From positions 620,001-684,000 of the forward strand of contig BQWY01000001.1 of the NCBI GenBank assembly GCA_036984305.1: a DNA stretch of 64,000 nt, given 5' to 3'. Numbering within the stretch: the first letter of the stretch is position 1; each line of letters starts with the position of its first letter. Under the pieces are notes generated by a model. That model was not told the DNA's origin and searched no databases. It saw only the letters and a program-made list of their open reading frames with translations. This document shows positions 1 to 64,000 of this stretch, piece by piece. The position numbers and the translations under genes are program-made. The DNA is from Nitrospira sp. (GTDB taxonomy: Bacteria > Nitrospirota > Nitrospiria > Nitrospirales > Nitrospiraceae).

Positions 1-345
1 TCGAATGCGATCAAATATTCCTCTCCAGGGAAAGAGATCCGCATCATGCTTCGAACGGAGCTGGGCTCGGTCGTTTGCGGGGTTGAAGACCAAGGCCCAG
101 GTTTGAGTCCAGAGGATCAGGCCAAGCTCTTTCAGCGAGGAGTCACGCTCTCCAGCGTCCCAACCGGCGGCGAGCCTCAGTCCGGTTACGGCCTCGCGGT
201 TGCAAAAGAATTAATGGACCAGCTGGGTGGATCGATCTGGTGCGAAAGCGCATTGGGAGAAGGGGCGCGATTCTTGATACGCTTGCCATATCATCAGGAG
301 GCCGCGGTGGTGGTACCGACCACTCCGGTCGAATCGAAACAATAG
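1..345 (+). CDS. Sensor histidine kinase, C-terminal fragment
   Basis: The reading frame is open from base 1, so the gene starts outside the window and only the last 114 codons are present. They form the ATP-binding (HATPase_c) part of a histidine kinase. The N-box SNAIKYS is at residues 1-7 of the fragment, the G1 box reads DQGPG, an F-box-like LFQRG follows, and the G2 box reads GYGLAVAKEL. The domain binds ATP and phosphorylates a His lying upstream of the window. A short tail of about 20 residues follows the last strand, and no receiver domain is attached. The sensed signal cannot be told. An internal ATG at 46 is unlikely to be the start because the N-box lies upstream of it. Confidence 0.85.
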   Translation, partial: SNAIKYSSPGKEIRIMLRTELGSVVCGVEDQGPGLSPEDQAKLFQRGVTLSSVPTGGEPQSGYGLAVAKELMDQLGGSIWCESALGEGARFLIRLPYHQEAAVVVPTTPVESKQ

Positions 346-542
346 GCGAATGCCTCCGGGTGTCTCATTCGTCCTTCGCGATTGATCCCGCTATTTTGAC
401 TGTTTGTACCAGACGCCTTCATCGGGACGTCCGGCCATCCCTTGAAGTCGGATGAGACGGTGGACCCCTTCACAATTCATTCGGTCTACCGGGATACCCG
501 ACGCCTACTCAGTGTAAAGGCCTGCAACCGCCCAGATCGTAG

Positions 543-571
543 TTGCTCCCAAGTCATTGAAAACCTATGGT
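543..571 (+). promoter_or_regulatory. Possible sigma-70-like promoter of uvrA
   Basis: TTGCTC at 543-548 and TATGGT at 566-571 are separated by 17 bases and lie about 60 bases before the uvrA ATG. The -10 box is weak, so this is a suggestion only. No SOS-box-like palindrome was recognised nearby. Confidence 0.3.
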
Positions 572-633
572 ATAGTCCGATCGCGCATGCCAACTGCGGG
601 AGGCAGTGATCCACCGCGGGCGTGTCATAACCC

Positions 634-3144
634 ATGGGCAACAGCATCGTCATCAAGGGCGCGCGCGAGCACAATCTGAAGAATCTCGACGTCGAGATTC
701 CGCGGGATAAGCTCGTCGTCATGACCGGCTTAAGCGGATCCGGCAAATCGTCACTCGCCTTCGATACGATCTATGCCGAGGGGCAGCGTCGCTATGTGGA
801 GTCGCTGTCGGCCTATGCGCGGCAATTCCTCGAGCAGATGGGCAAGCCCGACGTCGACTCGATCGAGGGACTTTCTCCCGCCATCTCCATTGAACAGAAG
901 AGCACCAGCCATAATCCTCGATCCACCGTCGGCACCGTCACGGAAATCTATGATTATCTCCGGCTGCTGTTCGCACGCATTGGTCACCCGTTCTGTCATA
1001 GCTGTGGCGAGGAAATCACTGCGCAGACCGTCCAGCAAATTGTCGACACGATTCAGCAGCTCCCGGATGGGACCAAGGCGCACATTCTTGCCCCGATCGT
1101 GCGCGGCCGCAAAGGTGAGTATCGAAAGGAGCTGCTCGACATGCGGCGGGCCGGGTACGTGCGGGCGCGGGTCGATGGGCGTGTGGTCGATCTCGGTGAC
1201 GACATCAGTCTCGACAAACAGAAGAAGCATACCATTGAAGTCATTGTCGATCGTGTGGTGATGAAGCGCGATCAGGCGATGTCCCGTCGGCTGGCGGATT
1301 CAGTGGAGACCGCCCTGAAACTGGGCGGCGGTCTCGTGGCCGTGCTCACCGACGATGACGAGCCCCGGATCTACAGCGAGAAGCTGGCCTGTATCAAATG
1401 TGGCGTGAGCTATCCGGAAATCACGCCGCGCATCTTCTCCTTCAACAGTCCGCACGGAGCCTGCCCCGCTTGTGACGGCATCGGTTATGCCATGCCGCCG
1501 GACAGTTCGGAGGACGAGGATTTGACACTCCTTGAGCGTTGCGCGACATGTCAGGGTTCGCGCCTCAGGCCCGAGAGTCTCTCCATTAAAGTCCATTGCC
1601 GCAGCATTGCGGAGGTCACGCAGCTGTCCGTACGGGCCTCGGCGGACTTCTTTCGCACGCTCAAACTCTCTGAACGGGAACAGCTCATCGCCCATCGGAT
1701 CTTGAAGGAAATCCGGGAACGGCTGGGCTTTCTCGTCAACGTCGGGCTCGATTACCTGACGCTCGACCGCGCCGCAACCACGCTCTCCGGCGGAGAAGGT
1801 CAGCGCATTCGTCTGGCGACCCAGATCGGATCTGGTCTGGTCGGTGTGCTGTATATTTTGGATGAGCCATCCATTGGATTGCATCAACGCGATAACCGCC
1901 GGTTGCTGCAGACGCTCCTGCGCCTGCGTGATTTGGGGAATACGGTCGTGGTGGTGGAGCACGACACTGAGACGATGCTGGCCGCGGACCATATCCTCGA
2001 TCTGGGGCCTGGCGCCGGAGCCCATGGCGGCCAATTGGTTGCGCAGGGTACGCCGACTCAAATCATGGGGAACGCCGAGTCCTTGACCGGCCGGTATCTG
2101 AAGGGAATCGAGTCCGTCAGTTTGCCCACCCGGACGAGATCACCCAGGGGATTCCTGACCGTGGCCGGTGCGACGAAGCACAACCTGAAAAACATTACGG
2201 CGCGCGTGCCGCTCGGCCTGTTCATCTGCGTGACCGGCGTGTCGGGCTCGGGCAAGAGCACCTTGGTCCTCGAAGTGCTCTTCCATTCCCTGTGGCAGAT
2301 GCTCAATGAGAAGAAGCCGCGGATCGATGGATGCAAGCAGCTTCAAGGCGTCGAGGCTCTCGACAAGGTCATCGACATCGACCAGTCTCCGATCGGCCGC
2401 ACGCCGAGGAGTAATCCGGCCACCTATACCGGGCTCTTCACGTTCATTCGCGACCTCTTCGCGCAGTTGCCAGAATCGCGGGTGCGCGGATACAAGCCGG
2501 GCCGCTATAGCTTTAACGTGAAAGGCGGTCGCTGCGAAGCCTGTGAAGGGGATGGCTTGATCAAAATCGAAATGCACTTTCTGCCGGACGTGTATGTGAC
2601 CTGCGAAGTGTGCAAGGGACAGCGGTACAACCGCGAAACGCTCGACGTGCTGTACAAAGGCAAGAGCATCGCCGACATCCTCAACATGACGGTCGATGAA
2701 GCGCTGGTCTTCTTCGACGCCGTTCCATTCATCAAGGCCAAGCTGCAGACGCTGCACGACGTGGGTCTGCACTACATTCGACTTGGACAGTCCGCCACCA
2801 CGCTCTCCGGTGGCGAGGCCCAACGCGTGAAACTGTCCCGTGAATTGTCGAAGCGGGCGACCGGGCGGACGCTCTACATCCTCGATGAGCCTACGACCGG
2901 TCTGCACTTCGCCGACATTCAGCGGCTGCTGGACGTGCTGGATCGGTTGGTGGAAGCAGGGAATACGGTCTTGGTCATCGAACACAACTTGGACATGATC
3001 AGGAACGCCGACTGGATCATCGATCTGGGGCCCGAGGGAGGCGACCGCGGGGGTAAGGTGGTGGCGGAAGGGACGCCGAAGGAGATCGCGCGGGTGAAGG
3101 AGTCGTATACAGGGCAAGTGTTGAAAGAAGCGGGAGTGGGCTGA
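634..3144 (+). CDS. uvrA: UvrA excinuclease ABC subunit A, short form
   Basis: Damage-recognition ATPase of nucleotide excision repair, acting as a dimer with UvrB. It has 836 residues where about 940 is usual. Two ABC modules are complete: Walker [10 protein letters not shown] at 32-40 and GVSGSGKST near 535, signature TLSGGEGQR near 383 and TLSGGEAQR near 722, and Walker [11 protein letters not shown] and [10 protein letters not shown]. The zinc finger C253-C256-C277-C280 is kept, as is the second CEAC...CEVC zinc module. About 100 residues between C280 and the conserved CATCQGSRL are missing; in well-studied UvrA this stretch is the insertion domain. The joint is a short acidic linker (SSEDEDL). 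The ATG at 634 is preferred because the nearby GTG at 622 runs into a stop. uvrC is also in the window (28.2 kb), but uvrB is not. Confidence 0.95.
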
Positions 3145-3519
3145 AGCGGATGGCGGGTGGTGAAGGGCGAGCAGCTTCGGGTTCGTCGTGATGCGATCTT
3201 GCTGGACGACTATCGGTGTGCTCGCTGTTGGCTGCGGGCCTTGTCGGATTGACGGAACGGTACCGCAGCACCCCCTTCAGCTTTTCGTGGGCAGTCTACG
3301 CCACGGCGAATCCTCCACGCTCATCCCTTCCACCCGCGGGATAGGGAAGCGGTAGGAGTGGTGACTGAGGGCGCCGACGGCCCTCAGCCAAACTGTTCAG
3401 GAAGATCTTACGGTAGTGCTCTGTTACCGCGGAAACCCCCTGTACCTATACCTAGATCTCCCAGTCGCCTCACGGGATGATTTGACCGAGGTTGCTTAAC
3501 GCGGGGTTTGTTGATCGCG
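3145..3519. other. Noncoding spacer with one perfect hairpin
   Basis: No convincing gene is present. An 8-bp perfect stem with a 7-base loop (CTGAGGGC / GCCCTCAG, 3365-3387) lies 220 bases after uvrA. It has no T-tract, so it is at best a weak or Rho-type end signal. Base composition drops toward the HNH gene that follows. Confidence 0.4.
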
Positions 3520-4494
3520 ATGTTCGAATGTATCTATTGCCTGGAACGCAAACCTGCCTCAGAGTACAAGAAGGCTGAACACGTTATCCCCCAATCGTTC
3601 GGAAAATTCGAGCACAATCTAACACTTCAGTATCTTGTTTGCGATAAGTGCAATCAGTTCTTCGGCGACGTTCTAGAACTTGCTCTTGCTCGCGATACCT
3701 TGGAAGGACAAGCCCGAGTAAACCATAGAATTAAGAAAGCCGAGGAATTCAGGTCTCCTGGTCCATCGAGCAGACTCCAGTACACGATTGCAGAAGGTCG
3801 CTTCAAAGGTGCATTGGCATTCCTGGGCTATGATGAGGCCAATGGCAATCTCACGATTCAGCCCGTTCCTCAGGTGGGGTTTCGTCGAAAGGACTCAGGC
3901 GAGCACCGGTATTTCAGAGTTGACGACCTCCCGGACAAGGTCTCACTCGAAAAGGATGGATACGATCTCGAAGGTCACCAAAGTATCCGCATTGTCGGAA
4001 TCGAAATGGAGGCTGTAACACAGAAGCTTGCTGTGAAAGGAATCAAGTTCCGGTCCCATGCTGAAGTGAAGGATCAGACTTCCTCAATCCTCTGTCAGCT
4101 AGAAGGTTCAATCGATGACACAATTAGGCGAGGCGTAGCAAAGATCGCGTTTAATTATCTGGCTCGCTGGGAAGGAGGAGTCTTCGTGAGAAACTCATCG
4201 TTCGACCAGATACGGAAGTTCGTAAGGTACGGGGAAAAGGCGGCGTATCCGCTCGTTCGGATAGACCAGAAAGCAATCCTGGCGGATGAGGCACAATGGA
4301 GGAGACTGGGGCATCTCGTCACTGTTAATTGGTCGTCGGATGGCATTTCTATTGTTTCACAGATATCTCTCTTTAACTGGTTAACATATTCGGTTTCTTT
4401 GGCCAGAGATCACAAAGGAGAAAGGAGAAGCCTAACTCGGGGTCATTTTTTTAATATTGCCAATCGGGAGATACACGAACTGAGCGTGGAGTGA
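3520..4494 (+). CDS. HNH endonuclease-family protein
   Basis: A 324-residue protein whose N-terminus is a zinc-supported HNH module. It runs CIYC, then AEHVIPQSFG (first His and metal-site region), then VCDKCNQFFGD (second Cys pair and the Asn-containing helix). This is the usual layout of stand-alone HNH nucleases that nick or cut DNA. The remaining 250 residues match nothing I recognise and may give specificity. ATG 3520 is preferred over the in-frame TTG at 3508, and neither has a clear ribosome site. The gene is visibly richer in A+T than its neighbours and uses A/T-ending codons, suggesting recent transfer. No restriction, methylase or toxin partner is adjacent, so a defence role is only a guess. 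Confidence 0.8.
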   Translation: MFECIYCLERKPASEYKKAEHVIPQSFGKFEHNLTLQYLVCDKCNQFFGDVLELALARDTLEGQARVNHRIKKAEEFRSPGPSSRLQYTIAEGRFKGALAFLGYDEANGNLTIQPVPQVGFRRKDSGEHRYFRVDDLPDKVSLEKDGYDLEGHQSIRIVGIEMEAVTQKLAVKGIKFRSHAEVKDQTSSILCQLEGSIDDTIRRGVAKIAFNYLARWEGGVFVRNSSFDQIRKFVRYGEKAAYPLVRIDQKAILADEAQWRRLGHLVTVNWSSDGISIVSQISLFNWLTYSVSLARDHKGERRSLTRGHFFNIANREIHELSVE

Positions 4495-4554
4495 ATGGGT
4501 TGCTAATAGGTGATCTGTCGATTTCAAAAACTATTCCCGTCCAGAGGTTAATTC

Positions 4555-4884
4555 ATGCAGACGATAGCCCTGTTGACGATCTCGAATGTGTTCATGACGT
4601 TGGCCTGGTATGGGCATCTCAAGTTCAAAGAATACCCGCTCCTCACCGTCATCCTCGTGAGTTGGGGCATTGCCTTCGTTGAGTACTGTTTCCAGGTTCC
4701 GGCCAATCGAATCGGGCATGCGCAGTTCACAGCCGCCCAACTTAAGACGATGCAGGAAGTGATCACACTAACGGTGTTTTCCGTCTTCTCCGTGGTGTAC
4801 CTCAAAGAGGCGCTGAAGTGGAATTATGCGGTGGGATTTCTCCTCATTGTCGCGGCCGTGTTCGTTATTTTCAAAGAGTGGTGA
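4555..4884 (+). CDS. DUF486 small membrane protein (DMT-like)
   Basis: A 109-residue integral membrane protein with about four hydrophobic helices. The family signature is visible in TLAWYGHLK near the start and in VSWGIAFVEYCFQVPANRIG in the middle. The C-terminus is YAVGFLLIVAAVFVIFKEW. DUF486 proteins resemble half-size drug/metabolite transporters and probably work as dimers in the inner membrane; their substrate is unknown. An AGAGG ribosome site sits 8-9 bases before the ATG. It lies 60 bases after the HNH gene but has ordinary GC-rich codon use, so the two are probably not functionally linked. Confidence 0.88.
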   Translation: MQTIALLTISNVFMTLAWYGHLKFKEYPLLTVILVSWGIAFVEYCFQVPANRIGHAQFTAAQLKTMQEVITLTVFSVFSVVYLKEALKWNYAVGFLLIVAAVFVIFKEW

Positions 4885-5278
4885 CAAAGTCGTCGGGTTG
4901 GTCGTGTCCTCGCACACTCCCTGAGCATGACCCTTTCAGGTGCCCAGTGGCGCCTGTCGTTCTCTCTCCTTCCTCTGCTTCGTCGCCCGACCTTCTTCTC
5001 CCGGCAATGAACCGGGGTCTTGAACGTCGGAGATCTAGGCATCTTCCCAGGATCGTCAAAACAAGACTCGGGCGAAGATGGGCTGTGCCCCATCGTTCGG
5101 CGGTCCGAACGTAGTCCTCGTGACGTTCGACTGAGCCATTCGCACACGTGACGCACGTGACCAATTTAACGCGCATCCTGGACGCGGACGGGCGTTGGGC
5201 TTGTTGGGCTTTATGGCGGGAGTAGCCTTGCGATGGTGGGAAAAGGATCTAGGTCGATAACAAGAAAGGGGAGCTATC
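4885..5278. other. Noncoding spacer with two adjacent hairpins
   Basis: No gene is supported. Two stem-loops sit back to back: GATGGG/CCCATC at 5077-5094 and the perfect 7-bp CGTTCGG/CCGAACG with a 4-base loop at 5094-5111. They may end transcription from the DUF486 gene or be remnants of a repeat. No T-tract follows. Confidence 0.35.
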
Positions 5279-5671
5279 ATGCCAAACGCAAAGTTCTACG
5301 CGGGATTAGGGATCGTTCTGTCGTGTCTGCTGAGCGGACCGTTGGTGCATGCGGCGGACATGGAAGTGGAATTGGTAGACAAAGCTTGCTGGATCGAAAT
5401 CTTTGAGGATGACGAGTACGATGCCGACGACCCGCACGTCAAAATTACGGGGCCTGCCGAGTTTGCCACGATGGAAAACGTGAAAGGCAAAGATTGGAGC
5501 AATGATATCGAGAGCGTCATCGTCGGTTCCAATGCCAATGTCCTTGCCTATTCCGATAGGGATTTCAAGGGAACCGAGATCGCTTTCGTTCCGAATCAGC
5601 GGGTCAAGGATTTGTCGGACTTGAATATGAACAATGATATTGAATCGATGAAGATTCGATGCGGGGATTAA
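5279..5671 (+). CDS. Secreted beta/gamma-crystallin-like protein
   Basis: A 130-residue exported protein. The signal peptide runs to about residue 26 (LSGPLVHAA) and the mature chain begins with a strongly acidic stretch (EDDEYDADD, 43-51). The C-terminal 60 residues show two similar halves: WSNDIESVIV, then YSDRDFKGTEIAF, then NNDIESMKI. These resemble the N/D-N/D-x-x-S/T calcium-site motif and the YxxxxFxG motif of microbial beta/gamma-crystallins. Two Cys (37 and 128) could form a disulphide. A GGGGAG ribosome site precedes the ATG. A calcium-binding or envelope-protecting role is inferred from the fold only. Confidence 0.7.
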   Translation: MPNAKFYAGLGIVLSCLLSGPLVHAADMEVELVDKACWIEIFEDDEYDADDPHVKITGPAEFATMENVKGKDWSNDIESVIVGSNANVLAYSDRDFKGTEIAFVPNQRVKDLSDLNMNNDIESMKIRCGD

Positions 5672-5867
5672 ACGGGACCGACAAGGACATGACGTCCTGC
5701 CCGTAGAGACACGAAGACAACGTTCCTTCGGTCGATACGAGTGAGGGAGAGTGCTTGGTAGTCCGACTTAGGCCAACTCCGCATGCGTGCATGATTACGG
5801 GAGCAAGGATAATAGGCCGAAAAAGCGAAGCGGGGGCTACTCTCTTTCTTCTTCCAAGGAGGCTTCG

Positions 5868-6308
5868 ATGACAGCAACTCACGTTCGCCGGTTCAGTGTG
5901 ATGGTGGCCCTTGTTGCCTTCTCTCTGTTGAGCACGGCATGCAATACGACCAAGGCTACAATCGATACGACCGTCAAGTTTTTCTCGAGTACCTCGCCCA
6001 ACGAAATGTTCACCGAGGATGGCCTCGTGGTAGAGAGCCAAAAGGTGAATCTATTCGTCGGCGTTGGGTTTGATAGCTTGCAGCAAGACATCGCCAAGGG
6101 ACAAGGTGAATACCTCGTCTCCTTGGAGCGATTGCTGCGCATCTCTCCTCATCACCACGCTGAGTTCGCCGACTTCGCGCAGGAGCACTTCGGCACGTTG
6201 TTCACATCGGATTTCTCCACGGATCCAACGGCACATTTGGCGACCGTTGCCAGTCTGGAGCAAGCCTTGAGCAAAGACGGTCGATTGACAAAGTGGCGTC
6301 TGGACTAA
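5868..6308 (+). CDS. DUF3015-like lipoprotein
   Basis: A 146-residue lipoprotein. ATG 5868 is chosen over an upstream in-frame ATG at 5787 because a perfect AAGGAGG (5856-5862) sits five bases before it and the signal then fits: a hydrophobic core ending in LLSTAC, with the acylated Cys at residue 25. The rest contains FDSLQQDIAKGQGEYLVSLE. This resembles the D-I-A-x-G-x-G-E-x-L segment of DUF3015 proteins, while the glycine-rich first half of that family is absent. The function of DUF3015 is unknown. The protein is probably anchored to a membrane and faces the periplasm. It may be cotranscribed with the crystallin-like gene 200 bases upstream. Confidence 0.75.
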   Translation: MTATHVRRFSVMVALVAFSLLSTACNTTKATIDTTVKFFSSTSPNEMFTEDGLVVESQKVNLFVGVGFDSLQQDIAKGQGEYLVSLERLLRISPHHHAEFADFAQEHFGTLFTSDFSTDPTAHLATVASLEQALSKDGRLTKWRLD

Positions 6309-6708
6309 TCTGCGCCGCCTGGGGCGTCCGTCGAGATTGTGCCGTCGACATATGACGAGGCGGGTGTAAGCTGTGCGATTCGCCTCGTGGCAGTAGGAGG
6401 CTGGGTGCGGGTTATCTCGAGATCCGCACCAACCTTTCCCGTCAAGATCCCTCGTTATCTCCGCGGTGACTCGGCATCAGTCGCACCGCTGAGTGAGTCT
6501 CCTCCAACACATCGTCACGTCCCGAAACCATAATCCATCAAGGCGATCTCATTTCGGCTGCTTGCGTGCCGCACTCGCCCATCGAACGGCCGTCTCTTCG
6601 CGAACGGAGTTGTGGTATTCCCGTCGGAGTTGAAGGTCTACGGGGCCACGATTAGAATAGCCGACCTCTACGCACATCGTCGTAAATCAGCATGACGCGG
6701 AGGATCCC
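6309..6708. other. Noncoding spacer carrying the promoter of the ATPase gene
   Basis: No gene is supported; a 64-codon frame at 6339-6533 has no ribosome site and no recognisable content. The last 80 bases hold the promoter listed separately. Confidence 0.45.
6630..6658 (+). promoter_or_regulatory. Sigma-70-like promoter of the HerA-like ATPase gene
   Basis: TTGAAG at 6630-6635 and TAGAAT at 6653-6658 are 17 bases apart. The predicted start near 6665 gives a leader of about 45 bases with GGAGG before ATG 6709. Confidence 0.5.
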
Positions 6709-9246
6709 ATGCCCAAGGCGAAGTCCACCGGCAAGTCTGCGAAGCCAGTGAGGCCCGCAAAGGCGGCCTTGACCGTGCCCACGAGCCCTCCGACCGCAGA
6801 GGATTTTGAGAAGCTTGGTGTGTTCTACCTGGGGCGGCCGTACGACCTGGCAGCCAAGGCTCCCAAGCCCGGCTGGTTGCTCTACGATTCAAAGGATCTC
6901 GTGACCCACGCCGTCTGTGTGGGAATGACCGGCAGTGGCAAAACCGGGCTATGCCTAGCTCTTCTCGAGGAAGCGGCGATTGATGGTATTCCGGCGATTA
7001 TCATCGATCCGAAAGGGGACCTGTCCAACTTACTCCTGACGTTTCCCGAATTGCGAGCTGAAGACTTTCTGTCCTGGATCAACGAAGACGATGCGCGTAG
7101 GAAGGGGTTGGCGCCAGCCGAGTACGCCGCAACGCAAGCGTCCATGTGGAAAGCCGGGTTGGCGCAATGGGGGCAGGACGGGGCTCGGATTGCCCGTCTC
7201 CGGGAGGCGGCTGAGTTCACCGTCTATACTCCTGGTAGCGGCGCGGGGTTGCCGGTCTCGATCGTCAAGTCGTTCGCCGTTCCGGATGCGCAGATTCTGG
7301 ACGATGCCGAACTGTTCCGGGACCGGATCGCGACGACGGCAACGAGCCTGTTGGGGTTATTGGGGATTGCGACGGATCCCATCAAAAGCCGCGAACACAT
7401 TCTTCTTTGCACCATCCTCGATGCGGCCTGGACGAAGGGACAGGACCTCGATCTGGGGGCATTGATCCATCAGATCCAAACGCCGCCCGTGTCGAGGGTC
7501 GGCGTCATGGACCTTGAATCGTTCTATCCTTCTAAAGAGCGATTCGAGTTGGCCATGCAGTTGAACAATCTGCTTGCGGCGCCGGGATTTGCCTCGTGGT
7601 TGGAAGGGGAGCCGCTGGACATTCAATCGCTGCTGTACGCCCCGACCGGAAAACCGCGGCACTCCATTTTTTCCATTGCCCACCTTAATGATGCGGAACG
7701 CATGTTTTTTGTCTCTCTCCTCTTGAATCACATGTTGGGTTGGGTGCGGGCCCAGTCGGGCACGACAACTCTGCGGGCGCTCCTCTACATGGACGAAATT
7801 TTCGGATATCTCCCGCCGGTGGCCAATCCTCCGTCTAAAGGGCCTCTGCTCACGCTGTTGAAACAGGCCCGTGCATTCGGGGTCGGCATGGTTCTAGCGA
7901 CGCAGAATCCCGTCGACTTGGACTATAAGGGCCTGGCCAATGCCGGAACCTGGTTCATCGGGCGCCTCCAGACGGAGCGCGACAAGGCGCGCGTGCTTGA
8001 AGGATTGGAAGGGGCATCAGCCAGCGCCGGGAAGAGGTTCGACCGTCAGACAATGGAGGCGACACTCGCGGGGCTCGGCAATCGCATTTTCCTCATGAAC
8101 AATGTGCACGAAGACGAGCCGGTGATTTTTGAAACGCGTTGGGTGATGTCTTATTTGCGAGGGCCGTTGACGCGCACACAAATCAAGACGTTGATGGACC
8201 CCATCAGAAGCCACGCGTCACGCGTCACGTGTCACGCGGGGGCAGAGGATCAATCCGGTTCACTACGATTGACGATTGACGAATTACGAATGACGAACAC
8301 TCGGCCGGTTCTGCCGCCGGACGTTCCACAGGTGTTCCTGCCGCTGCGCGGGGGGAAGGGTGCGAATGGCCAGGTCGTGTACCACCCGGCGTTGATGGGG
8401 ATCGCTCAGATCCGCTTCATCGATACGAAGCAGGGGGTCCGGTCGACACAGGATGTCACACACCTGACTGATCTCTCCAAAGAGGTCGTTGCCGTCGAAT
8501 GGGATCGTGCCAAGCAGGCGTCGGTCTTCCGCGAGGACTTGGAGCGTGTCCCCGAGGATGGCGCACAGTTCATGGAAGCGAGCAGCCTGGCGAGCCAGTC
8601 TAAGCATTACGATGCCTGGAAGAAGGACTACGTCAATTGGCTCTATCGAACGGCTACGGTCGATCTGCTCCGGAGCCCGTCGTCCGGAGTCCTGTCTGCG
8701 CCAGGCGAGTCGGAACGAGACTTTCGTGTTCGGCTTCAACAACTGGCGCGCGAGCGGCGGGATCGAACCGTGGAAAAGCTCCGGCAGAAGTACGCCTCGA
8801 AAATAGCGACGCTCCAAGATCGGATTCGGCGAGCCGAACAGGCCGTGGAGCGCGAGAAAGATCAGGCGACCCAAAGCGGATTTCAGGCAGCGCTGTCCGT
8901 TGGAGCCACGATCCTTGGAGCTTTCATGGGACGCAAGACGTTGTCGCGCACGACCCTCGGGAAGGCCGCGACCGCGCTGGGAAAAGCCGGGCGAACCGTC
9001 AAGGAGACCAAGGACATTGGGATGGCGGAGGAGAATGTCGTGGCGCTACGACAACGATTGGCCGAACTTGAGGCTCAGTTCAAAGCGGAGGCCGACCCCA
9101 CACCTGCCGTGGATACTCTCGCGGAGCCACTTGATACCGTCGCGCTCCGCCCGATGAAGAGCAATATTGCGGTGAAGACCGTTACGTTGGCTTGGCTGCC
9201 GTATCGACAGGAGGCCGATGGGACGCAGATGCCTGCATGGGGCTAG
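6709..9246 (+). CDS. HerA/VirB4-like ATPase (DUF87-type)
   Basis: An 845-residue cytosolic P-loop ATPase of the FtsK-HerA superfamily. Walker A is GMTGSGKTG near residue 74, followed by IIIDPKGDLSNLL. The Walker B equivalent is ALLYMDEIFGYLPP, followed by LKQARAFGVGMVLATQNPVDLD (sensor region). From about residue 660 the chain is a charged coiled coil (RERRDRTVEKLR onward), then a small Gly/Ala patch, then a second coil. Relatives pump or thread DNA or protein, but the partner here is unknown; no NurA nuclease or conjugation gene is adjacent. Residues 499-532 are encoded by a dispersed repeat inserted in frame. The ribosome site is GGAGG, 7 bases before the ATG. The 3' end overlaps the convergent patatin gene by 65 bases. 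Confidence 0.85.
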   Translation: MPKAKSTGKSAKPVRPAKAALTVPTSPPTAEDFEKLGVFYLGRPYDLAAKAPKPGWLLYDSKDLVTHAVCVGMTGSGKTGLCLALLEEAAIDGIPAIIIDPKGDLSNLLLTFPELRAEDFLSWINEDDARRKGLAPAEYAATQASMWKAGLAQWGQDGARIARLREAAEFTVYTPGSGAGLPVSIVKSFAVPDAQILDDAELFRDRIATTATSLLGLLGIATDPIKSREHILLCTILDAAWTKGQDLDLGALIHQIQTPPVSRVGVMDLESFYPSKERFELAMQLNNLLAAPGFASWLEGEPLDIQSLLYAPTGKPRHSIFSIAHLNDAERMFFVSLLLNHMLGWVRAQSGTTTLRALLYMDEIFGYLPPVANPPSKGPLLTLLKQARAFGVGMVLATQNPVDLDYKGLANAGTWFIGRLQTERDKARVLEGLEGASASAGKRFDRQTMEATLAGLGNRIFLMNNVHEDEPVIFETRWVMSYLRGPLTRTQIKTLMDPIRSHASRVTCHAGAEDQSGSLRLTIDELRMTNTRPVLPPDVPQVFLPLRGGKGANGQVVYHPALMGIAQIRFIDTKQGVRSTQDVTHLTDLSKEVVAVEWDRAKQASVFREDLERVPEDGAQFMEASSLASQSKHYDAWKKDYVNWLYRTATVDLLRSPSSGVLSAPGESERDFRVRLQQLARERRDRTVEKLRQKYASKIATLQDRIRRAEQAVEREKDQATQSGFQAALSVGATILGAFMGRKTLSRTTLGKAATALGKAGRTVKETKDIGMAEENVVALRQRLAELEAQFKAEADPTPAVDTLAEPLDTVALRPMKSNIAVKTVTLAWLPYRQEADGTQMPAWG
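8208..8298 (+). repeat. Dispersed inverted-repeat element, copy inside a coding sequence
   Basis: The left arm is built of CACGCGTCACGCGTCACGTG units (8210-8236). The right arm is built of ATTGACGATTGACGAATTACG plus AATGACGAA (8268-8298), with about 30 bases between them. The same two-arm layout occurs at 35.96, 47.68, 48.31 and 50.16 kb in spacers. Here it is read through in frame and adds about 30 residues, including LTIDELRMTN, to the ATPase. Confidence 0.7.
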
Positions 9247-12200
9247 GGTCGATCGAGCACGCCAACCGAATGCGACGGGGGTATCCGTTCGATGCCGCGA
9301 TCCGGCGGAAGCCGAGGCGTTCGTAAAAACGGATCCACTCGGTCTGTTGTGCATGATCCTGGGCCGCCGAGGCATCGTCTGGTCCGAGATCGGTCAGTAA
9401 CGTGACATGATGATGGAATCCGTTCTCGACCGCCCGTCGGACGTCTCCCATCGCGTGATTGAATAGACGATAACCGATCCCGACATTGCGGTAGCCCGGT
9501 CTCACCCAACCATGAACGTGCCACTCGGCTTCGGTGGCACTCGAGAGTGCGACCACTCCGAGCAGCTCTCCGTCTACGAAGGGCAAGGAGGCGATCGGTC
9601 TGGTTTTTGATTTGAGCCAAGCGAGCCAGACGGCCGGTTCAGTGCGGCCTGGCGAAACGCCGAGTGATACCGGTTGCCGCAACCCAGCCTCGAACAGCTC
9701 GGGCAGCGTCGGATCCATCGTCCATTCGCGATCGAGTAGTCCCCTCAAGCTCGCCACCGCCGTCTGGTCCAACGGCCGTCGTCCGTACGCCAACTCGGCG
9801 CTGGTGGGCAGATGAAGGTGTCGCTCCGCGAATTCGACAAAGCTTCGGCTGAAGCTACCGCACAGAATGGGCCACCATTGTCGGAAGCTGGGTGCGGAGG
9901 CCCACCGACGGAAGAGATTCATCCACCCTCGGTTGAGCGGATGGGCGGCGTGCTCGCCGAGCCGCACACCTAGAAATATGTGTTCCATCAATTGAATCTG
10001 TGATGAACAGAGGTGCAAGCTCGATCGGACGTCCAGACGATCGACCGACTTCGGATCCACGCCAAAGACGGACAAAATTTCCGGATACGTCTCCACGTCA
10101 TATCGGGCGAGCCCCGGATCGGTTCGCAACTGTTCCTCCAGGGCGAGCAGGGGCTGCATGTCGTTCAACAATGAGTCCTGAACTCCCACGGGAGTTGGAA
10201 TCCAATGTTTTTCGAGTCGGTCGATCACGGACGAGAGGACGTCATGTTCCGCAGTGGGTGGTTCGTACTGCCGGCCTTCCTGGAACACCTCGCGGGCGAT
10301 GTGCTCGCCGAGGCCGCGATAGGACTCGAATTGCGACTCATCGAAGAACTGGTCGGAGGTCGGCTCGTGAGGAAAGAGTGCGTGATGAGCGGCATAGTCT
10401 TGCACGTCCGGTGGTTCGTCCCCCGTGAGAGAGGGTTTGAGATAGATCAGCGTGCCGGTCGGTGCTCCCTCGTCGATCTGGTCGTACCGAATGGTGCCGA
10501 TGGCATGGTGCCACCGCGACTGTCTGTCGAGACCCTGCCGTTTCACCATGTCCAGGTCGATTTCGATATCGACGCCCTGATCAATGCGGATTTTACGAAT
10601 GGCATTGCCGAGATCTTCAAATGCCACGTCCGGGTCGCAGCCGGCGTCGACCACGACGATGTGGTGACAGCGTCGAAGCACCATTTCGTACAGGCCGAGG
10701 TTTTCGAAATGTCCGCCGTCCGACAAATAGACATAGGGTTGCGTCGCGTCCGTCAGCCCGAACAGCTCTTTGACCAACGGGCCCACGGAAAAGTTCGGAC
10801 AGGCTCGGCGGTAGGACGGCCGAAGATTGAGCCACTTGCCCAGCTTGCCCAAGGGTGGCTCGCCTCCAGCCTGGCCGGGATTCCCCATCCACCAGCCGAG
10901 GCGGACGTTGAATAACGCGAGGAGAAACGTCACGGCCGCGGAAGAGTGGTACCCCATGTTGGGGCTTGCCGCGGCTCCCGAGGTGGCGATCGCAGTTCCA
11001 AGACTGATCGATCGGTTGACGGCGGCATTGAACCCGTACTCGTGGGAGCGGCGATATCCGACGGTTTGCCAGCTTCCGCAGTGAAGCGGCGAGACTGTCA
11101 ACGATTGGGCCTTGCGCTGTTGCCAGGCGAGTTTGTCCGCTCTGACAAGGTTGAGCGCAATATTGACGATATGAAACGGTCGTTGGATCGGCTTTGTTCT
11201 ATCGTAGCGCTTTGACTCGAAATCGTAATTGGCCAGTTCCGCCATGTAGACGTTGTCGAGAGGATCGAAGCCGGTCATCTGATGGGGGTGGCGGACGTCG
11301 CCCGGCGAGACGCCGCGTGACGCACCGAGATACGCGCGAATCAAACGATTACGGTAAAAGCCATGCAAAGAGAATTTGTTGACGTTGATGCACCAGCCCA
11401 TGCTGGCTCCGATGCCGATCAAGGTGAACCAGAGCAGGAAAAGGTGCCCCGGTTGAGCGTTGTGTAGGGCCAACGAGTGGAGCCACGGCTTCTGCGGATC
11501 CGGTTCCGGCATCAGACGTCCGGTTTCGACCCATGCAATCCCTTCGTCCCCCGCCAGCATCCAGCTCCAGCCCGTCACCAAGGCACTGGTGAGGAAGGCA
11601 AAGGCGGCGATGAGCAACCCCACAAACATCGGCGTCGCGAGTCGCACGGCGTATTCCATGAGCCAGGACAATCGATCCCGCTTGTCCGTTTCCGTGACCA
11701 TCGTCTTGGCGCTGAACCCTCCTGCGAGTGAAAGGATGCCGGCAATGCCGCCGATGGAGGCCGACGTCCACAGGCCGAGCTTGACGAGCAGGCCAGGTCC
11801 AAAAATGATCAGGGCGCTCAGGGTTCCGATGACCGTGCTCGCGCTCAACACCCAGGCGCCAGTGCGCGCCCAGAACTCATGCTCTTGGTCGCCCGTATAG
11901 CGAGCCGTGAGGCCGATGAAGACCGTCGTGATGAGCAGAAATAAACTCAGAAATCCTGGTACGCCGAACGCCGTGTACCACTCCGCGAAATCGCGAACGA
12001 CGAGGTGGCACGAATCCGCGGGGGATGCGCTCGGAGAACAGAGCGCAGAGGGAGTCGCCGAGAGAACGGCCCAGACGGTATAGCCGCCGAGCGCGCCCGA
12101 GAGGACGATAAAAACCGATTCCTTGAGCATATTCGCGGCCAACGAAGGGATACGGGTTCGAACGAGCGGTTGTTCGAAGGCCTTGAGGAGCACGACCAGC

Positions 12201-13264
12201 ATGGCCAGCGCCCATCCGAGAAAGTGCACGCCGGCACCCACGATTGCAAACGAACTGCTGGCGCTCCATTGGCTAAACGTGATCTCGGCCAAGGATCCGG
12301 GAATGTTTCGGTGCCACGCCCAGGCCGTGGTCAGACAGTAGGCCGTGATCGCGAGTGGAAGAAGGCAGATGACGACGAACCATCCTTGGCTCTCCAAGTT
12401 CCGTCGGTTTTCCACCGGCGGATCCGCTCCCGGAACAGGATGCGGGGGTGAAACCACTTTCGAAAAGCGTGGCCGGAACAGGTGCAGATACATGACGGCG
12501 GGAATACTGAACAGCAACCCGCCCCACAGCATGTCATGGGCAAGGAACGACCCTTCAAAATGCGTGAGCAGCGCGATATGCAGCCGCGGGAGCATGAAGG
12601 AAGCGATGATGAGGGGGATGAGCACCGACCAGGTGAGCAGCAAGTTGCGCAACGCCGTGCTGATCATCGTCCAGGAGTCGGCCGAGAAAAGCCCCAGCTT
12701 GGGAGTGAGGTAGTTGCTGTATTCCCGCAGCCATTCGACCGGCGGGGGCTCGACGCCGGTATGGGCGGCGGTCGGTGTGCCGCTGCGGGACAGGACCGAC
12801 TGCGGATCGACCGGCTGAGCGGAGTCGCTGGTTCGCGCTCGATGTATCCATGCGGTCAGCCAACCTCCGATGTATCCTCCGCCGGACACCGTGGACAAAT
12901 ACTGGAATTTGTCGAGCAAGTGGAGTTTGGACAGGGCTTGAATGACACCTAGGTTGAAGGTCGCGCTTCGAATCCCGCCGCCTGAGAAGCAGAGGGCCGC
13001 CGGTTTAGAGGGCAAGCGGTGAATGGCGGCATACACCGCTCGACGGGCAAGCAATTCAGCCTCTTCCGCGTCGGGATGCGTCAATGTGCCGGGTTCTGGT
13101 TGATCCGGTTTGAGCTGCGCGAGTTGCTCCGATACCCGAGCTGAAAATGGGCGTCCCGGCGTGGAAAACAGTTGTTCGCCCTCCTCAATGAGGACGCGGG
13201 AGAGGGTCAGTGGAGGGTCTTGATGGGAGCTACCGGACATCTTGGTTTGAATAGCTGAGCCCAC
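9182..13264 (-). CDS. Patatin-like phospholipase / membrane / GNAT fusion protein
   Basis: A 1360-residue protein with three parts. The first is a patatin lipase domain: oxyanion loop FSGGGIRSATFNLG at 93-106, nucleophile elbow STVSGGGYIGG with Ser127, and the catalytic Asp in YLSDGGHFENLG near 845. Inserted between these is a polytopic membrane region (about residues 195-620) with many hydrophobic helices. The last 130 residues (about 1225-1345) look like a GNAT acetyltransferase: GYRNVGIGYRLFNHAM (acetyl-CoA motif A) and FYERLGFRR (motif B). The likely role is acyl hydrolysis of membrane lipids, with a possible acyl transfer or regulatory step. A GTG start at 13264 is preceded by GGTGGA; ATG 13240 is possible but lacks a ribosome site. 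Convergent with the ATPase gene. Confidence 0.85.
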   Translation of the reverse strand: MGSAIQTKMSGSSHQDPPLTLSRVLIEEGEQLFSTPGRPFSARVSEQLAQLKPDQPEPGTLTHPDAEEAELLARRAVYAAIHRLPSKPAALCFSGGGIRSATFNLGVIQALSKLHLLDKFQYLSTVSGGGYIGGWLTAWIHRARTSDSAQPVDPQSVLSRSGTPTAAHTGVEPPPVEWLREYSNYLTPKLGLFSADSWTMISTALRNLLLTWSVLIPLIIASFMLPRLHIALLTHFEGSFLAHDMLWGGLLFSIPAVMYLHLFRPRFSKVVSPPHPVPGADPPVENRRNLESQGWFVVICLLPLAITAYCLTTAWAWHRNIPGSLAEITFSQWSASSSFAIVGAGVHFLGWALAMLVVLLKAFEQPLVRTRIPSLAANMLKESVFIVLSGALGGYTVWAVLSATPSALCSPSASPADSCHLVVRDFAEWYTAFGVPGFLSLFLLITTVFIGLTARYTGDQEHEFWARTGAWVLSASTVIGTLSALIIFGPGLLVKLGLWTSASIGGIAGILSLAGGFSAKTMVTETDKRDRLSWLMEYAVRLATPMFVGLLIAAFAFLTSALVTGWSWMLAGDEGIAWVETGRLMPEPDPQKPWLHSLALHNAQPGHLFLLWFTLIGIGASMGWCINVNKFSLHGFYRNRLIRAYLGASRGVSPGDVRHPHQMTGFDPLDNVYMAELANYDFESKRYDRTKPIQRPFHIVNIALNLVRADKLAWQQRKAQSLTVSPLHCGSWQTVGYRRSHEYGFNAAVNRSISLGTAIATSGAAASPNMGYHSSAAVTFLLALFNVRLGWWMGNPGQAGGEPPLGKLGKWLNLRPSYRRACPNFSVGPLVKELFGLTDATQPYVYLSDGGHFENLGLYEMVLRRCHHIVVVDAGCDPDVAFEDLGNAIRKIRIDQGVDIEIDLDMVKRQGLDRQSRWHHAIGTIRYDQIDEGAPTGTLIYLKPSLTGDEPPDVQDYAAHHALFPHEPTSDQFFDESQFESYRGLGEHIAREVFQEGRQYEPPTAEHDVLSSVIDRLEKHWIPTPVGVQDSLLNDMQPLLALEEQLRTDPGLARYDVETYPEILSVFGVDPKSVDRLDVRSSLHLCSSQIQLMEHIFLGVRLGEHAAHPLNRGWMNLFRRWASAPSFRQWWPILCGSFSRSFVEFAERHLHLPTSAELAYGRRPLDQTAVASLRGLLDREWTMDPTLPELFEAGLRQPVSLGVSPGRTEPAVWLAWLKSKTRPIASLPFVDGELLGVVALSSATEAEWHVHGWVRPGYRNVGIGYRLFNHAMGDVRRAVENGFHHHVTLLTDLGPDDASAAQDHAQQTEWIRFYERLGFRRIAASNGYPRRIRLACSIDPSPMQASASHRPPVDTAAKPT

Positions 13265-13480
13265 TCTTCCACCGGGATGCCGACCAGGCCCAGATGGTCA
13301 CGCTGTGCCAGCAAGCAACCAGTGTGCCCCATTTCCTGCTGGTACAGTACCGCTGGGTTTTATCTCCAGGGCGCGCGGTTCGTGAGCAACGGACTCGGGT
13401 TGTCCACTTCGCCGCCGCCAACGTTATCGAAATGGATACGAGCGCGTGTCCCTCGGGATACGGTTTGTATCCTGCCATCG

Positions 13481-14827
13481 TTACCGGCGATAACTGAACG
13501 ATGCGATCACGTCGTAGCCGGCGATCCGGCTCGTGGTGTTCGGCCCCCACAAGGGATGATTGTACGTCACTTCGTTCGGAAGCACGTACGTGGTCAGCAC
13601 GTCGAGCCACATCCCGGGTGTGAACTTGTACGTCACTCCACCCACGAAGTGGTGCACGGTAATATTGGCCGTCGTGGGGTCGATGTATTGGGTGCGCGTC
13701 GGGTCGTTCCCAAAGTTGTATCCGCCATGAACCATCAACCATTCATTGACATGGTAGGCCGATCCGACCGCCACCACGTACTGGTCGCGCCAATTCAACG
13801 CAAAGGTGGTTTGGCTCGTCGGAACGAGCGGGTTGCTTCCATTCGACAGGTCGAACACGACGCTGTTGAGCGCCCCATCCCAATTGATCCACTGGAACTT
13901 GAAGGACAAGAGCCAATCGGGGTTCGGCTGGAAGGCAAGGCCCACGGCAATGTCGTCGGCCCATTTGAGTCCGGTCGCCTTGGCATCGTAGGTGGCGGTC
14001 CCGAGGCCGATCAGTCCGAGATTCTGCGTGACCCGTCCGTTGCGCAACGGAAGATTCGACGCCATGGTATAGGCAATGCCGAACGTCACGGTGTCCGTGA
14101 GTCGATACATGAGTCCGAACTTCGGAACGATGCCCAGTGCATACAGACAGTTTCCGGTCGGAGGGGCGAGTCCGTTGTGGCGATCGCACGAGCCTTCGCT
14201 TTGGAATCCGACCCCCAGGCCCGGGGCTCCGGGAGAATTGGGGAGTACCGCCAATGACACGTCGGTATATGAGAGACCGAGCGAGGCGCCCAATGAAAGC
14301 CTAGGGGTAAACTGGTACGAGATGGTCGGTGTAATCTTGTAGTGACGCAACTGGCTGCCGATACGATCAGTGGTGCCGAGAGGTGTCGCGAGATCTCGGA
14401 AATCAGAGGTCAATCCCCCGACGGTAAAGAAGCCAATGCCGAGTGTGACCTTTGTGTTCGGCAGATGGTACAGAATGCCCGAGTTGCCCAGGAAGAGCGG
14501 ATGATCCTGCCCCTCCCGGTTGTTCTGCGCATTCGTGAGTGTTTGCTCGCTTTTGAGCATTCCGAAGGACAGCCCGGCGGCCCACGAATTCCCCACAAAG
14601 CTCATGCCGGCTGGATTGGTATTGATCGTGCTGAAGTCGAGTGCAATAGCCGTATCGGCACCCGCCAGCCCAGTGGACATGCCGCCGGAGCCGATCAGAT
14701 CGAGCCCATTGACCGACCATCCGTGCTCCGGGACGATCAGAGAGAGGCTGGCCAACGCGACCAGCGCCCACGCCGTGCGCCGCAGTTGACGACGCCTCAA
14801 ACCTGAACTTGGGGGGCACGTCCTCAT
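13481..14827 (-). CDS. FadL/OmpP1-family outer-membrane transporter
   Basis: A 448-residue outer-membrane beta-barrel. After a signal peptide (LVALASLSLIVPEHGWS) the mature chain begins with the hatch region of this family: GLDLIGSGGMSTGLAGADTA, then the diagnostic NTNPAGMSF. Alternating amphipathic strands follow, ending in a C-terminal aromatic-rich strand VIASFSYRR. FadL-family proteins pass long-chain fatty acids or aromatic hydrocarbons across the outer membrane by diffusion through a wall opening. It lies 216 bases after the patatin gene on the same strand, so a link with lipid release is possible but unproven. A CGACCGGAAAC-like spacer precedes it; no strong promoter was seen. Confidence 0.88.
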   Translation of the reverse strand: MRTCPPSSGLRRRQLRRTAWALVALASLSLIVPEHGWSVNGLDLIGSGGMSTGLAGADTAIALDFSTINTNPAGMSFVGNSWAAGLSFGMLKSEQTLTNAQNNREGQDHPLFLGNSGILYHLPNTKVTLGIGFFTVGGLTSDFRDLATPLGTTDRIGSQLRHYKITPTISYQFTPRLSLGASLGLSYTDVSLAVLPNSPGAPGLGVGFQSEGSCDRHNGLAPPTGNCLYALGIVPKFGLMYRLTDTVTFGIAYTMASNLPLRNGRVTQNLGLIGLGTATYDAKATGLKWADDIAVGLAFQPNPDWLLSFKFQWINWDGALNSVVFDLSNGSNPLVPTSQTTFALNWRDQYVVAVGSAYHVNEWLMVHGGYNFGNDPTRTQYIDPTTANITVHHFVGGVTYKFTPGMWLDVLTTYVLPNEVTYNHPLWGPNTTSRIAGYDVIASFSYRR

Positions 14828-14883
14828 GGTCCTCCTTGGCTCCCGTCTTGTTGAGGTCGATCGATGGATATGAGACGCGGCGG

Positions 14884-17274
14884 CTAACCTTTGGAAGGGG
14901 CCTGTTCGCCCGCAAGCAATTCTCGGATTTTGCGACTGAGCTCTTCGGCTGTAAACGGTTTCGTGAGGAGCGGCGAGACAAGCTGGTTGCCGGTCCGGCT
15001 GGCCAAGCGCTCCTCCTGGTGGCCCGACACAAACAGGACGCGCAAGTGGGGACGACTCGTTTCGAGGCGGCGTGCGAGTTCCAGCCCGCTGATGCCGGGC
15101 ATGACCACGTCCGTGATCAGCAAGTCGATCGGCCCATGTGTGTGCGCCGCCAGGTCCAAGGCCTCTTGACCATTCTTGGCCACGAGGACCTGGTATCCCA
15201 AGTCGCTGAGCACCTGGGTAGAAAACTCACGAACGGCCGCGTTGTCCTCCACGACCAGGACGGTGCCGGTTCCGCTTGGTGCGTGAAGAATCGTGTTGGC
15301 CGGGTGGTCCGGATCTCCAATCGCCTCGGGTAAATCAATCTCAAATCGTGTGCCGGTACCCACCTGGCTGTTCACGGTGATCCGTCCACCGGCCTGGGCC
15401 ACAATTCCCTCGACGACGGCGAGTCCCAGCCCGGATCCTTTCCCGACTTCCTTCGTGGTGAAGAACGGCTCGAAGACGTGGCCCAGAATTTCTTCAGGCA
15501 TACCGGCTCCTGTATCGGAAACCGTCAGCCGAACGTATCGTCGCGCGGCTGCATCCGCGTGTTCGGCCTCGGGCGGGACCGGGGTGGTGACAACGGTCAG
15601 GCAGCCACCTTCCGGCATGGCGTCCCGGGCATTGGCCGCAAGGTTGAGAATGATCTGTTGTAACTGCGTGGGGTCGATCCTCACGTGGCCGACTTGATGG
15701 CTCAGGTCGAAGAGAATCTCGATGTCCTCCCCGAGGGTGCGCCGAAGTAGTTCCTCGCTCTCCTCCAACTCGCGATTCAAGTTCAACACACGAGGGGTGA
15801 CCGGCTGCTTCCGTCCGAAGGCCAGGAGCTGGCGCACGAGATTGGCTCCATGCAGGGCGGCACGGCGGATATCGCCCAAGCGCCGGCCTTCCGTGGAGCC
15901 GGGCGCGGTTTTGGCCAGCAACACTTCCGCGTACCCGAGGATCGGGGTGAGCAGGTTATTGAAGTCGTGTGCGACGCCTGCCGCCAAACGACCGACGGCC
16001 TCCAGTTTTTGCGCCTGCAGCAATTTATCTTCGAGATCCTTCCGTTCCGTACTGTCGCGCAAGGAGCCGGACATGTGCACCGGGTTTCCGAGTTCGTCCC
16101 AAATCGCTTGGCCTGCGGCGGCAAACCAACGGGTTTCTCCGCTTTGGGTCACCATGCGAAATTCGATATTGAACGGGGTGCGGTTCTCCAGGTGGTGGCG
16201 CAGGGTGATGACCAGTGTGTCCCAGTCCTCCGGTTGGACACGCGACGCCCACGAACCCATCACATTGGGGAACTCGTGATCGGCGAACCCCAGCAATGCT
16301 TTGAATCGAGGCGAGTAGTACACGGGGTTGTTCGGATTGAACCAATCTGCCGAGGTCCATTTCGCGTCCCACAAACCCTCCTGGGCGCCTTGCACCGCGC
16401 GATTGAACCGCTCGATGCTTTCTTGAAGCGCCTGGGCCATGCGCTGCCGTTCCTCGATCTCGGCGCGGAGCGCCAAATTCGCGTGGGCCAGCTCTTCGGT
16501 TCGAGCCCGAACCCGTGCTTCGAGATCGTCGTGGGCGTGCCGCAGAGCCGCTTCGGCCTGATGCCGCTGGGCAACTTGGTTGGTCAAGTCCGTGATCAAG
16601 ACGTGGTTGTCATAGCGCAGCTCGAGCGAGGCTGAAATCGTGCGCGACATGCGGATCGCAATGGCCGACGAGAGGAGCATGAACAAACAGCCCATGGTGG
16701 CCATGGACACCGCCACGGAGGTGCCCCGTTGAAAGAACACCATGATCATCGGGACGAGCGCGGGGAACGCGAACAGGAAGAATGCTTCCCGGCGAGGCGA
16801 CAGCGCCATGACGGCGCCGGCGGTCATTCCCGCAAGCACGAAGACCACGAACATTTGGTGGAGTGGCTCGTTTGCAGGAGCGAGCCATACACCGGCGGCG
16901 CCCCAGCCGAGGCCGGAGAGGAGCACCCCAACCATGAAACGGCGCTCCCATCTGCGACACGAGCGAAGAGGAAGCGACCGGCGTCGATACTCGTAGAACC
17001 ATCCCAGACGAACGGCATTGATCGCCAAAATGTAAGCCACCCAGAACCACAATCGTTTCCCGGAGACGACGCTTTGTTGCGCAACCCCCAGGATCATGGC
17101 ATTGAGGATGGCGAGCACTGCCGAGAAGGGGATGTGTGAATAGAGCAGATCGAGCTGCTCGGTGCGCAGCGATTCCGCCCGCGCATTCTCGCGGAGGGGT
17201 TCACTTCGGTCGGGTGTGGCCTGGCCTGCGGGATCCTCAACTTGGAGTGACGATGCGCTCACCTGGGTCTCCAT
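14884..17274 (-). CDS. Hybrid sensor histidine kinase with PAS and receiver domains
   Basis: A 796-residue membrane sensor. It begins with about six membrane helices (roughly residues 40-215), then a coiled coil, then a PAS domain (ERFNRAVQGAQEGLWDAKW to its PAC motif STERKDLEDK). Next is the HisKA helix with the phosphorylated His in AAGVAHDFNNLLTP, the ATP-binding domain (NLAANARDAMP, VSDTGAGMP, GKGSGLGLAVVEG), and a C-terminal receiver with its Asp in LLITDVVMPG. The attached receiver suggests a phosphorelay. ATG 17274 has a GGAG eight bases upstream; an in-frame GTG at 17364 would add 30 residues with no better signal. No output regulator is adjacent except the NarL-type genes 1.4 kb upstream. 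Confidence 0.9.
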   Translation of the reverse strand: METQVSASSLQVEDPAGQATPDRSEPLRENARAESLRTEQLDLLYSHIPFSAVLAILNAMILGVAQQSVVSGKRLWFWVAYILAINAVRLGWFYEYRRRSLPLRSCRRWERRFMVGVLLSGLGWGAAGVWLAPANEPLHQMFVVFVLAGMTAGAVMALSPRREAFFLFAFPALVPMIMVFFQRGTSVAVSMATMGCLFMLLSSAIAIRMSRTISASLELRYDNHVLITDLTNQVAQRHQAEAALRHAHDDLEARVRARTEELAHANLALRAEIEERQRMAQALQESIERFNRAVQGAQEGLWDAKWTSADWFNPNNPVYYSPRFKALLGFADHEFPNVMGSWASRVQPEDWDTLVITLRHHLENRTPFNIEFRMVTQSGETRWFAAAGQAIWDELGNPVHMSGSLRDSTERKDLEDKLLQAQKLEAVGRLAAGVAHDFNNLLTPILGYAEVLLAKTAPGSTEGRRLGDIRRAALHGANLVRQLLAFGRKQPVTPRVLNLNRELEESEELLRRTLGEDIEILFDLSHQVGHVRIDPTQLQQIILNLAANARDAMPEGGCLTVVTTPVPPEAEHADAAARRYVRLTVSDTGAGMPEEILGHVFEPFFTTKEVGKGSGLGLAVVEGIVAQAGGRITVNSQVGTGTRFEIDLPEAIGDPDHPANTILHAPSGTGTVLVVEDNAAVREFSTQVLSDLGYQVLVAKNGQEALDLAAHTHGPIDLLITDVVMPGISGLELARRLETSRPHLRVLFVSGHQEERLASRTGNQLVSPLLTKPFTAEELSRKIRELLAGEQAPSKG

Positions 17275-17415
17275 GGTCCCGGTCTCCGTCGTTGGGAAGA
17301 TGCCCGAGTTCCGAGCAGGAATATCGTCAGGGCTGCTCCTCGATCGATTCGGGAACCAGGCCACGATCTCTGAGGTCCGCCTGCTCGAGGTGGCGGTGGC
17401 GCAGGAATTCCGCCG

Positions 17416-17988
17416 CTAGGCGTGTTTGCGATCCCGTTGCATGAGCTTGTCGGTCCATGCGAGCAGGATCGCCGACCCCAAGAACGTCATATGGATCAGG
17501 ATCTGCCACTGGATATGCTCAGGCGGCACATTACTCACGTTCACAAACGCCTTGAGCAGGTGGATGCTCGAAATCCCGATCAACGATGCAGCCAGCTTGA
17601 CTTTGATCGTGCCAGGGTCGACGTGACTCAACCAATCCGGCCGGTCCGGGTGCCCCTCCAGATCAAGTTTGCTGACGAACGTCGCATACCCTCCAATCAC
17701 CACCATGGTCAACAAGTTCGCGACCATCGTAATGTCGATGAGGGACAACACTCCTAACATGAAGACGGTTTCGGTTAGCTCGCGGAGATTGTGGACCATC
17801 TCCCAGAGCTCGACCAAGAACTTGTACGCGTACAGTAACTCGGCGACGATCAACCCGCCGTACAGCGGGGCCTGGATCCATCGGCTCGCAAAAACGACCG
17901 ATTCGAACGCGTGCTCGATCGCAGTACCGATGGACAACCGTGTATCCGCAAGATTCTGTGGGGCAAGGTCAGGCTGATGTGGCTCCAT
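17416..17988 (-). CDS. UPF0114 family membrane protein
   Basis: A 190-residue inner-membrane protein with four hydrophobic helices. It matches the UPF0114 (YqhA/TIGR00645) family: FASRWIQAPLYGGLIVA at the first helix, ELTETVFMLGVLSLIDITMV in the middle, and VKLAASLIGISSIHLLKAF before the last helix (FLGSAILLAWTDKLM). The function of the family is unknown. It is transcribed separately from a strong promoter at 18101-18129 through a 5' leader of about 105 bases. It lies 140 bases before the hybrid kinase gene on the same strand. Confidence 0.9.
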   Translation of the reverse strand: MEPHQPDLAPQNLADTRLSIGTAIEHAFESVVFASRWIQAPLYGGLIVAELLYAYKFLVELWEMVHNLRELTETVFMLGVLSLIDITMVANLLTMVVIGGYATFVSKLDLEGHPDRPDWLSHVDPGTIKVKLAASLIGISSIHLLKAFVNVSNVPPEHIQWQILIHMTFLGSAILLAWTDKLMQRDRKHA

Positions 17989-18623
17989 GCACCACTCTCA
18001 CGGACAAAGCCGACCGCGACACGTGTCCGCACAAGGACGGGAGAAGCTTGAGGACGGGACGTATAATAACAAGGTTGAGGAAGTACCTAATAGCGAGCGC
18101 ATACTAGCCAATACTACAGGCGCTGTCAACGGCGAAATTGTTGGAATGGTCACGGGGACGGTCCTGGAGCCGCTCGGATTTGGAGGGACTGATGAGGGAT
18201 CGCCGAAGACCGGTAAGGGTGAGCGCTAGGTGCCGAATGAGAGAGGATTCCGCTCCCACCAGGAGAGAGATGACATCGGGATCCCGTGCCATGAGGATCT
18301 GAGGTCGAATGGAATGCGCTCAGGTGTCGCATCCAAAGAAACGAGGTCACGGCACCAGCCGATCCCGAATCGTTCCTCGATCCGTATGACTCCCGAGGTG
18401 GCCCGAAAGAAAAACACCCGTTGCGGAACACGACGCCTTGCAGGAGCGTCCATTGGCATGACTTGATAAAGGCAGGGCACATCGCCGGGAGGTTGCCCTC
18501 ACAGGGAGGTCAACCGGAGTCGGACGTGGCTCGACTCGTACGGTGCGCAACTGTGAGGAGCCAGGCACGTGGAAGTTGGTCGATCGCCAGCGCCTCACTG
18601 GACCTATGTCACGGAATGGCTGG
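17989..18623. other. Long noncoding spacer
   Basis: No gene is supported in 635 bases. An 80-codon plus-strand frame (17987-18229) has no family match or ribosome site. The near part holds the UPF0114 promoter. The rest (18130-18623), downstream of the NarL-type regulator, shows no clear terminator, repeat or RNA. Confidence 0.45.
18101..18129 (-). promoter_or_regulatory. Strong sigma-70-like promoter of the UPF0114 gene
   Basis: Read on the minus strand, a consensus TTGACA (18129-18124) is followed after exactly 17 bases by TAGTAT (18106-18101). The predicted start near 18094 leaves a leader of about 105 bases before ATG 17988, long enough to carry regulation or a small RNA. Confidence 0.6.
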
Positions 18624-19331
18624 CTAGCTCGTTTCGAATTCCGAATCAGGCGATCCTGACCCGGTTGGCATGGTGCGGTTGCATTGCTGCACGTAGAACG
18701 CAGCGGCTTGAGAGCGACGGGTCACGCCCAGCTTATCGAAGATGTTGGCCAGGTAGTTCTTGACCGTCTTTTCGCTCAGATTCATGGCTACGGCGATTTC
18801 CTTGTTGGTCTTTCCTTCGGCCAATTTTGGGAGAATACGCTCCTCCTGAGGGGACAAACGCGAATAGGATGTGGATGGCCGCCGTCCGGAGAGTGACTGC
18901 AACCATAACAGCGTCGTCTTGGTGATGGAGGGGTCGAGCAGCGCTTGCCCGGCGGCTACGGCCTTGATGGTCGAAACAAGCGATTCGGTCCGGATATCCT
19001 TCAAGACGTAGCCTTGCGCCCCGGAAAGGACCGCTGCCCGCACCGTGTCGTCGTCGGCATAGCTGGTGAGGAAGAGGACCTTGGTGTGAGGGCACGTCGC
19101 CAAAATTTCTCGACAGGCCTCGATGCCGCTTCCATCCGGCAGGCGGATATCGAGGAGAACGACGTCGGGCTTCAGGCGCTGCGCTTCGCGGACGGCATCG
19201 GCTGCGGTTTGAGCCTCGCCCACCATCCGAATCTCGGGCACCAGGCGCAGGACGCTTTGGATCCCGGCGATCACCAATTCGTGATCGTCCACGAACAGGA
19301 CGGAAATGGGAGCGCTTTTGACACTGGTCAT
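18624..19331 (-). CDS. NarL/FixJ-family response regulator
   Basis: A 235-residue two-domain regulator. The receiver (about 8-125) has the acidic pocket VDDHE, the phosphorylated Asp in VVLLDIRLPDGSG, the Thr/Ser in LFLTSY, and the Lys in YVLKDI. The LuxR-type DNA-binding domain (about 165-225) reads LSPQEERILPKLAEGKTNKE, then AVAMNLSEKTVKNYL. Phosphorylation should promote dimerisation and DNA binding. Its ATG overlaps the end of the sensor kinase gene by four bases (ATGA), so the two are translationally coupled and surely form a pair. Confidence 0.95.
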   Translation of the reverse strand: MTSVKSAPISVLFVDDHELVIAGIQSVLRLVPEIRMVGEAQTAADAVREAQRLKPDVVLLDIRLPDGSGIEACREILATCPHTKVLFLTSYADDDTVRAAVLSGAQGYVLKDIRTESLVSTIKAVAAGQALLDPSITKTTLLWLQSLSGRRPSTSYSRLSPQEERILPKLAEGKTNKEIAVAMNLSEKTVKNYLANIFDKLGVTRRSQAAAFYVQQCNRTMPTGSGSPDSEFETS

Positions 19332-22132
19332 GGGTGATCCTCCGCGCCGAAGCTTACCACGATTCGCGTACCCGAGTCCGCAGTCGAGAGAATCCCGAGG
19401 GTCCCGCCCATCTTGGCGGCCCGAGAGCGCATGTTGCGTAAGCCATAGCCTCGCTTCATCGCGGACTCGGGATCGAACCCCTTTCCGTTGTCTCGAATGG
19501 CCAGCTGTATCCGCCCTCGAACCGGGCGCAGCGTGATCCGAATGCGGGACGCGCGACCGTGCCGCACCGAATTGCTGACGGCCTCCCGGACGATATTGAT
19601 CAGGTGGGCACAGGCCGGCCGCGCGAGGAGTCGGATGGCGCTGGCGGAGACCAAGATGTCACATCGCGTCCGGCCCGGCTTGCAGAATGGCGCCACGATC
19701 GTCTGCAAGGCCTGGGTCAACCGTCCGACGTCCAGTACGTCGAATGACAGGCCGGTGATGAAGCTCCGTACTTCCTGGATCGTTCGATTGAGTTGTGAGA
19801 TCGCTCCGGCCAATTCACGTTTGGCCCGCCGGGGAGAGGCATCGACGAGCCGGCCGGTTGCGTCGAGGCTCAACCCCACCGCGTACAGTGATTGCAGAAT
19901 GCCGTCGTGCAGATCCTGACTGACCTGCTCACGCTCCAACAAGGCATGGCGCAAATCGCGTTCGCGATGCTCCAAGGCCCACTCGGCCAATTTTCGAGCG
20001 GTGATGTCTTGCACCACGGCCACCCCCATCCGCTCCTGCGCCCCGGGCAGAATGAGGGGGCTGACGGCCACGCTCACCCAGATCAGTGACCCGTTCTTTC
20101 GAATGTACCGTTTCTCATAGGTATAGCCGGGAATGTCGCCGCTCATGAACTGGTCGGTCAGCGTCACATTGGATTGCAGGTCGTCGGGATGCGTATACAG
20201 CGCATAGGTCCGCCCGAGTATTTCCTCCTCCTCGTACCCGACGAGGATTCGGAACGCCGGATTGATCTTTCGAATCGTGCGATCTTCTCCGATGATGCAC
20301 ATGCCGACGGGGGAATCCTCGAAGAGGCGGCGGAAGCGTTCCTCGCTTTGTCGCAAGGCCAGCTCGGTTTGCCGTTGTTCCGTCACGTCGTGACCGACGG
20401 TGAGCATGCAACGGAGTCCGTTGAGGGTCATCAGTTCGGATGAGGCCCGGCAATGCAGCCACCGTCCGTCCTTTGAACGAAGGACCAGTTCCTCTTCGCG
20501 TAGCCGACCGTCGCGGAGCAGACGCGTCACATAGTGCTCGCGCGCCTCCGGCGTCGGCCACAAGCCCAGGTCCACCGTGGTGCGGCCGAGGACTTCTTCT
20601 CGTTCAAAGCCGAACAAGACGAGCGACACGTCGTTGACTTCGATGCACCGGCCGGTCGCCAATTCCGAAATAATGACCGGATGGGGACTGGATTGAAACG
20701 CCAGCGCAAAGAGCTCGCGGCTCTCCCGCAACGCCTGTTCGGCAGACTGCCGATCCAGTTCATCGCTGATCCAGCGAGCCATCAAGACCAAGAAATCGGC
20801 TTGCGATTCCGTGAATTGATCCGGACACGACTCGAAGCCCAGAAAACAGATGGTCCCATAGACGGCATGGGTGCCCGCGAGCTTCGCCCCTAGGTAGCTG
20901 ACGACGTTGAGTTCGACGAAGCCGGGATGCATGCTCCACTCGGACGTGCGCGCGTCACGGATGTACAAGGGGCCGTCGTGAGTCAGGGTCGAGCCGCAGA
21001 AGGTCTGGCACAAGGCGAGCTTGGTGCCCGGCTTGAGGGGGGACGATGGAGGCCATACATGGCTGATATGAAGATACTCGCCCTCGGTTCTCGTGAAGAT
21101 ACCCACTGGGAGGCCAAAGCGTCGGCATCCCAGTTCGAGGACGGCGTGAATGCGGTCGTTAAAGGGGACGCCCGGAGTCGACGTGGCCAGGTGCAGTGCG
21201 CGGATGGCTTGCTCGCTCTCGCGCAGGAGGCGTTCAGACCGGACTTGGGCCGTCATGTCCTGGCAGACAATGAGCGCCACCCAGGTGCCGTCCGGCTCTT
21301 GAATGCAGCGAACGGTCTCCTGGACCCACATGACCTCTCCCGACTTCCGGCGCTTTCGAAAATGCCACTGGTGAGAGCGGTATGGATTGGCAAAAGCACC
21401 GGCCAGAACCCGAGCGACCTGGGCACGGTCATCCTGGTGGAATACTTCGGTGACCGGTCGACCGGTCAGTTCCTCGCGGGTATACCCGACTTGCTCGATC
21501 CCGAACTGATTGGCCGAGATCACCGTTCCATCTCGGTTCACGATGAAATACATGGACGGACTGTTTTCGTAGAAGGCCCGAAACCGTTCCTCGTTGATGC
21601 GCAGTGCCTTATTGGCTTCCTGGAGCGCACGTGTGCGTTCGGTGGCGCGCTCTTCTAGCTGGAGATTCTCGGTGCGAAGCCGGTCTTGCGCCTCTCGGAG
21701 CGCCGTCACGTCGCGTGCCGTGACGACCACCCCATCCACTCGATCCGGTACCGTGCGCAGGGGAGCATAGGTGACGCGCATGAACTTGCGACCTGCCACC
21801 TGAAAGTCGAACCACGATTCATAGACGACCACTTCGCCGGCGAGACAACGGTCGAGGTTCGGCCGCGCAACGCGATCGAAGCGGTCTTGTCCTAGCAGAT
21901 CCGCGACCGATCGTCCCACGATACGGTCGAGCGGGAGGCCATAGGCCTGTTGATAGGACGGATTCACGTGACGATAGACGTAGTCCGTCCCGACAATGGA
22001 AATCAGATCCGGCGAGGATTCGATGACTTGCCGGTAGAACGCGAGTGAGTCTTCGGCTTGGGCGAGATTCGACATCCGGTGCAAGATCTCTTGCACCTCT
22101 TGTGGGAGTGTCGTCGCGTGACGGATCTCCAT
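19328..22132 (-). CDS. Multi-PAS/GAF sensor histidine kinase (NarX-type core)
   Basis: A 934-residue soluble sensor. Domains in order: PAS (about 30-150), coiled coil, PAS (185-305), GAF (315-480), PAS (490-610), PAS (615-735), a HisKA_3 dimerisation helix with the phosphorylated His in SQDLHDGILQSLY, and HATPase_c (REAVSNSVRHG, IRDNGKGFD, GYGLRNMRSR). No membrane helix is evident, so it probably senses a cytoplasmic redox or ligand signal. The frame stays open to 22537, but the first 135 codons would overlap the receiver gene at 22300-22809 and look unstructured. ATG 22132 is therefore chosen. It is coupled to the NarL-type regulator by a four-base overlap. Confidence 0.9.
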   Translation of the reverse strand: MEIRHATTLPQEVQEILHRMSNLAQAEDSLAFYRQVIESSPDLISIVGTDYVYRHVNPSYQQAYGLPLDRIVGRSVADLLGQDRFDRVARPNLDRCLAGEVVVYESWFDFQVAGRKFMRVTYAPLRTVPDRVDGVVVTARDVTALREAQDRLRTENLQLEERATERTRALQEANKALRINEERFRAFYENSPSMYFIVNRDGTVISANQFGIEQVGYTREELTGRPVTEVFHQDDRAQVARVLAGAFANPYRSHQWHFRKRRKSGEVMWVQETVRCIQEPDGTWVALIVCQDMTAQVRSERLLRESEQAIRALHLATSTPGVPFNDRIHAVLELGCRRFGLPVGIFTRTEGEYLHISHVWPPSSPLKPGTKLALCQTFCGSTLTHDGPLYIRDARTSEWSMHPGFVELNVVSYLGAKLAGTHAVYGTICFLGFESCPDQFTESQADFLVLMARWISDELDRQSAEQALRESRELFALAFQSSPHPVIISELATGRCIEVNDVSLVLFGFEREEVLGRTTVDLGLWPTPEAREHYVTRLLRDGRLREEELVLRSKDGRWLHCRASSELMTLNGLRCMLTVGHDVTEQRQTELALRQSEERFRRLFEDSPVGMCIIGEDRTIRKINPAFRILVGYEEEEILGRTYALYTHPDDLQSNVTLTDQFMSGDIPGYTYEKRYIRKNGSLIWVSVAVSPLILPGAQERMGVAVVQDITARKLAEWALEHRERDLRHALLEREQVSQDLHDGILQSLYAVGLSLDATGRLVDASPRRAKRELAGAISQLNRTIQEVRSFITGLSFDVLDVGRLTQALQTIVAPFCKPGRTRCDILVSASAIRLLARPACAHLINIVREAVSNSVRHGRASRIRITLRPVRGRIQLAIRDNGKGFDPESAMKRGYGLRNMRSRAAKMGGTLGILSTADSGTRIVVSFGAEDHP

Positions 22133-22299
22133 AGGCTGTCTACTTCGATCCAGCCACGCATCCGGCTGAATCGGTGTTCCCTCCACGGGTAGACGCAGAG
22201 CGACGAGGCGGCCCAAACTATAGCGCGAACAGAGGAGTTCTGGGTAGTGCTGTTTTGAGGGCTCTCCGCGAGGTGTGTAGGCGCTGATGAGCGGAGTCG

Positions 22300-22809
22300 C
22301 TACGCCCCTGCGGGGCGGGAGAGGGGCCTCGAACGGCGGTCGGGAGGCAGGTTCTGGCGCAGGCAGGCCAAGAGGTGCGTGGCCACGTGGAATTCCCGTA
22401 GCTTGTCGAAACAAAATGCCGCCCCGGCCGCGAGGATCGCCGCGGACCGATCCGCCGAGAGCATCGTCGTGGCTACCAAGAGGACCGAGCGGGAAGACCG
22501 TTGTCGGAGGGCTCGCACGATCGTCTGTTCGTTCCAATCAGGAATTTGAGGGTCGAGAATGATGAGGTGGGGCTGCGCGCGACGAGCGAGGTGAATAGCC
22601 TCTCCGACGCGCTCGGTTTCTCCGACGATCGTGACGCCAACACAGGCGTGAAGCGCCAGTCTCCAACGCCGGCGAGCCTCTTCGTCCGAGTCGAGAATGA
22701 CCACGGACAGGGGCTCCAGGGGATAATCCGCACACCCGATTGGCTTGCATCGCCGCGACGGTGCTCGTTCCGGAGTGTGGGCGCGGTCTGCGAAGAGTGG
22801 TCGATGCAT
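22300..22809 (-). CDS. Single-domain response regulator (receiver only)
   Basis: A 169-residue protein with one receiver domain (about 33-150). The acidic pocket is VVILDSDEE, the phosphorylated Asp is in LIILDPQIPDW, a Thr lies in LVATTML, and the Lys is in CFDKLRE. The remaining 20 residues are basic and disordered, and there is no DNA-binding domain. Such proteins relay phosphate or act by protein contact. An AAGGAGA ribosome site stands seven bases before the ATG. It is upstream of and on the same strand as the multi-PAS kinase, so it may be an extra phosphate acceptor for it. Confidence 0.85.
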   Translation of the reverse strand: MHRPLFADRAHTPERAPSRRCKPIGCADYPLEPLSVVILDSDEEARRRWRLALHACVGVTIVGETERVGEAIHLARRAQPHLIILDPQIPDWNEQTIVRALRQRSSRSVLLVATTMLSADRSAAILAAGAAFCFDKLREFHVATHLLACLRQNLPPDRRSRPLSRPAGA

Positions 22810-22944
22810 CGAACGGTCTCCTTCCAGCCTCGAAATCGGAAGGGAATCATGCTGCGGTCGGAGCCTGATCTCGTACTGTGTTGGAGCCGCCTCCAGGGCG
22901 CTGGCAAACGGCAGCTGTACACGGGATCACGCTCGAGTGTGCGT

Positions 22945-23382
22945 TCAATGAGTCCGCAGCTCCTGCCGCACGTGATCGAGTAGTTCTCGGGGATGAAACG
23001 GCTTCGCCACAATACGGTGAGCCAATCCCCGTGTGTCTGCGGGGTCGAGTTCGGAGGGCAACATGGTCGGATCTCCGGTCATCACGATCACTCGGGTGGC
23101 AGCCGATGGAAATTCCGCTCGGAGCGCCTGCAAGGTGGCGACCCCATCCCACTCCGGCATGTGGGCATCGATCATCATCAGGTCAATGGGGCGGTGCCGA
23201 TAGATTTCCAGCGCAGCCCGCCCTCCGGCCGCTTCGTAGATTTCATAGCCGGCGTCTTGCAGGACATGGCGCAGGACCGTGCGAACGGGAGAGGAGTCGT
23301 CGACCACCAGGATGGTGGCGCGACCGTGTGGGGTGGAAGCGTGGTCCTTGAATATCAAGTTCAATCCGTAGGTGTTAGCCAT
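22945..23382 (-). CDS. CheY-like single-domain response regulator
   Basis: A 145-residue receiver protein. Key residues are the acidic pair in ILVVDDSSPVR, the phosphorylated Asp in LMMIDAHMPEWDG, the Thr in VIVMTGD, and the Lys in IVAKPFHPREL. No output domain is present. It begins the minus-strand signalling run 22945-18624 and probably shares a phosphorelay with the kinases below it. No Shine-Dalgarno is seen, and a TACAAT -10-like box at 23399-23404 would give a leader of only about 10 bases. Confidence 0.88.
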   Translation of the reverse strand: MANTYGLNLIFKDHASTPHGRATILVVDDSSPVRTVLRHVLQDAGYEIYEAAGGRAALEIYRHRPIDLMMIDAHMPEWDGVATLQALRAEFPSAATRVIVMTGDPTMLPSELDPADTRGLAHRIVAKPFHPRELLDHVRQELRTH

Positions 23383-23731
23383 GATAAATAGCAGGCGTAT
23401 TGTACGCGAAGCAAGAGGGGATCGTGCAGATCCAGAGGGTCGACGGAACGTGATCTTCCGGGCCTAACTCGCTAGGGGCGTCTGCCGTGTCGGTGCGGGC
23501 ATGAATGGAGCGGGTGATGGTGAATTGCGGTTACCGCCCTGACGAAGCCGGCGACGTGGATCGGTCCACGCGATTACGGTCTCGAGAAACGGGCGATCGA
23601 TGGAGGTCGGAGGAGTCGATGTGCGCCCTTCTGCATGTCTTTGGAAGCCGAGGCCTTGCGTGACCCTGGCTAAGGGTGTATGGAAGAGGCCGACGGAGGC
23701 AACAACGCCATTGAAACTCGCGAGGCCGGGT
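23383..23731. other. Divergent intergenic region
   Basis: This 349-base spacer separates the minus-strand receiver gene from the plus-strand lipoprotein gene and should hold both promoters. Only the TACAAT at 23399-23404 (minus) stands out. Open frames here are antisense shadows. Confidence 0.4.
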
Positions 23732-24517
23732 ATGAAGACGATCATAACACAAGGGTGCGATAGAGGCATGATGTTGGCGGGGATTCTGGGAGGTGTGGTG
23801 CTTCTGAGTGGCTGTGCTGGGACGAGCGGAGCACGAGGGCCTGTTGGCCCGGACGATCCGGAGACCACTGTGCCGAAGGTATCCCTTCCTGCCGTCGTGC
23901 CGAGCGTGCATGCGCTCCAGTTCGAGGACCCGGGAGACGGCACCCTCGTCAAGCCAAGAGGATCCAGCCCATTGGGTGGTATCTCTACGGAAGCGGAGAC
24001 CGGTCCGACGGAAAGCGCCGACCTAATCGCCCGTGCGGTTGCAAATGATCGCGTGAAACTTGCACTGGGCGACCGGTACCAATTCATCGGTTCGGAACGT
24101 GTTGAAGCCGGGAAACGGGTTCGCCACGGATGTTGTGCGGCAGCCGAGCAAGTTCATCGCCTCACCTTCTACAGTTACTCGAACCGCACGGCGGTCGTGG
24201 CGCTGATGAAAGGCGAGCACGTCGCCGAGGTGACGTCACGTCCAGGCTATCAACCTCCTGAAACGCAGCAGGAGGCTGAGGAGGCTATTGCGCTGGTCCG
24301 ACAGGACACCCGATTGGCAGGCAAACTCGACGGCTTGGACGGTCACGTGATCCTCACGGAACCTGGAGAGGGGCTGATTTGGAATGACCCGGGGTACGGA
24401 CACCGGGTGCTCTGGGTGACATTTTCGAAGGGGCTGGAAGGCCGTCCCCTGTACTGGGCCTTGGTAGATCTGGATGAACGCGCCGTACTGAAGGCACACG
24501 AAGAACCGCAAGACTAG
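23732..24517 (+). CDS. Lipoprotein resembling copper amine oxidase N-terminal domains
   Basis: A 261-residue lipoprotein: ATG 23732 gives a hydrophobic signal ending in LLSGC (Cys28), whereas the longer frame from 23600 would bury the signal. After a low-complexity linker, residues about 95-260 look like the small N2/N3 domains that precede the catalytic domain of copper amine oxidases. A strand-rich piece (VHRLTFYSYSNRTAVVAL) is followed by a helix-plus-strand piece with EEAIALVRQDTRLAGKLDG, VILTEPGEG and YWALVDLDERAVLKAHEE. These domains are not catalytic. The next gene encodes the matching catalytic-like part. The assignment rests on remembered sequence pattern only. Cys-Cys (HGCCAAAEQ) could bind metal. 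Confidence 0.55.
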   Translation: MKTIITQGCDRGMMLAGILGGVVLLSGCAGTSGARGPVGPDDPETTVPKVSLPAVVPSVHALQFEDPGDGTLVKPRGSSPLGGISTEAETGPTESADLIARAVANDRVKLALGDRYQFIGSERVEAGKRVRHGCCAAAEQVHRLTFYSYSNRTAVVALMKGEHVAEVTSRPGYQPPETQQEAEEAIALVRQDTRLAGKLDGLDGHVILTEPGEGLIWNDPGYGHRVLWVTFSKGLEGRPLYWALVDLDERAVLKAHEEPQD

Positions 24518-24629
24518 AAAACGTTGGTGATAAACCGTGTCGCCCCCGTTCCGGACGCCTCAGAGCCATCGATGTTCCGACGTATGGGGCCTGGGCGAAG
24601 CGAACAATGCAGCTGTGCGAGGAGACGCC

Positions 24630-25610
24630 ATGCGAACACTGATTTGTGCAGGGTTGATGGTCGGAGCCCTGTTCGTGACGGTCCCGGCCGAAGCGCAAGA
24701 GGGTTCGGCCGGACATGTAGATTGGGAGTCGTGGGAGTTCGATTGGGAGGTGAAGGGGAACACGGGTTTGGCGCTGCGCAACGTGACCTTCAAGGACGAA
24801 CTCGTACTCGGGAAAGCAAGCATGCCGGTGTTGCGGGTCAAATACGAGAAAGAACAGGTCTGGTGGAACCCGTTCTCATGGTTTGGGACCCGCGCGGAAA
24901 CCGGTCGCTGCGGTCCCTTTCAGGACCGCATTTCGTGGTCGAACATCGTGCCCATCGAGCCGTGCGGTGGGAATAAAGTCTGCATCCGAGCCCATACGAT
25001 CGACGGCCTCAAGTGGATCGAACTGGGAGTGTATGCACGCATTGGAGAGTACCATATTTATCAGGCGTGGCTCCTGTCCGAGGACGGTGAAATCCACCCT
25101 GTCGTGAACAGTCGCGGCTTATCGTGCGTGACCGACCACATCCACCATCCCTATTGGCGACTGGATTTCGATGTGGCCGGATCCGGCCTGGATCAGGTCT
25201 TTGTCCACAATGAAGGCGCGGCCGACGAGGGGTGGGGGCCGGGATGGCACAAGTACACCAATGAGCTCAACACTTTCAAGAATCACGCGAGTCATCGGGT
25301 CTGGTTCGTGAGGGACCATGCCACGGGGCACGGCGTGTGGGTTTTCCCAGGGTATGGGTACGAACCCTTAAAGGATGACGGCGTGCGCGACGATTTCTCG
25401 AACCGTGACGTGTCGGTACGGCGGGCACGGGCGGAAGAGGACGTGCCGTGGTCCTTCGGCGCTCGCGGTGACCTGGCGTTCGATGGGGATCACGAAGGCA
25501 TCCAGGAACAGGACATCGTCTTCTGGTACGTGGCCCATCTCCCTCATATGGCTGTGATGGGGCCGCTCAAGTGGTTGGCCATTGGACCCGTGGTTCGAGT
25601 CCATCAATAG
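24630..25610 (+). CDS. Secreted copper-amine-oxidase-like catalytic domain protein, degenerate
   Basis: A 326-residue exported protein; the signal peptide ends at about VPAEAQ (22-23). ATG 24630 follows a GAGGAGA ribosome site. The body resembles the beta-sandwich catalytic domain of copper amine oxidases. GLALRNVTF (46-54) is followed by IGEYHIYQAWLLSEDGEI (138-155), which aligns with the cofactor loop G-N-Y-D/E so that Tyr141 would be the topaquinone precursor. HIH at 170-172 fits two copper ligands, and AHLPH (302-306) the third. The consensus Asn before Tyr is Glu and the Asp after it is His, and the catalytic-base Asp is not evident. It is about 100 residues shorter than a usual catalytic domain. 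Probably non-oxidising, perhaps copper-binding. Confidence 0.55.
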   Translation: MRTLICAGLMVGALFVTVPAEAQEGSAGHVDWESWEFDWEVKGNTGLALRNVTFKDELVLGKASMPVLRVKYEKEQVWWNPFSWFGTRAETGRCGPFQDRISWSNIVPIEPCGGNKVCIRAHTIDGLKWIELGVYARIGEYHIYQAWLLSEDGEIHPVVNSRGLSCVTDHIHHPYWRLDFDVAGSGLDQVFVHNEGAADEGWGPGWHKYTNELNTFKNHASHRVWFVRDHATGHGVWVFPGYGYEPLKDDGVRDDFSNRDVSVRRARAEEDVPWSFGARGDLAFDGDHEGIQEQDIVFWYVAHLPHMAVMGPLKWLAIGPVVRVHQ

Positions 25611-25688
25611 GACACACGTGTCGAGATCGGGTCCTCCGCTCGTTCGCAGTTCACTAGTCCTTCGCTCAGTTCTGTGAGCGCTACAACA

Positions 25689-26213
25689 TCACGCCATTGC
25701 CACCTTCGCCCCCACCTTCAGGGCAATCTTCGTCAGGCCGATGGCACCGTCGAGAATGGCGGCTTGTTTCTTGCGCTTTGCCGTATCCAAGGCGGAACGG
25801 TCCAACAGCCGTTCGATTTCGTCGATGTCCGCTTGTGAAAATGACACGAGTCTCTGAACAGTGGCATCGTAGGTCTTCGCCAGGGCCTGATACAGTTTGG
25901 ATCGTTGGGCGTGGAACAGGCCGACGAGTTCCGGTTCGTCGGCAAACGTCATGAGCTTTTTCCCATTGTCGCCGATCTCCTGAATGAGTTTAGCCTGCAG
26001 TTCGGCGATGTTCGTGTCCTTTTCTACGGCGAATTTCACCTTTCCCAGGGTGCGGACGAGGTCCTCGGCGTCCTCGCGTGCGGTTTCGAGGCGTGTCGCC
26101 AACTTCTCGATCTCCTTGGCGGTGCCTTCGCCGGATTCAACAATGTCCTTGATGAGTTGGTCGTTGTTCTTCATGAATGTGGCGATACCTTCAACGGAAC
26201 GGGCGATGCTCAT
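25689..26213 (-). CDS. Helical/coiled-coil protein of unknown function
   Basis: A 174-residue, mainly helical acidic protein with no signal peptide (start MSIARSVEG). ATG 26213 has GGAGG seven bases upstream; an in-frame ATG at 26225 is less likely. Heptad-like stretches run through most of it (ESGEGTAKEIEKLATRLETA, then AELQAKLIQEIGDNGKKL). The end is a short hydrophobic helix (LTKIALKVGAKVAMA) that could touch a membrane. It follows two lipoprotein genes of similar helical character on the same strand, so the three may act together. I do not recognise the family. Confidence 0.7.
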   Translation of the reverse strand: MSIARSVEGIATFMKNNDQLIKDIVESGEGTAKEIEKLATRLETAREDAEDLVRTLGKVKFAVEKDTNIAELQAKLIQEIGDNGKKLMTFADEPELVGLFHAQRSKLYQALAKTYDATVQRLVSFSQADIDEIERLLDRSALDTAKRKKQAAILDGAIGLTKIALKVGAKVAMA

Positions 26214-26543
26214 AGCGTCCTCCATACCGCACTTCGTGTGGTCCCGCGGCTCACCGGGCGTAGCCCCTCTTCATTGCGCCTCGGGCGAACACCTTGGCTT
26301 CTTTCTCCTTCGAAGCTCTCTGCGCATCAGGTGACACCGGCGGGCTCATCAGGCGAAGCCTCTCTCCGTTGCCGCCCGCCGAAAAGCTCCTCACGTGGCC
26401 TTTCCCTCGACCTTGCGTGTGGTCCCCTAGCTCATCAGGCGCAGTCCCACCTATGCCAAGACTCGCTGGGGCCGCCGTCTCTCATGCAGTCTCATCATCG
26501 AAAGCGGCGGACGAATCTCTTGAGAGGGACGTGCGCGTTCAGT
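26214..26543. repeat. Spacer with three degenerate direct repeats
   Basis: Copies at 26235-26267 and 26416-26448 share CGTGTGGTCCC, then GCTCA, then GGCG and AG-CCC. A partial copy lies at 26341-26362 (GGGCTCATCAGGCGAAGCC). The copies are about 75-105 bases apart. No open frame uses them convincingly. They lie between two genes of one apparent operon. Confidence 0.5.
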
Positions 26544-27245
26544 TCACTCCTTCTTCATCCGCTCTAACAACTCGATCAAATCCATGGTTACGGACCTGGT
26601 TCGCCCCAGCGTTTTTTCGGGTAGGAACGAAAAGTTGAGGGCCTCGTCCAAGGCATCATTGACGCTCCGGGAATTGTCGAGCACGCGGCGGATGTGATCG
26701 GAAGAGCCGGGGACCTGTTCCGCCAATGCGCTGACCAGGGCGGGATCGACGGAAGCCAGGAACGATTGATGAGAGTACCGTTGCACCTGGCGGTGGAGCG
26801 CCGACAGCGATTTCCAGGAGTTTCCCAACTGTGCCGCCACATCACGCAACGCACAGAAATCATCGTTGAATTGATCCAGGACCTTTCGCTGGAGGCCCTC
26901 GTATTGAGCGAGATAGACCTTCCCCAGAAGGTAGGCGGCGGAGTGGGCATCTTGTCCACGTTTGCGTTCGACGTTTTGATACGAATCGAAGACGGCCTGG
27001 TGGAGGGTTTCCACTTGCTGAAGGGATTGACCGGCCTTCGTCAGCTCAGCCAAGGCCTGTTCCAGAGCTTTGATGCGTTCCTCCGTTTGGAGTTGCAGCA
27101 CATCGACATTGGTGTGAGCCCGATCGATTGCCGCACCCTCTTGCTGGATCAGGCCCCGTACCGCGTCACTTCGAACGGCAGAGCAGCCGGAAAGTACCCC
27201 CACGAACGCCGCCAACCATAGGATGGATCGTAGTCGAATGGTCAT
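26544..27245 (-). CDS. Helical lipoprotein of unknown function
   Basis: A 233-residue lipoprotein. The signal is MTIRLRSILWLAAFVGVLSG followed by Cys21 (lipobox VLSGC). The mature part is almost wholly helical, with coiled-coil stretches near 45-80 (LQTEERIKALEQALAELTKA) and a longer amphipathic bundle after it. A GGAG lies nine bases before the ATG. It is the middle gene of a three-gene minus-strand set. No family was recognised; a periplasmic scaffold or adhesion-type role is conceivable but not shown. Confidence 0.75.
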   Translation of the reverse strand: MTIRLRSILWLAAFVGVLSGCSAVRSDAVRGLIQQEGAAIDRAHTNVDVLQLQTEERIKALEQALAELTKAGQSLQQVETLHQAVFDSYQNVERKRGQDAHSAAYLLGKVYLAQYEGLQRKVLDQFNDDFCALRDVAAQLGNSWKSLSALHRQVQRYSHQSFLASVDPALVSALAEQVPGSSDHIRRVLDNSRSVNDALDEALNFSFLPEKTLGRTRSVTMDLIELLERMKKE

Positions 27246-27272
27246 AGTCGGTCTCCAAGAATCCGTCGGAGA

Positions 27273-27917
27273 TTAACGATTGAGACCGCGCAACGCCTCT
27301 GCCAATTCAGTGACGTTCCGTCGGTCGGTCGTCAGGTCGACCTCCAGGTATTCCCGAACAGTACCGTTCAGACGTCGGAGCGCGGCAACATTGGTGCGGT
27401 AGTCGTCATACGCGGCGGCATCGAGCGGCTTCACCGTGTTGCGATAGTCCGCGGCGATCGCTTCGTCGATCGTGGCCGCGAGGGCGGGTAATGTTTGAAT
27501 GACTCCCGTCATCGTTCCTTCGCCCTTTCGAAAGAGGTCTGGCGTCGAGGCCCCGGACCGCGCCGGCAATTTGGCCAGCCGTACCTTGTTCACGAGCTTC
27601 ATCACGTCCGGGCCGAGTTGCGTGGCGACTTCGTCTGCCAGGAGTTGCTGCTTTTCTGCAGGATCGCCGGCTCCAGGGTCGGTGGTGGCCCACTTCAAGG
27701 CAAGGCTGAGTTTCAATCGAGACTCGATCAGACGCTGCCAGTATTCAAAACGAGTATCGACGTTTTCGAGCAGCTCTCGGTACTGGTCCATCAGCTGCAC
27801 GTTGTCGCTATATGCCTGATCCTTTGTCCGAAGCGCTTCCTTTACCTCCGGTGGAGTGGCGCATCCGGGCAACAGACCAAGTACGAGAATGATGAGACAG
27901 AAACGGAGCGGAAACAT
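27273..27917 (-). CDS. Helical lipoprotein of unknown function
   Basis: A 214-residue lipoprotein. ATG 27917 follows a GGGGGA ribosome site; the longer frame from 27956 is less likely. The signal MFPLRFCLIILVLGLLPG ends in LLPGC (Cys19). The mature protein is helical (DQYRELLENVDTRFEYWQRL, then later MTGVIQTLPALAATIDEAI), with no Cys pair or enzyme motif. It is the first gene of the set that continues with 27245-26544 and 26213-25689. The spacing to the next gene is only 27 bases, so cotranscription is very likely. Confidence 0.75.
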   Translation of the reverse strand: MFPLRFCLIILVLGLLPGCATPPEVKEALRTKDQAYSDNVQLMDQYRELLENVDTRFEYWQRLIESRLKLSLALKWATTDPGAGDPAEKQQLLADEVATQLGPDVMKLVNKVRLAKLPARSGASTPDLFRKGEGTMTGVIQTLPALAATIDEAIAADYRNTVKPLDAAAYDDYRTNVAALRRLNGTVREYLEVDLTTDRRNVTELAEALRGLNR

Positions 27918-28222
27918 GGAGTCCCCCTTTCGCCATGGCTCGAGGGCCGGTGCCATCCGGAGTCGTGCGCGAAACTCTCGTCTCCCTGCTCCTCGCGGAT
28001 GTGCCGGTCTTCGGACCGTGAACGTCCCACTAGAGTCGTTGGAGTTCGATTGGATGGAGCAAGCCCGATGCCGTATGGGATCAGCTCAGCTTGTAGTGCG
28101 TAACGCAGTGGGATTGCAACTAAAACTTTTTCCGTAGCGGGAACGTGCGCTGAAGACGAGAGTCTTTCGCCGATGTCGGTGTATCGAATCGGATACCACA
28201 GACGCGAATCCCGGCGGGTGCG
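27918..28222. other. Noncoding spacer between uvrC and the lipoprotein set
   Basis: About 305 bases with no gene. It should hold the end of the uvrC transcript and the promoter of the lipoprotein genes, but no clear hairpin with a T-tract or consensus promoter was seen. A GGAAAAAGTTTTAG stretch (minus strand, near 28120-28133) is the only AT-rich spot. Confidence 0.4.
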
Positions 28223-30046
28223 CTAGTGTCGTTCGAAAGATCTCCGCAGTTCGGCGATCGCTTTGGCGGAGGCACCGGCGGCCCTGAGGGCGTCGTCGCT
28301 TGCGGCATTGATGGCGTCGATGCTGCCAAAGGCTCGCAGGAGTTTCGTGCGAGTGGTCTCGCCGATGCCAATGATCTGATCGAGAGTCGAGGAGGTGAGG
28401 GCTTTGCTCCTCAGGGTACGATGATATTTGACGGCAAATCGGTGTGCCTCGTCACGGATGCGCTGTACCAGGTGCGTGGCCGGTGACGTCGAATGCAAGA
28501 CGACGGGGTTCTTGCGGCCAGGCAGAAAGATACGCTCCTCCTTCTCTCCGCGTGCCTTGGCCAATCCGATGATCGGCAGGTGCGCCTGGCCGACCCTGCG
28601 GAGCCCGTCGACTGCGGCTGCCAGTTGGCCCAATCCTCCATCGATCAGCACCAGATGAGGAAGCGGTAAGTCGCGAAGTTCCCCGTAACGGCGCATGACG
28701 ATTTCCTGAATGCTGGCGAAATCGTTTGCCCCTTCCACGGTCTTGATCCGGAATTTTCGATAGTCGGCCTTCTTCATGACCCCCTGATCCCAGACGACCA
28801 TCGAGCCGACGGATTGGTCCCCCATGATGTTGGAAATATCGAATCCTTCGATGCGGAGCGGCAGGGCCTCGAGCTTGAGGAGGCGTTTCAATTCGGTGGC
28901 GGCGAGCCGGTCGGTTTCCTCGTCCCGCAAATGGTCGGTGAGCGCGGCCAGCGCGTTCTCTTCCGCCAATTTGACGAGTTGGTGCTTGGTGCCCCGCTCA
29001 GGGGCGATCACGCGGACGCTGTCACCGCGCTTGTCCGTGAGCCAGGTTTCAAGCAAGCATGCGTCGGAAAGTTGGCACGGGACCAGCAGTTCCTTGGCCG
29101 GCTGCCCATCCTTGTTATAGAACTGCTCGACCGTGGAGAGGACGAGGTCCTCGTCAGGGCTGTCGGCGCCGTTCGGCCAGTAGAAATCCTTTCGCCCGAT
29201 CAGCAAGCCGCCGCGCACGAACAAGATCTGCAGATCCACCGCGGTGCCTTGCCGAGCCAGCCCGATGACGTCCTGATCGATCGCCGCGGTTTGGGTGATG
29301 CGTTGCCTTTCAAGCGTGCGCTGGATGCTGAACAGCCGATCCCGAAGGCGAGCCGCCTCTTCGAAGTCTTCCCGGTCCGCCGCTGCTTCCATTTGTCCGC
29401 GCATCTCGTCCAAGAGTTCGCGATCGCGGCCCTCGAGAAACTGGCGGACTTGATCGACGATGCGATGGTAGTCCGCGGAGGTTTGATTGCCGACGCAGGG
29501 AGCCATACAGCGTTTGATTTCGTATTCGATACACGCTCGGTCGGCCTTGCCGTCGATATCGATCGTGCAGGTCGCGAGCGGGAACGCGCGCTTGATGATC
29601 TTGAGGGTCTCCCGGAGGGCCCCTGCCGGCGTGTACGGACCATAGTAGAGTGCCCCGTCCTTTTGGACACGGCGCACGATGGAGAGGCGGGGAAACGCTT
29701 CTCTGATCGGCAGGCGAAGATAGGGGTATTGCTTGTCGTCGCGCAGGACCACATTGAAGCGCGGGCGATGTCGCTTGATGAGGTTGCTCTCGAGAATGAG
29801 CGCTTCCAATTCGGACCGAGTGACGATAGTTTCGATATCCGCGACATGCGTGGTCAGTAACGCGGTCTTCGGCGACTGGTCGCCGGCGCGCTGGAAATAG
29901 GACCGCACGCGATGAGCGAGGACGGCCGCCTTGCCGATGTAGAGAATCTCCCCGTTGTGGTTCTTGAGGAGGTACACCCCCGGCTGATCGGGAAGGTGGT
30001 CGAGTTTGGATTGCAGCGGGGAGTCCGTCGTGGCGTCCTTGGCCAT
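28223..30046 (-). CDS. uvrC: UvrC excinuclease ABC subunit C
   Basis: A 607-residue nuclease that makes both cuts of nucleotide excision repair. The N-terminal GIY-YIG nuclease runs about 20-98 (GVYLLKN, ILYIGKA, Arg in HRVRSYF, and a Glu in ESNLIKRHRP). A Cys-rich segment follows (CIEYEIKRCMAPC), then the UVR motif that binds UvrB (AAADREDFEEAARLRDRL). The C-terminal RNase H-like nuclease includes IEGFDISNIMGDQSVGSMV and VLIDGGLGQL. A helix-hairpin-helix pair closes the protein (IIGIGETTRTKLLRAFGSI). Length is normal. It lies 70 bases after the dapF-like gene and is probably cotranscribed with it. Confidence 0.97.
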   Translation of the reverse strand: MAKDATTDSPLQSKLDHLPDQPGVYLLKNHNGEILYIGKAAVLAHRVRSYFQRAGDQSPKTALLTTHVADIETIVTRSELEALILESNLIKRHRPRFNVVLRDDKQYPYLRLPIREAFPRLSIVRRVQKDGALYYGPYTPAGALRETLKIIKRAFPLATCTIDIDGKADRACIEYEIKRCMAPCVGNQTSADYHRIVDQVRQFLEGRDRELLDEMRGQMEAAADREDFEEAARLRDRLFSIQRTLERQRITQTAAIDQDVIGLARQGTAVDLQILFVRGGLLIGRKDFYWPNGADSPDEDLVLSTVEQFYNKDGQPAKELLVPCQLSDACLLETWLTDKRGDSVRVIAPERGTKHQLVKLAEENALAALTDHLRDEETDRLAATELKRLLKLEALPLRIEGFDISNIMGDQSVGSMVVWDQGVMKKADYRKFRIKTVEGANDFASIQEIVMRRYGELRDLPLPHLVLIDGGLGQLAAAVDGLRRVGQAHLPIIGLAKARGEKEERIFLPGRKNPVVLHSTSPATHLVQRIRDEAHRFAVKYHRTLRSKALTSSTLDQIIGIGETTRTKLLRAFGSIDAINAASDDALRAAGASAKAIAELRRSFERH

Positions 30047-30116
30047 GCTGAAATTCTACGCGTCGTGAGACCGGGCGGGCAAGCGAGGGGCATGGGCGAA
30101 CGCGGGGAGAGCGATG

Positions 30117-30986
30117 CTATTTGAGCGAACGGATGAACGAGGGGCTCAGCGTGCCGCGTGCCACTTCAGCGGCGGGGCCCTTCATGGTCAGATCGAAATT
30201 CGGGGCGATGCGAATGGCCAGCGTGCCTCCCGGCATCCTGACCGTCACCGGGCTCGTGACCAAGCCGAGCCTGACGGCGGCGCTGGCTGCGGCGCAGGAC
30301 GAGGAGCCTGATGCTTGTGTCTCACCGGCCCCCCGCTCCCAAATCAGAATGAAAATCTCATGAGGCCCGGTGGGCACGACCAGTTGAACGTTGGTTCGCT
30401 TGGGGAATATCTCATGGTGCTCGAGGGCCGGGCCCAGGGCGAGCAGGTCCTCGCGTGTCCATTGTTCACTGGCCGGACGAAACACCACGCAGTGTGGGTT
30501 TCCGACGCTGACCCCTGTGAAGAGAACCGATCGGCCCGCCGCCTGGATGGGTTGTTCGACCAGTTCCGGTACGGTCAAGGTGCAAGGCAAGGCATGGGGC
30601 GCGAACGTCGCCTGCCCCATTTCGACCGTCACGGCGCTGGCGTCCCCGTGCCGGTCTACGTGCAGATCGCAGGTCACCAGGCCGCCTTTGGTGTCGACCG
30701 TGAATCGTGGCTTTCGGGTCCGCCGCGTGGCATGCAAATAGCGGGCGAAAATCCGAAGACCGTTTCCGGACTTCTCGGCTTCGCTGCCGTCGGGATTGAA
30801 GATGCGAAGGCCGAAGTCCGCCTTGTTCGTTGGGACGAGCGCGAGAATGCCATCGCTGCCTACACCCCAATTGCGATCGCAGATGGCGCGAATCGCCTTC
30901 GGTGTCAGTTTGAAGCTGAGCTCCTTGAAGTCGATGACCAGATAGTCGTTGCCCAAGCCGTGTCCGCGAAAAAACCCATTTTTCAT
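30117..30986 (-). CDS. DapF-like epimerase-fold protein with Ser/Ser active site
   Basis: A 289-residue protein with the two-lobed fold of diaminopimelate epimerase, which interconverts LL- and meso-diaminopimelate for lysine and peptidoglycan. Family motifs are clear: GLGNDYLVIDF, NWGVGSDGIL, FNPDGSEAEKSGNGLR (61-78) and WERGAGETQASGSSSCA (216-232). The acid/base Cys expected before GNG is Ser73 (codon TCC), and the Cys expected after A225 is Ser226 (codon TCA). With both thiols gone, ordinary epimerase activity is doubtful. It may be a paralogue with a different substrate or a binding protein. The true dapF may lie elsewhere. It sits in a run with VOC, GNAT, deacetylase and uvrC genes. Confidence 0.8.
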   Translation of the reverse strand: MKNGFFRGHGLGNDYLVIDFKELSFKLTPKAIRAICDRNWGVGSDGILALVPTNKADFGLRIFNPDGSEAEKSGNGLRIFARYLHATRRTRKPRFTVDTKGGLVTCDLHVDRHGDASAVTVEMGQATFAPHALPCTLTVPELVEQPIQAAGRSVLFTGVSVGNPHCVVFRPASEQWTREDLLALGPALEHHEIFPKRTNVQLVVPTGPHEIFILIWERGAGETQASGSSSCAAASAAVRLGLVTSPVTVRMPGGTLAIRIAPNFDLTMKGPAAEVARGTLSPSFIRSLK

Positions 30987-31054
30987 ACCGAGGCCTCCAT
31001 TCGCGGGCGGCTTCTTAGCATGAGGAAGACAGAAAAGGGAAGTCGTGCATGCGC

Positions 31055-31453
31055 TCAGACGAGCGCCACGCCAGGAGGACGTTCGATGAGTTCAATCTCA
31101 TAGCCGTCAGGCGCGTCGATGAAGATGAAGCGGCTTCCGGACGACGTGCGGGTCGGGCCGTCCGTGATCGTGATTCCCTTGGCGGTGAGCGTCTCGATCG
31201 TTCGGTCCAGATTCTCGACTTGGAAAGCCAAGTGGACGAGATCTTCCTGAACCTTGACGGGCCCGCTGGCGGGAAAACTACAGAGCTCGATCAATTCCTC
31301 GCTGTTGGGGACCTTGAGAAACGCCAAATGTGAGCCTCGTGGAGACACCTTGCGCTCGGCGACCTCGAGCCCCAGCACGCCGGTATAAAACGCGACGGTC
31401 TGATCCATGTCGCTGACGCGCATGCGGGTATGCAGGAGTTTGGTGACGTGCAT
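31055..31453 (-). CDS. VOC/glyoxalase-family protein (lactoylglutathione lyase-like)
   Basis: A 132-residue single-domain VOC protein with two beta-alpha-beta-beta-beta units. The start HVTKLLHTRMRVSDMDQTVA and FYTGVLGLEV are typical of glyoxalase I. Metal ligands in the usual places are His8, Glu in ELIELCSF, His in EDLVHLAFQV, and Glu in GYEIELIERP. It would detoxify methylglyoxal as its thiol adduct, though other VOC reactions are possible. ATG 31453 puts the first strand at the N-terminus; the frame is open to 31549 and ATG 31471 is also possible. It lies between the GNAT and DapF-like genes on the same strand. Confidence 0.88.
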   Translation of the reverse strand: MHVTKLLHTRMRVSDMDQTVAFYTGVLGLEVAERKVSPRGSHLAFLKVPNSEELIELCSFPASGPVKVQEDLVHLAFQVENLDRTIETLTAKGITITDGPTRTSSGSRFIFIDAPDGYEIELIERPPGVALV

Positions 31454-31523
31454 GGCTCGGCTCAGCAACATGTGAACCAGATCGAAGCGCTCGCTGTCAA
31501 CCGTCCGCGACAATGCCGGATCC

Positions 31524-32000
31524 TTAGGGGCCGGATCTGGCCGGGCCACGCGTCTTACGCAGAAGGATCTCCGCCGAGCCTTCGATCAGGAAATCGGAGA
31601 GCACCCCGATCTCCTGGTAACCCTGCTTTCCATAGAAGCGGCGTGCTGGTTCATTGAAATCCGACACACAGGCGAAGAGATTCGTCCCCCGGGAGAACGT
31701 CACCGATTCGACGTGCCGCAGCAGCCGCCGGCCGAGGGTGTGACCGCGGGCCCAATCGGCAATGGCAAACAGCTCTAAATAGTCGCCGAACAGGAACTTG
31801 AGCCGCAGCAGAGCGAACCCGGCGACACGATCGTGCTGTTCGATGACATAGGCCTCGCGCCCCGGAGGAAGGGGGCTGAAGAGCCGCTCCCACTCGGCGG
31901 CCTTGTATCCAAGCCGGATCCAAGGCTCGGACCTCATCAGAATCGCGACCAGAGCCGGTGCGTCTTCCGGCGCAAACGGACGGATGGACTCGGGGTTCAT
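31524..32000 (-). CDS. GNAT-family N-acetyltransferase
   Basis: A 158-residue acetyltransferase. The N-terminal strand-helix SIRPFAPEDAPALVAIL is followed by strand 4 (DYLELFAIADWAR) and the acetyl-CoA loop ARGHTLGRRLLRHVE (R-x-x-x-x-G-R variant of motif A). Motif B is FNEPARRFYGKQGYQEIG. The substrate is unknown. Its ATG overlaps the deacetylase stop in ATGA, so translation is coupled to that gene. An acetyltransferase coupled to a carbohydrate deacetylase is suggestive of cell-wall or glycan work, but this is inference. Confidence 0.87.
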   Translation of the reverse strand: MNPESIRPFAPEDAPALVAILMRSEPWIRLGYKAAEWERLFSPLPPGREAYVIEQHDRVAGFALLRLKFLFGDYLELFAIADWARGHTLGRRLLRHVESVTFSRGTNLFACVSDFNEPARRFYGKQGYQEIGVLSDFLIEGSAEILLRKTRGPARSGP

Positions 32001-32698
32001 CGCGAGTCGGTGCCGCACGCCAAGAGCTCAGACACGGTCATGGGGCGTAGCTGCTTGCGGGGAAGCACGGATTCGGTCAACGATTGGATCACCTCCTGGG
32101 TGTGCTTGCCTCTTCCGTTGGCATGGAAGACGACGATGCTCCCTGGACGGATGCGTCGGGAGATACGGGCCAGAATCTCGTCGGCTTCGAGTGCGGGATC
32201 AGGGTCTCCGGACACGACGTCCCACAGAATGAACCGGAGCCCCAGCGCTTTCACGAGTTGGACCGTGACGTCGTTGTATTCGCCATACGGCGGCCGAAAG
32301 AGCGGCGCGGCCACGCCGAACCGACTTTGCAATCGCGCGACCGCTCGGGCGATTTCTTGCCGCTGGTTGGCATCGCTGAGCAGCGGGAGGTGAGCATGCG
32401 TCTCTCCGTGCGTGCCCAGCTCGAATGTCGAGACGGCTCGAAGCGATGTGATCTCCCGGTCGTGACGCTCCGCCCATCGCCCCGAAATGAAGAAAGTGGC
32501 CGGCACGTGGTACGTCTTGAGGTACTCGACGAGTGCGGCGTCGTAGCCGATCTTGTCCCGCACTGGGCAAAGATCGAATGTCAGAGCGACGCCCTGGCAG
32601 CTCCGCGACCCCGACGAGACCACTTGTGCCGCAGTGGGGGAGACGGACCACACAACGAGACTCAGCGCTGTGAGAGGCAGCCAGAATCGGGATACCAT
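31997..32698 (-). CDS. Secreted polysaccharide deacetylase (NodB fold)
   Basis: A 233-residue exported enzyme; ATG 32698 gives a clean signal peptide (VSRFWLPLTALSLVVWSVSP, then TAAQ). NodB motifs are present in modified form. Motif 1 is LTFDLCP, with the catalytic-base Asp kept but Leu in place of the metal-binding second Asp. Motif 2 is GTHGETHAHL (two His), motif 3 is RPPYGEYN, and VFHANG lies near the end. This TFDLC-type variant also has the GYD segment seen in a recognisable subfamily. It should remove N- or O-acetyl groups from a glycan in the periplasm. The longer frame from 32953 overlaps the divergent protease gene and is rejected. No ribosome site precedes the ATG. Confidence 0.87.
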   Translation of the reverse strand: MVSRFWLPLTALSLVVWSVSPTAAQVVSSGSRSCQGVALTFDLCPVRDKIGYDAALVEYLKTYHVPATFFISGRWAERHDREITSLRAVSTFELGTHGETHAHLPLLSDANQRQEIARAVARLQSRFGVAAPLFRPPYGEYNDVTVQLVKALGLRFILWDVVSGDPDPALEADEILARISRRIRPGSIVVFHANGRGKHTQEVIQSLTESVLPRKQLRPMTVSELLACGTDSR

Positions 32699-32705
32699 CG
32701 AAGCA

Positions 32706-32735
32706 AGTATACCTGAATAATCGGGACTACCTGAA
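32706..32735 (-). promoter_or_regulatory. Possible promoter of the deacetylase run, near-leaderless
   Basis: On the minus strand TATACT (32711-32706) is a good -10 box. A weak TTCAGG lies 18 bases upstream. The predicted start is at about 32699, one base before the ATG, and there is no Shine-Dalgarno, so a leaderless mRNA is possible. Confidence 0.35.
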
Positions 32736-32832
32736 GACACGCATCGAACCAGGTCCGGCAATCTCGCTCGGTTGACGATTCGCGAGGCCGGCTGGTACCG
32801 TTCGCCCGACTGGTGCGTCGGCGAAAGGGTGT

Positions 32833-34011
32833 ATGCTCCGCAGTGCTGGGTGGCAAATCGGCCGTATTCTAGGTATCCCGATCCTGGTCCATGGGTCGTG
32901 GCTCCTGGTCTTTGCCTTCGTGACATGGACACTTGCCACGGCCTACCTTCCATCCGCGCTCCCCGGCCAGACCGACCTTCGCTATTGGGCGATGGGAGGG
33001 ATGGCCGCCATTCTCTTGTTCCTGTCCGTGCTGCTCCACGAGCTCGGTCATTGCTGGGTGGCCTTGCGATATCGCATTCCGATCGGGCGGATTACGCTGT
33101 TCGTCTTCGGGGGCGTCGCCCACATGCGGCGCGAGGCGCCGACGCCAAGGGCGGAATTTTTGATCGCGATCGCCGGGCCCATCGTCAGTTTCATGATCGG
33201 GGCCGGATGCCTCGGCGGCGTGTTCGTGGGCGAGTCGGCGCCGGTAGGATGGCACCTCAATGGTCTCCTCGTTCTCGGCGGCCTTGTCGGAAGCGTGAAC
33301 GTTCAAATCGGTTTGTTCAACCTCATTCCCGGATTTCCTCTCGACGGAGGACGGGCGCTCCGTGCGGGGCTTTGGGCCTGGTCGAACGATTTTCATGCGG
33401 CCACGCGTCGGTCGGCTGTGGCAGGACTGACGTTCGGTGTGCTGCTCACGTGCGCGGGAGGACTCCTGATTGTCGCGGCTACCACGCAGTGGGTGCATGC
33501 GTCACTCGTCACCAATGGGATGTGGCTCGCGATGATCGGGCTGTTCCTTTTCGCAACGGCGAAGGTCAGTAGAAGGCAGGCGTCGGTGTGCGAAGCACTG
33601 GCCTGCATCCGGACGGGCGACGTGATGACCCGTGCCGTTGTGGCGATTCCCTCCAATATCACCGTGGAGACTGCGGTCCGCGACTTTTTCCTTGCGCACG
33701 GCTTCTCAGGATTTCCCGTGCTACAGCACGGCCGGGTGGTCGGCATCGTCTCGATTCGGGATCTCCAGCGGATCCCGAGAAAACTGTGGGTGTGGAGGGA
33801 GGTCCGCGAGATCATGCGCCCGGTGGATGCGCATGCGACGATCGGTCTGGACGACTCCGCGCTCGAGGCATTGGAACGGATGGCGACGGGTACCGGCGAC
33901 CGTCTGCTGGTGATGGACGGGGAACGCCTGGTCGGACTGGTGACGCGGTCGGCGATTTGGCGATATGTGCGCCTCCAAGGTGGGCGGAAGGACGAAGATG
34001 TCGGAACCTGA
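32833..34011 (+). CDS. Site-2 protease (M50) with tandem CBS domains
   Basis: A 392-residue inner-membrane zinc protease. Helix 2 carries HELGH (69-73) with both His and the Glu, and the third ligand is in NLIPGFPLDGGR (163-174). About six membrane helices span residues 10-255. Two CBS domains follow (about 262-318 with MTRAVVAIP, and 328-385 with IMRPVDAHATIG); they likely bind adenine nucleotides and tune cleavage. Relatives cut membrane-bound anti-sigma factors or transcription factors. It is divergent from the deacetylase gene, and a TTGACG at 32772 may be part of its promoter. The target is not in view. Confidence 0.92.
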   Translation: MLRSAGWQIGRILGIPILVHGSWLLVFAFVTWTLATAYLPSALPGQTDLRYWAMGGMAAILLFLSVLLHELGHCWVALRYRIPIGRITLFVFGGVAHMRREAPTPRAEFLIAIAGPIVSFMIGAGCLGGVFVGESAPVGWHLNGLLVLGGLVGSVNVQIGLFNLIPGFPLDGGRALRAGLWAWSNDFHAATRRSAVAGLTFGVLLTCAGGLLIVAATTQWVHASLVTNGMWLAMIGLFLFATAKVSRRQASVCEALACIRTGDVMTRAVVAIPSNITVETAVRDFFLAHGFSGFPVLQHGRVVGIVSIRDLQRIPRKLWVWREVREIMRPVDAHATIGLDDSALEALERMATGTGDRLLVMDGERLVGLVTRSAIWRYVRLQGGRKDEDVGT

Positions 34012-34431
34012 ATAGAACCTATCTCACAATTGCTACATCAACAGTGGTGGGATGGTGTTCGTGGAACTCGGTCGGCTGGCGAGTGGTGAGCCGCGCCAGC
34101 CTCGCCCTGATGCGGTGATGTTGGGCACGGCGGCTTGACGTGCTCGGATTGGCGGGTCGCCTTTAGGAGCAGGTCGGATCGGCGACCAGTAGCGGGGCTG
34201 GCCTGCCGGCCTCAGCCTCCGCCATGGCGAAGGCTGGCGGACTCATCCCCTCCAGCCGTAGAAGAGAGGAGAGTGGGGCGGGGACACACCGCTCGAAAGC
34301 TTGTCCCCGCTCGGAGTCTTCCGTCACGGTGTCAAGCTCTACACACAATGTTGAGATAGCTTCTAGTAAGAGATCCCCAAACGGCGCTCAGGGGACAGAG
34401 CCCTCCCTTAGGCACAGTCCGTGACACGTGG
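34012..34431. other. Convergent spacer with a perfect hairpin
   Basis: No gene is present in these 420 bases between two convergent genes. A perfect 9-bp stem (GCGGGGACA at 34278-34286, TGTCCCCGC at 34302-34310) with a 15-base loop may end transcription from both sides, though no T-tract follows. The stretch 34320-34380 is AT-rich. Confidence 0.4.
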
Positions 34432-35865
34432 CTAGGCCGCCTGCGAATGCCGTCGTCGAGAGGGACCGCTCGTCTCGGTTTCCGTGGATGCCCGAGACTG
34501 AGCAATCATGTTTTGAAACACGCTGACACGCATCAGGTGGATGCCAAGCATCGACCCATACACGAGTGCGAAGAAGTTAAACGCCACGCTCGAATAGTCA
34601 TCGAGCATGATCGGCATGAACAGCGCGAACAAGGCGCTGGCCATCAGCCACCCTACCGTCAGGCGTTGACAGAACAGGGCCGTCGGGCGACGTTGCAGCG
34701 GTCGCCATTCTTCACGATAGCGGGCGGCGCGGTCGATTCGGGCCGCGCTCAGGTCGGCCTCCACCGGGCCGCGCCACTTCAACCAGGCATATCCTCCGAC
34801 CAGCAACACCCACGGGGCCGACCAGAGCGGCCAATGCGTCTGTCCCATGTACGGTTCACCTGAGACTAATAACGCGTAAACCGGCATGTAGAGGAGGCCG
34901 AGTATCAACGGAGCCAGCCGGTTGTCGGACGGAGGGTTGCCGGATGGGGACCCTATGACCAATTCCTCCTCGAACACCGGAAAACCTCGTTTCACGAGTG
35001 TCATGGCTATGGCGACGCTGACGACCTTGTCGGGAATGTACAGCAGACACGTATGCATCCAGGCCAGGAGAAATGCGCCGAGCCCGTCGGTGGACTGGGC
35101 CGTCTGTCGCAGGCCGAATTGATCGGAGAGAAATCGCTGACCGTCCTCGAACAAGAGCTGCAATCCATTCACGATCGTGGGATTCAGCGTCAGCGAGGTC
35201 GCGTGAGATACGACGGATTGCACGAGCGTTCCGGGAATGCCCATCAGACACGCACCGACCATCCCGAAGACGACGAGAAAGGTCACGTGCGACAGGATCG
35301 ATGTATGACCGGTCCGTACATACTCCCGGAACCACGCGCTCTGGGCGAGCACGCCCCAATAGACCCCCCCGGCCATATTCACCAGTGTCCAAGGAAAAAT
35401 CAGCAGATCGGGATGATCGTGCGGGTACAGTAACCAATTGACCAGCGCATTGGTCAGGAGGGCGGTGGCGGCTCCCCACCAGGGACCCAGGAGGAAGGCT
35501 GCGAACGCCGTGCCGACCATGTCGAGGAACAGGATGCTTTCGAGCCTCAAGCTGAGCAGGAGCCCGAGCGAGTTGAGCAGGATGCCGGCGCCGCAAATCA
35601 GCGCAAGCTCGCTCCTCATGAGGTAGGCCGGTGCGGGTCCGAGCCACTTGGGCCAGTGAAGCGTCCACCAACGGCGTCTCCGGGATCGGGGTGACTTGGA
35701 TCTGGGATCGGACCCATCGTCGTCCGCATCCTCCACCTCGGCCGCCCGTGCGGCTGCAGCGCGTGCGGCCCGCTCGCGCAGGGTCAACAGGCGATCGATG
35801 ATCGTGAGGATTGCAGCGACGAAACCGGCAACGGCACCCGCCAACGCCAGGGCATCTTTTTCCAT
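34432..35865 (-). CDS. Polytopic membrane protein with an ECF-S-like segment
   Basis: A 477-residue inner-membrane protein with about ten hydrophobic helices. A cytosolic basic/acidic linker (about 30-65, RERAARAAAARAAEVEDADD onward) follows the first helix. Helices 3-4 (MVGTAFAAFLLGPWWGAATA, then LTNALVNWLLYP) resemble substrate-binding S-components of ECF vitamin transporters, but no ATPase partner is adjacent. ATG 35865 (MEKDALALAG) follows an AAGGA. The frame stays open to 35982, yet its first residues MTNDESRR come from a dispersed repeat and are not expected to be protein. It follows nuoN on the same strand after a repeat-filled gap. Function unknown. Confidence 0.75.
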   Translation of the reverse strand: MEKDALALAGAVAGFVAAILTIIDRLLTLRERAARAAAARAAEVEDADDDGSDPRSKSPRSRRRRWWTLHWPKWLGPAPAYLMRSELALICGAGILLNSLGLLLSLRLESILFLDMVGTAFAAFLLGPWWGAATALLTNALVNWLLYPHDHPDLLIFPWTLVNMAGGVYWGVLAQSAWFREYVRTGHTSILSHVTFLVVFGMVGACLMGIPGTLVQSVVSHATSLTLNPTIVNGLQLLFEDGQRFLSDQFGLRQTAQSTDGLGAFLLAWMHTCLLYIPDKVVSVAIAMTLVKRGFPVFEEELVIGSPSGNPPSDNRLAPLILGLLYMPVYALLVSGEPYMGQTHWPLWSAPWVLLVGGYAWLKWRGPVEADLSAARIDRAARYREEWRPLQRRPTALFCQRLTVGWLMASALFALFMPIMLDDYSSVAFNFFALVYGSMLGIHLMRVSVFQNMIAQSRASTETETSGPSRRRHSQAA

Positions 35866-35960
35866 GCGTGGGAAATCCTTGCGAGAATTATTATCGGGGT
35901 CTTGGTTGAGGAATTGTAGCGCGAGGGGGGTAAGCCGGAAAGGAAAAGGCCAAAAGCAGC

Positions 35961-36052
35961 GTCGTGACTCGTCATTCGTCAACGCGACGAAACAGAGTAG
36001 CGAGGTTCGCGTCCTCGCATCTCGCTTGACGGATGGCGAATGACGGCGATTA
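35961..36052. repeat. Dispersed inverted-repeat element downstream of nuoN
   Basis: The left arm is GTGACTCGTCATTCGTCAAC (35964-35983) and the right arm is TTGACGGATGGCGAATGACG (36027-36046). The right arm ends at the nuoN stop codon. Same layout as the copies at 8.2, 47.7, 48.3 and 50.2 kb. Confidence 0.65.
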
Positions 36053-37528
36053 CCGCAGCGTGAGAATGGCTTGGGTGGCGAGTGACACCAGCGGCCCCGG
36101 AAAGAGGCCGAGCATGATCACGCCGGCCGTCGCGCAGGTCAGCACGATCGTGAGGGCTGGTGAGGAGGCCAATACGGGGACGGGTGCCCCCCCCTGATCG
36201 GGTTCTCGCATATAGATGGCCATGACGACGCGCAGGTAATAATAGGCCGAGACGGCTGCGAACACCAATGCAAAAACGGCGAGCCACGTCAACCCGCTAT
36301 GGACAGCCGCAAGAAACACGTACAGCTTTCCTATAAAGCCGGCCGTCGGCGGAAGGCCCGCGAGCGAGACCATGAAGATCAGCATGAGAAAGGCAGCGAC
36401 GGGCTCACGTCTCGCCAATCCGGCAAACGCATCGAGCTCCTCGCTCTCGAGCCCATTGCGTCGAAGCATGGCCACGATCGAGAAGGCCCCCAGGGTCATG
36501 AAGGCATACATCGCCAGGTACAGCATGACGCTGGCGATGCTTTGTTCCGTTTCGGCGCCGCCTGTGGCGGAGCCAATGGCCACGATGCCGACCAATGCAT
36601 AGCCGGCATGCGCGATGCTCGAATAGGCGAGCATGCGTTTGATGTTGGTCTGGACCAGTGCGACAAGATTGCCGATCATGAGAGTCGCAAGGCAGATGAG
36701 CGTGAGCAGCCCTGCCCAATCGCTTCTGATGCCACCGAGGCCTTCGACGAACACCCGAAGGAACGCGGCAAAGCTGGCCGCCTTGGAGGCGACGGCCATG
36801 AAGGCGGTCACGGCGGTCGGAGAGCCTTCATAGACGTCCGGCGTCCACATGTGAAAGGGAACGGCGGCAATCTTGAATCCGAACCCGACCAGCAGCAGAA
36901 GCATCGCGAGGACCAGCATGGGGTCCTGCATCTCTCCGGTGCCGATTGCGGCGGCGATGCCGTCGAGTTTCGTACTGCCGGTGGCGCCGAACAGCAGAGA
37001 GATGCCGTAGAGCATCATGCCGGAGGAGAACGCTCCCAGGACGAAGTATTTCGCCGCGGCCTCGAGCGATCGAGCCTCGTAGCGCTTGACCCCTGCCAGG
37101 ATATAGAGCGAGAGCGACATCAACTCCATGCCGAGGTAGAGCGTCAGCAGATCGGCTGCCGACACCATCACCATCATGCCGCAGAGAGACAAGAGCAGAA
37201 ATCCGTAGTACTCGCCGAGGACAATCCGCTCCTCCTTGAGGTAGGCCAGCGACAGGAGGATGGTGAGGCCGGTGACGACGTACAGCAATAACTTCCAAAA
37301 CGCCGCATACCCGTCGAGAATCACGAGACCGCTGAACGCAGTCGTCCGCCCGTCCATGTGGGCCGCGGTGAACCCGCAGCAAATGGCAAGGGTGGCAAGA
37401 CCGATCCACGCGAGGCCATCCTTTCGTGCCACGCTCGTGATGGGATCCAACACGAGGATCAGACAAGCGGCCCCGATCACGAGCAGCTCCGGCAGAATCG
37501 CCCAGACGTCCGACCAAGGGAACCTCAT
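36050..37528 (-). CDS. nuoN: NADH-quinone oxidoreductase subunit N
   Basis: A 492-residue antiporter-like membrane subunit of complex I with about 14 helices. Features are the GMELMSLSLYILAG helix carrying the conserved Glu, the broken-helix Lys region VGFGFKIAAVPFHMWTPDVY, and TNIKRMLAYSSIAHAGYALVG. It helps couple quinone reduction to proton pumping in the inner membrane. The ATG (37528) overlaps the nuoM stop by four bases. It is the last nuo gene of the operon. Confidence 0.97.
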   Translation of the reverse strand: MRFPWSDVWAILPELLVIGAACLILVLDPITSVARKDGLAWIGLATLAICCGFTAAHMDGRTTAFSGLVILDGYAAFWKLLLYVVTGLTILLSLAYLKEERIVLGEYYGFLLLSLCGMMVMVSAADLLTLYLGMELMSLSLYILAGVKRYEARSLEAAAKYFVLGAFSSGMMLYGISLLFGATGSTKLDGIAAAIGTGEMQDPMLVLAMLLLLVGFGFKIAAVPFHMWTPDVYEGSPTAVTAFMAVASKAASFAAFLRVFVEGLGGIRSDWAGLLTLICLATLMIGNLVALVQTNIKRMLAYSSIAHAGYALVGIVAIGSATGGAETEQSIASVMLYLAMYAFMTLGAFSIVAMLRRNGLESEELDAFAGLARREPVAAFLMLIFMVSLAGLPPTAGFIGKLYVFLAAVHSGLTWLAVFALVFAAVSAYYYLRVVMAIYMREPDQGGAPVPVLASSPALTIVLTCATAGVIMLGLFPGPLVSLATQAILTLR

Positions 37529-39090
37529 TGGGGCCCTTCCTGATTCGCGTCGTGGCGGGCGTCCAGGATCGTCCGCTCCAGCGCCGCAGCGGCCGTCGAA
37601 CCGAGGGCGAGTTGCGGCTCAGGGGCGGGGCCATCGACGCCCGAGCGGGAGACCAGCAGATGCGTCACGCTCTCGTGCATCGGGGTCAACAGCGTATTCG
37701 GGATAAAGCCGATCCAAAAGATGGCGATCACCAGCGGACTCATCGTGAGCATCTCCCGCGCAGTCAAATCGTGCAGGTGTCCGTCTGTCCTGGCGGGTCC
37801 AAATGCCACCCGCTGCACCATCCACAGGAGATAGGCGGCGGCTAGAATGACGCCGAGCGCGGCGACGGCCGTCGCGATCTTGCTCCACAGGAACGTGCCG
37901 ACCAGGACCAGAAACTCGCCGACGAAGCTATTGGTGCCGGGAAGCCCGAGGGAGGAGAGGGCGAAAATGACGAGAAACGTGGCGTACCGCGGCATCGGTC
38001 CGGCGAGGCCGGCGTTATCGACGATCAAACGGCTGTGCGTCCGCTCATAAATCGCACCGACGCACAAGAAGAGGGCTCCGGTGGTAATGCCGTGGTTCAC
38101 CATCTGAAGGACCGCCCCTTCGATACCTTGCTGGGTGAATGTGAAGATGCCCAGCGTCACGAAGCCCATGTGGCTGACGCTGGAATAGGCGATCAATTTC
38201 TTCAAGTCCGCCTGCGCGAGCGCCATGAAGGCGCCATAGATAATGGCGATCAGCGAAAGGACGATCATCGCATTGGCGAACCGATAGCTGGCGTCCGGAA
38301 GGATCGGCAGGCTGAGCCGCAGAAAGCCGTACGTCCCCATCTTCAGGAGCACGCTGGCGAGGATGACGCTGCCCGCCGTGGGTGCCTCCACATGGGCGTC
38401 CGGAAGCCACGTATGGAAGGGCCACATGGGCACTTTCACGGCAAATGCCGCGAAGAAGGCGATAAATAGCCATGTTTGGAGTACAGGTGACAGCGGTGTC
38501 CGACTCAAGGCGAGGATGTCGAAGGTTTCTCCGCCTTGGAAATAGAGCACCAGAATGGCGGCGAGCAGGAGCACACTGCCGGCCAACGTGTACAGAAAGA
38601 ATTTGATGGCCGCGTACAGCCGATTCGGGCCTCCCCAGACGCCGATGAGCAGGTACATCGGAATGAGCATCGCTTCCCAGAACACATAGAAGAGGACGAA
38701 GTCCAACGCCACGAACACGCCGATCGTGGCTGCTTCCATCACGAGGAGCGAAGCCATGAAGCCGCGCACGCGGGTTTGAATGGCCTGCCACGAGATCAGC
38801 ACGCAGAGCGGCATCAAGAGCGTGGTCATGAGGACGAGTGGCAGACTGATCCCGTCGATGCCAAGACGATACGTGATCGGAGGGAATGCAATCCACGAGG
38901 CGGTTTCGGCGAATTGCATGGCGCTGGTGCCGTGGTCGAACCCGAACCATACCGGCAGGGAGAGGCCAAACTCGACGACCGTGCAGATCAAGGCCGTCGC
39001 ACGCACGGAGGATTCCTTCACCACGGCTAGCGCACATGCGCCCGCGACCGGGAAGAAGATCAGCAGCGTCAGCCAGGGGAGGGTGCTCAT
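37525..39090 (-). CDS. nuoM: NADH-quinone oxidoreductase subunit M
   Basis: A 521-residue proton-pumping subunit of complex I. It shows the conserved FVLFYVFWEAMLIPMYLLIG helix with its Glu, the VKVPMWPFHTWLPDAHVEAP segment with the key Lys, and LKKLIAYSSVSHMGFV. ATG 39090 follows GAGAGG and restores the normal N-terminus; the frame is open to 39381 but would overlap nuoL. There is a single nuoM in this operon. The C-terminal 40 residues form a soluble tail not typical of the family. Confidence 0.97.
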   Translation of the reverse strand: MSTLPWLTLLIFFPVAGACALAVVKESSVRATALICTVVEFGLSLPVWFGFDHGTSAMQFAETASWIAFPPITYRLGIDGISLPLVLMTTLLMPLCVLISWQAIQTRVRGFMASLLVMEAATIGVFVALDFVLFYVFWEAMLIPMYLLIGVWGGPNRLYAAIKFFLYTLAGSVLLLAAILVLYFQGGETFDILALSRTPLSPVLQTWLFIAFFAAFAVKVPMWPFHTWLPDAHVEAPTAGSVILASVLLKMGTYGFLRLSLPILPDASYRFANAMIVLSLIAIIYGAFMALAQADLKKLIAYSSVSHMGFVTLGIFTFTQQGIEGAVLQMVNHGITTGALFLCVGAIYERTHSRLIVDNAGLAGPMPRYATFLVIFALSSLGLPGTNSFVGEFLVLVGTFLWSKIATAVAALGVILAAAYLLWMVQRVAFGPARTDGHLHDLTAREMLTMSPLVIAIFWIGFIPNTLLTPMHESVTHLLVSRSGVDGPAPEPQLALGSTAAAALERTILDARHDANQEGPQ

Positions 39091-39110
39091 GCGCCTCTCG
39101 ATTCGTCCGT

Positions 39111-41012
39111 TTAGAACAACAAGTACAAGGTCACGATGACCACGGTTCCCAGGGTCATGCCGAGCGCATAGTGCTGCATCTGTCCGCTTTGAAAGAGGCG
39201 CATGACCCACCCCACGAACCCGATCGTTCGCGCGACCCCGTTCACCAGACCATCGATCACCGTCACATCCACGCGCTTCCACAGATCGGTGGCCATACGC
39301 AGGCTGGGACGGACGATCGCCCGGTCGTACGCTTCGTCCACGTACCATTTGTTCAGCGACCCCCGGTACAACGTCTGCCACCGGTGTGCAAGACGATCCG
39401 GGAGATCGGGCTGTGCCACATAGAGATAATACGCGGCCGCGATGCCCGCAAAACCGCCCAGCGAGGCGATGACCATTATTCCATAGGCTCCCGGACCTTC
39501 GTGATGACCGGCTCCCTCCGCACCGGCGAACACCGGCGCCAGGAACTCCGGAATCCCGAGGTATCCGGCGGCGATACTCAGGAATGCCAGGACGATCAGC
39601 GGCATCGTCACCGTCCCGGCCGGTTCATGGACATGGTCGGCATGGTGGGGATCGACTCGGCTGGCTCCCCAAAACGTCGAGAAGACGAGCCGAAAACTGT
39701 AGAAGGCGGTTGCTATGGCGGTGAGAATACCGAACACCGCGAGGATTTGACCGAGCGCGCCGCTCGACCATGCCGACAACAAGAGGTCGTCCTTGCTAAA
39801 GAATCCAGAGGTGAACGGAAAGCCGGCGAGGGCCAACGATCCGATCACGAACGTCCAGTAGGTGATCGGCAGCTTCTCCTTGAGTCCGCCCATACGCCGG
39901 ATGTCCTGTTCGTGATGCAGCGCCAGAATGACTGATCCGCAGCCGAGGAAGAGCAGTGCTTTGAACGCGCCGTGCGTGAGCAGGTGATACATTCCCGCCG
40001 TATACGCGCCGAGCCCGCAGGCCATGATCATGTATCCCAGTTGGCTGAGCGTCGAGTACGCCACCACCCGTTTGATGTCGGTTTGGGTCACGGCAATCGA
40101 AGCACCCAGGACCATTGTGATCGCGCCCACCACCGCCACGACGGTCAATGCCGTCGTCGAGAGGTCGTACAGCGGGGAGAGCCTGGCGACCATGAAGACC
40201 CCGGCGGTGACCATCGTGGCCGCGTGAATCAACGCCGAGATGGGGGTGGGGCCCTCCATCGCGTCCGGCAGCCAGACGTGCAGGGGGAATTGCGCGGACT
40301 TCCCGATCGCGCCGACGAAGAGGAGCAGCCCGATCATCGTGAAGATCGAGACGTCCCAGGTACCGCCGAAGGGCGCCAGGAGATTCATGACGTCGCCGGC
40401 TCGTTCATGGGCCTGGACGAAGACCGACCGATACTCCAGTGTGCCGAAGTGATACCACACGAGCAGCACGCCCAGAATGAAGCCGAAATCTCCCACGCGG
40501 TTGACCAGAAAGGCCTTGGTGGCCGCGGCACACGCGACGGGACGCTCGTACCAGTGACCGATCAGAAGGTAGGAGCACAGCCCGACTGCCTCCCAGAACA
40601 CGAAGAGCTGCAAAAAATTATTGGCGAGCACCAGCATGAGCATCGAAAACGTGAACAGCGCAATGTACGCAAAGAACCGCGCGTACCCCTTTTCCCCCTC
40701 CATGTAGCCGATCGTATAGATATGAACGAGCGAGCTGACGGTGGTGACCAGCAGCAGCATCGCCACGGTCAGTCTGTCGAAGTACAAGCCTAGCTCGATA
40801 GTCAGGTCTCCGGATGTCAGCCAGTTGTAAAGCGGAATTTCGACGTTGCGCCCGCCAGAGACTTCGATGAAGACGAGCCACGAGAGGAGCGCGGAGGTCA
40901 CGACCGCCGGGACGGCGACCAAATGTGCACGGTCTTTGATCCAATGACCGAAGAGGCCCAGGATCAGGAAGGCCGCGAACGGCAACATCGGAATAAGAAT
41001 CAGGTACAGCAT
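39111..41012 (-). CDS. nuoL: NADH-quinone oxidoreductase subunit L
   Basis: The largest antiporter-like subunit of complex I, with 633 residues. Conserved parts are LFVFWEAVGLCSYLLIG (Glu), AQFPLHVWLPDAMEGPTPIS (Lys/Pro broken helix), and TDIKRVVAYSTLSQLGYM. The last third contains the long lateral helix that ties the membrane arm together (about 530-633). ATG 41012 is chosen because it directly follows the nuoK stop (one base apart); the 21 extra codons up to 41075 overlap nuoK. Length is normal. Confidence 0.97.
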   Translation of the reverse strand: MLYLILIPMLPFAAFLILGLFGHWIKDRAHLVAVPAVVTSALLSWLVFIEVSGGRNVEIPLYNWLTSGDLTIELGLYFDRLTVAMLLLVTTVSSLVHIYTIGYMEGEKGYARFFAYIALFTFSMLMLVLANNFLQLFVFWEAVGLCSYLLIGHWYERPVACAAATKAFLVNRVGDFGFILGVLLVWYHFGTLEYRSVFVQAHERAGDVMNLLAPFGGTWDVSIFTMIGLLLFVGAIGKSAQFPLHVWLPDAMEGPTPISALIHAATMVTAGVFMVARLSPLYDLSTTALTVVAVVGAITMVLGASIAVTQTDIKRVVAYSTLSQLGYMIMACGLGAYTAGMYHLLTHGAFKALLFLGCGSVILALHHEQDIRRMGGLKEKLPITYWTFVIGSLALAGFPFTSGFFSKDDLLLSAWSSGALGQILAVFGILTAIATAFYSFRLVFSTFWGASRVDPHHADHVHEPAGTVTMPLIVLAFLSIAAGYLGIPEFLAPVFAGAEGAGHHEGPGAYGIMVIASLGGFAGIAAAYYLYVAQPDLPDRLAHRWQTLYRGSLNKWYVDEAYDRAIVRPSLRMATDLWKRVDVTVIDGLVNGVARTIGFVGWVMRLFQSGQMQHYALGMTLGTVVIVTLYLLF

Positions 41013-41013
41013 G

Positions 41014-41316
41014 TCACCAGCGCAAAAGGCTGAAGTCGTCAACGTTGATCGACGTCTTGGCCCGATAGAGCGCAATGATAATGGCCAGGCCGACCGCCAC
41101 TTCGGCCGCCGCGACCGTCAAGGTAAAAAAGACGAAGACCTGGCCGGCGACGTTGTCCAGATAATGGGAGAAGGCGACGAAGTTGATATTGGTCGCATTC
41201 AGCATCAACTCGACCGACAACAGGATGATAATGATGTTGCGGCGGATCAGCACGCCGACCAACCCGGTCACAAAGACGATGGCGCTCAACACGATGTAGT
41301 AGGAGAGGGGAATCAT
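41014..41316 (-). CDS. nuoK: NADH-quinone oxidoreductase subunit K
   Basis: A 100-residue membrane subunit of complex I with three helices. The two conserved membrane Glu are in [18 protein letters not shown] and [13 protein letters not shown], both part of the proton path. The ATG overlaps the nuoJ stop by four bases. Length is the usual 100. Confidence 0.97.
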
Positions 41317-41849
41317 GTGGACGCCGTCTCCCGGTGATCCTTGTCGGACGGCCCGGTCAAGAGATCCTTCTTCGCCAAAATGATCGCTCCGATCATAGCC
41401 ACCAGCAGAACCAGGGAGGCAATTTCGAATGGAAACAGGTACTGACTATAAAGGACCTCGCCGATCGATTCGGTGTTTCCTGTAGAGCTGACGGCAAATT
41501 CCTCCGTCGAGGCTACGGGCGAGCCTCGATGTAGGACGAGTAAGATCACTTCGGTCAGCGCCATCAGACCTAAGAATGCGGCCACCGGCAATTGGTTGTG
41601 GTAACGGTCTTCCGCCTTGAGGTTCAGCAACATGACGACAAAGAGATAGAGCACGAGGATTGCGCCCGCGTACACCAGGATCTGCACCGCGGCGAGAAAT
41701 TCGGCATGCAGCGTGACGTAGAGGCCGGCGACGTGGAAAAAAAGGACAAGCAGCGACAGGGCGCTATAAATGGGATTGCGCAGCAATACCACCAACACGG
41801 CGGTCACGGCGATTACGGTGGCCAAATAAAAGAACACCAGGTAACTCAC
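41313..41849 (-). CDS. nuoJ: NADH-quinone oxidoreductase subunit J
   Basis: A 178-residue membrane subunit of complex I with five helices. Conserved parts are [40 protein letters not shown] (pi-bulge helix) and [14 protein letters not shown] 41849 with GGAGGAC seven to eight bases upstream is taken as start; the frame is open to 41888 without a better site. The last 60 residues are the usual variable loop and final helix ([19 protein letters not shown]). Confidence 0.95.
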
Positions 41850-41995
41850 GCTTCGCGTCCTCCGGCCGTCTACGCCTTCATGCGCCACGGCCCCTGCCTC
41901 ACTGTCATACGCCCGTCATCTCCCGGTGTGGCGGGGAGGCATGCCTCTCATCGCTCGAAGGGGCGGGAGCGAGCGGGGCGGGGTGACGGGGCCGG

Positions 41996-42577
41996 TTATT
42001 CCGGCTTCTGCGGAAGGTGCTGGAACGCCACGTTAAAGAACGCGACGTTCGGATGCTGCAATTCCAGCCGTTTCTCTCGCACGGGATAGGATCGATCGCC
42101 GATCGCCAACAGTTGCTGTTTGTTCAAGTGTAAGTCGCGTTTGTCGTAGACGGCCCACTCGAACTCGCGCGTCATGCCCAATGCATCGACGGGACAGGCG
42201 TCCACGCAGAGCCCGCAAAACAGGCATCGCGTCATGTCCATGTAGTATTCCTTGGAGTAGCGCTTCGTCGGTTCCCCCGGCACCTCGGCGCTCACGACGC
42301 GGATGACGCGCGAGGGGCAGGCGGCTTCGCAGAGGTCGCAACCGACGCACTTTTCCGTCCCATCGTCGTATCGCAACAACGCCAGCATGCCCCGGTAACT
42401 ATCGGGAAGCGTCCGTTTCTCATGCGGGTACTGCAGCGTGATCGGCCGATAGTTGAGGAAGTGCGTCATGGTCGCCTTCATGCCGACCAGCAGCTCGTAG
42501 AACGTAATCGTTTTCACCCAGTCCCGAAGGCGCGTCAACGGCGTCGAGCGGGGAGTGGGCAGGGCCGATGGCATCAT
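41996..42577 (-). CDS. nuoI: NADH-quinone oxidoreductase subunit I
   Basis: A 193-residue peripheral iron-sulfur subunit of complex I. It has two ferredoxin motifs, CVGCDLCEAACP and CLFCGLCVDACP, which bind the two 4Fe-4S clusters N6a and N6b that pass electrons toward N2. The N-terminal amphipathic segment binds the membrane arm. The gene lies 4 bases after nuoH and 146 bases before nuoJ. The gap to nuoJ (41850-41995) is the only long one in this part of the operon and shows no gene. Confidence 0.97.
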   Translation of the reverse strand: MMPSALPTPRSTPLTRLRDWVKTITFYELLVGMKATMTHFLNYRPITLQYPHEKRTLPDSYRGMLALLRYDDGTEKCVGCDLCEAACPSRVIRVVSAEVPGEPTKRYSKEYYMDMTRCLFCGLCVDACPVDALGMTREFEWAVYDKRDLHLNKQQLLAIGDRSYPVREKRLELQHPNVAFFNVAFQHLPQKPE

Positions 42578-42581
42578 GATC

Positions 42582-43658
42582 CTATGGCGTCCCCGTCGGG
42601 AAAAAATACGCGGCGATGGACGTGAGCACGACGTTGCCCAGGGCGATCGGGAGCATCACCTTCCATCCGAACCGCATCAATTGATCGTACCGAAGCCGAG
42701 GGAGCGTGGCGCGCAGCCAAAAGAACAGGAACAGGAAGAAATAGACCTTTACGGTGAACCAAAAGATATTCTCGATGAACGCAAAGTCCGGACTGCCGAA
42801 CACATGTTCGATGATCGTGCCGGGATAGGGCGCGTTCCAGCCTCCGAGAAAGAGGATGGTCGCAATACAAGACACCAAAATCATATTGGCGTACTCGGCC
42901 AGGAAGAAAAACGCGAAGCGCATTCCGCTATACTCGGTAAAGAACCCCGCCACCAGTTCGCTCTCCGCTTCCGGCAGATCAAAGGGAACGCGATTCGTTT
43001 CCGCAACCGACGAGATGACGTACACGACAAAGGCCAGCAATTGTGGAGCAGGCCAGGCGATGACGAACCAATGCCAGAAGCCGCCGCTTTGGGCCTCCGT
43101 GATCGTGACCAGGCTGAGCGATCCCGCCAGCAAGAGGACGCCGACGATCGCCAACCCCACGTTCAGTTCGTAGCTGATGACCTGAGCTGCGGACCGCAAG
43201 CCGCCCAGGAGCGAATATTTGCTGTTCGACGCCCACCCTCCGAGAATGATGCCGTAGGCGCCGATCGAGGTAAAGGCCAAAATGTAGAGAATGCCGATGT
43301 TGATGTCGCTGATGACGAAAGGCTTGATGGGCTCTCCATTCCACGTGATGGTGGGCCCGAATGGAATGACGGCGAATCCGATGAGGGCCGGAACCAGGGC
43401 TAAAATCGGCGCGAGACTGAACATCAGGCGGTTGGCGCCCGCGGGAATGATATCTTCCTTGAAGAAGAGCTTCAGCCCATCCGCAATGGGCTGGAGGATG
43501 CCGTAAGGACCGACTTCCATCGGACCCATCCGATCCTGCATCCAGCCCAAGACCTTGCGCTCAGCCAGGGTGAGCAGCATGACGGTGAGAAGGACAATGG
43601 CCAGAACCACCGCGATCTGCCCCAGGGCAAATGCCAGCTTGACTCCAATTTCAGTCAC
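42582..43658 (-). CDS. nuoH: NADH-quinone oxidoreductase subunit H
   Basis: A 358-residue membrane subunit of complex I that forms the quinone entry site. Conserved parts are [54 protein letters not shown] and [20 protein letters not shown]. The start is GTG 43658, with AAGGAG in front, overlapping the end of nuoG by 8 bases; 24 further upstream codons belong to nuoG. Confidence 0.96.
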
Positions 43659-46338
43659 GACGCGTCTCCTTTTCGACCTGGACCCTGGCTTGGCGATACA
43701 CCGGCACGCGTGTCGCTGGGTCCACCGCACAACTCAGTAGAGCTTTCACATCGGCATCAAAATGATCGGGGAAGCGGACGACGCCTGGAGGGATGCGGTC
43801 CTGGAGCGTCACGGTCGTTGTCGCGGACCCCTGTCGATTGAAGAGACGGATGCGGTCACCGTCGGTGAGACCTCGGGCATGGGCATCCGCCGGATTCATT
43901 AGGAGTGAGCCTCGTTCCTGGACACGCAGCAGGCCCTTTGCCTGGGTGGAGAATTTTCCGGAATGAAACAGACTCTGCTCCAACGTCAGCAACAAGGGGC
44001 CTTCGCCAGGCACGTGTCCCTGCGGCAGGGTCAACCGTGTGCGCAGGTCCTCGGTATGGCCTTCCCTCAAGTACTGCTCGGTGACGGATGGATTCGGTTT
44101 GGCCGAGACGGGGGAGGGGCCCAGCAGCCCATACGCGGGGATGACGGATCTGATTTCTTTGAGGATCTCCTGGGCGTCGGCATATTCGAGCGGGTAGCCC
44201 ATCAGACCGGACAACGTGGACACGATCTCCCAATCGGGCCGACTTTCCCCGATCGGGTCGATCGCTTGGCGCACTCGTTGCACGTGCCCTTCAGTGTTGG
44301 TGAAGGTGCCGTTTTTTTCCGCGTACGAACAAGCCGGGAACACGACATGCGCCATCGCGGCCGTTTCGGTCAGGAACAATTCCTGGCAGACAAGCAGATC
44401 GAGACGCCCCAGAGCGTCACGGACCTGTGCAGAAGGGGGCAAGGAGCCGACCGGATTCTCCCCGATGACGAACAAGGCCTTGATCGCGCCGGACCGCGCT
44501 TGATCAAAGATGTCGGTTTGCGTCGCGCCGGCGCCGGTCGGAAGCTCTTCGCCCCACTGCTTGCGCAGGCTTTCGCGGGCGGCGGCGTCCGACGGGAGAC
44601 GATGGCCAGGTAAAAACTCCGGCACGGCCCCCAGTTCGAGGGCGCCTTGTTCATTGTTTTCTTCCATCAGCGGCGCGAGCCCGCAGCCCGGCTGGTCGTG
44701 GCGTCCGAGCAGAATCAGCGCATCCAATAAAGTCATGGCCGAGACGTATCCGTTCCCGTGACGAAGCAACGCTTGGCCGACCAGGATCACGGTGCGGGTT
44801 CCCTGTGCCAACGTGGCGGCCGCCGCCTGCAGGGCCGTTGCGGTTACACCGGACGCTGCTTCGAGGGCGGGCCACGCGAGTCCCCGCAGAGCATCCGTGA
44901 CGGTCTTCACGTAGACCGGGGCCTGCTCTGCCAGCCGAGCGTGGAGATGCCCGTTTTCGTTCCCTTCGACAAGCGCCTTCAGGAGTCCGAGAATCACCGC
45001 GTGGAATCGGTCCGGTGTGGCGGTGAGATGGTGGGTGGAGAGATTGGCGATGTTACTGATCGTGCCGACGGCCGGCTCCAGCGTTTCGACGGTGACCAAC
45101 TGTGCGCCGTGTTGTTTGACCGCTTCCTTTACCTTCAGCCCTGTGATGGGGTTGGCTTCGGTGAGGTTCGTCCCGATGAGCAACAGCGTGTCCGCCGCCA
45201 GGATGTCTTCAAAAGACACGGTCCAACGAAGCGTGCCGAGCACGCGGGACAGGGCGCGCGCTCCGTTGATGGAACCGTAGCGGGGGCTGCTGTCGATCTT
45301 GTTGGTCCCGATCGCCAGGCGCATGAATTTTTGGAACACGTACATATCTTCGTTGGTGCAGCGGGCGCCGATCAGGCCCGCGAACGCAGACGGTCCGTTG
45401 GCGAGCTTCAATCGGACCGTCGCTTCCGCCACGTACTCCAGTGCGTCTTCCCAGGTGGCTTGGACAAGTTGCCCGTCGCGGCGGATGAGTGGATGCGTCA
45501 GGCGGCTCTCATGGGAGCTCACATGATAGCCGAAATAGCCGCGCGCGCAGAGATCACCGTTGTTGCGTCCGGCCCCATGCGCCGACATGACTTCGACCAG
45601 TTCGTTGCCTTTCGTCTGCAGCGTGATCTGGCACCCGTCGCCGCAGTACGTGCAGATGGTGTCGGCCCGCTTGAGCATCCACGGCCGGTACTCGTACATG
45701 GAGAGCCGGCTCGTGATGGCACCGACGGGGCAGATTTGCACGCAGCCGCCGCAAAACTCACAATCCAAGGCGTGCGTGGTGAAATGCTTGATCTCCGTCA
45801 TCGTCCCTCGGCCGGAGGGGGCCAGGGCTTTGACGTCCATGACCTCGTCGCAGTAGCGGACGCACCGCAGGCACTGCACGCAGCGGTTCATCTGCGTCTC
45901 GATCAGCGGGCTGAAGTATTCCTTCTGGAACACGCGCTTCGTCTCCACGAAGCGGCTCGTCGTCGGCGTATATTCGTGGGAGAAATCCTGTAAATCGCAG
46001 CGTCCCCCCTGGTCACAGACGGGACAGTCGAGGGGATGATTGGCCAGGATGAACTCCAAGACCGACTTGTGCGCATTGTTCACGACCGTCGTGGCGGTCC
46101 GGACCGACATGCCTTCGGCCACGGGTGTACTGCAGGCCGTCTGCAATTTCGGCATCTTTTCGACCTCGACCAAGCACATACGGCAATTGGCGTCGGGCTT
46201 GAGCTTCGGGTGATAGCAAAAATGGGGAATCATCACGCCGACGCGGCGTGCGGCCTCGATGACGAGCGTCCCCTTCGGGACGCTGACAACGCGTCCGTCG
46301 ATGGTCAGCGTGATCGTGTCCGTTGCAGTGGTTGCCAT
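43651..46338 (-). CDS. nuoG: NADH-quinone oxidoreductase subunit G
   Basis: An 895-residue peripheral subunit carrying the electron chain of complex I. The N-terminal 2Fe-2S domain has [20 protein letters not shown]. Next is the [16 protein letters not shown] segment (4Fe-4S with His), then two Cys-rich motifs, [11 protein letters not shown] and [12 protein letters not shown]. The molybdopterin-oxidoreductase-like domain begins with [10 protein letters not shown] and a further Cys in [10 protein letters not shown], so the extra cluster N7 seems to be kept. No molybdopterin enzyme activity is expected. ATG 46338 lies seven bases after the nuoF stop; a TTG at 46344 is the alternative. Confidence 0.95.
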
Positions 46339-46344
46339 GGCCAA

Positions 46345-47652
46345 TTAGTGTCGAGCCGACGCCATCGGCAGCTCCCTCTCCCGATGAAGCGATGCGGCGC
46401 GAATGAGGTCCTCGTATTCGGCTCGCCAGTACTGCAGCGTGCTCATGATCGGTGCCACTTCGGCATCGCCGAAGGCGCAGACTGTGCGGCCGGCGATGTT
46501 CTTGCACAGATCGGTGAGGGTTTCAAGGTCTTCCGGCCGACCACGGTGAGCCAGGATTCGTTTCAATGTTTGGGTCAGCCACGAGCTGCCTTCACGGCAG
46601 GGGCTGCACTTGCCGCAGGATTCGTGATGAAAGAACTCCATGAGCCGGAGCGCGGCCCAGACCATGCTCGTGCCCTCCTCCATCACCGTGACGCCGCCGG
46701 AACCGAGCATGGACCCCGCCTGTGCCACGGCTTCGAAGTCCAACTTGACGTCCAGATGATCCGGGGTCAGAAATGGCGCGGATGCCCCGCCGGGAATGAA
46801 GGCTTTGAGCGGTTTGTCTCCGCGCATCCCGCCGGCATGTTCATAAACCAGTTCTCGGACCGTTACACCCATTGGCACTTCGTAGTTACCGGGGCGTTTC
46901 ACGTGTCCGCTGACACAAAAGATCCGGGTTCCGGTGCTCTTGGGAGGCGAACCAATCGAGGCGAACCATTCGGGGCCGCGGGTGACGATATGGGGCAAAT
47001 TGGCGAGCGTTTCGACGTTGTTCACGACGGTCGGTTTCCCATAGAGCCCATGAGTAGCCGGAAACGGTGGCTTGACCCGCGGGAGTCCGCGCTTTCCCTC
47101 CAGCGATTCCAACAGGGCGGTCTCCTCTCCGCAAATGTAGGCACCTGCACCGCGATGCACGTGAATGTCGATCGACACGCCGGACTCGTAGACGTTCTTG
47201 CCCAAGTGCCCGGCCGCGCGAGCCTCTTGAATAGCCCGGTTCAAGATCTTCGCGCCCAAGGTAAATTCACCCCGAATATAAATGTAGGCCGTTTCGCAGC
47301 CGATGGCGTAACACGCGATGGCAATCCCTTCCAAGACCTGGTGCGGATCTCGTTCCATCAGTTGACGATCCTTGAAGGTCCCCGGTTCGCTCTCGTCGGC
47401 GTTGCAACAGAGATATTTCGGACCCTTGTAATCTTTCGGGAGGAAGCCCCATTTGATTCCCGTGGGAAAGCCGGCTCCTCCGCGCCCGCGTAGACCGGAT
47501 TTTGTGACCATGGCCGTGACGTCAGCCGGCGCAACCTTGCCGAGCACTTTGCGAAGCGCCTGATATCCGCCCGTCCGCTCATACTCGGCGAGCGAGCCAC
47601 CGTACCCAGGCTGCATCATATTTTTGAGGAGAACCGGTTCGTGCTGCGGCAT
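46345..47652 (-). CDS. nuoF: NADH-quinone oxidoreductase subunit F
   Basis: A 435-residue NADH-binding subunit. It shows the FMN/NADH loop SGLRGRGGAGFPTGIKW, CNADESEPGTFKDR, the NAD-binding ERGKRGLPRVKPPFPA-type region, and the 4Fe-4S motif ESCGKCSPCREG with a later Cys (DLCKNIAGRTVCAFGD). It takes hydride from NADH and passes electrons to the NuoE/NuoG clusters. ATG 47652 is preferred. The frame is open to a TTG at 47685, but that codon lies within a dispersed repeat arm. Confidence 0.96.
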   Translation of the reverse strand: MPQHEPVLLKNMMQPGYGGSLAEYERTGGYQALRKVLGKVAPADVTAMVTKSGLRGRGGAGFPTGIKWGFLPKDYKGPKYLCCNADESEPGTFKDRQLMERDPHQVLEGIAIACYAIGCETAYIYIRGEFTLGAKILNRAIQEARAAGHLGKNVYESGVSIDIHVHRGAGAYICGEETALLESLEGKRGLPRVKPPFPATHGLYGKPTVVNNVETLANLPHIVTRGPEWFASIGSPPKSTGTRIFCVSGHVKRPGNYEVPMGVTVRELVYEHAGGMRGDKPLKAFIPGGASAPFLTPDHLDVKLDFEAVAQAGSMLGSGGVTVMEEGTSMVWAALRLMEFFHHESCGKCSPCREGSSWLTQTLKRILAHRGRPEDLETLTDLCKNIAGRTVCAFGDAEVAPIMSTLQYWRAEYEDLIRAASLHRERELPMASARH

Positions 47653-47676
47653 CGTGCCTGGTGCCTCATCCTTTTT

Positions 47677-47766
47677 CGTCGTCAATCGTCACACGTCATT
47701 CGTCAATTGAACGGATTCCGGAGTGTTGCCTTCACGAATGGCCATTGACGGTTGACGAATCACGCA
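47677..47766. repeat. Dispersed inverted-repeat element between nuoE and nuoF
   Basis: The left arm is CGTCAATCGTCACACGTCAT plus TCGTCAATT (47680-47708). The right arm is GAATGGCCATTGACGGTTGA plus CGAATCACG (47737-47765) and overlaps the nuoE stop codon. About 28 bases separate the arms. It would fold into a long hairpin in the nuo mRNA. Confidence 0.7.
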
Positions 47767-48293
47767 TCCTGCTTTGTGGGCAGGGGCCACATAAAGGGAC
47801 CGCTCTTCAATTGGGAAGTGCCGTCCCGCCTGAGGTCGGACAGAATGGTATCGACCTTCTCTTCGGTCAACCGTTCGTAATAATCCTCGTTGATTTGCAT
47901 CATCGGGCCTGTCCCGCACGCCCCCAAGCATTCCACCGCGCTGACGGTAAACATCTTGTCCGCGCTCGTTTCGCCCGGTCCGATGCCGAGCTTCGCTTTC
48001 ATCCAACCGAGTACCGTGTCGGATCCCACCAAGGCGCACATCAACGACTTGCAGACCTGAATGTGAAACGTTCCCACCGGCTTGAGATTGAGCATGGTGT
48101 AGAACGTGACCGTTTCGTACACCTGCGGTGGCGTGAGTCGAAGAATGCCGGCGATTTCTTTCATGGCCGCCTCGGACACGTACCCTTCCTCCGCCTGGGC
48201 AAGGTAGAGCAAGGGTAGCAGAGCCGACCGCTTGACCGGATACCGGCTCAGGATGTCATCGATCTCTGCCCTGTACTTCTCCGCTAGTTTCAT
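47760..48293 (-). CDS. nuoE: NADH-quinone oxidoreductase subunit E
   Basis: A 177-residue thioredoxin-fold subunit with a 2Fe-2S cluster (N1a). The ligands are in VCKSLMC and VECLGACGTGP. The N-terminal helical part (EIDDILSRYPVKRSALLPLL) is typical. It works beside NuoF at the NADH site. ATG 48293 is chosen; an upstream GTG (48305) is possible. Its stop codon lies inside the right arm of a dispersed repeat. Confidence 0.96.
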   Translation of the reverse strand: MKLAEKYRAEIDDILSRYPVKRSALLPLLYLAQAEEGYVSEAAMKEIAGILRLTPPQVYETVTFYTMLNLKPVGTFHIQVCKSLMCALVGSDTVLGWMKAKLGIGPGETSADKMFTVSAVECLGACGTGPMMQINEDYYERLTEEKVDTILSDLRRDGTSQLKSGPFMWPLPTKQDA

Positions 48294-48307
48294 GGTCGTT
48301 TCCACTT

Positions 48308-48398
48308 GCCGTCAATCGTCATGCGTCATTCGTCAATCGAGCCAAAGTATTGAATCGCCTTGCCGCCGATGGACGTGTGACCATTGACGAAGCACGCG
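48308..48398. repeat. Dispersed inverted-repeat element between nuoCD and nuoE
   Basis: The left arm is CCGTCAATCGTCATGCGTCA plus TTCGTCAATCG (48309-48339). The right arm is GTGACCATTGACGAAGCACG (48376-48395), close to the nuoCD stop. Same design and length as the neighbouring copies. Confidence 0.65.
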
Positions 48399-48403
48399 TT
48401 CTA

Positions 48404-50161
48404 TTAGCGGTCGCACTCACCCATGACAATGTCGTAGGTCCCGAAAATCGTAATGATGTCGGAGATCAAATAGCCGCGCGCCATATGATCGAATGCACCC
48501 ATGTGGATGAACGACGGGGCGCGGATTTTCATCCGGTACGGACGCGGGCTCCCGTCGCTCACCAAGAAAAAGCCGAGCTCTCCCTTTGGGGCTTCGGTCG
48601 CGCAATAGGCCTCCCCTTTGGGAGGCTTGAAGCCCTGGGTGAAGATAATGAAATGATGAATCAGGCTCTCCATGTCGCGCATCACATGCTGTTTGGGTGG
48701 TGGGATCACCTTCGGCATGTCGGCCATGATCGGGCCCTGCGGCATTTGATCCAGGCACTGGCGGATGATGCGGCAACTCTGGCGTAACTCTTCCATGCGT
48801 ATCCAGTAGCGGTCGTAGGTATCGCCGTTCTTGCCGACCGGAACTTCCCAATCGACTTTGTCGTAGGCGCCATAGGGCTCGTACTTGCGAACGTCGTACT
48901 CGACCCCGGAGCCGCGAAGCGTCGGGCCGGTCAGGCCAAAGTTGATAGCGTCTTCGGCGGAAATCACGGCGACATCCTTCGTGCGACCGAGCCAGATGCG
49001 GTTGTTCATGATCAGGCTGTCGTACTCCGCGATGTGTTCGTAGAATCCATCGAGAAACGTCTTCAAGCGCGCCACCAAATCCGGGGTGAAATCGCTGTCC
49101 ACGCCGCCGATCCGGAAATAGTTCAGCGTGAGGCGCGCGCCGCAGAGTTTCTCGAATATGTCGAGGAGTGTTTCGCGTTCTCGGAACGTCCAGAAGAACA
49201 CAGTCATCGCGCCGATGTCGAGCGCCTGGGTGCCCAGCCAGAAGAGATGCCCGATGATCCGCTGAGTCTCGGCCACGATCGTCCGCACGTACTCCGCCCG
49301 CTCGGGAATCTTGATCCCCACGAGTTTCTCGACTGCGCGGACGTAGGCGTAGTTGTTAGTCATCGAACAGACGTAGTCCAGCCGATCCGTATGTGGAATC
49401 ACCTGCATATAATTGAGGCCCTCGGCCAGCTTTTCCACGCCGCGATGCAGGTAGCCCAGGTCCGGCGTGGCCTTGACGATCCGTTCCCCGTCCAATTCGA
49501 GAACGACACGCAGCACCCCATGCGTGCTGGGATGTTGCGGACCCATGTTCAAGAGCAAGTCTTCTCTACGGCGCGTTGAAGGCCTGGTGTCGGCCTCGGC
49601 GAGGTACGGCCTCTTCTCCGCCTCGGGAATTTCCTGGCTGAGTTCCGCCGCGGGTTCGTCGAGACGTGGGATGAACGGAAACGTGCCGCGCCATCCGCGC
49701 CCTTCGGTGGGAAAGTCTTTGCGCAGCGGATACCCCTCGTCGAAATCTTCCGGCATCAGAATGCGGCGCAGGTCCGGATGCTGCTCGAAGGTGATTCCCA
49801 TGAGGTCGTAGACCTCGCGCTCCATGAAGTCGGCGCCTCGCCAAATACCCGTCACCGTGGGCAGCGATGGGTTCTCCTCGGGGACGCGGGCTTTCACCCG
49901 AATGCGATGGCGATGAGGGAGCGAGAGGAGGTGGTACACGACCTCGAACCGCTCCAGCGCCTCGGGGTAGTCGACCGAACACACGTCGGTGATGTGATCG
50001 AACGCCAGCGCCGGGTCATCGTGCAAGAATCGACCGATGTCCGCAATCCGGGCGGCGACGACTTGTGCGCTGAACTCGCCGCGCGTGGGATCCTCGCGGA
50101 CCTCGAGGACCGCGTCGGGGAACTGAGTTTTCAGTCGCTCCAGTACAGGATGCATCCTCAT
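48404..50161 (-). CDS. nuoCD: NADH-quinone oxidoreductase fused subunit C/D
   Basis: A 585-residue natural fusion. Residues about 1-175 are NuoC (HITDVCSVDY, ERFEVVYHLLS, EREVYDLMGITFEQHPDLRR). After a linker, residues about 190-585 are NuoD (NMGPQHPSTHGVLRVVLELD, the quinone-site His and Tyr region, IGHLFWLGTQALDIGA, and the C-terminal DIVMGECDR). NuoD and NuoB form the quinone reduction site. The fusion is known in several lineages. Two start ATGs (50161 and 50155) are close together; the first lies in a repeat arm. NuoD Arg near the N-terminus is the kind of residue methylated by NDUFAF7-type enzymes, a homologue of which heads this operon. Confidence 0.96.
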   Translation of the reverse strand: MRMHPVLERLKTQFPDAVLEVREDPTRGEFSAQVVAARIADIGRFLHDDPALAFDHITDVCSVDYPEALERFEVVYHLLSLPHRHRIRVKARVPEENPSLPTVTGIWRGADFMEREVYDLMGITFEQHPDLRRILMPEDFDEGYPLRKDFPTEGRGWRGTFPFIPRLDEPAAELSQEIPEAEKRPYLAEADTRPSTRRREDLLLNMGPQHPSTHGVLRVVLELDGERIVKATPDLGYLHRGVEKLAEGLNYMQVIPHTDRLDYVCSMTNNYAYVRAVEKLVGIKIPERAEYVRTIVAETQRIIGHLFWLGTQALDIGAMTVFFWTFRERETLLDIFEKLCGARLTLNYFRIGGVDSDFTPDLVARLKTFLDGFYEHIAEYDSLIMNNRIWLGRTKDVAVISAEDAINFGLTGPTLRGSGVEYDVRKYEPYGAYDKVDWEVPVGKNGDTYDRYWIRMEELRQSCRIIRQCLDQMPQGPIMADMPKVIPPPKQHVMRDMESLIHHFIIFTQGFKPPKGEAYCATEAPKGELGFFLVSDGSPRPYRMKIRAPSFIHMGAFDHMARGYLISDIITIFGTYDIVMGECDR

Positions 50162-50242
50162 ACGTCATTCGTCATTCGTCATTCGTCATTCGGAGTGCGG
50201 ACTTGGAGCCGATTGACGATTGACCTTTTGACGGTTGACGCC
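50160..50242. repeat. Dispersed inverted-repeat element between nuoB and nuoCD
   Basis: The left arm consists of four tandem GTCATTC units (50164-50191). The right arm is GATTGACGATTGACC followed by TTTTGACGGTTGACG (50211-50240) and ends at the nuoB stop codon. It is the most regular copy. Confidence 0.7.
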
Positions 50243-50722
50243 CTATTTCACGAAGACCTTTTCACGCTGAATTTTTTCCTGCAATTTCAACAGTCCATCG
50301 AGCAGCGCTTCCGGACGCGGCGGACAGCCCGGGACGTACACATCGACGGGAACGATCTGGTCGACGCCCTGGACCACGCTATAACTGTTGTAATGATTGC
50401 CGGAGGTCGCGCAGGACCCCATCGACATCACATAGCGAGGCTCCGGCATCTGATCGTAAATGCGGCGGATCACCGGAGCCATCTTGCGGGTCACGGTTCC
50501 GGCTACGATCATCAAGTCGGATTGCCGGGGTGAGGCGCGGAATACCCCGGCTCCGAACCGGTCGATATCGTAACGGGACGAGACCGCTGCAATCATCTCG
50601 ATCGCGCAGCACGCTAAGCCAAAGGTCATCGGCCAGAGGGCAGACTTTCTCGCCCAGCCGACCACCGCGTCGAGGTTGGTCGTAATGATATTCGCCTCTA
50701 ACTGTCGTTCAAGCATGCTCAT
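50243..50722 (-). CDS. nuoB: NADH-quinone oxidoreductase subunit B
   Basis: A 159-residue subunit that holds cluster N2, the last 4Fe-4S before quinone. Its ligands are the tandem Cys in [10 protein letters not shown], the Cys in [15 protein letters not shown], and the Cys in [20 protein letters not shown]. Length and motifs are normal. Confidence 0.97.
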
Positions 50723-50729
50723 GATAGCC

Positions 50730-50803
50730 TCGCGTGAGGGGTCAAGGGTGAGGGATCAATGGACTCTCTCGCGCTCTTCCCTCACTCCTCACTGTTCACC
50801 GTA
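50730..50803. repeat. Second-type inverted repeat between nuoA and nuoB
   Basis: The left arm is GTGAGGGGTCAAGGGTGAGG (50734-50753) and the right arm is CCCTCACTCCTCACTGTTCA (50780-50799). The arms are imperfectly complementary and use GTGAGGG units rather than GTCATTC units, so this seems a different but similarly built element. Confidence 0.5.
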
Positions 50804-50824
50804 ACCTTTCATCCCTTCCGGTTC

Positions 50825-51199
50825 CTAGTCCCACTCTAACGCGCCCTTTTTCCAGGCGTACCAGAACCCAACGACCAGGATGGCGATGAAGAGGAACATC
50901 TCCACCAGTCCCACCACGCCCAACTTTTGGAATGCCACGGCCCAGGGAATCATGAACACCACTTCGATGTCGAAAATCACGAACAGCATCGCGATGATGT
51001 AGTATCGAATCGGAAATTGAACTCGCGCATCCTGAAACAACGGGCTTCCGCTCTCGTACGGAATCAGCTTTGCCTTGTAGGGCCGCGACGGCCGGACGAC
51101 CCATCCGACCAAGAGGGATACCGCCCCGAACGCTAGAGCCACGACCATAAAGAGCACGATCGGCAGATAATTGAGTGGGACCGCTTCGTTCGACATCAT
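50825..51199 (-). CDS. nuoA: NADH-quinone oxidoreductase subunit A
   Basis: A 124-residue membrane subunit of complex I with three helices. It shows the conserved loop PYESGSPLFQDARVQFPIRY and helix 2-3 FVIFDIEVVFMIPWAVAF. The usual ExG-C motif Cys in this loop is replaced (PYESGS). The first ATG overlaps the stop of the upstream methyltransferase gene by one base (TGATG), which couples their translation. Confidence 0.96.
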   Translation of the reverse strand: MMSNEAVPLNYLPIVLFMVVALAFGAVSLLVGWVVRPSRPYKAKLIPYESGSPLFQDARVQFPIRYYIIAMLFVIFDIEVVFMIPWAVAFQKLGVVGLVEMFLFIAILVVGFWYAWKKGALEWD

Positions 51200-52437
51200 C
51201 AGTCGGACTTGCTCCGAGTGGACGGAACTTCCAAGGATGCATCCAGGAACGGTCGATAGCGTAGACCCTCCCAGTCCACCGCGGGAAGACCTTTTTGCTG
51301 ATACAGGACTTTGAACGTCGTCCCCATGCCATGCGGCCGCAGGAGATGGGCGATCGCCAGCATGTCGGGCGCCTCCTCGGGCAGCGCGGCACAGTAGCGC
51401 TCAATATCGAGGCTTATCATCAGGCTCATTTGATTTGTAAAGCCCGCCACCGTGAGACCGGCCTCGGTCCCTACTCTAGCCAAGCTGGTGAAATCCACGT
51501 GGCTGGTCAAGTCCTGCTCGCCGACCGACGCGATGAGGTTGTCCGAGACAGAATGGCGCAGGTAGCCGCGGAGGGTGCCCCCTCGACGTTCGGCGTTGTA
51601 GAGGTCGGGCGCGCGGTGCCCATAATCGATCGTGATCACCAGTCCTTGGTGAAGCCGCGACGCGACCATCGCCATCCAGTCCAGCGCCTGAAGATTGACT
51701 TCCGCGACGGCGCCTTCCGAAAGCGTCACGCCGAGCCGCTGGAAATAGTCGGCCAACACCTGGGTTGAAAGTGGTGCATCGGCCTCGACCAGGTGTCCAT
51801 CAGCGATGCTCACACATCGCTCACGCAAGATCCCATCCTGCATCGTGACTCGATGGACGGGGAAGGCGTCGACCAGTTCATTGGACAGGAACAGACCGAC
51901 GACACTCTCCGGGCTCAAGGACTCGAGCGAATCTACCCACGTCACGACGTCCTGCCGGTCGAGCCAGGCCGCGAGCGTCTCCCGTTGAATGGCCCGGTGA
52001 TCGGGACTGCGGTCGATCATGACGTAGCGCAGTCGCGACAAGAGGTCTGGATGCTCTCGCTCACAGGTATCCAGGATGTCCCGCGCGAGTGATCCCTTCC
52101 CTGGTCCCATCTCAAGCAGGGTGAATGTCTCCGGCCGTTCAAGAACGGCATCCAGTTGCGCCGCCTGTTTCGCCAACGTCCAGCCGAGCGCGCGATGGAC
52201 GTCCGAACTCGTATAGAAGTCCCCTGACCATCCGATCCGGGAAGCACCCTGCTCCGCCGCTGGTCTGGTGTAATACCCATAATCCGGGTGGTAGAGCGCC
52301 AGCTCCATGAAGCGAGCGAAGGTCATCGGACCCCGTGCGGCAATCTCCTCCCGGATGATCGCCAGGAGCGCGGGGTTCCCTGGGTTTTTAGAACAGTCGA
52401 CCCCCCGGCGCCTGTTTTGTGCTGCTACAGGTGACAC
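51199..52437 (-). CDS. MidA/NDUFAF7-family SAM-dependent methyltransferase
   Basis: A 412-residue class I methyltransferase of the DUF185/MidA family. Evidence is the N-terminal GPMTFARFMELALYHPDYGY, the SAM loop LLEMGPGKGSLARDIL, and LFLSNELVDAFPVHRV. The mitochondrial member NDUFAF7 methylates an Arg of the NuoD homologue during complex I assembly. Here the gene is the first of the nuo operon, overlapping nuoA by one base, which strongly suggests the same job on the NuoCD subunit. GTG 52437 with GGGAAGGGA just upstream is the likely start; TTG 52440 is the alternative. It lies 40 bases downstream of the operon promoter. Confidence 0.9.
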   Translation of the reverse strand: MSPVAAQNRRRGVDCSKNPGNPALLAIIREEIAARGPMTFARFMELALYHPDYGYYTRPAAEQGASRIGWSGDFYTSSDVHRALGWTLAKQAAQLDAVLERPETFTLLEMGPGKGSLARDILDTCEREHPDLLSRLRYVMIDRSPDHRAIQRETLAAWLDRQDVVTWVDSLESLSPESVVGLFLSNELVDAFPVHRVTMQDGILRERCVSIADGHLVEADAPLSTQVLADYFQRLGVTLSEGAVAEVNLQALDWMAMVASRLHQGLVITIDYGHRAPDLYNAERRGGTLRGYLRHSVSDNLIASVGEQDLTSHVDFTSLARVGTEAGLTVAGFTNQMSLMISLDIERYCAALPEEAPDMLAIAHLLRPHGMGTTFKVLYQQKGLPAVDWEGLRYRPFLDASLEVPSTRSKSD

Positions 52438-52476
52438 CAATCCCTTCCCCAGAAAATTGCAGGAAAAAAGGGTCTT

Positions 52477-52506
52477 AGATTAGCGGCGAAGTGATTGAAA
52501 AGTCAA
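52477..52506 (-). promoter_or_regulatory. Sigma-70-like promoter of the midA-nuo operon
   Basis: On the minus strand TTGACT (52506-52501) and TAATCT (52482-52477) are 18 bases apart. The expected start near 52470 gives a 30-base leader before GTG 52437. It lies in the AT-rich part of the spacer after secA. Confidence 0.55.
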
Positions 52507-52645
52507 TGCGATCGGCGGTGATTTCGGCGGCGCAAATGGCTGCTCATCGATGGCAAGTAGTATGTGGCTTTCATGCATGATCACCGATTGCCTGGTGATC
52601 GGGTCGCTCTGAAATCAGGGAGCGGAGCGCGTTGGGGCGGCGCCT

Positions 52646-55351
52646 CTACGCCCCATGGCACTTTTTGTATTTCTTCCCGCTCCCGCACGGGCAGGGGTCG
52701 TTGCGGCCGACTTTATCGACGTGTCCCTTCGGCGCGGCGGTCGAGATCGCCTCGTCGCCGTGGCTCAGGGTGATCCGGGGTGGTAGCTGCGGGGGAGGAG
52801 ACGTGGGAACCTCCTGCTGGCGGACCTCTTGGATGCGGAACAACCGCTCCAGGGCATCCGACTGAATGCGTCCCATCAGGTTCGAAAACATGTCGAACCC
52901 TTCGCGCTTGTATTCGATGAGCGGGTCTTTCTGCCCGTACCCGCGCAGGCCGATACCGTCGCGCAAGTGATCCATGCCGAGCAGATGTTCCTTCCAGTGG
53001 TGGTCGATGACCTGAAGGAGAATGAGCTTCTCGAGCTGCCGGAGGATGTCGGGGCGAATCTCCTGTTCCTTCGCCGCGTAGGCGTGCTGAACGGCTTCCT
53101 TCATGTCTTCCAAGAGGGCGTCGCGACCCATTTCCTTGAGGCTGTCGACGCCTTCGGAGTGTCCCGCCGCAATGTCCACGCCGAACTGGCCGTTCATGGA
53201 TTCGGCCAGGCTCTTGAAATCCCACTCTTCCGGATACTGCTCTTCCGGGCAGCACACGTCCACGAACGAGGTGACGACGTTATGCATCATGTCGCGAACT
53301 TCGCCGGAAATATCCTCGCTGGTAAAGACGGCGCGGCGGTGCTGATAAATGATTTCACGCTGCTTGTTCATGACGTCGTCGTACTCGAGCAATTGCTTCC
53401 GGATCTCGAAATTGTGCGCCTCGACCTTGGTTTGGGCATTCTGGATGGCGCGCGTCACCATGCCGTGTTCGATCGGCACGCCTTCTTCCATGCCGAGCTT
53501 GAGCATGAGATTTGAGACACGCTCCGACGCGAAGATGCGCATGAGGTCGTCTTCGAGCGACAGGTAAAAGCGCGAGGATCCCGGATCGCCCTGCCGACCT
53601 GCGCGGCCACGGAGCTGGTTGTCGATCCGTCGGCTTTCATGGCGCTCGGTGCCGAGGATATGCAGCCCGCCTGCGCCCACGACCTCCTGCTTGTTTTTTT
53701 CGCAGTCGGCCTTGATCTCCTCATAGACTGCCAGGCGGCGGTCCTCGGGGAGGCCTTCTTCTCGATAGAGCAGTTGCTTGAAGGTGAACTCCGGGTTGCC
53801 TCCGAGCAAAATGTCGGTCCCGCGGCCGGCCATGTTGGTGGCGATCGTCACGGCGCTCTTGCGGCCCGCCTGGGCGATGATTTCGGCTTCGCGCTCGTGA
53901 TACTTCGCGTTTAGGACGTGATGCTTCACGCCTTGGCGGCTGAGGAGTCCCGACAAGCGTTCCGACTTTTCGATGGAGATGGTGCCCACGAGGACGGGCT
54001 GGCCGTGCTCGTAGCATTCTTTGATTTCCTCGACGATGGCGTTGAACTTTTCGCGCTCGGTACGGAAGACGACGTCGGCGTAGTCCTTCCGGACGTTCGG
54101 CCGATTGGTGGGGATGACGTTGACGTCGAGGTTGTAGATTTTGGCGAACTCGGCGGCTTCCGTGTCGGCGGTGCCGGTCATGCCGGCGAGCTTCTTGTAC
54201 ATCCGGAAGTAGTTCTGGAACGTGACGGATGCGAGCGTTTGGTTTTCGTTGGCGATCTTGACGCCTTCTTTGGCTTCCACGGCTTGATGGAGCCCATCGC
54301 TCCAGCGTCGTCCCGGCATGAGCCGGCCCGTGAATTCGTCCACGATGATGACTTCGCCGTCCTTCACTACGTACTCGACGTCCCGCTTGTAGAGCGTGTG
54401 TGCCTGAAGCGCCTTAATCACGTGATGGACCAGGTTCATGTTGGCGATGTCGTACAGGTTTTCCACGCCGAGCAGTTTTTCGACGCGAGCGTTTCCCTCC
54501 TCCGTCAGCGCGGCGGTCTTCGTTTTTTCCTCGATCGTGAAGTCGCGCTCGGCCTTGAGCTGCGGAATGATGGCGTTACAGCGATAATAGAGATCGGTCG
54601 TGTCATCCGTGGGGCCTGAAATGATCAGGGGCGTCCGGGCCTCGTCGATCAAAATGCTGTCGACCTCGTCGACGATCGCATAGTTCAATTCACGCTGCAC
54701 GCACTGTCCGATGTCACTGACGATCAGGTTGTCGCGCAGGTAATCGAAGCCGAATTCGTTGTTCGTGCCGTAGGTGATATCGGCGCGGTAGGCCTCTTGC
54801 CTCGTGCAGGGCCGCAGGTGCTGCAGCCGTTTGTCGGCGGCATCGTAGGTCGGGTCGTACAAGAACGAGGCGTCGTGCTGGATCACGCCGACCGAGAGGC
54901 CGAGGAAATGATACACCTGGCTCATCCACTGGGCGTCGCGTTTGGCTAGATAGTCGTTGACGGTCACGAGATGGGCGCCTTGACCCGACAGCGCGTTGAG
55001 ATAGAGCGGAAGGGTAGCGACCAGCGTCTTGCCTTCACCGGTTTTCATTTCGGCGATCCGGCCCTTGTGAAGGATCATGCCGCCCAGGAGTTGCACGTCG
55101 AAATGCCGCATATTCAGGCGACGGCGCCCGGCCTCGCGGCAGACCGCAAAGGCCTCCGGTAACAGGTCCTCGAGGGTTTCGCCGTCCGCCAGACGGCTTT
55201 GAAACTCTTTGGTTTTTCCCGTGAGGGCTTCGTCGGAGAGTGGTGTCAGGCTCGCTTCCAAGCCGTTGATCCGCTCGACCGTCGGCCGTAAGGCTTTGAT
55301 CTCGCGTTCGTTCTTACTTCCAAAGATCAGATTGAGCAGGCGTGTGAGCAT
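52646..55351 (-). CDS. secA: SecA preprotein translocase ATPase
   Basis: A 901-residue motor that drives secreted proteins through SecYEG. The N-terminal ATPase has Walker [20 protein letters not shown] and Walker [18 protein letters not shown]. The preprotein-binding insertion follows, then the second nucleotide domain ([17 protein letters not shown]) and the helical scaffold. The C-terminal zinc tail is [18 protein letters not shown], which binds SecB or ribosomes. Length is normal. It stands alone between the nuo operon and the divergent envelope operon. No clear promoter was recognised upstream. Confidence 0.98.
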
Positions 55352-55513
55352 GTTGGTCTAAAGGGTGTACGGTTATCTATTCGGCGGGACTCACGGTCCT
55401 ATCTTGAGAAAAGTATAACTGAATTACTGGATGAATCCTACAGGAAAGGCGGCCCGGTCTTGGCGGGCGGGCTGAAGGTCCGCGGTCGGCACGATGGCAT
55501 GGCGCTTCCGATC

Positions 55514-55543
55514 TTGACAGGGTATGTGGATTCTCATTAGCAT
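55514..55543 (+). promoter_or_regulatory. Promoter of the CxWxC/TlpA/barrel operon
   Basis: A consensus TTGACA (55514-55519) is followed after 18 bases by TAGCAT (55538-55543). The predicted start near 55550 is within 3 bases of ATG 55553, so the first gene may be read from a leaderless mRNA or start further in (GTG 55588 or ATG 55598). Confidence 0.45.
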
Positions 55544-55552
55544 CAGCGCGCC

Positions 55553-55873
55553 ATGATCCGTCGAGTGGAAGGAGCCAAGGGACGCCGCGTGATTGCCATG
55601 GGATTGGCGATCGTGCTCGTTGCCGTCTCCGCGCTCATGTATCCGGCCACGGTTCCGCACGCAGCGCATCACGCCGCCCACAATGCAACCACGCACGGCT
55701 CGGTCTTGTGCACGTGGCTCTGCTCGGCCGGACAAGCGGCGGAATTCTCGCTCGGGTCACCTTCAGCGGTATTCGCGCGGTCCGAGCCTAGTCCGGTACC
55801 CCAGATCGCCTCGTTCGATCGTGTCGTCTCCGTCTTTAGCTCTTCGCGCGCTCCTCCTGCTATCACGACCTAG
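55553..55873 (+). CDS. Small His-rich C-x-W-x-C exported protein, copy A
   Basis: A 106-residue protein with an N-terminal hydrophobic helix (MGLAIVLVAVSALMYPATVP) that is a signal or anchor. Then comes HAAHHAAHNATTH, rich in His, then LCTWLCSAGQ (Cys53, Trp55, Cys57). A variable linker ends in SSRAPPAIT. It is one of four paralogues in the window, and the YPATVPHA stretch is identical in copy B. The layout recalls DUF2946 proteins, some of which lie beside copper genes (from memory). Periplasmic metal binding by His and Cys is a fair inference. It is the first gene of an apparent operon. The start is uncertain: ATG 55598 has the better signal peptide. Confidence 0.7.
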   Translation: MIRRVEGAKGRRVIAMGLAIVLVAVSALMYPATVPHAAHHAAHNATTHGSVLCTWLCSAGQAAEFSLGSPSAVFARSEPSPVPQIASFDRVVSVFSSSRAPPAITT

Positions 55874-55992
55874 CTTCATTCCGTTACCGAGCCCATTATT
55901 GTTCATTGACTCGATGCTGCCTCGAGCTAGGGTCGACTCTGCTCCCCCCAATCAAGGCAACTCGGGGGATCGGACCTAACCGGGAGGCGTTC

Positions 55993-56538
55993 ATGATGAA
56001 ACAACCACTGCTGATCCTATTGAGCGTATCCGCGCTGCTTTGGAGTTGGGGGATAGAACCGGCGCGCGGTATGGGGTCTCGAGTGCCTGCGGTCGGCATG
56101 CCCGCGGCGGACTTCACGCTGATCGATCTGGACGGGAACACGCGCACCCTGGCTGATTATAAGGGAAAGGTCGTGCTGCTGAATTTTTGGGCGACGTGGT
56201 GCAAGCCGTGCACGACCGAGATGCCCGCCATGCAGTCGGCCTATGACCGCCTCAAAGACAAGGGGCTCGTGGTGGTGGCCGTGAACGAGCTCGAGGATGA
56301 AGCAAGGGTCCGTGAACACATTGTCGAGTACGGTCATACGTTTCCCGTGCTGCTCGATCGCGACAACGACGTGGCCAATCTCTACGGCGTCTTTGGACTG
56401 CCGGTGAGCGTGTTCATCGATGGGAACGGGAAGGTCCAGGAATACGTGAAAGGCAGCCTGTTGACCGAGCAGAAAATCCAGGATGTCTTCGATCGGCTTC
56501 ATGCCGCATCCAGCGCGCAAGCCGCCGTGACCAGATAA
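55993..56538 (+). CDS. TlpA-like periplasmic thioredoxin
   Basis: A 181-residue exported thioredoxin-fold protein. The signal peptide is at 1-26 (LLILLSVSALLWSWGIEPAR). The active site is NFWATWCKPCTTEMP with Cys70 and Cys73. The cis-Pro lies in VFGLPVSVFID. The insert YDRLKDKGLVVVAVNELED is typical of TlpA/ResA, which reduce disulphides in the periplasm, for example in apocytochrome c or copper sites. ATG 55993 has GGGAGG five bases upstream. It sits between two near-identical C-x-W-x-C genes, which makes their Cys pairs a plausible substrate. Confidence 0.92.
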   Translation: MMKQPLLILLSVSALLWSWGIEPARGMGSRVPAVGMPAADFTLIDLDGNTRTLADYKGKVVLLNFWATWCKPCTTEMPAMQSAYDRLKDKGLVVVAVNELEDEARVREHIVEYGHTFPVLLDRDNDVANLYGVFGLPVSVFIDGNGKVQEYVKGSLLTEQKIQDVFDRLHAASSAQAAVTR

Positions 56539-56551
56539 GACGTTCACGCTG

Positions 56552-56860
56552 ATGTCACGCTATCGCACGTCACAGGCTGTTGCGATTCTCCTCGCGGGAG
56601 TGTTGCTCCTGCTGAGCGGACTCCTCTATCCGGCCACCGTGCCGCATGCGTTGCACCATGCGCATCACCAGGCGGCCACGCACGCCACGGCGCTCTGTTC
56701 GTGGCTCTGTGCCGCGGGACAGTTGACTGATGCCGCGTTGCCCCTGCTCCCGGCCGACTTCGCCCTCGTCGCACGGCTGACGGATCCCATCGCGCCTGAT
56801 CCTTTAATCGTCTCGATCTATCGCCCCTCCTCCCGCGCGCCTCCAGCGTCGACCTTCTAG
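56552..56860 (+). CDS. Small His-rich C-x-W-x-C exported protein, copy B
   Basis: A 102-residue paralogue of the protein at 55553. It has a hydrophobic N-terminal helix (AVAILLAGVLLLLSGLLYPA), then TVPHALHHAHHQAATH, then ALCSWLCAAGQ (Cys49, Trp51, Cys53), and a C-terminal SSRAPPAST. Copies A and B flank the TlpA gene, and their similarity extends to the DNA around YPATVPHA, so one arose by duplication. The gene begins 13 bases after tlpA. The role is inferred as periplasmic metal or redox binding; no enzyme motif is seen. Confidence 0.72.
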   Translation: MSRYRTSQAVAILLAGVLLLLSGLLYPATVPHALHHAHHQAATHATALCSWLCAAGQLTDAALPLLPADFALVARLTDPIAPDPLIVSIYRPSSRAPPASTF

Positions 56861-56959
56861 TAGTCCAACTCACAAAACGTGTTTCGCTGGCCACCCATGG
56901 GCAAGTGCTCGTGGAGTTGTGTCGGCCCCTGCGAAAAATCATTCGGGAAGGATGCGTTC

Positions 56960-58012
56960 ATGAAGGTTGCCACGGTGCTCTGGTGTGTCGTCGGTGCGGT
57001 GATATCCATGCTGTTGGTGGCGGCGCCGGCGCCGGCGTCGTGCGGCGCAGTGAGCTGCTTTGTGGTTATCGGCTCGCAGCAGCAGGTGTCGCCGGCCGGC
57101 CTCTTGACGGCAAATCTGGTCTACAACTACACGCCCGTCTCCCCCGGTCCGGGCGGCGCGAACACGATTCCGTACGCGAACCAGCAAACCAAGCAACTCA
57201 TCCTGGGAAATATCCAAGTGGATCGGCTGGACACGCTCGTCCAGACCGCGTCGTTGGATTTGAACTATGGCCTCACGGATCGGATCGGCATCGAAGTCAT
57301 GTTGCCATACAAGTCGGTGCGGTCCACCGGTCAGTTCGGTCCTGGTAATGTCTCCGAATTTAACGACAAGGGCCTCGGCGACGTCATGGCAAGGCTCAAG
57401 TACAATCTGCTACCCACACTCCGCAGCATGTTCGTATTGGAAACGGCGGTGTTCTTCCCCACCGGGACCTACCAGCAGACCGGCGCCAACGGGCAGTATG
57501 CGGAATCCACGCTGCAGTTGGGCCGGGGCGCGTTCGGCTTTCAGCCCGGCTTCTACCAGACGTACGAAATTCTTCCTCACCGGCTCAACCAGTTCCTGCA
57601 GGGCTCCTGGCGCTATAACCTGCGGAATTCGGACGGCTACCAATTCGGACAGGAATACACACTGAATCTCGGGGTCAATCTGGTGACGGTGCCCTGGTTG
57701 ATCCTGACCGAGCAAATCAACTTCCGATACAAGACGAAAGACAATATGGAGGCGGCGCTGTATCAGTTTCTGCCGGCGCCCATCGACCGTGCCGTGCCGA
57801 TCGATCTCAACGTGATCGCACGGTCGGTCCCGACGACGAATTACACCTTCGTCGGCTTTTCCACCGGAGCGCTGGTCGACCTCTGGGGGCACGCGCAAGC
57901 CTATTTTGTTGCCCAAATCCCGGTCTATCGGGATTTCAACGGCAATCTGCAGCAGGATCTGAGTTTTGTGGGTGGTGTGACAAAGACGTTCAATGTACCG
58001 ACTCCATTCTAA
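56960..58012 (+). CDS. Outer-membrane beta-barrel protein (MetA-phenol/transporter-like)
   Basis: A 350-residue exported protein. The signal peptide ends at about AAPAPA (27). The mature chain begins SCGAVSCFVV with Cys28 and Cys33 close together, then strands: LLTANLVYNY, TASLDLNYGLTDRIGIEVML, MARLKYNLLP, FVLETAVFFPTGTY, and a C-terminal SFVGGVTKTFNV. This resembles the PF13557-type outer-membrane transporters placed with phenol degradation or metal genes. ATG 56960 follows GGGAAGGA. Flanked by C-x-W-x-C genes B and C in one operon. It is probably the outer-membrane part of that system; the substrate is unknown. The N-terminal C-x4-C may form a disulphide handled by the TlpA protein. Confidence 0.75.
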   Translation: MKVATVLWCVVGAVISMLLVAAPAPASCGAVSCFVVIGSQQQVSPAGLLTANLVYNYTPVSPGPGGANTIPYANQQTKQLILGNIQVDRLDTLVQTASLDLNYGLTDRIGIEVMLPYKSVRSTGQFGPGNVSEFNDKGLGDVMARLKYNLLPTLRSMFVLETAVFFPTGTYQQTGANGQYAESTLQLGRGAFGFQPGFYQTYEILPHRLNQFLQGSWRYNLRNSDGYQFGQEYTLNLGVNLVTVPWLILTEQINFRYKTKDNMEAALYQFLPAPIDRAVPIDLNVIARSVPTTNYTFVGFSTGALVDLWGHAQAYFVAQIPVYRDFNGNLQQDLSFVGGVTKTFNVPTPF

Positions 58013-58397
58013 TTTGAGGAGGGCATGCCTCGGCGTTGCCCTCACGGTGGGTCTCTGGGTGGGCGCGGTGGCGCCCGCGCAGTCGGTCATCTGCGCGCAT
58101 GGAGCCGCGTCGCCACTCGCTGTCCATGAGGCGGGGCTGTGCATGTGGTTTTGCGCGGCAGCGCAACCGGTTTCTCTGCTCGCTGCGCCAAGCCTGCTTG
58201 ACGCACCCGCGAGCGCAAGCTCGATCGAAGAAATGAATCAACCGGCCGCTAGTGTCGCCCAGGCACCTGTGGTGATGCTGAGAGGTCCCCCGGCCGCTGC
58301 TGCCCGTGCTTCGATTAGAAGATTACTTTCATTTTACATGTCACAGGGTCAAGGAGAGAACCATGCAGTACAGAGACGCTCAATTGAAATCGCATGA
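57993..58397 (+). CDS. Small C-x-W-x-C exported protein, copy C (divergent)
   Basis: A 134-residue member of the same small family, overlapping the barrel gene by 20 bases. After a signal helix (CLGVALTVGLWVGAVAPAQS) it has SVICAHGAASPLAVHEAGLC, then MWFCAAAQ. The His-rich tract is reduced to two His and a Cys, but C-x-W-x-C is kept (Cys50, Trp52, Cys54). The C-terminal motif is MLRGPPAAA, followed by an extra 30 residues that run into the next gene's start. Overlaps on both sides support tight operon packing. Confidence 0.62.
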   Translation: MYRLHSNLRRACLGVALTVGLWVGAVAPAQSVICAHGAASPLAVHEAGLCMWFCAAAQPVSLLAAPSLLDAPASASSIEEMNQPAASVAQAPVVMLRGPPAAAARASIRRLLSFYMSQGQGENHAVQRRSIEIA

Positions 58398-59985
58398 CAG
58401 TTGTTCGATGCATAAGCGCTTGGCCGCAGTGCTGTTAAGCCTGGGTGTGGCAGCGGTCGTGGGCTGCAGCAGCAGTGATAGCACCGCGCCGGCGACGACG
58501 GCGACCCCAACTTCAACGACCAGTGCAGGTCTGGCGACTCCTCTGGCGTTTGTCAACAACCGCGACGACAAAACGCTGGCGGTTGTCGCGATTGATGGAG
58601 CCAACAGTAGAGTCGTTTCGACCATGCCTTCGAGCGATTTCGAAAATAACGCCATCGGGGACGGGACGAGTTCGCTCGAGGAGTGGGTGTTCATCAATCT
58701 GGGACTGGGGAACAAGGTCGCCACGATCGACCCGCTCAATGGCGCCACTCCCGTTCATGAGGATAACTTGCCCACAGGCGAGCGGCCGGTGCACATCTAT
58801 GTCGATACGACGGACCAGGAAGTCGTCTGGTCGATGAACGACGGCCAGGCGACCACAGGGGTGGACTCCGTGAATTGCTCTGCGCAGGGCGGAGGTTCGG
58901 TTACGATTTTGCACAATTCGCATCTGGGCCCGGGTGGCAATCCACCGCACGTGGAAAAAACCATCTGCATCCTGGGAGCAGGCCACAAGGTCTCGGCATT
59001 TTCCCAGCCGACCGCGACGAACGCTGCCATTCCGAAGCGAGTGTTTACGTCCAGTACGACGGCAGGCGAAATCGCGGTAATCGATAATGAGCCAGCCTCG
59101 GCCACCTACCATACGTTGATAAACCGCATCGATTTGTGCACGGATGCCGGTGAGGCAGCGCAGACCCCGCCGAAACCGGCCTGCGATGTGAACGCAAACC
59201 AACCGAACGTCATGAACACACCGAACAGCTCGAACCCGCACGGCATTCGTTGGTCGCAAACAACGGGGAAAGTCTATAGCATTCAAGAGAACTACGACAC
59301 GATCGTGGAGGTCGATCCAACGACCTATGCGGTGACCCGCACGCTCAATCTCACGGGAACACCCTATACTTCCTACGGCATCACTCCGGATGGCCGGTTC
59401 CTGATGTTCCGTGGGATCGATATCACGACGGATGCAGCCCACGTGCTCGGGAAGCTTGCGGTTGTAGACCTCACCGCCGCAAATCTCACGCTGACCGAGG
59501 TCGCGAGCCTTCAAGATATCTCGCCGTCAAGCTTCAGTTTCACGCCGGATGGGAAGCGGATGTTCATGATCGTCTCCAACACGGCGACCGGTGCTTCTCC
59601 TGCCCAGACGACCGCGTTGAAGAAGGATCGCCTGCTGGTCTTTGATCCGTCCGGATTCCCAGCTCCGATTGCGCCGTTGGCCGAGATCCAGTTGCCTGTG
59701 GCGACCGGCCACAGTTTCGGCGTGGTCGTCAAAGGCGCCGGTGCGGCTTCAGACGTGGTGGTGTCCAATGGAACCTCCTCGGCAGCTGGTACAGTGACGA
59801 TCATCAATGCGTCGAACAATCAGATCGTCACGACCGTCCCAGTCGGTACGAACCCAGGCGGCGTGCTCGTGTTCCTGCACGATGCCGTCAGCAGTGGGAA
59901 CGTGGCCACCTCCGAGCTGACGAGTGGTCCTGCCGTTCGGAAACCGTTGCCTGAGCGTCTCGACGATCATGGGATGCCAGAGTAA
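58363..59985 (+). CDS. YncE-like beta-propeller lipoprotein
   Basis: A 540-residue lipoprotein. ATG 58363 follows AAGGAGAG. The signal HKRLAAVLLSLGVAAVVGC ends in a lipobox with Cys33. A low-complexity Ser/Thr/Ala linker follows, then repeated blades: LAFVNNRDDKTLAVVAIDGA, NKVATIDPLNG, GEIAVIDNEPA, YDTIVEVDPTTYAVTRTLNL, TVTIINASNNQIVTTVPVGT. The pattern is that of YVTN/YncE-type seven-bladed propellers, which are usually periplasmic or surface-exposed binding platforms. Four Cys in the middle (for example DLCTDAG, PACDVN) may form disulphides. It is the last gene of the operon begun at 55553, with a strong hairpin after it. Confidence 0.82.
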   Translation: MQYRDAQLKSHDSCSMHKRLAAVLLSLGVAAVVGCSSSDSTAPATTATPTSTTSAGLATPLAFVNNRDDKTLAVVAIDGANSRVVSTMPSSDFENNAIGDGTSSLEEWVFINLGLGNKVATIDPLNGATPVHEDNLPTGERPVHIYVDTTDQEVVWSMNDGQATTGVDSVNCSAQGGGSVTILHNSHLGPGGNPPHVEKTICILGAGHKVSAFSQPTATNAAIPKRVFTSSTTAGEIAVIDNEPASATYHTLINRIDLCTDAGEAAQTPPKPACDVNANQPNVMNTPNSSNPHGIRWSQTTGKVYSIQENYDTIVEVDPTTYAVTRTLNLTGTPYTSYGITPDGRFLMFRGIDITTDAAHVLGKLAVVDLTAANLTLTEVASLQDISPSSFSFTPDGKRMFMIVSNTATGASPAQTTALKKDRLLVFDPSGFPAPIAPLAEIQLPVATGHSFGVVVKGAGAASDVVVSNGTSSAAGTVTIINASNNQIVTTVPVGTNPGGVLVFLHDAVSSGNVATSELTSGPAVRKPLPERLDDHGMPE

Positions 59986-60006
59986 CATTCAAGCGCACGT
60001 GGAGAA

Positions 60007-60037
60007 GGCGGCGGCGAGGAGCAGCCTCGCCGCCGCC
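60007..60037 (+). terminator. Perfect 13-bp hairpin after the propeller gene
   Basis: GGCGGCGGCGAGG (60007-60019) and CCTCGCCGCCGCC (60025-60037) pair perfectly around a 5-base loop. No T-tract follows. It lies 22 bases after the stop of the lipoprotein gene and before the HTH gene, so it likely ends or weakens the operon transcript. Confidence 0.65.
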
Positions 60038-60091
60038 TGCCCTCGCGACGGCGGGAGAGTGGCTGGAATTCAACTTGGGACGGGGGCTAGT

Positions 60092-60301
60092 GTGAGCGAG
60101 GCTCTGTTACGGGTGAACGAGGCCGCTGAATTGTTGCAGGTCAGTCGGTGGACCGTTTACCGATGGCTGGCCGACGGACGCCTCCAGGGCACCAAGTTGG
60201 GGAAGGGTTCACTCCGTGTGCTCGGTGAATCGGTCTCGCGACTCATCGAAGAGAATCGCGTTAACCATCATCCCGGACATGAGGCACGGAAACGATCATG
60301 A
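60092..60301 (+). CDS. Small excisionase/MerR-like HTH protein, copy 1
   Basis: A 69-residue DNA-binding protein. ALLRVNEAAELLQVSRWTVY then RWLADGRLQGTKLGKGSLRV is the winged helix-turn-helix of the HTH_17 (excisionase/BldC-like) family, with the recognition helix in SRWTVYRW. The start is taken as GTG 60092, since the in-frame upstream stretch passes through the terminator hairpin. It is clearly a paralogue of the protein at 62331. There is no integrase or phage gene near either copy, so a local transcription role, probably controlling the genes that follow, is more likely than excision. Confidence 0.8.
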   Translation: MSEALLRVNEAAELLQVSRWTVYRWLADGRLQGTKLGKGSLRVLGESVSRLIEENRVNHHPGHEARKRS

Positions 60302-60375
60302 TCGAACGCCGCGTCGAGTGGGTGAGCACCAAGTGGCTGGTCTCCACGAAATTCCACGGGGAGAGAAATTTTTGA
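60298..60375 (+). CDS. Possible 25-residue peptide coupled to HTH copy 1
   Basis: An ATG overlaps the HTH stop in ATGA and opens 25 codons, ending in TTT TGA before the copy D gene. It contains a basic, Trp-containing stretch (EWVSTKWLVSTKFHG). No family is known. It could be a coupled leader peptide or chance. Confidence 0.2.
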   Translation: MIERRVEWVSTKWLVSTKFHGERNF

Positions 60376-60424
60376 ACTCACTGGTGCAGTCGTGAGCAAG
60401 TATCGGTAGACATTTACCCTCAGT

Positions 60425-60796
60425 ATGCGTATATCGATGGTCGACATGCAGCACCCCTCGGTTATCTTACGTGTAGGAGGACTCGTTTCAGTCTCGCTGA
60501 CTGGCGTCTACTTGACGTTGGTCTGCCTGGCGGCTTCCTGTATGTGGAGCCGTACGGACGCACAACACGGTCACGAACACGTTGGGCACCACCATTCTCA
60601 ACACAGTGGTGCGGACACTCGAAATGGTTCGCTTCTTTGTGCATGGGCCTGTCAAGCGGCCACTTCCACTGGTGTGGCGGTGGAGCCGTTCGCTGCTCCT
60701 GTCTTCATGGCCCAAGCAGTCCCAAGTCAGGAACCCGAGCCCATAGCTTCTGCCTCCCTCTTCAGCCTGATCTTCTCGCGCGGCCCCCCTCGGTAG
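60425..60796 (+). CDS. Small His-rich C-x-W-x-C exported protein, copy D
   Basis: A 123-residue member of the small family. A hydrophobic helix (LVSVSLTGVYLTLVCLAASC) is followed by HGHEHVGHHHSQHSG, the richest His tract of the four. Then come LLCAWACQAA (Cys72, Trp74, Cys76), a 35-residue linker, and the C-terminal FSRGPPR. It is detached from the first operon and lies right after HTH copy 1, so it may be regulated with the P460 cassette. Three possible ATGs (60425, 60437, 60446) are close together and none has a ribosome site. Confidence 0.65.
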   Translation: MRISMVDMQHPSVILRVGGLVSVSLTGVYLTLVCLAASCMWSRTDAQHGHEHVGHHHSQHSGADTRNGSLLCAWACQAATSTGVAVEPFAAPVFMAQAVPSQEPEPIASASLFSLIFSRGPPR

Positions 60797-61175
60797 CCCT
60801 TCACGATTCCGGCTCCTGCGGCGATTGCGTATTCGGCAACGTCCATTCGAACAAGGCAGTGGACGCGTTGCGGAGCAGTCGAGCTGCAGAGCGTGTGTAG
60901 GGACGCTTCGCGTTCACATAGTGGCATCAGATGATGGTTTGAACTGCTCCGAGTGCATCTGCCGATGGCTCGGTGCGCCGCCGGGGCGTCGGCGCCCTCT
61001 CCTGTGGCGCCGGTGTCCCGGTCCAAATGCCGTACTCGGTGTAGTAGCGCATGAATAGATGAGATCGGTGTCGCTCATGACTGCGAGTCCGAGAGTTGGA
61101 TTGGCCTCCTTGGCTCGGACTCTGGGTCGGGGGCGGGGTGCCTGTACCCTGCCCCCGGCCGGCACGGTCCGTTCT

Positions 61176-61550
61176 GTGAACCGGCTGATGGTCGGACTTG
61201 GCGTGCTGGTCCTGGTCGTTGGATTCAATGCGCCGGCTTATCTTGCTGCCTCCGTGTCATTTGGGAAGGAGGAGCCAAAGGCCCAGGATCGAGAGGCGTT
61301 CGAGGTGGAAAGGGAGGTCTATTCGACGGCCTGCCAGTATCGCGTCGAGTTGGCGGAAGCCGCTCTCGGATACATTGCGGCTCAGGCGCAGTTGACTTTC
61401 CTACGCCTCGGCGACCGATTGATCGTCAACATCGTCAACGGGCATCGGGCAATTGACGAACTGTCGAGAGAGGTTGAAGCCGCGTTGGAACGGGGATGGC
61501 AATGCGGGCATCATCACGCGGTCGACCGGGCATGGAGCGACATCCGGTGA
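61176..61550 (+). CDS. Exported single-Cys HMA-like protein, copy 1
   Basis: About 124 residues from GTG 61176; the frame is open from 61059, and ATG 61188 is also possible. A signal helix (MVGLGVLVLVVGFNAPAYLA) is followed by a domain that reads ACQYRVELAEAALGYI, then LTFLRLGDRLIVNIVNG, then AIDELSREVEAALERGWQC and GHHH. It aligns position for position with the protein at 62586. Predicted beta-alpha-beta-beta-alpha-beta order matches heavy-metal-associated (HMA) domains, with the M-x-C-x-x-C loop reduced to C-x-Y. The terminal GHHH could add a metal site. It lies upstream of the haem-less P460 gene, mirroring the downstream cassette. Confidence 0.65.
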   Translation: MNRLMVGLGVLVLVVGFNAPAYLAASVSFGKEEPKAQDREAFEVEREVYSTACQYRVELAEAALGYIAAQAQLTFLRLGDRLIVNIVNGHRAIDELSREVEAALERGWQCGHHHAVDRAWSDIR

Positions 61551-61734
61551 GGACATGAAACAGCTTCCAAACAAGCTCGACGCGGGTTCGAACGTGATAT
61601 CCCCACGGTCGAACAGAAGCCGGGGCGGACGCGTGACTGCCTCCCCGCCCCGGCCCGCCCATTCCTATCCCCTGACGGCGCTGAACTCGCTAGGTAACTC
61701 GCTCCTCCAGCGGCCACGAGTAGGAGGCCTGACG

Positions 61735-62307
61735 ATGTCGAGCGAGAGCATGGTGGAATCTTGGAAGCTTTGCCATGGGGCAGCCGCACCCACGGATCGA
61801 ACATTTGGTCGGGACTTCCTCCATACTGGCGAGCCCGCCGACGGTGAATTGGCCTTCGCGGTTGCCAAACTACTAGCGATTGCCGTGGACGTGTCCGCTT
61901 CGCCCACACATGAGCGGACCGTCGCCACGGTGCCAGTGCCTGTCGACTTTACGGAATGGCCTTCTGTGCAAACCGAACTCATAGGCGCATGGGGGGTAAG
62001 GACCATTCGATTCTATGTGAGTCCGAAGGCGTTCGGTTTGTCAGTTGACGACCCATTTCCCGTCGGAACCACGCTAATCGTCGAGACGATTCCCGCGAGT
62101 ATCCCGAGAGGCTGGGAGGTCAGGTCTTCATACGAGGCACGCGGGGTGACACGATTCGTCATGACGAAATGCGGCCACATTGACGCCGGCCTCCAAGGCA
62201 ATCAGACCAGCCATGTGTGGGTCTATGGGTATCAGGGGCCGGCGAAGTATGGTTTGAGCGAAATTGTCTCTGGAGTCAGCCGATTATCAACGGGAGAGAC
62301 GGCCTGA
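61735..62307 (+). CDS. Cytochrome P460-family protein lacking the haem motif
   Basis: 190 residues from ATG 61735, which follows AGGAGG (61722-61727). The core VPVPVDFTEWPSVQTE, IRFYVSPKAFG, DPFPVGTTLIVETI and then HVWVYGYQG tracks the haem-containing P460 at 63054 (LPADYKSWPKF, DIYVNQVGAK, SAFPNGTTMVMEL, HWVYSAY). It ends without any C-x-x-C-H, and no frame nearby supplies one. A middle hydrophobic stretch (ELAFAVAKLLAIAVDVSA) may be a former signal peptide, but the N-terminus before it is polar, so export is doubtful. It is either a decayed copy or a haem-free partner. It belongs to the first copy of a duplicated cassette. Confidence 0.65.
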   Translation: MSSESMVESWKLCHGAAAPTDRTFGRDFLHTGEPADGELAFAVAKLLAIAVDVSASPTHERTVATVPVPVDFTEWPSVQTELIGAWGVRTIRFYVSPKAFGLSVDDPFPVGTTLIVETIPASIPRGWEVRSSYEARGVTRFVMTKCGHIDAGLQGNQTSHVWVYGYQGPAKYGLSEIVSGVSRLSTGETA

Positions 62308-62330
62308 ACGGAGGAGATCGGAGGATGGTC

Positions 62331-62552
62331 ATGAAACTCCAAGAGTCTCTGTTGCGCGTGGAGGATGCAGCCAAAATTCTGAGTGTGAGTCGCTGGACGA
62401 TCTATCGCTGGGTGGAAGAGGGGCGGCTCGAGGCGACAAAGATCAGCCGGGGCAGCCTGCGAATCTTTCATCGGTCGGTCAATTCGCTGGTCGAGACCAA
62501 CTGTGTGCAGCGTGGAATTGTCATGGAGCCTCGAGAGAGGAACCGACACTGA
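62331..62552 (+). CDS. Small excisionase/MerR-like HTH protein, copy 2
   Basis: A 73-residue protein very similar to the one at 60092. The core reads SLLRVEDAAKILSVSRWTIY then RWVEEGRLEATKISRGSLRI. The helix-turn-helix recognition segment SRWT-YRW is the same in both, so they may bind similar DNA sites. ATG 62331 has GGAGG (62320-62324) six bases upstream; ATG 62325 with GGAGGAG further up is also possible. It lies 23 bases after the haem-less P460 and 33 bases before the HMA-like gene, so the second cassette begins here. Confidence 0.82.
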   Translation: MKLQESLLRVEDAAKILSVSRWTIYRWVEEGRLEATKISRGSLRIFHRSVNSLVETNCVQRGIVMEPRERNRH

Positions 62553-62585
62553 GCATTGCCGAGAGGCCGTGGAGGTATTGATTAC

Positions 62586-63005
62586 ATGAGCGGGTTGATA
62601 ACAAGCCGAGCTTTCCGGAGGCGACGCGCACGGCTAAGCGTCGCGACGATATTGGTCATGTCTGCCTATGCTGGTCAGGCTGACTGGGTATCGAGCGCGA
62701 CGCCAAGCGGAGCGGACAATATGCCTCAGCACATGGTGACCGTGCAGATTGCCGGGCGTTTTTGTGAATACCAGCGTGCGGACGTCAAGGCAGCGCTTGC
62801 GGACGTTTGGAGCGTCGTCACCGTCGAGTTTCTCAACGACCATGGCACACTACGCGTGTCCTACCATCCGGGGAATAAAGCGCGCGCCGACTTGATCTGG
62901 GAAATGGAACGGGCGTTGTCCATAGGGTGGTTTTGCACCGCGCGCATTCAAGAAGCCGGAGATGAGGGGAACCGGGTCTTCGGATTGCTGGACCTCAAAC
63001 GATAA
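62586..63005 (+). CDS. Exported single-Cys HMA-like protein, copy 2
   Basis: 139 residues from ATG 62586, with GGAGGT nine to ten bases upstream. A basic n-region (RRRRARLS) and a short hydrophobic helix (VATILVMSAYAG) suggest export. The domain runs MVTVQIAGRFCEYQRADVKA, then VVTVEFLNDHGTLRVSYHPG, then LIWEMERALSIGWFC. This is the strand-helix-strand-strand-helix order of HMA metal-binding domains, where GMTCxxC has become GRFCEY. Cys60 and Cys117 are shared with copy 1 and could bind metal, haem or form a disulphide. It is followed after 48 bases by the P460 gene. Confidence 0.7.
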   Translation: MSGLITSRAFRRRRARLSVATILVMSAYAGQADWVSSATPSGADNMPQHMVTVQIAGRFCEYQRADVKAALADVWSVVTVEFLNDHGTLRVSYHPGNKARADLIWEMERALSIGWFCTARIQEAGDEGNRVFGLLDLKR

Positions 63006-63053
63006 GGGCGTCGCGAGCGAGCCGGTTTTTTCCGTCAAACTTGGAGGATGGAT

Positions 63054-63608
63054 ATGAACACGAACAGGCGGCGGATTGTCTCAATCGTGCTGGGAGTCGT
63101 GTGTGTAAGCCTTGCCGGCATACTGACCGTGGGTGCAGGGGGCGGTCCGAAGGACGGCACGTTGCCGCTGCCCGCTGACTACAAGAGTTGGCCGAAATTT
63201 CTATCCGACGTTCAACGGCCGGATGCCAAGCAGGTTCGCGATATCTACGTGAATCAGGTCGGTGCCAAGGCCTGTCCCGTTTCGGCGTTCCCTAATGGCA
63301 CCACTATGGTCATGGAGCTCTATAAAGTTCAGATGGAGGGAGAGACGCCGGCAAGAGGACCTGACGGTAAGCTTGTCAGAGGCGATCTTGCCAAGGTTTT
63401 TATGATGGAGAAGAACGATGGCTGGGGGCAAGACGTGCCGGACAATGTGAAAAACGGCCACTGGGTCTACTCCGCCTATTCTCCAGACGGGAAGCCTGTG
63501 GCCGAGGATTTTACCAAGTGCCGCGCGTGCCATGCTCCCCTCGGGCAGAAGGACTTCGTCCACCGATATGACGAATTTTGTGCGCAGTGGTCTCACGCAG
63601 GCCACTAG
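63054..63608 (+). CDS. Cytochrome P460-family c-type cytochrome
   Basis: 184 residues from ATG 63054; GGAGG touches an earlier ATG at 63048, so the second ATG fits better. The signal helix is IVSIVLGVVCVSLAGILTVG. The P460 core follows (LPADYKSWPKFLSDVQ, DIYVNQVGAK, FPNGTTMVMELYKVQ, VFMMEKNDGWGQDVP, HWVYSAYSPDGKP), then the covalent haem motif CRACH (63519-63533) near the C-terminus. P460 cytochromes oxidise hydroxylamine to nitrous oxide or nitric oxide through a haem cross-linked to Lys, while related cytochromes c'-beta only bind gas. Lys in LYKVQ is a cross-link candidate but cannot be proved here. It closes the second HTH-HMA-P460 cassette. Confidence 0.87.
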   Translation: MNTNRRRIVSIVLGVVCVSLAGILTVGAGGGPKDGTLPLPADYKSWPKFLSDVQRPDAKQVRDIYVNQVGAKACPVSAFPNGTTMVMELYKVQMEGETPARGPDGKLVRGDLAKVFMMEKNDGWGQDVPDNVKNGHWVYSAYSPDGKPVAEDFTKCRACHAPLGQKDFVHRYDEFCAQWSHAGH

Positions 63609-63680
63609 TTCAACAGGGGGGCGTCAGGAGTTCCGAGGCTCGTGTGTGGGTCTGACCTACCTCCTCACGGGTTTCGGTTG

Positions 63681-63706
63681 AGGGGGCGGCGCTACCGCCG
63701 CCCCCT
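63681..63706 (+). terminator. Perfect 11-bp hairpin after the P460 gene
   Basis: AGGGGGCGGCG (63681-63691) pairs fully with CGCCGCCCCCT (63696-63706) around a CTAC loop, 73 bases after the P460 stop. A short AATGATTT follows. A likely end of the cassette transcript. Confidence 0.7.
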
Positions 63707-63877
63707 AATGATTTGAAAGGGGTTGATGCGGCGTAATCCCCTATGGGCTTTTGCGTCGGGACTCATCGAATTCATGCACATACGCCGAGTTTCAATGATG
63801 TAGCAAGCATCGGCAATCGTGAGAATCCATGCGTAGACATGGCAGAACAGTCCACCTATAACCACGGAGCGCATGCG

Positions 63878-64000
63878 ATGCGATCTCGAGCGAGGTGTGC
63901 GGCGGCGTGGGTGCTAGTGTTGTCCAGTGTGTTGGTCGCAGTTCCCACGTGGGCCGGAGAAGATGTCGCGTTGCTGTCACTCCTGCGTGGGGAAGTCTTT
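63878..64000 (+). CDS. Exported protein, N-terminal fragment
   Basis: An open frame of 41 codons runs off the right edge. It starts with MRSRARCAAAWVLVL, then a hydrophobic stretch and VAVPTWAGED, a typical signal peptide with likely cleavage after WAG. A GGAG lies about ten bases before the ATG. Too little is present for a function. Its position after the P460 cassette and terminator suggests a separate envelope gene. Confidence 0.55.
   Translation, partial: MRSRARCAAAWVLVLSSVLVAVPTWAGEDVALLSLLRGEVF

Follow-up and report, generated by a model that had tools for sequence, protein, structure and literature searches.

A candidate copper-responsive operon in Nitrospira with small HTH proteins, a direct-repeat promoter and a CruR/CutF-like leader ORF

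Gene content of the locus

The window, a 64,000-nucleotide stretch of a Nitrospira genome, contains a block in which three gene types, coding for HTH, HMA-like and P460 proteins, each occur twice, and the genes and their order were found as an earlier note had described them. A small ORF within the block (60425/60446–60796), probably its regulatory head, had been overlooked in that note. The features of the block and its surroundings are the following.

56552–56860, +, second CruR/CutF-like leader of the island, type b, spacing 41
57993–58397, +, third CruR/CutF-like ORF, CMWFC-42-RGPP followed by a longer tail
60092–60301, +, HTH1, HTH_17/excisionase-type single-domain DNA-binding protein (PF12728, E 6e-12)
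60382–60411, +, element P1, 3 x 10 bp direct repeats TGGTGCAGTC GTGAGCAAGT ATCGGTAGAC, from comparison of loci
60407–60435, +, predicted sigma-70-type promoter P1, TAGACA - 17 bp - TATATC, an arrangement shared by 45 sites of related loci
60446–60796, +, CruR/CutF-like leader ORF heading the block, CAWAC-42-RGPP, from the family alignment and a genome search
60978–61023, +, conserved hairpin between leader and HMA1, -34.6 kcal/mol
61129–61157, +, second strong palindrome immediately 5' of HMA1, GGGGGCGGGGTGCC...CCTGCCCCC, read from the window sequence
61176–61550, +, HMA-like 1, diverged type A, frame open from ATG 61059
61735–62307, +, P460-like protein without CxxCH and without evident signal peptide
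62325–62552, +, HTH2, start at 62325 or 62331 (PF12728, E 4e-11)
62586–63005, +, HMA-like 2, type A, two invariant Cys, probably exported
63054–63608, +, cytochrome P460 with CxxCH and hydrophobic export signal (PF16694, E 4e-27; PDB 7s5o, E 7e-15)
63681–63708, +, G+C-rich palindrome 3' of P460, read directly, possible transcript end
63799–63838, +, element P2, 4 x 10 bp direct repeats TGTAGCAAGC ATCGGCAATC GTGAGAATCC ATGCGTAGAC, from comparison of loci
63834–63862, +, predicted promoter P2, TAGACA - 17 bp - TATAAC, upstream of the c9 gene (ATG 63878)

The block is a portion of a larger island that continues as far as roughly 74.4 kb (window numbering) and has a conserved location between secA/nuo and nikR. 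Copper-type genes occur in this context, including a CopA-type P-ATPase, SmbP-like repeats and TonB receptors, and HTH genes, promoter repeats and CruR/CutF-like leaders are common to the TonB receptors, the SmbP-like genes and other copper-type genes. The neighbour family c7 shares helical His repeats with the small metal-binding protein SmbP (PF16785), although its match (E 1e-4) is below the cut-off, and for the TonB receptors the best-scoring models are the siderophore/PqqU ones and not the copper receptor model. In addition, the NikR-like gene in the island leaves room for nickel. A search for known RNA families gave a single sub-threshold Rfam match, at 63642–63712, and the palindrome at 63681–63708 was not scored as a terminator because it has no T run.

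By sequence comparison, the HTH, HMA-like and P460 pairs are old, diverged paralogues. HTH1 and HTH2 are 49% identical (E 5e-24) and both match Pfam HTH_17; the two HMA-like proteins, in which the earlier note had seen shared motifs, do resemble each other (33% over 58 aa, E 3e-6). Of the presumed P460 pair, the protein at 63054 belongs to the family, whereas the one at 61735 is similar to it (25% identity, E 1e-6) and lacks both CxxCH and a Pfam match. In the tree, HTH1 clusters, with weak support, with the upstream HTHs of loci L039 and L064 and is not paired with HTH2, so that a recent tandem duplication of a three-gene unit is unsupported; the two HTHs, like the two P460 proteins, belong to separate, older classes of paralogues. 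Both copies of the HTH family in this genome are inside the block.

The direct-repeat promoter and the HTH proteins

Comparison of related loci revealed a promoter element made of three or four 10-bp direct repeats, of which the last unit provides the -35 box, followed, usually after 17 bp, by the -10 box. The pattern was found at 45 sites in related loci, compared with 0 in shuffled and 5 in reversed sequence; the spacing to the -10 box is 17 in 31 of them (p 1e-16 against 1/7), seven have four units, and the self-match at lag 10 is 0.49 against 0.26. A pattern search of the whole genome of origin returned two matches, P1 (60382–60435) and P2 (63799–63862). An element of the P2 type stands at the same position before c9 in loci L040, L046, L048, L055, L064 and L079, and a separate element is found ahead of the P460 genes in L130, L131 and L133. 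A generic promoter and terminator scan gave no excess over shuffles and missed both P1 and P2, so the promoter claim is based on the comparison between genomes. The element was also considered as coding sequence ('NCSIREQASVDR' in frame), a reading that was rejected because the repeats precede the promoter and that frame has a stop in the window.

The HTH proteins, of about 70 aa, are lone MerR-like winged HTH domains without effector domain, with HTH_17 spanning their whole length. Profile matches connect them with the phage protein Gp37 (4j2n, E 9e-6), with the TIGR01764 'excise' model and with PDB entries 6amk/6ama (E 0.04–0.07), which we take to be BldC–DNA complexes, although the NCBIfam BldC model gave 20.6 bits on the HTH against a cut-off of 77. 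The BldC protein of Streptomyces, also a single-domain MerR-like winged HTH, binds head-to-tail on direct repeats with a varying number of units (PMC5859096), and the candidate repeats described here, known from sequence, vary in the same way. On the other hand, the BldC motif is AATT....C with 9 bp, whereas the units here are of 10 bp, GC-rich (RTNNGYANNC), locked to the -35 box and present in several copies per island, and the role of the HTH would be metal control. HTH and element are found together in 88 of 175 Nitrospiraceae genomes, 19 having the HTH only, five the element only and 63 neither (p 3e-24); in a set of 61 genomes the corresponding numbers are 20, 3, 2 and 36. The association persists among genomes with a strong leader (86, 15, 5 and 20; p 1e-9). 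These are Fisher p values for genomes of a single family, whose kinship makes them overstate independence. The distance between HTH gene and element is often no more than about 100 bp. Together with the BldC-type relatives, this co-occurrence makes the HTH probably a regulator of the block, as the earlier note had supposed.

The CruR/CutF-like leader ORFs

The ORF that heads the block combines a putative export signal, a His-rich stretch, CAWAC and a C-terminal RGPP. Its frame is open from ATG 60425, the start downstream of P1 being probably 60446; a genome search recovered it with E 5e-28, a value obtained with a profile of which the window sequence itself was a row. The hydrophobic N terminus (mean Kyte–Doolittle value of 2.0 over 15 residues) could be an export signal or a transmembrane segment. 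In 62 of the 64 relatives compared, the spacing from CxxxC to R[AG]PP is exactly 41 or 42 residues, and the family alignment shows little sequence conservation in between. The gaps behind these ORFs are mostly of 130–340 bp. In the window, the gap contains the hairpin at 60978–61023, with double-sided changes at 6 of 12 pairs in the alignment and matches to the hairpin model R1 of E 0.014 here and 4e-7 in L040.

Similar copper leaders of the DUF2946 type have been described in other bacteria. CruR of Bordetella pertussis (bp2923) has the motif CXXC-45-RAPP, with a family spacing fixed within 1–2 residues, and heads copper/TonB operons (PMC9426467), while in CutF of Rhodobacter capsulatus a CxxxC motif is combined with a Pro-rich end, and a stem-loop follows (PMC9973294). 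The ORFs described here share with them the export signal, the Cys pair, an R[AG]PP or Pro-rich C terminus at fixed spacing, the first position in copper/TonB units and the long gap behind, as well as, with CutF, the hairpin. They differ from CruR in having CAWAC with a spacing of 41/42, and from both in their occurrence in Nitrospirota, in heading HMA, P460 and HTH genes and in being coupled to a direct-repeat promoter; their matches to DUF2946 (PF11162; E 0.003–0.1, 13.7–18.6 bits) are below the gathering score of 23.7. RGPP falls in the motif class of arrest-peptide uORFs (PMC10987492). The window's leader would begin almost at the predicted transcript start, an observation that counts against the preferred explanation set out below.

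The HMA-like and P460 proteins

A single profile unites both HMA-like proteins (E 1e-30 and 6e-39, values not independent since both were rows of it), and an HMA profile matches copper chaperones and ATPases with E 7e-10. An AlphaFold2 model predicts the ferredoxin-like beta-alpha-beta-beta-alpha-beta fold and, with the profile match to CopZ/ATP7B, bears out the proposed HMA fold. The single Cys of the earlier note has to be corrected, since the alignment contains two invariant ones, C60 and C117 of the 62586 protein. CopZ, MerP and ATP7B have CxxC as their metal site; here the residue after Cxx is H, Y, Q or R in type-A proteins and Y in most of type B. The proteins also have an extra invariant Cys in GWxC and a predicted signal peptide, and are probably exported. 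The PF00403 model was not reached by two relatives (19.7–21.9 bits, cut-off 24.8) and gave no match to the window's HMA-like proteins.

When the neighbours of type-A HMA genes were tabulated from the profile search, the expected association with HTH genes was found within 2.5 kb in 22 of 25 cases, all 29 genomes with a type-A HMA also having the HTH. Of the neighbours, P460 is present least consistently (in 16 of 25 cases, with none nearby in the other 9), which does not fit a closed cassette built round it. The heme and hemeless P460 proteins are two distinct conserved types that adjoin in other genomes too. The former (63054) is probably exported; the latter (61735) has a conserved VxxLLAIAxDV segment near its start, and its mediocre fold model (pLDDT 71; best match cytochrome c'-beta, E 0.2) is only suggestive of a resemblance to that fold. 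The P460 family is involved in hydroxylamine/NO chemistry and N2O.

A proposed two-layer copper control

Nitrification relies on copper enzymes. We consider it reasonably probable that, within a copper-handling island of the Nitrospirales, the block is transcribed as a single unit and responds to copper through a BldC/Xis-like repeat-binding HTH and a copper-sensing leader. The HTH_17 protein would bind head-to-tail on the 10-bp repeats running into the -35 box of P1 (and P2), and once bound would switch the promoter. The first ORF would then act as a CruR/CutF-type nascent chain, in which copper at CAWAC would alter stalling at RGPP, and this stalling, via the hairpin-bearing gap, would decide the transcription or translation of the downstream genes. 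The products would be exported HMA-fold proteins handling periplasmic copper, a further HTH and the hemeless and haem P460 proteins. CruR likewise heads a TonB-receptor operon, and on this analogy expression would be expected when copper is scarce; under those conditions the haem P460 might serve to cope with hydroxylamine/NO.

The chances seem even that this is a previously undescribed two-layer copper switch of nitrifying Nitrospirota, in which a BldC/Xis-type HTH polymerising on three or four repeats, each of one helical turn, that include the -35 box, and then a copper-sensing ribosome-arrest leader, control two-Cys HMA proteins and a haem P460 with its hemeless partner. Among the open papers available to search, none was found that describes such copper control in Nitrospira or the promoter element, or that deals with Nitrospira together with CruR, CutF or DUF2946. 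The regulator, operator and leader proposed for this locus are specific enough to be examined both in vitro and in laboratory hosts. If the reading is true, CruR/CutF-type control would extend to Nitrospirota; moreover, lone MerR-like HTH proteins may constitute a class of metal-linked regulators whose repeat code can be read, and copper supply would be tied in a testable manner to a P460-family enzyme.

Alternative explanations

In the model of the earlier note, HTH, HMA and P460 make up a self-contained cassette, and the HMA protein either supplies P460 with copper or haem or protects it. Both proteins are probably exported and are neighbours at 16 loci, but the nine HMA genes without a nearby P460 argue against delivery as a general HMA role, P460 occurs without type-A HMA in L055, L058 and L137, and the HTH (107 genomes) is far more widespread than type-A HMA (29); we regard this model as quite improbable. 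Hardly more probable is that the CxxxC/RAPP proteins, instead of being regulatory nascent chains, are common copper-binding proteins of the periplasm: metal binding alone could explain the His-rich and Cys motifs behind a hydrophobic N terminus, although such a role would not account for a spacing and an R[AG]PP end conserved across variable sequence, or for ORFs that head units with CruR-like gaps. Still unlikely, if a little less so, is an island whose signal is nitrosative stress or a metal other than copper (nickel, iron), as the NH2OH/NO chemistry of P460, the NikR-like gene and the siderophore-type TonB receptors might indicate. Copper is favoured by the CopA-type ATPase, the SmbP-like proteins, the copper-type HMA profile matches and the CruR/CutF analogy, and nickel/cobalt genes accompany CutF-like proteins that have His and no Cys motif, whereas the leaders here have Cys.

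A different regulator encoded in the island might instead bind the direct-repeat promoter, with the HTHs doing something else or being passengers, a possibility to which we give a minor but real weight. It would explain the five genomes with an element and no detected HTH, but two of these are incomplete (G109, 54%; G008, 70%) and in a third (G009) the last unit is decayed, and it sits poorly with a co-occurrence that holds when conditioned on the leader, with the closeness of HTH gene and element and with HTH relatives that bind direct repeats. Finally, the 'excise' and Gp37 matches could point to a mobile element, with the HTHs as its excisionases and the repeats as its attachment arm sites. 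This is very improbable, as no integrase or recombinase was noticed among the mapped neighbour genes, the place of the island between secA/nuo and nikR is conserved, and the repeats are locked to the promoter.

Gene content of the island

The block at about 60092-63608 belongs to an island downstream of nuo and secA genes, in a near-complete genome of 11 contigs whose GTDB family contains Nitrospira MAGs. Genes were mapped across loci of relatives, with gene calls made in this analysis, and 17 named loci; the evidence for all readings given here is comparative, and the genomes compared are related to one another. The island, whose genes are listed below, is very probably copper-related.

Genes of the island
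First section, ahead of the HTH/leader/HMA/P460 block: TlpA-like, beta-barrel and propeller proteins
HTH1: small HTH_17 DNA-binding protein
60425-60796: leader ORF
61176-61550: HMA1
61735-62307: P460 copy 1
HTH2: second copy of the HTH gene
62586-63005: HMA2
63054-63608: P460 copy 2
Behind the block, in order: c9 (63878-64237), c8, TPR, DsbA-like protein, CopA-type P-ATPase with YHS domain, HtrA, NikR-like protein, TonB receptor

The proposal of the earlier note that three gene types (HTH, HMA-like and P460) each occur twice in the same order was confirmed, with significant pairwise similarity. The small exported protein families c9 and c8 have no Pfam match (for c8, no NCBIfam match either). 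Within the island they generally occur as a pair, and c9 frequently has its own direct-repeat promoter. Another exported family of about 180 aa, c19, lies behind HTH at loci L041, L042, L045, L046 and L072.

Leader ORF and RNA structures

The leader ORF, missed in the earlier note, encodes a small His-rich protein of a family that is apparently exported and occurs in 155 of 175 genomes. The family ends in R[AG]PP, and a CxxxC motif lies 41 or 42 residues earlier in 62 of 64 ORFs. The same architecture (Cys motif, C-terminal R[AG]PP or Pro-rich end) is found in CruR and CutF, leader ORFs whose nascent chains sense copper and control the genes behind (PMC9426467, PMC9973294). Since the match to Pfam DUF2946 is below the cut-off, the leader is described as probably working like CruR and CutF, as a copper-sensing nascent chain, rather than filed as a certified member. 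Expression mainly during copper shortage is, by a narrow preference, the expected pattern. The interval from leader to HMA1 contains a hairpin in most loci. Of its 12 pairs, 6 show double-sided changes, in an alignment drawn from the best-folding windows and thus biased towards structure. This hairpin possibly corresponds to the stem-loop of CutF, but it does not clearly extend over the start of HMA1. Among the sequences searched, its matches fall in the island only, several behind HTH genes. Behind P460, a strong palindrome (AGGGGGCGGCGCTACCGCCGCCCCCT, 63681-63708) is spanned by a sub-threshold Rfam match (63642-63712) to CcsR1, a CCUCCUCCC-motif sRNA.

Direct-repeat promoters and the HTH protein

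A Gibbs search of leader upstream regions returned TGTAGCATCC GTGAGCAGCC GTCGGTAGAC, a 10-bp direct repeat (self-match maximum at lag 10, 0.49 against 0.26 expected). The end of the last repeat unit, TAGACA, is the -35 box. Of the 45 sites, 31 have 17 bp between this unit and the -10 (p = 1e-16, assuming all seven spacings tried to be equally likely). Seven sites have four units, with the distance from last unit to -10 unchanged. Shuffled control sequences gave no sites and reversed ones five; with three mismatches allowed, the own genome gave only two matches, both in the window, one before the leader and one behind P460. The element also precedes TonB receptors and c9, and P460 genes in another family of the order. 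Loci L129-L133 of another family of the order (G050, G057, G060) have HTH, several clustered direct-repeat promoters, P460, TonB receptors and leaders, and lack a type-A HMA match (type A being one of two kinds of HMA-like protein). An island without HTH (L135:8463, G009) keeps one site, its last unit decayed (GTCAATAGAT).

HTH and element occur together in 20 of 61 genomes (HTH alone in 3, element alone in 2) and in 88 of 175 (alone in 19 and 5, respectively). Both might merely track the island, and the comparison was therefore restricted to strong-leader genomes, where the association persisted (86 with both, 15 HTH only, 5 element only, 20 neither; p = 1e-9). The HTH profile matches phage protein Gp37, which we take to be an Xis, and more weakly 6amk/6ama, presumably BldC-DNA entries. 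BldC binds head-to-tail on direct repeats of varying number (PMC5859096). The HTH protein probably binds the element. As the element overlaps the -35 box, the HTH protein could repress the promoter; it could also activate it from the upstream repeat units.

HMA-like and P460 proteins

The predicted HMA2 structure is beta-alpha-beta-beta-alpha-beta, with pLDDT near 90 across the domain; its top Foldseek matches are HMA domains for copper and mercury, and the HMA profile matches ATP7B and CopZ (E 7e-10 to 1e-4). Topology, Foldseek and profile thus agree on the HMA fold proposed earlier, whereas the idea of a one-Cys protein fell, a second invariant Cys being present in GWxC. Unlike in HMA domains, CxxC is replaced by Cxx(H/Y/Q).

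Type-A proteins are encoded on 17 named contigs, all Nitrospira, Nitrospiraceae or Nitrospirota, and in 29 of 175 family genomes, all 29 with HTH (p = 1e-7). After removal of duplicates, 25 type-A genes remained, two of them from the window. The element lies upstream in 24 and HTH within 2.5 kb in 22; 21 have a leader ORF immediately before them, and 16 have a P460 of any kind nearby. The suggested pairing holds well for HTH and less constantly for P460. Some loci carry a second HMA type (type B, CEFY...GWHC) next to type A as a tandem pair; in other places type B stands by itself. Stand-alone type-B proteins (exported, about 101 aa; L049, L053, L057, L061, L063) are conserved in relatives outside the island.

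P460 copy 2 is an ordinary PF16694 member; copy 1 is one of a conserved group of hemeless proteins with no evident signal peptide. A review mentions a P460-like protein in some Nitrospira of lineage II, without this context (PMC6311188). A role of P460 in heme-based handling of hydroxylamine or NO when copper is short is a tentative and rather doubtful suggestion. Finally, one P460 gene (L044:8593-9060) resembles a fusion of the two types, with a hemeless-type start and a heme-type body; the first Cys of its CxxCH is Ser and the C terminus is lost.
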